Positions 1-21,014 of a stretch of DNA of 21,014 bases are shown in pieces. Position 1 is the first letter of the stretch; every line of letters begins with the position of its first letter. The notes beneath the pieces are model-generated. The model had not been told where the DNA came from. It searched no databases and was given only the letters and a program-made list of their open reading frames with translations. Location: positions 1-21,014 of IMG/VR virus record IMGVR_UViG_3300007541_000294. One strand, written 5' to 3'. The translations under genes were made by a program, and so were the position numbers. This DNA comes from a virus.

Positions 1-218
1 ATTGGGTACAGCAAAATAATCTACAAGACTCTGTAAGAATATTTGCAACAGTTCATGACTCTACAGTTGCTGAAGTACGTGAAGACATGCTAGACGCTTA
101 TGTTAATACTTTGCGATCAAATCTTCAAAGGGATCGTGGAGTATTTATTCCTGGCAAACCTATTAAAGTTGATATTGAGGTAGGACCTAGCTGGGGAGAG
201 TTGAAAGGCTATACATGA
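1..218 (+). CDS. DNA polymerase I family (family A), C-terminal fragment
   Basis: The reading frame enters from the left edge (first full codon at base 3) and ends at TGA 216-218, giving 71 residues. It resembles the extreme C-terminus of family A polymerases. Motif C is seen as VHDS at fragment residues 17-20, where the Asp is a catalytic metal ligand. The tail then reads PIKVDIEVGPSWGEL, the usual ending of PolA proteins (compare KVDVxVGxNWxEA). Most bacterial enzymes have HDE, so Ser in the third position is a variant. The fragment would belong to the phage replicative polymerase, and a separate 5'-3' exonuclease gene lies at 12296. The stop overlaps the next start as ATGA, which suggests translational coupling. 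Identification is firm for the fragment, but the rest of the enzyme is not visible. Confidence 0.88.
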   Translation, partial: WVQQNNLQDSVRIFATVHDSTVAEVREDMLDAYVNTLRSNLQRDRGVFIPGKPIKVDIEVGPSWGELKGYT

Positions 219-838
219 TTTATGTAAACGGATTATACAGAAGTGGGTCTACTGTTATCTATAACATTGTTCGACAGCTAATAGTAGAAGGATTAGTAAA
301 AGATAATGTAGTAAAACATCATGAACACTGGTTAGGAATACCTATATTTCACTCTGACTTAAACATTTATTCTTATAGAGATATAAGAAACTGTACAGCC
401 TCTTTTATGCGAAAACGGGGCTGGACAGAGCATAACTTCCAACATCCGTCAATTAGAACTAAAACAGCTAAAGAGTTTATGTGTTTTCTAGTTAGGACTG
501 ATAGAGCTGTTAAAAATAGAGTAGAAAAGGAACATCTTTCTATCTATGAATTACGCTATGAAGAAGATATTATAAATATAGAACTAGGTATTAAAAAAAT
601 ACTAAGTTCTCTTAACCTACTACTTCCTAAAGATGTTGTAGATATATTAATAGAATGTCATAACATTCATGCAGTTAAAAAATTTGTAGATACTCTTACT
701 GTACGAGAGGATCGTAGAACTCATTTTCATCCCAATCATATTAGTTTAGACAAAACAGATTATAAAAACTGGTTAAGTGAAGAGAGTTGGAATGACCCAG
801 ATATATTATCTTGGTTAGAAGAGAGAGGCTATGACTAG
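215..838 (+). CDS. Sulfotransferase-like protein
   Basis: This 207-residue protein shows the layout of PAPS-dependent sulfotransferases. Residues 4-13 form a 5'-phosphosulfate-binding loop (NGLYRSGST, compare PRSGST). Residues 52-64 (YSYRDIRNCTASF) match the 3'-phosphate motif RDPRDxxxS, and LRYEED at 113-118 matches the conserved RYEDL segment. The C-terminus carries an NHIS segment and a Trp, like the last cofactor-contacting region of the family. The acceptor is unknown: it could be a glycan, a protein or a small molecule. Its start overlaps the polymerase stop (ATGA), with AAAGG upstream as ribosome-binding site, so it is co-expressed with replication genes. It is shorter than most cellular sulfotransferases (250-300 residues). 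A P-loop kinase-like fold is the main alternative. Confidence 0.7.
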   Translation: MIYVNGLYRSGSTVIYNIVRQLIVEGLVKDNVVKHHEHWLGIPIFHSDLNIYSYRDIRNCTASFMRKRGWTEHNFQHPSIRTKTAKEFMCFLVRTDRAVKNRVEKEHLSIYELRYEEDIINIELGIKKILSSLNLLLPKDVVDILIECHNIHAVKKFVDTLTVREDRRTHFHPNHISLDKTDYKNWLSEESWNDPDILSWLEERGYD

Positions 839-974
839 TTGCTGTGCAAATACTATAATTGAAAGTACTCAACATGTTATCTATGTTGAAGACGCTCGTT
901 ATGTAGTTAAGCTAGTATACTGTAAGAACTGTAAAAGTTTAAAAGCAACCTCTAGTATTAGACATGAGAAGTAA
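831..974 (+). CDS. Small cysteine-rich protein, 47 aa, putative zinc ribbon
   Basis: A short open frame starts at ATG 831, 8 bases inside the end of the sulfotransferase-like gene, and ends at TAA 972-974, 11 bases inside the next gene. An AGAGAGG ribosome-binding site lies 5-7 bases upstream, which is better than the one available to the 964 start. It encodes 47 residues with a Cys pair at positions 4-5 and CKNC at 31-34, separated by a predicted beta-rich segment. Two Cys pairs about 26 residues apart fit a one-zinc ribbon. It also fills what would otherwise be a 125-base gap in a region where every other gene overlaps its neighbour. The function is not recognised. Being real depends on the good ribosome-binding site, the overlaps and the Cys pattern. 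Confidence 0.6.
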   Translation: MTSCCANTIIESTQHVIYVEDARYVVKLVYCKNCKSLKATSSIRHEK

Positions 975-1482
975 GTTTTACGGTATTCAATTTCCTATTT
1001 TTACTACAAAAAAGACTCCCCAAAGTGAAGTCTATAAACAGAATAAAATTTTTGTAGTGCCTAGCAGTGGTAAAGAAGATAACTTAATACTAGTAGATGA
1101 TTTATCTATAAATGCTACGTATCCTCGTAGATTAGAAATTATGAGGCTAGGGCCTTATAAAGTAATAGACTATGATTTTACATGTACTAATTTAAGTGCT
1201 TTATTACTTAGTAGATCTAGATGGGGCTATGACAGTGCCAATAAAATTCACTACTTTGACAGCGCTTACAAAGAATTTAGATTGAGCTATAGAAAAGTTA
1301 TAAAGATACGAAAAAACGCTTTTTGGCTAGAAGGAATAAGTCACCCATTCGAGCTACCAGAGTTTTTAATTGATTTTCAAGATTTAAAAAACTTATGGGT
1401 AGGAGTGGTATACGTAGATTTTTGTTGGCATATTTATGACTTTAGCCCTTTCTATAAACGAAAGGATAGAATTAAACTATGA
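964..1482 (+). CDS. Hypothetical protein, 172 aa
   Basis: The family is not recognised. The protein has 172 residues, is rich in aromatic and basic residues, and lacks an obvious signal peptide, transmembrane helix or cofactor motif. Alternating hydrophobic stretches suggest a mainly beta fold. The start at 964 overlaps the 47-residue gene and has no clear Shine-Dalgarno sequence, so it may rely on coupling. The stop overlaps the helicase start as ATGA (1479-1482). Its place between the polymerase-linked genes and the helicase suggests a replication accessory role, by context only. In-frame later starts exist, so the exact N-terminus is uncertain. Confidence 0.75.
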   Translation: MRSKFYGIQFPIFTTKKTPQSEVYKQNKIFVVPSSGKEDNLILVDDLSINATYPRRLEIMRLGPYKVIDYDFTCTNLSALLLSRSRWGYDSANKIHYFDSAYKEFRLSYRKVIKIRKNAFWLEGISHPFELPEFLIDFQDLKNLWVGVVYVDFCWHIYDFSPFYKRKDRIKL

Positions 1483-2783
1483 ATAACAAAAAATTCTCTC
1501 TAAAAAACGCTAAGATCTCGGATAAAATTTATTTTTCGGCAGAAGATTTGTACAAAGACGCTGACGATATATTCTATGAGTTTTTTAATTATAAAATCGG
1601 AGAAGAGTTTGCTTCAACATGGTCTCAGAATGAAGAGACTAAAGAAATCTCTGTGCCTTCAGGTGCCTTTTATAAAATAGAGTTCGAAAACATAAACGAT
1701 CAAAGACCTCTTTTTGATAGAAGAAACTGGTCTTTTAATGGCACTCTTAAGTCAGAACAACAACAAGTAGCTGATAAAATATTTCAAAACGGTAGACTAT
1801 ATAACGGACTTATTAAAGCTCCTTGCGGGTGGGGTAAGACTTTTTTAGGCTGCTATTTAATTGCTAATAATGCAAAACCTACTGTAATTGTAGTACACAC
1901 TAAATTACTAGCTTATCAATGGTATGACGCACTGAAAGTCTTAATTCCAGATGTTCCTATTGGTTTTATCGGAGATGGGCGTTTAGAACCTCAAGACATT
2001 ACAGTAGCTATTTATAAAACTCTTATTAATCATCTTGAACCTCTTCAGCGTAGGTACGAAGTTGTTATTGTAGATGAGGCGCATCTCTGTCCAGCAGAAA
2101 TGTTTAGCCAAGTAGTAAACGGACTAAGCGCAAGAACTAAAATAGCACTCAGTGCAACTCCAACTAGAAAAGACGGAATGCACATTGTTTTATCAGATTA
2201 CTTCGGGCCTAATAGAATTACAGCAGTTGATAAAGCACGTCTTACACCTGCAGTAGAAGTTATACGTACTGATATAAATTTTAGAATCAGGCATCCAGCT
2301 AGAGATTGGGCATTAGGACTTAATCAATTAGCTCAAAACGAAGAGTATATTAATCTTATATGTGATACGGCTAGACGTAAAATAGCACAAGGACGTTGTT
2401 TGCTAATAATATCTGAGCGTATTGACATGCTTAAGAGAATCAATGCAAAACTAGAACGCTCTGAAATGTTAGTAGGAGCTACAAAAAATGCAGATAGAGA
2501 ACGTATTCTTGCAGGAGCAGGAAAAACTGTAGATGCAATTCTTTCAACTAAAATATTTGATGAAGGTATTTCTTGTCATAGACTTGATACAATCTTATTT
2601 ACATGCCCACAAAATAACTATGCTAAACTAGAACAACGTATAGGTAGAATTGTACGAGAGCATGAAGAAAAACGTTTTCCTCTTATAGTTGATTTTTGGC
2701 TTAAAGGTTCTATAGTAAAAAATATGCAAGAAAAAAGGTTGCAATGGTACAAACAGCAACAATTTCATATAAATCCATTTTAA
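1479..2783 (+). CDS. SF2 DNA helicase, UvsW / T5 D10-like
   Basis: This 434-residue protein has both RecA-like domains of superfamily 2 helicases. Motif I is APCGWGKT at 114-121, motif II is DEAH at 199-202 and motif III is SAT at 225-227. In the C-terminal lobe, motif V lies near STKIFDEG (356-363) and motif VI is QRIGRIVRE at 386-394. A Q-like region precedes Walker A (SEQQQVADKI, 92-101). In T4, UvsW unwinds branched DNA, R-loops and stalled forks, and T5 D10 lies next to its polymerase gene as here. An AAGGATAG ribosome-binding site precedes the start. The length and complete motif set indicate a functional enzyme. A role in recombination-dependent replication with the downstream SSB and SbcCD-like proteins is inferred from context. 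Confidence 0.92.
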   Translation: MNNKKFSLKNAKISDKIYFSAEDLYKDADDIFYEFFNYKIGEEFASTWSQNEETKEISVPSGAFYKIEFENINDQRPLFDRRNWSFNGTLKSEQQQVADKIFQNGRLYNGLIKAPCGWGKTFLGCYLIANNAKPTVIVVHTKLLAYQWYDALKVLIPDVPIGFIGDGRLEPQDITVAIYKTLINHLEPLQRRYEVVIVDEAHLCPAEMFSQVVNGLSARTKIALSATPTRKDGMHIVLSDYFGPNRITAVDKARLTPAVEVIRTDINFRIRHPARDWALGLNQLAQNEEYINLICDTARRKIAQGRCLLIISERIDMLKRINAKLERSEMLVGATKNADRERILAGAGKTVDAILSTKIFDEGISCHRLDTILFTCPQNNYAKLEQRIGRIVREHEEKRFPLIVDFWLKGSIVKNMQEKRLQWYKQQQFHINPF

Positions 2784-2785
2784 AG

Positions 2786-2815
2786 TTGACAGTTCGTACT
2801 CCTAATGCGTATAAT
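2786..2815 (+). promoter_or_regulatory. Sigma70-type promoter, consensus -35 and -10
   Basis: TTGACA at 2786-2791 and TATAAT at 2810-2815 both match the housekeeping sigma consensus exactly, with an 18-base spacer. The -35 begins three bases after the helicase stop codon, in the only non-coding gap nearby. Transcription would start near 2822 and serve the 144-residue unknown, SSB, glycosyltransferase, SbcCD-like and possibly nrd genes. The promoter overlaps the first ATG (2805) of the following gene, so transcripts made here cannot use that start. Confidence 0.75.
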
Positions 2816-3239
2816 ATTAAATATACTAGAGATACAAAAAGCAGCAAAAAGTATGCCAGATGCAGAAGTGCTTCTTACTTTTGCTCTCGCTGCAGGAAAA
2901 GATCGTGTTATCTCTACAGATTTTGAAGTGTTAAGAAGAAAACTTCATATATCTTACATACCTGAATTCTTATTCACTAAGGGCTATCTACAAAGATACC
3001 CTAATAAAATCGTATCTAGATTTGAAATAGTAGAACCACAATGTTATATGACAAGCCCTGGATGGCTTCACTATAATATATCTTCTAAAATTAAGAGCGA
3101 TTATTTGCACATCCTAGGTCAGCGTAGTATGCACTCAAGCTTAAACTATTTTCCTGAGCACTATGTAGATGAGCGTTACTGGAAAAATCCATTAATAACT
3201 CATGCTGATCGGATGATAAAACTTACATTGGAGAAATAA
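2805..3239 (+). CDS. Hypothetical protein, 144 aa (or 128 aa from 2853)
   Basis: No family is recognised. The protein is soluble, with helical character at the N-terminus and many aromatic and basic residues later, and shows no obvious catalytic motif. It lies between the helicase and the SSB, where a helicase loader or SSB partner would be plausible, but nothing in the sequence proves this. The first ATG at 2805 sits between the -35 and -10 boxes of a consensus promoter, so only read-through mRNA could use it. The next in-frame ATG is at 2853 and would give 128 residues, although its ribosome-binding site is weak. The 16 extra residues look like a continuous helix, so both starts may be used. 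It ends one base before the SSB start. Confidence 0.72.
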   Translation: MRIILNILEIQKAAKSMPDAEVLLTFALAAGKDRVISTDFEVLRRKLHISYIPEFLFTKGYLQRYPNKIVSRFEIVEPQCYMTSPGWLHYNISSKIKSDYLHILGQRSMHSSLNYFPEHYVDERYWKNPLITHADRMIKLTLEK

Positions 3240-3240
3240 A

Positions 3241-3909
3241 ATGGCACTTGAATGGACTAATCTTAAAGTACAACCTGCGGGAAATACCAACGGTAATCGT
3301 AATATTGAGCGTATTAAGCTCGGAGATGGCGAAAATAGACTTCGCCTAATTGGCAATGTTATGCCTCGTTATGTGTATTGGCTAACAAATAATGAAGGTA
3401 AACGCACTCCTGTTGAGTGCTTGAGTTTTGTTCGTGAGAATGAAACTTTTAAAGATACAGCTGGAATTGACCCTGTTAGAGAAATTGATCCCGCTATCTA
3501 CTCAGAGAAGCCTGTTTTCTCTTATGTTTGTAATGCGATTGATCGCAAGGACGGACAGATTAAACTATTTGATTTAAAACCAACTATTTATCGTCAAATT
3601 CTTGATTATGCAATGAATCCTGAATATGGAAATCCTTCTGATTATGAAGAGGGGTATGATATTACTATTAAGAAAGAAAAAACAGGACCTCAAGTAATGA
3701 ATGTTAAGTATACTTGCATTCCTTCTCGTCGTACTGTCCCGTTGACAGAAGCTGAACGTCAACTTGAATTATTTGATCTTGAAAAGATCTTTAAGCGTCC
3801 TTCTTACGAAGAACAAAAAGAGTTTCTGCTTCGTAACACTTCCTACTTTTCTGAAACAGTTGTAGGGGATCTACGAGTAGATGATGATGAAACTATGGAC
3901 GATATTTAA
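3241..3909 (+). CDS. Single-stranded DNA-binding protein, T4 gp32-like
   Basis: This 222-residue protein resembles gp32-type phage SSBs. The OB-fold opens with a basic/aromatic strand (residues 29-47, DGENRLRLIG through PRYVYW). A core at 92-160 contains DRKDGQIKLFDL, the YGNP segment and YDITIKKEKTG, which are typical of this family. It ends in an acidic tail (residues 214-221, DDDETMDD), the usual docking site for replication and recombination partners. The CxH zinc cluster of T4 gp32 is not evident, as only scattered Cys (60, 97, 159) remain. GGAG lies 8 bases before the ATG. It would coat single strands made by the SbcCD-like nuclease and helicase. The stop codon overlaps the next start by one base. 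Confidence 0.82.
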   Translation: MALEWTNLKVQPAGNTNGNRNIERIKLGDGENRLRLIGNVMPRYVYWLTNNEGKRTPVECLSFVRENETFKDTAGIDPVREIDPAIYSEKPVFSYVCNAIDRKDGQIKLFDLKPTIYRQILDYAMNPEYGNPSDYEEGYDITIKKEKTGPQVMNVKYTCIPSRRTVPLTEAERQLELFDLEKIFKRPSYEEQKEFLLRNTSYFSETVVGDLRVDDDETMDDI

Positions 3910-4922
3910 TGACTAAGAAAAAACTATCTGATTATGCAGGTGGTTCTAATGTGGAGGCGAAAGCCTCCACAGAAGTTTCTACGCCTGAACCTGTAAAAAT
4001 GTCAGCACCTTCTTTAGAAGAGTCAGAAGCTACTAAGGACGTAGTTGCTCTTGGCACAAGAAAAACACTAACAGGCCCTATTAACTCAGTAAGTATTCCT
4101 CCTGATGGAAAAGCCTTTTTCAACCAGGTAGGACCTAATCAAGTAAAACTTGATGGTGAAGCACTTAAAAAAATGAATGTATTTTTTGCTACTCCTTGTT
4201 ATGGTGGCATGATTACAGATCAGTACTTTTTAAGCATGTTCAAGCTATCACAAGCACTAATTCAGAATGGTATCAATTTTCGTATTACAACCTTACGAAA
4301 TGAAAGTTTAATTCCTCGTGCCAGAAATATCTTAACAGCTATGTTCATGGACGATCCTAATTCAACTCACTTAATGTTTATTGATGCTGATATTGAATTT
4401 GAACCAGATTCAGTTCTTCGTATGTTAGCAATGAATAAAAATGTTGTTGCTGCTGCGTATCCTAAAAAGACTGTTGATTGGAACGGCGTTGCTCGTGCTG
4501 TAGAACGTAAAGAATCAGAACCCGCTCCTTTTGGCGCTGAATATGCAATTAATTTAAAATTTGCAGATAAAGAAACTAAACGTGTTAACTCTCAAGATGG
4601 TGCAGTAGAAGTTCTAGACGCCTCTACTGGCTTCTTTATGATTAAAAAAGAAGTAGTGAAAACTATGTTTGAGGCTTATCCAGATCTTCACTATAGAAAT
4701 GACAGTTCAATTGATCCTCGATTTAATAAGTACTGCTATTCTCTATTTGATACTATTCATGATCCTAGAGATAATAGATACTTATCTGAAGACTATACTT
4801 TCTGTCGCCGTTGGCAAGCGCTAGGCGGTAAAATTTGGGTAGACCCAAATACTAAACTTAACCATGTAGGTGCATTCACCTTCCAAGGTAACTTAAATAA
4901 GATTTTCAACTATGGCCCTTAA
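3909..4922 (+). CDS. GT-A fold glycosyltransferase
   Basis: The first ~88 of 337 residues are low-complexity (Ser, Thr, Pro, Glu, Lys) and look disordered. From residue 90 a GT-A domain begins: VFFATPCYGG (91-100), then FIDADIEF (158-165), whose DAD (159-161) is the metal and nucleotide-sugar binding DxD motif. SEDYTFCRRW (293-302) fits the catalytic-base region, and His319 lies where many GT-A enzymes place a metal ligand. The sugar and acceptor are unknown: DNA bases, virion proteins and host surface glycans are all possible. Its position between SSB and the SbcD-like gene makes early expression likely. The N-terminal extension carries a strong RNA hairpin in its coding sequence (3950-3971). 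It overlaps the next gene by 11 bases. Confidence 0.83.
   Translation: MTKKKLSDYAGGSNVEAKASTEVSTPEPVKMSAPSLEESEATKDVVALGTRKTLTGPINSVSIPPDGKAFFNQVGPNQVKLDGEALKKMNVFFATPCYGGMITDQYFLSMFKLSQALIQNGINFRITTLRNESLIPRARNILTAMFMDDPNSTHLMFIDADIEFEPDSVLRMLAMNKNVVAAAYPKKTVDWNGVARAVERKESEPAPFGAEYAINLKFADKETKRVNSQDGAVEVLDASTGFFMIKKEVVKTMFEAYPDLHYRNDSSIDPRFNKYCYSLFDTIHDPRDNRYLSEDYTFCRRWQALGGKIWVDPNTKLNHVGAFTFQGNLNKIFNYGP
3950..3971 (+). promoter_or_regulatory. RNA hairpin with GAAA tetraloop inside the glycosyltransferase gene
   Basis: GTGGAGGCGAAAGCCTCCAC (3951-3970) is a perfect 8-bp stem closed by a GNRA (GAAA) loop, with a ninth T-A pair outside. It begins 41 bases after the ATG, is far richer in G+C than its surroundings, and lies in the part encoding the disordered N-terminus, where amino-acid constraint is low. 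No T-run follows, so it is not an intrinsic terminator. An mRNA stability, processing or translation-control element is possible. Confidence 0.5.
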
Positions 4923-5877
4923 GATTTTATCAAGTGCAGATTGGCACATTCTTCTTAGAAAAAAGAAAGTGCCTTATGAATGGCAAGAAAACAGATTCAA
5001 GCTCATGTTTCAAAAACTACGTGAGCTTGAGTACTCTTGTGATATTCATATTATTGCAGGAGATATTTTCGATAAAAAACCAGAACCTGATGAAATATGT
5101 TTGTTTTTAAGTTATATTAATACAGTTACCATACCTACCTATATTATTCCAGGCAATCATGAAGCCACTAAAAAAGGTGAAAGCTTTTTTGAGTATTTTA
5201 ATCAAGATAATGCAATAACTAATAAAAATGTACATATATTTACTAAAAATGGAAGAACTGAGATCTATAATCAAGGAATTCAGTTCTTTCCTTATGGAGA
5301 AATGCAGATAGGTAATATACCAAAGTATGTACCCGGAGATATTTTAGTAACTCATATCAGAGGTGAGGTACCACCTCATGTAACTGCTGAGTTTGATTTT
5401 GAGCAGATTAGACAGTGGCCTTTAACACTTTTGGGTGATTTACATTTTAGACATAAGTACAAAGATTATAATATATATTATCCAGGATCTCCATTAAATA
5501 CTCATTTTGATAGAGACTCTAAACGTAAATATGGTGTAGATATTTTTACACTTATAGACTCTAGTAATTATACAATTGAATTTGTAGATTTAGAATTACC
5601 AAAACTAATTAGAAAAACTGTTAGTAAGCAATCAGATATTTTACCACATAGCTATGATCATATTATATATGAAATAACTGGATCTATTGATGAAGTTTCT
5701 AAAATAGAAAACTCAGAGCTAATAGATAAAAGAATTGCTATACAACCTAGTGAAGACTCTAAGTTAGATCTTAGAAATAAAAGTCTAGTAGAAGAGCTTG
5801 AAGAATATTTAAACTATATTAAAGTAGAAAATAAACAAGCTGTAATAGACGAGTTTAAAAATACAGGAATTAAATAA
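4912..5877 (+). CDS. Recombination nuclease, Mre11/SbcD-like (T4 gp47-like)
   Basis: This 321-residue calcineurin-like phosphoesterase has the Mre11 motif series: SADWH with Asp10 and His12, GDIFD with Asp51, GNHE with Asn82 and His83, TH at His148, and GDLHF with Asp176 and His178. These residues bind two Mn ions in the family. The C-terminal ~100 residues are the capping and partner-binding part. With the Rad50-like product of the next gene it should form the SbcCD / gp46-gp47 complex. That complex resects DNA ends and opens hairpins, which starts recombination-dependent replication. The start lies 11 bases inside the glycosyltransferase gene with no strong ribosome-binding site, so coupled translation is likely. 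The next gene begins four bases after the stop. Confidence 0.93.
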   Translation: MALKILSSADWHILLRKKKVPYEWQENRFKLMFQKLRELEYSCDIHIIAGDIFDKKPEPDEICLFLSYINTVTIPTYIIPGNHEATKKGESFFEYFNQDNAITNKNVHIFTKNGRTEIYNQGIQFFPYGEMQIGNIPKYVPGDILVTHIRGEVPPHVTAEFDFEQIRQWPLTLLGDLHFRHKYKDYNIYYPGSPLNTHFDRDSKRKYGVDIFTLIDSSNYTIEFVDLELPKLIRKTVSKQSDILPHSYDHIIYEITGSIDEVSKIENSELIDKRIAIQPSEDSKLDLRNKSLVEELEEYLNYIKVENKQAVIDEFKNTGIK

Positions 5878-5881
5878 AAAA

Positions 5882-7705
5882 ATGCCTATAATTTTAAAAA
5901 ATCTAAAGTTTAGCAATATGTATAGCTATGGAAAAGGCATTTCTATTGACTTGAATAAAGAAAAAATTACACAACTATCTGCTCCTAATGGTAGTGGGAA
6001 AAGCTCTATTGCTTTAATTCTTCAAGAGATTCTATTTAATAAGAATATTAAAGGAATTAAAAAAGGTGATATTCTTAACAAGTATTCTACAGAAAAAAAC
6101 TGGGAGGCGACTCTTCATTTTTCTGTAGATGAAGATGATTATGTATTAGATGTAAAACGTTTTGGCGCTCAAACTAAAGTAGAACTTTTTCAGAACGGAT
6201 TTGATATATCAGAGCATAAAGTATTAGATACCTATAAAAAGCTACACGATATATTAGGTATGACCTTTGAAGTATTTTCTCAACTTACCTATCAAAGCTC
6301 TACTGATCTATTAGACTTTCTAAAAGCTACTGATGCTAATAGAAAAAAATTTTTAATCAACCTATTTGGTTTTGAAAAATATCTTGAAATAGGAGATAGG
6401 ATAAAGCTTTTAGGAGCAGAGCAAGATAGAGAGCTTGTGTCTCTTCGCGGGGAGCTTAAAACTGTTGAAAACTATTTAAACTCTTTAGCTATAAGTGAAA
6501 AAAGAGAATTAGTAGAAGTTCCAAGTGTAGATGAAGAATTAGAAGAGCAGATTATTGCATTAGCTGCTGCAATTGAAAATGTAGAAAAAGACGCAAAAAG
6601 AATTGATAGAAACAATCTAAATATAAAAGAGCGTGAAGCTATTAAGTTTGATGTTTCTATACTTAAACCAGAAGATCCTAACTTAGATGAAGATATTCAA
6701 AAAGCTAGAGATAGCGCAAATCAAGCTAAAAGAGCAGTAGAAGATACTAAGAAAAAACTAGAACATCTTGATTTAAGTGATATTTGCTATGCTTGTCATC
6801 AACCTTTAGATAACTCTCAATCGCTTGCGCAAAAAAATAGATTTGAAGAAGAGATTGATAACCAAACTAAAATATATAAACTCAATAAGCAATTACATAC
6901 TGATTTAAGTATGAAAAAAGATGAATATATATCTGCATTAAAAATCTATGAACAAAATCAAAAATCTATAGAAAAGTTTGAATCTCTATCTAACTTAATA
7001 GATCTTTCGCTGCCTACTGAAATTCCTGATAAAACAGAACTATCTAAAAAAGAAGCTACTCTCAAATCAACTTTGCGAAATCAAAAATTAGAAAAAAATA
7101 ATGCAGAGAAAATAAACGAAGAAGTACGTCTCCATAATACTAGAATAGATCTTTTAGGAGAGGAAAAAGAAAAATTTTTATCTAGACAAGAAGTATTAAC
7201 TAGTGATATAGTTAAAGTTCAAGATAAATCTAACAACATCCAAATTCTTAAAAAAGCATTCTCTGCTTCGGGTATTGTTGCTTTTAAGTTGGAAAATGTA
7301 GCCAAAGATTTAGAACAAACTATAAATAGATATTTAGCTGTTCTTTCTGATGGTCAATTTTCTGTTAGATTTAGACTAGCCGGTGAAAAACTCAATGTTG
7401 TTGTGATCAATAATGGTCAAGAAGTAACTATAGAGTCTTTATCTGGTGGAGAATTTAGCCGAGTTCAAACTAGTGTTCTTTTAGCTGTTAGATCTACCTT
7501 ATCAAAAATTGGTGGCAACAGCCTAAATCTTCTATTTTTAGATGAAATTACAGGCGTCTTAGACGAGTCTGGAAAAGAAAAGCTATTTGAAGTACTTTCT
7601 GAAGAAGAAGGATTAAATGTGTTCTTAATTAGTCATGATTATAGCCATCCATTAATTCCTAAAATTGAAATTGTAAAAAAGAATAATATTAGTATGATAC
7701 TCTAA
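5882..7705 (+). CDS. Recombination ATPase, Rad50/SbcC-like (T4 gp46-like)
   Basis: This 607-residue SMC-type ATPase has Walker A APNGSGKS at 34-41, and the two ABC halves are split by long coiled coils (about 170-300 and 310-460). A zinc hook lies near the middle (CYAC, Cys302 and Cys305). The C-terminal half has the signature LSGGE at 520-524, Walker B LLFLDE at 550-555 and the H-loop His585. The coils are short compared with cellular Rad50 but near the length of T4 gp46 (560 residues). It uses ATP to gate DNA access to the Mre11-like nuclease encoded just upstream, and two subunits should join through the zinc hook. All catalytic motifs are intact. It ends 11 bases before nrdA. Confidence 0.95.
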   Translation: MPIILKNLKFSNMYSYGKGISIDLNKEKITQLSAPNGSGKSSIALILQEILFNKNIKGIKKGDILNKYSTEKNWEATLHFSVDEDDYVLDVKRFGAQTKVELFQNGFDISEHKVLDTYKKLHDILGMTFEVFSQLTYQSSTDLLDFLKATDANRKKFLINLFGFEKYLEIGDRIKLLGAEQDRELVSLRGELKTVENYLNSLAISEKRELVEVPSVDEELEEQIIALAAAIENVEKDAKRIDRNNLNIKEREAIKFDVSILKPEDPNLDEDIQKARDSANQAKRAVEDTKKKLEHLDLSDICYACHQPLDNSQSLAQKNRFEEEIDNQTKIYKLNKQLHTDLSMKKDEYISALKIYEQNQKSIEKFESLSNLIDLSLPTEIPDKTELSKKEATLKSTLRNQKLEKNNAEKINEEVRLHNTRIDLLGEEKEKFLSRQEVLTSDIVKVQDKSNNIQILKKAFSASGIVAFKLENVAKDLEQTINRYLAVLSDGQFSVRFRLAGEKLNVVVINNGQEVTIESLSGGEFSRVQTSVLLAVRSTLSKIGGNSLNLLFLDEITGVLDESGKEKLFEVLSEEEGLNVFLISHDYSHPLIPKIEIVKKNNISMIL

Positions 7706-7716
7706 AGAGGAGAAAA

Positions 7717-10005
7717 ATGATTCTAGTAACTAAAAGAGACGGACGTAAAGAGCCATTAGACATTGAAAAACTACATAAAGTAGTTTTTTTCGCTTGTGAG
7801 GGTATTGCAGGAGTTAGTGCCAGTGAAGTAGAGATACATAGTCAGGTACAATTTTTTGATGGGATTACCTCAAGTGAAATTCAAGAGACTTTAATTAAAT
7901 CTGCAGCTGATTTAATCTCTGAAGAAAATCCAAATTACCAGTTTGTAGCTGGTAGATTAATTAACTATCATTTACGTAAACAAGTATACGGACGATACGA
8001 ACCTTATGAGCTACTAGATATTGTAGAGGCAAATGCTAAAAGAGGCTTCTACGATAAAAGTATTCTAGAGGTGTATTCTAAAAAAGAGTTTGCTACTCTA
8101 AATAAATATATTAAACATCAAAGAGATGAAAAATTAACTTATGTAGCTATGGAGCAATTCAGAGGTAAATATCTAGTACAAAATAGAGTAACAGGTGAAA
8201 TATTTGAAACTCCTCAAATAGCTTATATGTTAATTGCAATGACATTATTTCAGTCTTATCCTGTAGATACTAGATTGAAATGGGTAAAGGAATATTACGA
8301 TGCTATTAGTCAGCATGATATTAGCCTTCCTACTCCTGTTATGGCCGGTGTTAGGACTCCTCAGAGACAGTTCTCTAGTTGCGTTCTTATCGAGACTGAT
8401 GACAGCCTTGATTCCATTAATGCTACTACTAGTAGTGTGGTCAAATATGTCTCTCAAAAGGCTGGAATTGGAATTGGAGCAGGTAGGATTAGAGCATTGG
8501 GCTCCCCTATTCGCAAAGGTGATGCTTATCACACCGGAGTAATTCCGTTCTATAAAATGTTTCAAGCCGCTACTCGATCTTGTTCTCAAGGAGGAGTGCG
8601 TAACGGAGCAGCAACCTTATATTATCCTATCTGGCACTTAGAAGTAGAAGATCTATTAGTACTAAAAAACAATAAAGGCACGGAAGATAATCGTGTACGA
8701 CATATGGACTATGGCGTACAATTTAATAAGTTAATGTACGAAAGATTAATTACTGGAGGAAACATTACTCTTTTCTCTCCTTCCGACGTACCAGGTTTGT
8801 ATGAGTCATTTTTTAATAATCAAGACACTTTTAAACTACTCTATGAAGCAGCAGAGCGTAATCCCGCAATTCGTAAAAAAAGCTTAAAAGCTATTGATCT
8901 TTTTACCTCTTTTATGGAAGAGCGTAAAAATACTGGGCGTATATACTTACAAAACGTAGATCACGCTAATACTCATTCAAGCTTTGATGAAAAAGTAGCT
9001 CCTATTCATCAGTCTAATTTGTGTGCTGAAATTGATTTACCTACAAAACCTTTGAGTAGTTTTGAAGATGAAAGTGGGGAGATAGCTCTTTGTACTTTAA
9101 GCGCTATTAACTGGGGTAATATTAAAAGCCCCGCAGAATTTGAACGTCCTTGTGAGCTTGCAATTCGTGGGTTAGATGCGTTATTAAGCTATCAAGATTA
9201 TCCTATTAAAGCTGCACGCCGTGCAACCGATCTTCGTCGGCCCCTTGGAGTAGGCATTATTAACTTTGCCTACTGGCTTGCAAAGAATGGTTCAAGTTAT
9301 CAAGAACCTAATCTTGCGTTAATTGATGAGTGGGCAGAAGCTTGGAGTTATTATTTAATTAAAGCTTCTAATACATTAGCTAAAGAACAAGGTGCCTGCC
9401 CTGGATCTATGGAAACTAAGTATGGCAAAGGAATTACTCCTAACCAAACTTATAAGCGTGAAGTAGATGAATTAGTACCTCATGTAGAACGTATGGACTG
9501 GGAAAGCTTACGTGCTGATTTAGCACTACACGGTATTAGAAACTCTACAGTTATGGCGTTAATGCCCGCTGAAACGAGTGCTCAAATATCAAATAGTACA
9601 AACGGAATTGAACCTCCACGTAGTTTTGTAAGCGTAAAACAATCAAAACATGGTGTTTTAAAACAAGTAGTGCCTGGTATTCATAAGCTAAAATCTAAAT
9701 ATGACCTTCTATGGGATCAACGATCTCCAGAAGGATATATTAAAATTGTATCTGTATTACAAAAATATATTGACCAAGGTATTAGCGTAAACACTTCATA
9801 TAATCCACAATATTTTCCTGATGAAAAAATACCAATGAGTACTATGCTACAACATCTTCTAATGTTCTATAAGTATGGTGGTAAACAGCTTTACTATTTT
9901 AATACTTATGACGGACAAGGTGAAGTAGACTTAAACAAACTAAATGAAGAACCATTAGCACTAGAAGAAATTGACGACGCAAACTGTGAAAGCTGTGTTA
10001 TTTAA
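7717..10005 (+). CDS. nrdA: Ribonucleotide reductase class Ia, large (alpha) subunit
   Basis: This 762-residue enzyme reduces ribonucleoside diphosphates to deoxy forms. Residues 1-90 form an ATP-cone (VTKRDGRKEPLDIEKLHKVV), so allosteric activity control by ATP/dATP is probably kept. The redox pair is Cys222 (FSSCVLIE) and Cys459 (ALCTLSAINWG). The radical site is Asn434-x-Cys436-x-Glu438 in SNLCAE. The radical-transfer tyrosines are in KQLYYFNTYDG near the C-terminus. The flexible tail ends CESCVI, the Cys pair that passes electrons from thioredoxin or glutaredoxin. A strong AGAGGAG ribosome-binding site precedes the ATG. It works with NrdB encoded 11 bases downstream, and with ThyX further on, to supply dNTPs. 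Confidence 0.97.
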   Translation: MILVTKRDGRKEPLDIEKLHKVVFFACEGIAGVSASEVEIHSQVQFFDGITSSEIQETLIKSAADLISEENPNYQFVAGRLINYHLRKQVYGRYEPYELLDIVEANAKRGFYDKSILEVYSKKEFATLNKYIKHQRDEKLTYVAMEQFRGKYLVQNRVTGEIFETPQIAYMLIAMTLFQSYPVDTRLKWVKEYYDAISQHDISLPTPVMAGVRTPQRQFSSCVLIETDDSLDSINATTSSVVKYVSQKAGIGIGAGRIRALGSPIRKGDAYHTGVIPFYKMFQAATRSCSQGGVRNGAATLYYPIWHLEVEDLLVLKNNKGTEDNRVRHMDYGVQFNKLMYERLITGGNITLFSPSDVPGLYESFFNNQDTFKLLYEAAERNPAIRKKSLKAIDLFTSFMEERKNTGRIYLQNVDHANTHSSFDEKVAPIHQSNLCAEIDLPTKPLSSFEDESGEIALCTLSAINWGNIKSPAEFERPCELAIRGLDALLSYQDYPIKAARRATDLRRPLGVGIINFAYWLAKNGSSYQEPNLALIDEWAEAWSYYLIKASNTLAKEQGACPGSMETKYGKGITPNQTYKREVDELVPHVERMDWESLRADLALHGIRNSTVMALMPAETSAQISNSTNGIEPPRSFVSVKQSKHGVLKQVVPGIHKLKSKYDLLWDQRSPEGYIKIVSVLQKYIDQGISVNTSYNPQYFPDEKIPMSTMLQHLLMFYKYGGKQLYYFNTYDGQGEVDLNKLNEEPLALEEIDDANCESCVI

Positions 10006-10016
10006 AGGATAAAATT

Positions 10017-11183
10017 ATGTCAGTACTAAGCACAAAAAATAATGATCACACTCAAGCTCTTATGTTTCTAGATCCCTCTGGGGATCTAGGAATGCAACGT
10101 TATGATACTATGAAATATAGGTCTTTCGATAAACTAACAGATAAGCAATTAGGATTCTTTTGGAGACCTGAAGAAGTAGATGTACTACGAGATGCTAAAG
10201 ATTTTAAAGAACTTACAGAGTCTGAGCAACATATATTTACATCTAACTTAAAGCGTCAAATTCTACTAGACTCTGTACAAGGTCGATCTCCCAATCTTGC
10301 ACTACTTCCTATTGTAACTATTCCTGAACTTGAAACTTGGATTGAAACTTGGGCTTTTTCTGAAACTATTCACTCTCGTTCGTACACTCACATTATTCGT
10401 AACGTATACTCAAACCCCTCTAAAGTGTTTGATGAAATGTTAGATATTCAAGAAATTGTTGACTGTGCTGACGATATTACTAAGAACTATGACGAACTTA
10501 TCACTTTAAGCCAGTGGTATCAGCTCTTAGGAGAAGGTAAGCATGTAATAAGAACTCTAAAAGGAAAAACCTCTGGTGGAGAAATATGGCAATCACAAGA
10601 AGTAGCTGTAAACCTATACGAGCTTAAAAAACTACTTTATCTTTGTTTAGTGAGTGTTAATATTTTAGAAGGTGTTCGCTTCTACGTTAGCTTTGCTTGT
10701 AGTTGGGCATTTGCAGAGCTTAAGAAAATGGAAGGTAATGCTAAGATTATTAAGTTCATTGCTCGTGATGAAAATCTTCATCTTGCGTCTACTCAACAAA
10801 TTCTTAAACTGCTGCCTAAAGATGATCCTGACTATGTGCAGATCATAAGTGAATGTGAAGAGCAGGTTAAAGCTATGTTTATGGATGCTATCACACAAGA
10901 AAAACAGTGGGCTGAATATTTATTTAAAGATGGCTCTATGATTGGTTTAAATGCTCAATTATTAAAAGAGTATGTAGATTGGATTGCTCACAAACGCATG
11001 ACTTCAGTCGGTATTAAACCTTCATTTTCTGTACCGAGAGCTAACCCACTTCCTTGGACTCAAAAATGGATTTCAGGAGCAGAGGTACAAGTTGCACCTC
11101 AAGAAACTGAAATTTCTTCTTATGTCATTGGTGGAACTAAGCAGGATGTAAACGATAAAACATTCGAGGGTTTTAGCCTCTAA
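10017..11183 (+). CDS. nrdB: Ribonucleotide reductase class Ia, small (beta) subunit
   Basis: This 388-residue diiron protein generates the tyrosyl radical for NrdA. The metal ligands are readable: Asp85 (LLDSVQG), Glu116 and His119 in SETIHSRSYTHIIRN, Glu218 (ILEGVRFY), and Glu252 and His255 in RDENLHL. The radical tyrosine is Tyr123 in SRSYTH, so this is a radical-bearing class Ia type and not a Tyr-less variant. The C-terminal peptide ends FEGFSL, the usual aromatic/hydrophobic tail that docks into NrdA. AAAGGAT lies before the ATG. A 9-bp hairpin lies 51 bases inside the gene (10068-10089). The gene follows nrdA by 11 bases and is the last gene before the DUF1127 cassette. Confidence 0.97.
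   Translation: MSVLSTKNNDHTQALMFLDPSGDLGMQRYDTMKYRSFDKLTDKQLGFFWRPEEVDVLRDAKDFKELTESEQHIFTSNLKRQILLDSVQGRSPNLALLPIVTIPELETWIETWAFSETIHSRSYTHIIRNVYSNPSKVFDEMLDIQEIVDCADDITKNYDELITLSQWYQLLGEGKHVIRTLKGKTSGGEIWQSQEVAVNLYELKKLLYLCLVSVNILEGVRFYVSFACSWAFAELKKMEGNAKIIKFIARDENLHLASTQQILKLLPKDDPDYVQIISECEEQVKAMFMDAITQEKQWAEYLFKDGSMIGLNAQLLKEYVDWIAHKRMTSVGIKPSFSVPRANPLPWTQKWISGAEVQVAPQETEISSYVIGGTKQDVNDKTFEGFSL
10068..10089 (+). promoter_or_regulatory. RNA hairpin near the 5' end of nrdB
   Basis: CTAGATCCC at 10068-10076 pairs perfectly with GGGATCTAG at 10081-10089 around a TCTG loop. The stem is 9 bp and starts 51 bases after the nrdB ATG. No T-run follows. Its size and position are close to the hairpin in the glycosyltransferase gene at 3950, which argues weakly against chance. 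It could be an RNase or stability site. Coincidence remains possible because it sits in an ordinary coding stretch. Confidence 0.35.
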
Positions 11184-11185
11184 GC

Positions 11186-11202
11186 TATGCAAATTTTGCA
11201 TA
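11186..11202 (+). repeat. 17-bp palindrome after nrdB
   Basis: TATGCAAATTTTGCATA is symmetric about its central T and lies three bases after the nrdB stop codon. It is too tight at the centre for a full RNA stem but has the form of a DNA operator for a dimeric repressor. It contains the first in-frame ATG (11187) of the DUF1127 frame. No function can be read from the sequence alone. Confidence 0.35.
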
Positions 11203-11230
11203 TCGGGTTTGCCGTTTTAACAATTGTTAT

Positions 11231-11281
11231 TTTCTCCTTGTTATGTTATTATAATAATGTAGATAAACAAACAAGGAGAAA
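11231..11281 (+). promoter_or_regulatory. RBS-sequestering inverted repeat with a -10-like box in its loop
   Basis: TTTCTCCTTGTT (11231-11242) is the exact reverse complement of AACAAGGAGAAA (11270-11281), which contains the AAGGAGA ribosome-binding site of the DUF1127 gene starting at 11286. mRNA that covers both arms should hide this site in a 12-bp stem with a 27-base loop. The loop carries TATAAT (11250-11255) inside the 12-base palindrome TTATTATAATAA (11246-11257). A transcript begun from that box, near 11262, would lack the first arm and leave the site free. No good -35 lies 16-18 bases upstream, so promoter activity might need a phage-modified or late RNA polymerase. Confidence 0.6.
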
Positions 11282-11285
11282 TATA

Positions 11286-11522
11286 ATGAAACTTTTAATT
11301 GAATCTCTTTCTTTTATCTCTATTTACTCGTATAAACTAATTTCATGGTTTGAAGAGCAAATGAGTAACTATAAAAGATATAGAGATGTAGCAAAAACTG
11401 TTGAAGAGTTAAATAAACTTAGTGATAGTGAACTAACAGACATAGGTCTTACTCGTGGAGGAATCTATGAGGTTGCTTATAATTCTTTTCCTAAGAATTC
11501 TAAAGCAAAAGGGTGGGTATGA
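11286..11522 (+). CDS. DUF1127 (YjiS-like) small protein
   Basis: From ATG 11286 the product has 78 residues. Its C-terminal half, TVEELNKLSDSELTDIGLTRGGI (38-60), matches the DUF1127 pattern of paired Leu, SD.EL and DIGLTRG.I. Some members of this family in Alphaproteobacteria act in RNA turnover or phosphate control. A phage copy may steer host regulation, but that is inference. The start is chosen because AAGGAGA lies 7 bases upstream and family members are usually this short. The frame stays open to ATG 11187, which would add 33 residues with a hydrophobic segment and could give a membrane-anchored form, though its own ribosome-binding site is poor. The stop overlaps the next start as ATGA. 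Confidence 0.8.
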   Translation: MKLLIESLSFISIYSYKLISWFEEQMSNYKRYRDVAKTVEELNKLSDSELTDIGLTRGGIYEVAYNSFPKNSKAKGWV

Positions 11523-11713
11523 TGAATGATATGGTTATCAGCACTACTAACAGTATTTATATTTGGATTAGTAATGTGGTTTCTAAAGCTAATCGTATAT
11601 TCTGTGCAATTGGATATGCAAGAACTGCAGCAGAGCTTGCCCGACAAGGATACTACGAAGAAGCCCGAAAGTGTATGACAGAGGTTACAATTTTAAAATC
11701 AAAAGAGTCCTAA
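11519..11713 (+). CDS. Small protein, 64 aa, helical, TPR-like C-terminus
   Basis: The chosen start is ATG 11519, which overlaps the DUF1127 stop by four bases and follows an AGGGTGGG purine tract. GTG 11513 and ATG 11522 are also possible. The product has an amphipathic N-terminal half and a C-terminal helix, ARTAAELARQGYYEEARKCM, of the kind seen in TPR repeats and in some short alphaproteobacterial proteins that accompany DUF1127. No catalytic motif is present. Its coupling to the DUF1127 gene and the terminator directly behind it show that the two form one expression unit. The function is unknown. Its stop codon lies inside the terminator stem. Confidence 0.65.
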   Translation: MMNDMVISTTNSIYIWISNVVSKANRIFCAIGYARTAAELARQGYYEEARKCMTEVTILKSKES

Positions 11714-11729
11714 TTAGGACTCTTTTTTT
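11702..11729 (+). terminator. Rho-independent terminator after the DUF1127 cassette
   Basis: AAAGAGTCCTA (11702-11712) pairs with TAGGACTCTTT (11715-11725) around a very short centre, and a run of seven T follows to 11729. It overlaps the stop codon of the 64-residue protein. It should end transcription from nrdAB and from the local start in the cassette, so the resolvase-like gene downstream would need its own promoter or antitermination. Confidence 0.85.
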
Positions 11730-11778
11730 ATGGACTTTTGCTGCTTAATTATATACACTTATCTTGAAGGGAGTTATT

Positions 11779-12219
11779 ATGAGTAGTAAAAGTAAAACAA
11801 AAGGTAGGTCTTTTGAATATGTAGTTAGAGATCTTTTCTCTGAACACTTTAATAATAAATTTGAAAGAGTGCCTCTTTCAGGAGCCTTAGAGTATCTTAA
11901 AGGTGATGTTTATTGTCCTTGGCTACCAGAGTTTCCATATTGTATAGAGGCAAAACACCATAAAGAAGTACCGTGGAACAACTTAATTAGTGCTAAAAAA
12001 TCTTCCCTATTACTAGATTTCTGGAAACAAACTTGTAGAGAAGCTGATAAAATGAAACGTAAGCCTTTACTAGTTTATAAATGGGATAGAAGTAAGATAT
12101 ATGTATGTTGGAATGATGAAATAGAAATTAGTGATCAAATAAGTGTTAAAATAGAAGACATGTATTTTAAAATGGGATTATTTGACGATTGGATTCAAGA
12201 AGTTACTAAAAAGAGCTAG
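11779..12219 (+). CDS. PD-(D/E)XK nuclease, putative Holliday junction resolvase
   Basis: This 146-residue protein has the archaeal-Hjc-like pattern of small resolvases. Glu13 lies in the first helix (KGRSFEYVVRDLF) and a basic strand reads ERVPLSGA. Asp43 is in KGDVY, and Glu57-x-Lys59 is in CIEAKH. These are the E...D...ExK residues that bind Mg in the PD-(D/E)XK fold. It likely trims or resolves branched replication intermediates before packaging. ATG 11779 is chosen because AAGGGAG ends five bases upstream. A TTG at 11764 would place that ribosome-binding site inside the gene. It follows a terminator, with only an AT-rich ATATACA box upstream as a candidate start signal. A VRR-NUC or other nuclease of the same fold is the alternative. 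Confidence 0.72.
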   Translation: MSSKSKTKGRSFEYVVRDLFSEHFNNKFERVPLSGALEYLKGDVYCPWLPEFPYCIEAKHHKEVPWNNLISAKKSSLLLDFWKQTCREADKMKRKPLLVYKWDRSKIYVCWNDEIEISDQISVKIEDMYFKMGLFDDWIQEVTKKS

Positions 12220-12238
12220 TCATTCTTTTAATTTTTAC

Positions 12239-12267
12239 TTGCACAACGATTAAATATATTATATTAT
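12239..12267 (+). promoter_or_regulatory. Likely sigma70 promoter for the flap endonuclease-thyX block
   Basis: TTGCAC (12239-12244) and TATTAT (12262-12267) are separated by 17 bases, giving 4 of 6 and 5 of 6 matches to consensus in a 76-base AT-rich gap. The start would be near 12274, leaving a leader of about 22 bases with GGAG at 12282-12285 before ATG 12296. The high A+T content makes chance -10 matches common. Confidence 0.55.
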
Positions 12268-12295
12268 GATTATATAATTATGGAGAATAACAATA

Positions 12296-13156
12296 ATGAC
12301 TAGTAGTTGGAATGATCTAGCTGAACTCGAACAAGAGAAGCTAGAAGAAAAAAATTTATTGCTTATTGATGCTAATAACTTAGCCTTTAGGTATTTGCAT
12401 CGTCCTAACTTTGATAATTTTTCTCAAGAATATATTAAAACAATTAGTAGTTTAGCTAAAAGCTATTCTGCACTTAGAACAATTTGCTGCTTTGATGTAG
12501 GAGCCTCTGCTTATAGAAAAACAATTTTTGCAGGGTATAAGCAAAATCGTAAAGAGATTAAGCGCACAGAAGAAGAACAGATTCGTTTTACCGGATTTTT
12601 CAATTGCCTGAAAGATACCACAGATATTCTACCTTTTGAGCACTATAAATTTAAAGGTATTGAGGCTGATGATATCATTACCTATCTTACAGTAAACTTA
12701 AAAGATAAGTATGATAATGTATGGATAGTTTCAAGTGACAGAGACTTATATCAGCTTCTTGATCATAACGTTAGTATCTTCAATTTGTTTTCTCGTAAAG
12801 AGATAACACTAGATTCTCTCTATGAAGAAACAGAGCTTACTCCCGAAGAGTTTCTATTCTCTCGAATTATTGAAGGAGATAAGAGTGATGGCATTCTAGG
12901 TATTGAAGGTATAGGTAAAAAACGTAGTCAAACTTTAGTACAAGAATATAAAACTCTTGATAATCTTATTGCTGCTTTACCCTTAAAAGGTAAATCTAAA
13001 TATATTCAAAATCTTAATAGCGGCAAAGAGATTCTTTTGCTAAATAAACAGTTAATGGATTTAACTAGTCATCTTGATGTTGCTATTTCTATGTCAGAAA
13101 GTCCTGAAGTTGTTTCAGAAGTTCTTTCTAATGCTCTAAATAAAATAAAGGTATAA
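12296..13156 (+). CDS. 5'-3' exonuclease / flap endonuclease (FEN family)
   Basis: The 286-residue protein matches the PIN-like FEN fold of T4 RNase H, T5 D15 and the PolA 5' nuclease domain. The acidic metal ligands are Asp25 (LLIDANNL), Glu123, Asp125 and Asp126 (GIEADD), Asp148 and Asp150 (SSDRD), and Asp195 and Asp198 (GDKSD). A helix-hairpin-helix DNA-binding element, GIEGIGKKR, lies at 202-210, and a basic arch region surrounds GYKQNRKE (80-87). It removes RNA primers and 5' flaps, a task the polymerase at the left edge would need from a separate protein if it lacks this domain. The first ~18 residues before the catalytic domain are polar and extra. GGAG lies 10 bases upstream of the ATG. 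thyX starts two bases after the stop. Confidence 0.93.
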   Translation: MTSSWNDLAELEQEKLEEKNLLLIDANNLAFRYLHRPNFDNFSQEYIKTISSLAKSYSALRTICCFDVGASAYRKTIFAGYKQNRKEIKRTEEEQIRFTGFFNCLKDTTDILPFEHYKFKGIEADDIITYLTVNLKDKYDNVWIVSSDRDLYQLLDHNVSIFNLFSRKEITLDSLYEETELTPEEFLFSRIIEGDKSDGILGIEGIGKKRSQTLVQEYKTLDNLIAALPLKGKSKYIQNLNSGKEILLLNKQLMDLTSHLDVAISMSESPEVVSEVLSNALNKIKV

Positions 13157-13157
13157 A

Positions 13158-13844
13158 ATGAAAGTAAAACTTTTTGCATGTACTCAACCTATTGAAGGGG
13201 AGATTGAGGGGTTAGAGAATATACAAGATATTATTGCATACTGTGCTAAAGTATCTAATCCCCAATTTCAAACTGATTTTTCAAGTTCAGAAAGATTACT
13301 CAATTATTTAAGTTCTCATGCCCACTGGTCGCCTTTTGAAATGGCTTCAGCTACTATGGAAGTTGAAACGACTCGTGATATTGCTCGTCAAATGCTTCGT
13401 CATAGATCGTTTTCTTTTCAAGAATTCAGTCAACGCTATAAAGAAGTCGATGCGTTAGAAGAATCATTTGTTGTACGAGAAGCAAGGTTACAACACCCAA
13501 CTAACAGACAAGACTCTATTAATTTGAATATGGACAGAGCTTTTGATCGTGATTTAGATCGAGAATGGCGAAGACAACAAGAAAAGGTAATTACAACAGC
13601 TAAAGAAGCCTATGATTGGGCTATTGCCAATGGTATTGCTAAAGAACAAGCTCGTGCAGTTCTACCTGAAGGAAATACTGTTTCTCGACTATACATGCAA
13701 GGTACTATTCGTTCTTGGATTCACTATATAGATCTACGTTCAGGCAACGGAACACAAAAAGAACACATGGAAATTGCGATTGAAATAGCAAAAGCTATTA
13801 GTCATATTTTTCCTCTAGCTGCTAGTTATATTAATAAAGGATAA
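13158..13844 (+). CDS. thyX: Flavin-dependent thymidylate synthase
   Basis: The 228-residue protein carries the ThyX signature RHRx7S as RHRSFSFQEFS (81-91), followed by QRY. Upstream, HAHWSPFE (54-61) matches the conserved H..SPFEH region. The C-terminal RSWIHYIDLR and the following QKEH segment bind substrate and FAD in the family. ThyX methylates dUMP to dTMP with methylenetetrahydrofolate and reduced FAD, unlike ThyA. Length is typical (about 220-250 residues). It follows the flap endonuclease by two bases and precedes the glutaredoxin-like gene by five, so the three form an operon tail that feeds dTTP synthesis with NrdAB. AAAGG precedes the start. Confidence 0.96.
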   Translation: MKVKLFACTQPIEGEIEGLENIQDIIAYCAKVSNPQFQTDFSSSERLLNYLSSHAHWSPFEMASATMEVETTRDIARQMLRHRSFSFQEFSQRYKEVDALEESFVVREARLQHPTNRQDSINLNMDRAFDRDLDREWRRQQEKVITTAKEAYDWAIANGIAKEQARAVLPEGNTVSRLYMQGTIRSWIHYIDLRSGNGTQKEHMEIAIEIAKAISHIFPLAASYINKG

Positions 13845-13848
13845 TTAT

Positions 13849-14208
13849 ATGGAAAAAGCAAATACGGTTGCTGCCGTAAAAACAGTAAAGGCCCCTCCTA
13901 AAGTGGAAGAGCCTAAATTTGAAAAACCTAAACACTGGTCTAGAGATACCTATCGCCCTAAGCGTTGGAGTGTGTACGCAGTGCCTAACTGTGATTTAAC
14001 ACCTATTGCACTTGCACTTCTTAAAGAACATGGGGAAGTAGTTTCTTATCAAGTATTTTCTGAGGGTAGTGCTCAAGATGCATTAAGTAGGGGGCATAAT
14101 TTCTCTCCCCTAATTTACGCAGATGGTAAACTAATTGGAAGTCTTGGAGATTTAGAGCTTTACTATAAACGAAACTTTTTTAATTCTATTCTAGAAGGAA
14201 TTAGGTAA
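13849..14208 (+). CDS. Glutaredoxin-like protein with altered active site
   Basis: This 119-residue protein has a Lys/Pro-rich N-terminal extension (1-40) and then a thioredoxin-fold core. WSVYAVPNC starts the first strand and active site at 40-48. The cis-Pro loop is FSPLIY (Pro87), and GSLGDL (97-102) replaces the glutaredoxin GG.DD turn. Where CxxC is expected it reads CDLT (Cys48, Thr51), so only one catalytic Cys is present. Monothiol forms can handle glutathione-mixed disulfides but usually not direct RNR reduction. It ends the + strand block, five bases after thyX, and is followed by a terminator. Electron donation to NrdA is the natural guess but is weakened by the missing Cys. AAAGGAT precedes the start. 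Confidence 0.7.
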   Translation: MEKANTVAAVKTVKAPPKVEEPKFEKPKHWSRDTYRPKRWSVYAVPNCDLTPIALALLKEHGEVVSYQVFSEGSAQDALSRGHNFSPLIYADGKLIGSLGDLELYYKRNFFNSILEGIR

Positions 14209-14213
14209 AAAGA

Positions 14214-14240
14214 AAGGCGGGAATTTCCCGCCTTATTTTT
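14214..14240 (+). terminator. Bidirectional terminator between convergent blocks
   Basis: AAGGCGGG (14214-14221) pairs with CCCGCCTT (14227-14234) around AATTT. On the + strand ATTTTT follows (to 14240). On the - strand the same stem is followed by TTTCTTTTT. It lies six bases after the glutaredoxin-like stop and overlaps the end of the convergent 97-residue gene on the other strand, so it can stop transcription from both sides. Confidence 0.88.
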
Positions 14241-14532
14241 ATCTGCGCTTTGGCTCATGCCCTGGCTTTAGAGGAGCATTAGCTCTTCCGCCGGTCATAG
14301 GTTTAGCCCCTACGTGATTTTCAATTGCTGCACCGCCTACTTTTGCCATTCCTGCATTAGCAGGTCCTGCAACAGTACTTCTCATAGCAGTTGTTCCACC
14401 ATTAGAATTTACTGGGGTTCCAGCAATATTTCTTTTTCCTTTAGCACGACCATCAGGTGTTTCGATAAAGTTATTATCATCGCCCTTAGAATGGCCATAG
14501 TCGCGTGGATTTCCACTTACTTCTGGTCTCAT
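14239..14532 (-). CDS. Hypothetical protein, 97 aa, basic and glycine-rich
   Basis: The product is 97 residues, strongly hydrophilic and rich in Gly, Ala, Asn, Pro, Lys and Arg, with no membrane segment or Cys. It looks largely disordered and resembles small basic virion or scaffold-like phage proteins only in composition. No family is recognised. AGGAGA lies eight bases before ATG 14532, so translation is well supported. It is the last gene of the leftward block, and its stop overlaps the shared terminator. Co-transcription with the 65-residue gene from the promoter at 14765-14794 is likely. Confidence 0.7.
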   Translation of the reverse strand: MRPEVSGNPRDYGHSKGDDNNFIETPDGRAKGKRNIAGTPVNSNGGTTAMRSTVAGPANAGMAKVGGAAIENHVGAKPMTGGRANAPLKPGHEPKRR

Positions 14533-14545
14533 AATGATTCTCCTG

Positions 14546-14743
14546 TTACCTTATAGGTTTATTTGAAATTGGATTCATTCCGCTTGATTGACCTCTTACC
14601 TGACTAGTCCCATCTATTACAGGGTTATCAGCACTTGCTAGTTTGCTATAACGTGCTTCCCTTTGAGCCTCTGTCATTGAGTCTAGATTTCTAGCTTCAT
14701 TAGGCAGTGGGGTAATCGATCTATTAACATCAATTTTTGCCAT
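14546..14743 (-). CDS. Hypothetical protein, 65 aa
   Basis: The start is set at ATG 14743 because GGAG lies eight bases upstream. A longer frame from TTG 14794 would begin inside the likely promoter and has no ribosome-binding site. The product is 65 residues, polar, beginning MAKIDVNRSITPLP, with a central SMTEAQREARYSKLAS helix and a Gly/Ser/Asn-rich tail. No motif or family is recognised. It ends 13 bases before the 97-residue gene and probably shares its mRNA. Both short genes follow the lysis genes, so a virion or late accessory role is possible but unproven. Confidence 0.68.
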   Translation of the reverse strand: MAKIDVNRSITPLPNEARNLDSMTEAQREARYSKLASADNPVIDGTSQVRGQSSGMNPISNKPIR

Positions 14744-14764
14744 ATTTAATCTCCGATTTTTTAT

Positions 14765-14794
14765 ATTATAAGCAATAATTGAGATTATTACCAA
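14765..14794 (-). promoter_or_regulatory. Likely promoter for the two short leftward genes
   Basis: Read on the - strand, TTGGTA (14794-14789) and TATAAT (14770-14765) are separated by 18 bases, in the 74-base gap between the EF-hand membrane protein and the 65-residue gene. The -10 is a full consensus match and the -35 is 4 of 6. Start of transcription would be near 14758, just ahead of the GGAG site. AT-rich context lowers certainty. Confidence 0.5.
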
Positions 14795-14817
14795 TAATTA
14801 AATTTTTAAATTTTGTA

Positions 14818-15141
14818 TTACTTCCCCTTAGTATAACCTTCTTTTGCATAAAATGCTGCTACAATCGCAGCCACAGATACAAAGTATGTAGGTGCCATGT
14901 CACCTAAAATTGTAGCAGCAGTTTCTAAACTTACCATTCCGGCACCTACAACTGCAAATGGGTACAGAAGCATACCTAATAGAGCAAACCACGCCATATT
15001 ACGCTGAGCATCTTCTTTTTTGTCTTCATTTTCAATTTGAAGCATACGTTCTGCTCTTGACATTTCTTCATCAGTTACAATCCCATCGCCATCAGCGTCA
15101 AACTGTGCATATTTTGAATTTGGTTCTAGTTGTTTAGACAT
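14818..15141 (-). CDS. EF-hand membrane protein, putative holin
   Basis: This 107-residue protein has a canonical EF-hand calcium loop at 15-26, DADGDGIVTDEE, with Asp1, Asp3, Asp5, Thr9 and Glu12 of the loop all present and Gly at position 6. A charged linker and then two likely membrane helices follow, about 49-71 and 83-99, with a basic tail (KGK). Size, two helices and location next to the spanin genes fit a holin that permeabilises the inner membrane at lysis. Calcium binding by the N-terminal part is inferred from the loop. AAGGAG precedes ATG 15141. No endolysin gene is in the window. A non-lysis membrane protein is the alternative. Confidence 0.72.
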   Translation of the reverse strand: MSKQLEPNSKYAQFDADGDGIVTDEEMSRAERMLQIENEDKKEDAQRNMAWFALLGMLLYPFAVVGAGMVSLETAATILGDMAPTYFVSVAAIVAAFYAKEGYTKGK

Positions 15142-15166
15142 ATATTTTCTCCTTTGGATGTTATAG

Positions 15167-15562
15167 TTATTCTACTACAACAGCCTCATCCAGAGCTTGT
15201 TCTGCTTGCTGATAGTAGCGTTCATATGCTACTATTATAGCTTGTTGTTGTTGTACTAAAGCTCTAATGTCACTAAAGTTCAAACCTAAGTTTCCATATC
15301 CATCCCCTGTAAGACCATATATAGCAAATGACTTACCTGAGTTTTTAAACCTATTCATAACTTCATCTACGTTATTTTCATTAATAACAATCCACTCAAC
15401 AGGTCTAAGATTTAATTCGTCAACAGGAGGCAGTGTTAAAGAAGGTTTTTGTACAGGCTTAGTACTTATCTCAATTGGCTGGGGTTGGGGTCTCGCTGAG
15501 CAAGCCGCGAGCACGATAATCATCGTAAAGCCAAGGGCACTCTTTGTTAAAAGTGATACCAT
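15167..15562 (-). CDS. Outer-membrane lipoprotein, putative o-spanin (Rz1-like)
   Basis: The 131-residue product has a lipoprotein signal: basic N-terminus, hydrophobic stretch 8-20 and lipobox LAAC with Cys21. A proline-rich stretch (24-46) typical of Rz1-type outer spanins follows. The C-terminal half contains a small domain ending in a Gln-rich helix (107-128). The first 92 bases of this gene overlap the end of the upstream inner-spanin-like gene in another frame, an arrangement common for Rz/Rz1 pairs. It should sit in the outer membrane and help fuse it with the inner membrane during lysis of a Gram-negative host. It is longer than lambda Rz1 (60 residues). AAGGAA precedes the start. Confidence 0.75.
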   Translation of the reverse strand: MVSLLTKSALGFTMIIVLAACSARPQPQPIEISTKPVQKPSLTLPPVDELNLRPVEWIVINENNVDEVMNRFKNSGKSFAIYGLTGDGYGNLGLNFSDIRALVQQQQAIIVAYERYYQQAEQALDEAVVVE

Positions 15563-15971
15563 TTTCTGCGTTCCTTTCTGTTTCAGTTAATTCTGCTCCA
15601 GATAGAAGTTCAAAACATCTACCTGCATTTTCACTTCCTCTATTTACTGCACGTTCAATAGCTTCAGGATTGGCAATAGCTGCAGCAGTAAGGTCAACCT
15701 GTTGTAATTTGTCGGCTAATTGTTGATTTTGTCTGCGAATAGAAATATAGGCGGCATTTATTTCTGATAACTGAGTTTGCGCAGAAGCATAATCTGCCTG
15801 TAATGAATTTATAGTTTCTTCATTAAGTGCTACTGCTACCTCTAGTTTAGCATTATTTTCAGTTAATATTCTTATAGTTTCTTGAGAATCTTTATAATAC
15901 TTATACCCTGCAAAACCTACACTACTAAATGCAATTATAAGAAACAAGAAAAAGTATATTTTAAATGCCAT
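15471..15971 (-). CDS. Putative inner-membrane spanin (Rz-like)
   Basis: This 166-residue protein starts with one N-terminal membrane helix (about 5-24), followed by a coiled coil (about 28-95) and a C-terminal periplasmic part with Cys119 and Cys145, which could form a disulfide. This is the usual plan of inner spanins, which reach across the periplasm to the outer lipoprotein. The end of the gene overlaps the o-spanin-like gene by 92 bases. Its start lies one base after the stop of the fibre-like gene, with AGGATT upstream, so it belongs to the late tail-lysis mRNA. Sequence identity to known spanins cannot be shown here, so the call rests on topology and gene arrangement. Confidence 0.75.
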   Translation of the reverse strand: MAFKIYFFLFLIIAFSSVGFAGYKYYKDSQETIRILTENNAKLEVAVALNEETINSLQADYASAQTQLSEINAAYISIRRQNQQLADKLQQVDLTAAAIANPEAIERAVNRGSENAGRCFELLSGAELTETERNAENGITFNKECPWLYDDYRARGLLSETPTPAN

Positions 15972-15972
15972 T

Positions 15973-16596
15973 TTATAATACCAATCCTAATAGTACTAGT
16001 GCAGAGTCTAATTTACGATCAGTTACTGATTCATCTGCAAAATCTGCTTCTATAACTGTTCCATCCGCTATGTGATCTGCAGTAATAGTATTATTTGCTA
16101 TTTCTGCACCTGTTAATGTTTTAAGAGCTATCTTAGTATTATCAACTGTACGCTCATAAGGAACACTAACATCTACTAAAGTTTTATTATCATCAGATAC
16201 TAAGTAAACTCTATTATTTGCCGCACTACCTGCAGAATCTTTAACTACTACTATAAGTTCTCCTGTATCTAACTCATAAGACTTAGACATTGCAGCAGAT
16301 ATGCTATCGTATGCTCTAGTACTAATCCCCATACGTCTAAAATTACCGTAAGGTCCTGTACCAAAATTAGTTGTTCTAATATATAGACCTCCTGAATCTT
16401 GGTTATACCAAAGCATACCGTCTTCAGGAGTACGCAATCCATCTTCAAAAGTTAAATTCGTACTTACTGGAATAGCATTGGCACTAGCAAAATTTTGAAG
16501 TAAAGCTTTGAAACTAGAATTAAAATAAATTCTAGAAGCTGCGATAGTGTCACTAGAGACAGATAATTGAAAAGTATTTGAAGTAGTTAATGTCAT
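15973..16596 (-). CDS. Tail fibre-like protein
   Basis: The product has 207 residues. An N-terminal part with EDGLRTPEDGMLWYNQDSGGLYIR resembles the beta domain common in phage fibre and neck-appendage proteins. The C-terminal ~45 residues contain a short repeated pattern, NTITADHIADGT then ADFADESVTDRKL, of the kind that builds trimeric fibre shafts. It lies between the large FN3 tail protein and the spanin genes and has AGGAGC upstream. A role at the tail tip or as a fibre adaptor is likely. The receptor and exact position are unknown. There are no Cys residues and no enzyme motif. Confidence 0.65.
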   Translation of the reverse strand: MTLTTSNTFQLSVSSDTIAASRIYFNSSFKALLQNFASANAIPVSTNLTFEDGLRTPEDGMLWYNQDSGGLYIRTTNFGTGPYGNFRRMGISTRAYDSISAAMSKSYELDTGELIVVVKDSAGSAANNRVYLVSDDNKTLVDVSVPYERTVDNTKIALKTLTGAEIANNTITADHIADGTVIEADFADESVTDRKLDSALVLLGLVL

Positions 16597-16602
16597 TTTT
16601 TA

Positions 16603-19600
16603 TTACGCTCCTGTAGCAGAGATTAAAATTTCTAAGCCCTCAGTGCTTACAACGTTTCCTGTAGTAGTATCAATTATTCTAACATTACAGCCAGTATTTG
16701 TCAAATTATTCGTTTTTGCTAAAAATGATCCATCACTTAAAACTTGACAGAAAACTGAAGGGATATTATAAAAACCTGTACTACTATAGTCTACAGAAAC
16801 ATTTCCTAATATATTACCTGTAGAAGTAACAGTGGTAGTAAAGTTTTTCCTAGGAGCTGATACTTGATAGTAAAATTGATCTAAGTAAGCATTAGCTGTC
16901 TCTCCATAGTCGGCAATATTAATATCTAATTTAACTTGAAAATATCTAAATCTTCTAATACCTGAATATTGTTGAGTCCAGTTACCTTCTAATGTAGTTG
17001 CATCAAATAGTTCTTCATCTACATTACCATGAGGCTTAGAAGATCCTACATCTGGAGCCAGAAAAACATTTGCAGAAGAGAAACGTACATAAACATTTTT
17101 AGAAATATCAAGATCAGGACTGTAGTCTTGTTGAGCCTCATCATCTGTAAACTGAGCTAAGTCAACTAATCTATAAGAGCTTCCGGCACTTGTTAAGTTA
17201 GCCAACGCAATACTGCCACTAGTATTACCCCCTACCACTACACTTCCATTTGCATAATATACATTAGATATTTCAATAGCATGTGCATTAATAGCTCCGG
17301 CAATAAGAGCATAACTAAAGACGTTACTTATATCTTCTCTAGCAGTACGTTCTCCGACTACTTCTTGTCCAGGGTTAACAATAGCAAAAACTCTTGTAGA
17401 AGGAGAATTATCTACTATAGTAGCGTGAACATTACTAAAACTGAAGCTAAAATTAGAATTATTATAACCCACTATATTACCAATTTCAAAATCTGCATCA
17501 AATAGTACATTAGAACTAGGAGATTGTTCTGCTACCCCTACTATTAAATCATTAGACATTTCTAACCAGGTTTTAGCTAGTTGTGTCTCAACAGTACTAG
17601 ATATTACTAAAGAGCCTTTTACTACCTCTCCTAAATCTCTAACTGGGGTTATATAAGAAGAATAGTTCGTAGTGATAATTAAGTCAGTAGAATCTAACAC
17701 TCCATTAGCTGTTGAACTCCAAGCAAAGCCTGTAGCAGAAGCATTAGCATCTTCAGCAACAGTAGAAGGAACAACAGAATTATTTACTATTGCACTAGTA
17801 ACAGGATCTACGTCATAAACAAATCCTCCATTATCTGAATCTGTAACACTAACAAAATTGTTTGTTGCGTAGTTAGAATTAAATAATCCTACAATAACAT
17901 TAGAATTAGGATTTGCCTCATTCCACGCAGCAATAGGAACAATAGTAGAAGGAAGGTCAATACTTAAATTTTTAGCTAAAGTATCAGAAGACTTATTACC
18001 GCTAGTATCTACAGTTTTAGCAGTAAAAGTAAAGCTACCTTCTCCCAATCTTTCAGCAGATATTTCTGCTCTAGTAAGAGGATGAGGTATTAAAATAAGA
18101 GTGCCCCCATTGGTAAAAGCAAAATCTCTTTGATCTAAAGTATTAATAGCTGTTACAGGTGATCGTAATCTAATCTCTGTATGTAAAATATCTAATTCAT
18201 TTAAATTACTTTGAGTATCTACAGGATAATCAACCTCAAAAACAATAGTACTATCAGTTTGATATACTTCAAAAGTAGTTACAGGAAGAGGTCTAGTAGA
18301 TTTACCCCTTAGTTCTAGTTTTTTAATATTATATATACCTGTATTTATACCGTTTATAGGAGTAACCATTACTTCAATTTCATAAGTATTACCAGCTCTA
18401 CCTAGATCAATATTATCAATAGTAAATCTTACTAAGCCATCAGTGCCTACTCCTGATTTATCTATTTTAAAAGAGTTAAAATTAGTCATTCCACTAGGAT
18501 GAGGTTCTGTACCTGATACAAGATTAATTCTATATGCAATATCGTATTCTTGAACGTTCCTACCTTCTATGTGTGTAAAAGAACCACTAATCCTAGACAT
18601 AACACCTTTAGTTCTATCTCTAAATAGAATTTCAGATAGAATAAGATTAGTAACTTGACCCATAGGTAAATCTTCTAAAGAGATAGACTTTGTTACTGGC
18701 GTACTTATTCTGCCTAACTCGTTAACACTGGCTACTTTAAACACATATACTCCCGCAAGAGTAGGTACTGTTAATTTACCATCAACAATCTCAACATCTT
18801 TAAATAAAGCATAATCAAAAGGTGCCATGCTGTAAATACCTTGACTAACAAGATTTAATTTATTAGGGTATACAGTTTCATTATAAGTTATTGATACTAC
18901 ATTACTTGAAACGTTTACAGCGCTAATATCTGCAATTAAGTCTTCTGTAATATTAATTAATGTAGCGCTAGCTACATTAGCAGATATATTATCTGTAAGT
19001 TTAACTTTAAAAAAATCTGAAGCAGTTAAGGCAGCATTATAAATAGAAGAACTACTAGAATAGCTTATAGCATTTATCTGCACTGTCTGTTGATTGTCAT
19101 AAATATAAACAGTGTCTATGTCTTCAATATGTGGAACTGTATAATCTTCTACTACTGTTTTTATAATCAAATCTGAATTAGAAAGATTATGTGTTATATA
19201 TTGATCACCAGGATTATAAGAATATTCTAAAGCATTCGTCTCTTCAATAGATCCGTTAATATATGTAGAGATAAGTCCTTTAAGAGGCACTGTAGTTCCT
19301 AAATATAAATTAGCACTACCTGTTAAATTAGTTACGTTATGAGTATTAGATATAAGTCTTAAATCTCCCGATATATAAAAAGTATTAGATGATAAAAATC
19401 TTTTATCTACTATTTGATTTAAATTAATATAGAAAGGAACATCTAAAAGTTTATTTTTAATAGAAGTAGCTACTGAGTTATTACTAAATGATACACTAAT
19501 AGTATTTGCACTAATATTATGTGAAATAATATTAGCTGTTATAGTATCTAAAGTAGTTTGATGTCCAACAGTACCTGCAATCTTACCTGAAGTGCTTGAA

Positions 19601-19893
19601 GCAGTTTTTGAGTTTACTGAGAATGTAGCTAAATTATTAGGAACAGTATCACTAAGCGCAACTAACTGTGCGTTACTACGAGCATCTAAGATATGGCAAT
19701 TAAAGTTATCATCATAAAGTAAATGTAAATTAGAAACAGTAAATACTATATTAGAGTCTAAAACTGCTGCATTAGTAACTAAAGGTTTTACTTGTCCTAA
19801 GACTGATTCAAATCCATTTTTTCCAAGAATAATAATACCTTCTCGCCCTATAAAAGGCTGTACATTAGCTACTCTAAAATTAATTGTTGTCAT
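16603..19893 (-). CDS. Large tail protein with FN3-type domains
   Basis: The 1096-residue product is rich in Ser, Asn, Val and Thr and is almost entirely beta in character. Fibronectin III-like segments can be seen around 395-420 (GVYVFKVASVNELG) and in the following RISGSFTHIEGRNVQEYDIAYR region, ending before residue ~660. The C-terminal third has jelly-roll-like strands including RFRYFQVKLDI and LDQFYYQVSAP, as in the ends of lambda J-type central fibres. It overlaps the upstream tail-tip gene by four bases (ATGA) and has GGAG upstream. Together the two genes seem to correspond to the hub and fibre parts of one J protein. It is probably the host-recognition fibre of a siphovirus tail tip. 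Confidence 0.72.
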   Translation of the reverse strand: MTTINFRVANVQPFIGREGIIILGKNGFESVLGQVKPLVTNAAVLDSNIVFTVSNLHLLYDDNFNCHILDARSNAQLVALSDTVPNNLATFSVNSKTASSTSGKIAGTVGHQTTLDTITANIISHNISANTISVSFSNNSVATSIKNKLLDVPFYINLNQIVDKRFLSSNTFYISGDLRLISNTHNVTNLTGSANLYLGTTVPLKGLISTYINGSIEETNALEYSYNPGDQYITHNLSNSDLIIKTVVEDYTVPHIEDIDTVYIYDNQQTVQINAISYSSSSSIYNAALTASDFFKVKLTDNISANVASATLINITEDLIADISAVNVSSNVVSITYNETVYPNKLNLVSQGIYSMAPFDYALFKDVEIVDGKLTVPTLAGVYVFKVASVNELGRISTPVTKSISLEDLPMGQVTNLILSEILFRDRTKGVMSRISGSFTHIEGRNVQEYDIAYRINLVSGTEPHPSGMTNFNSFKIDKSGVGTDGLVRFTIDNIDLGRAGNTYEIEVMVTPINGINTGIYNIKKLELRGKSTRPLPVTTFEVYQTDSTIVFEVDYPVDTQSNLNELDILHTEIRLRSPVTAINTLDQRDFAFTNGGTLILIPHPLTRAEISAERLGEGSFTFTAKTVDTSGNKSSDTLAKNLSIDLPSTIVPIAAWNEANPNSNVIVGLFNSNYATNNFVSVTDSDNGGFVYDVDPVTSAIVNNSVVPSTVAEDANASATGFAWSSTANGVLDSTDLIITTNYSSYITPVRDLGEVVKGSLVISSTVETQLAKTWLEMSNDLIVGVAEQSPSSNVLFDADFEIGNIVGYNNSNFSFSFSNVHATIVDNSPSTRVFAIVNPGQEVVGERTAREDISNVFSYALIAGAINAHAIEISNVYYANGSVVVGGNTSGSIALANLTSAGSSYRLVDLAQFTDDEAQQDYSPDLDISKNVYVRFSSANVFLAPDVGSSKPHGNVDEELFDATTLEGNWTQQYSGIRRFRYFQVKLDINIADYGETANAYLDQFYYQVSAPRKNFTTTVTSTGNILGNVSVDYSSTGFYNIPSVFCQVLSDGSFLAKTNNLTNTGCNVRIIDTTTGNVVSTEGLEILISATGA

Positions 19894-21014
19894 ATAACTA
19901 CTCCGAGGATAGGTACAATAGAAGAGAGAGGTAAGAAGGCTACCCTAGTAGTAGCAGCTCCTGTAGGCGAAGAGATAGATACAAAAATACTAGTAGTAAC
20001 TGCTCCTGAAGCGCTAGCAAAAGGAGTAGGAGTTACAGATACTACAGGTGGGGCAGGTTTAACAAAAGAATTTACTATTACTTTTCTAGGGGTAGGCTCA
20101 TAGTTAATAATAGCATCACTATCTGTATATACATTAGATACGTACTCTGTGGCAGTTATAGCAGCAACACCTTCCTCATTAAAAGATATAGAATCTAATC
20201 TAAATAATTTATCAGAAGAAGTAGAGTAGTAATTACTAGGATTCATTTCTCCAAAAGACCAAGGATCATTAGGTTCGGGATTGTTAAAAGAAGTAAATCC
20301 TATAAAAGATTCAAAATTTCTTATATGCGGATTCCAAATCTTATCAACAACAACCTCAAGATAATCATTTCCTGAATAAGAGTTTCCTGTATTATCAATA
20401 GTATAATTAGTATTACTTACTAAATATAAAGATCCTTTATTACTTTTATTGCTAAAATGCCTTAATACTAAAGGAAGCGTATTAGCTGTTATAGTAGTTT
20501 CAGATATTGAAGGAAATCCTATATGTTGAAGTCTGACATTAGAAGATCCAATAGCTGAAACGTCTTGTACTATACCATTATAACCTAGGTTCAAAGTTGC
20601 ATTTTGAGTTGAAATAGATACAATTGAGCCAGGTTTTAAATCTTCACACTCACTAGTGGTAGAGAATGCTATTTTTCTTCTTAAATATTTAAAATTAGCT
20701 AATAAATACTGAGCATATCGCATAGCCTGACTGCGTCTAGAGCAAGAAGGTAGTTCTACTGTAATACTCTTTTCTGGTAAGTTTATTAAATCAGGATCAG
20801 TAACTAATACAACATCACGCTCATAGTTATTAGCACCATCAAAGAATACTACTTCTACTTGTGTTACAATTTCATCTTTTCTAACCCCTGAAAACTCAAT
20901 AGACTGCATATTAGAGTCTGTAAATAAGAACTCAGGTACTTCACCTGGATAATCTACTGTTAATTTTATTTTATTACCAGAAGTATCAATCAATGCTCTT
21001 ATACTAGCACAAAT
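19890..21014 (-). CDS. Tail tip protein, lambda J-like, C-terminal part
   Basis: The frame is open to the right window edge, so the N-terminus is missing and 374 residues are visible. The segment DEIVTQVEVVFFDGANNYERDVV and then RRSQAMRYAQYLLANF, LKPGSIVSI and GIVQDV matches the tail-tip attachment (J-like, phage_tail_3 / PF13550-type) domain. In that family the Arg/Ala-rich helix is followed by a PGD-like turn. The C-terminal ~70 residues are Pro/Ser/Thr/Val-rich and may link to the fibre. A TTG near base 20993 is not taken as the start because no stop separates it from the edge. The end overlaps the large FN3 gene (ATGA), so the two products are probably made together. Confidence 0.78.
   Translation of the reverse strand: MCASIRALIDTSGNKIKLTVDYPGEVPEFLFTDSNMQSIEFSGVRKDEIVTQVEVVFFDGANNYERDVVLVTDPDLINLPEKSITVELPSCSRRSQAMRYAQYLLANFKYLRRKIAFSTTSECEDLKPGSIVSISTQNATLNLGYNGIVQDVSAIGSSNVRLQHIGFPSISETTITANTLPLVLRHFSNKSNKGSLYLVSNTNYTIDNTGNSYSGNDYLEVVVDKIWNPHIRNFESFIGFTSFNNPEPNDPWSFGEMNPSNYYSTSSDKLFRLDSISFNEEGVAAITATEYVSNVYTDSDAIINYEPTPRKVIVNSFVKPAPPVVSVTPTPFASASGAVTTSIFVSISSPTGAATTRVAFLPLSSIVPILGVVI

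Follow-up and report, generated by a model that had tools for sequence, protein, structure and literature searches.

A predicted translation lock embedded in a host-type promoter ahead of a phage DUF1127 gene

In a 21,014-base IMG/VR fragment from an uncultured phage (hereafter the window, meaning this whole stretch of DNA), a small DUF1127 gene stands behind what appears to be a captured host promoter, which is probably shielded from phage read-through by a translation lock embedded within it. From the sequence, its conservation, the operator-promoter spacing, the host regulon and computed folding, we infer how read-through, RNA start, regulator binding and translation would be connected. The cassette at 11184-11733 would be a host-type DUF1127 two-gene unit placed behind the phage nrdAB genes, and its promoter is probably driven by a host VtlR-type regulator. 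Transcription of nrdAB would run on into the cassette, because no evident terminator follows nrdB. In the resulting mRNA, the RNA copy of the promoter region would pair with the ribosome-binding site (RBS) and the start codon and leave this message untranslated, whereas RNA begun inside the hairpin would lack the 5' arm and be translatable.

The order after the end of nrdB at 11183 is a 27-base palindromic element, the promoter with the hairpin, two small genes, and an inverted repeat with a T run (Table 1). A terminator scan between nrdB and the small genes reported none. A first-pass annotation of this DNA had named the gene behind the hairpin as DUF1127, which was borne out by its match to Pfam PF06568 (E 5e-9; 36.2 bits, above the gathering cut-off of 23.3). 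The window NrdB has its best match in isolated-phage records at about 63% identity; with no close isolated phage, the host was deduced from the operator described below, which points to a marine bacterium of Rhodobacteraceae type. In L099 / L085 and L197, a gene for a pseudoazurin-like secreted protein (MKKLLYTVAIMASLATPAFAEDMTIEMLNKRDDG) lies beside DUF1127 genes or directly after the palindrome.

Table 1 Features of the DUF1127 cassette and its upstream region in the window
Feature	Position	Strand	Remark
nrdB	10017..11183	+	PF00268 E 5.6e-45; would-be source of read-through toward the DUF1127 cluster
Host-type palindromic element, GCTATGCAAATTTTGCATATCGGGTTT	11184..11210	+	core TATGCA-N5-TGCATA at 11186-11202
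-35 hexamer TTGTTA	11224..11229	+	at the aligned position in relatives
5' arm of the predicted lock, TTTCTCCTTGTT	11231-11242	+	within the -35/-10 spacer
Extended -10, TGT-TATTAT (hexamer 11247-11252)	11244..11252	+	offset from palindrome common to five leader types
Inferred RNA start (+/- 2), between the arms	11259	+	-10 end + 7
3' arm of the predicted lock, AACAAGGAGAAA	11270-11281	+	contains the Shine-Dalgarno AAGGAG (11273-11278)
DUF1127 small protein, 78 aa, start codon 11286-11288	11286..11522	+	PF06568 E 5.1e-9
Second small cassette gene, 64 aa	11519..11713	+	akin to the third gene of L085/L091-type clusters
Inverted repeat (13 bp), then T run	11701..11733	+	likely intrinsic terminator ending the cassette

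The first-pass annotation had also described two complementary 12-base arms around this start, and the sequences at 11231-11242 and 11270-11281 are indeed exact complements. On its own, the hairpin has a computed folding energy of -17.9 kcal/mol (z -6.3; none of 200 shuffles as good), and the computed fold spans about 11224-11292, AUG included, with the helix reaching the start codon at 11286. Computed folding of the long transcript places the Shine-Dalgarno (SD) and/or AUG within the helix, and opening the SD-to-AUG region of DUF1127 would cost 14.1 kcal/mol, against only 1.2-6.1 kcal/mol for the other 23 starts in the window, which makes it the sole locked start of the 24. The 12-bp anti-SD match in its leader was the longest among 698 distinct viral starts. 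In the promoter-started window RNA, a residual structure of 7.5 kcal/mol is predicted, formed by the SD with codons near 11311-11317, and the folding model suggests that this structure may hold expression low. An Rfam search with the hairpin and the compared leaders returned no family, the sole match being the tRNA of L099. Elsewhere in the window, at 12216-12303, a perfect 9-bp helix (CTAGTCATT/AATGACTAG) covers the start codon of a 5'-3' exonuclease gene and contains TTGCAC-17-TATTAT in its loop, a DUF1127-like but weak layout (3.5 vs 1.3 kcal/mol).

The window promoter is TTGTTA-17-TATTAT with an extended TGT, and it lies behind the host-type palindrome. Its -10 element occurs at an identical offset from the palindrome in five leader types (TATTAT, TATATT, TATACT, TATTAT, and TATACT). 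Among other, unrelated viruses carrying the palindrome, the mean -10 score was highest at the same offset, where a weak peak was also seen in hosts with the palindrome. The TATAAT that the first-pass annotation reported in the loop is present (11250-11255), but its proposed role as the start signal was rejected, since it lies three bases off the conserved offset; the TATTAT at 11247-11252 fits this offset and, judged from sequence, is probably the start signal. The expected transcript start accordingly shifts from near 11262, as initially proposed, to near 11259. This position is downstream of the 5' arm, so RNA from the cassette's own promoter would lack that arm. No T4-type phage late promoter (TATAAATA, gp55) was found at the DUF1127 leader, which has TTGTTA-17-TATTAT instead; the T4-like early/late timing suggested earlier thus finds no support, as the promoter sits behind a host LysR-box-like palindrome and is not T4-like late.

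Relatives were gathered using NrdB, the downstream endonuclease and the palindrome as queries, and they comprised five leader types: the window (with the near-identical L086 and L089), L094/L134, L095/L152, L091/L098, and a clade of L084, L085, L099, L101 and L103. At 4-fold degenerate sites of nrdB, the relatives showed 48-59% identity to the window (about 55% for L094). Between L094 and the window, 24 consecutive bases (GTTATTTTCTCCTTGTTATGTTAT), including the whole 5' arm, are unchanged, and the loop differs. In all four leader types without an evident terminator after nrdB, the computed opening cost was 13-22 kcal/mol, reached through at least three different pairings. The values for read-through and promoter-started RNA were 14.0 vs 7.5 kcal/mol in the window, 20.6 vs 6.1 in L134 (equal to L094), 16.1 vs 1.3 in L095, and 13.1 vs 0.9 in L098. 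When the 73 nt ahead of the RNA start were shuffled, the z values were 6.7, 7.4, 5.4 and 4.7 for the window, L134, L095 and L098, respectively (0 of 300 shuffles each). Without exception, the locked leaders have their 5' arm upstream of the point at which transcription is expected to begin. The case named at the outset as speaking against the hairpin was that of related phages with a retained RBS and no complementary arm. L095 and L098, which have no CTCCTT arm, literally fit this description, yet in both of them another arm locks the RBS and AUG. Here, substitute arms from the promoter region (GTTGTGTCAT in L095 and GTTGTGTTAT in L098) pair with ATGACACAA, which consists of the start codon and the first codons. 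The hairpin of the window and L094 is common by descent, and the independent lock types number about three.

In the fifth clade, a tRNA gene and a strong terminator lie between nrdB and the cluster. The leaders of this clade showed no lock (read-through 3.0-4.9 vs promoter-started 1.3-1.4 kcal/mol), and their shuffles gave z values of 2.0, -0.1, 2.0 and 1.9. Because the four terminator-less types are locked and the terminator clade is unlocked, lock and terminator are, within this small sample, alternative insulating devices. The initial idea that read-through RNA would be silent and internally started RNA free is therefore favored by the lock strength in the four terminator-less types and by its absence in the terminator clade, but for the window itself it is tempered by the modeled residual structure of 7.5 kcal/mol. 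In L096 (about 2150-2400), a terminator and a structured-looking leader precede a related small-gene cluster, with no Rfam match.

The palindrome, which the first-pass annotation had overlooked, was found in all leader types as TATGCA-N5-TGCATA, and its core at 11186-11202 contains a LysR-box-like T-N11-A dyad. The usual position of a LysR recognition site is about -65. In all five leader types, the center of the palindrome (TGCA-N5-TGCA) is 65 nt before the inferred RNA start, so that the T-N11-A dyad is placed near -65 as in a LysR-type operator. We surveyed 198 genomes from the family of an Aliiroseovarius isolate, and this survey, like one scan of bacterial genomes, recovered the element in hosts. 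The operator pattern was present in 22 of the 198 host-family genomes, compared with 1 for the reversed-pattern control. Of the 23 host loci, 15 are followed by a DUF1127 gene, and 6-7 lead into a short RNA-like unit that carries CCTCCCTGTTG plus a terminator; a LysR gene (start MDWDKLR) is directly upstream in 7/7 of the sRNA loci, two of which were Pfam-checked. This arrangement, in which a LysR gene of Rhodobacteraceae type precedes the palindrome and then the AbcR-like sRNA with its terminator, is seen in L164, L165, L171, L175, L178, L181 and L185. Rfam gave no match for two LysR-sRNA loci (L122, from the same genome as L185, and L125).

In alphaproteobacteria, a single site that heads DUF1127 genes as well as an AbcR-like sRNA is the arrangement of the VtlR regulon. 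VtlR, a LysR regulator of Brucella, is an activator of AbcR2 and of three DUF1127 genes (PMC12595884); in A. tumefaciens, the regulator acts in this way on the abcR1 promoter and on further targets (PMC7486931). Compared with the published Brucella VtlR motif (CAATGCAGCCATGCA), the palindrome has identical TGCA halves, with a spacer of 4 in the motif vs 5 here. Given the DUF1127 and AbcR-like sRNA targets, the adjoining LysR gene, the T-N11-A dyad and the center at 65, the sequence data suggest that the palindrome is a VtlR-type LysR operator. A final palindrome scan found no additional DUF1127 lineage. In L186, L190, L191, L194, L195 and L198, the palindrome is joined by a third TATGCA-like half-site (AGCTATGCA-N5-TGCATAYCNG-NTATGC), and the genes that follow are unrelated; in two of these viruses, L186 and L198, the leader likewise seems to be locked (z 4.4 and 5.2).

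A question raised by these findings is whether the hairpin could have another role. It might be a plain translational damper, an mRNA stabilizer or an RNase III site that affects every message, with its overlap with the promoter being incidental. The partial RBS structure kept by the promoter-started window RNA (7.5 kcal/mol) agrees with a damper, but RNA from the conserved promoter sheds most of its structure in each of the four leader types. The 5' arm is, moreover, always upstream of the inferred start, whereas a general damper would be expected inside the 5' UTR; we regard this explanation as unlikely. Less probable still is control of DUF1127, or in the window its extension, by a leader peptide translated after nrdB from the ATG at 11187 (MQILHIGFAVLTIVIFSLLCY...). 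In the window this frame is open, in frame with DUF1127, and starts 3 nt past the nrdB stop, and attenuation by an upstream ORF (uORF) has a precedent in an S. meliloti DUF1127 gene (PMC12218461). However, the ATG at 11187 belongs to the DNA palindrome and has no SD before it, its frame with respect to DUF1127 changes between the four leader types (0, 1, 2 and 2), as does the ORF length, and 4 of the 5 codons changed before the loop between the window and L094 are non-synonymous. No conserved translated uORF of the S. meliloti type was found in the four leader types. Since nrdB stops 41-48 bases ahead of the hairpin, terminating ribosomes should not melt it. A point against the lock model is that ribosomes ending nrdB could reinitiate at the ATG at 11187 and unfold the hairpin.

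The inverted repeat could also be read in DNA, as a repressor-bound operator flanking the -10 box with an accidental match to the RBS. The repeat does enclose the -10 box; on the contrary, the 3' arm coincides exactly with the SD region, the relatives hold lock strength with unrelated arms, which is unexpected for a protein-bound repeat, and the conserved palindrome at -65 already fills the operator role, so that we give this reading very little credence. Slightest of all is the probability of a chance hairpin in AT-rich DNA, an explanation already disfavored. The exact arm is common to just two diverged lineages, as chance would allow, but the z values reach 4.7-7.4 in four leader types, the anti-SD match is the best of 698 starts, and the arm is conserved even though neutral sites are near saturation. 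Overall, a captured host promoter with an embedded translation lock is the reading that we consider probable. A broader scenario, which we put forward more tentatively, is that phages infecting marine Rhodobacteraceae-like hosts have repeatedly captured a promoter of the host LysR(VtlR)-AbcR-DUF1127 regulon and re-evolved locks (with other arms to equal effect, or a terminator in their place), so that the timing of DUF1127 expression lies with a host regulator and not with the phage programme.

The association of promoters with locked leaders was also examined across 784 viral starts. With all loci included, promoter-in-locked-leader enrichment was observed (OR 3-4, p about 6e-4); after removal of the DUF1127 leaders and hairpin-selected loci, it was not significant (OR 1.9, p 0.10), and a general excess of such leaders across viral starts was therefore dropped. 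A DNA-pattern contrast gave 8 loci with arms in lock order vs 1 in reversed order, which is suggestive only; three of these 8 are the DUF1127 leader family, and all five unrelated ones are at start codons. In addition, unrelated viral genes in L153 (830-865), L154 (minus strand, near 2560) and L157 (minus strand, near 9891) have a TTTCTCCTTG...CAAGGAGAAA lock at the start codon, with promoter-like hexamers whose -10 is in the loop. Strong RBS hairpins holding a promoter, again with the -10 in the loop, were seen at marine phage genes in L128 (minus strand, 3461) and L146 (1947), and in L036 (6615) and L097 (3511) (TTGCGT-17-TATAAT; TTGCTA-17-TATAAT).

RBS-sequestering leaders are known from T4 genes e, soc, 49 and I-TevI (PMC3014915). 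As in T4 gene e, a long upstream RNA would fold over the SD/AUG here, and an internal promoter near the RBS would yield RNA without the 5' part; T4, however, uses gp55 late promoters for timing, whereas the present leader has a sigma-70-like promoter, a host LysR-type operator and a host-like DUF1127 target. In B. subtilis, a hairpin of 20+ bp has been proposed to lock spoIIG read-through RNA at sigG (PMC5942855). There too, RNA from the upstream operon would be locked, and transcripts begun at the sigG promoter itself are unable to form the hairpin, but sigG is a cellular gene for sporulation, read from a sigma-F/G promoter, and involves neither a phage nor a LysR operator. The VtlR regulon of Brucella and Agrobacterium, in which a LysR activator controls AbcR sRNAs and small DUF1127 genes (PMC12595884, PMC7486931), resembles the present case in that an AbcR-like sRNA and DUF1127 lie behind one palindrome and the LysR gene adjoins the sRNA in Rhodobacteraceae-type genomes; in contrast, the half-site spacing departs from the Brucella motif, the operator here is predicted, and the RNA lock would be an addition of the phage. 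Finally, Sinorhizobium meliloti duf1127-1 is subject to uORF-dependent, presumably Rho-mediated, transcription attenuation (PMC12218461). In both systems an mRNA leader with a paired RBS would silence a DUF1127 gene, but here the RBS/AUG of the read-through RNA would be occluded directly.

The principle is thus known from T4 gene e and sigG; what is new is that the promoter is of a host LysR type, that the target is DUF1127, that the arms turn over and that lock and terminator replace one another. The arms are wholly replaced between relatives, an RNA structure being preserved by function and not by sequence, and the LysR-AbcR-DUF1127 regulon of Rhodobacteraceae-type bacteria is outlined from sequence alone. 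As a rule for the insulation of cargo genes by phages, 'lock or terminator' can also be tested. If the proposed mechanism is true, the phage would have put an accessory gene under a stress/metabolism regulator of its host and, by acting on translation, shielded that gene from the phage's own transcription.
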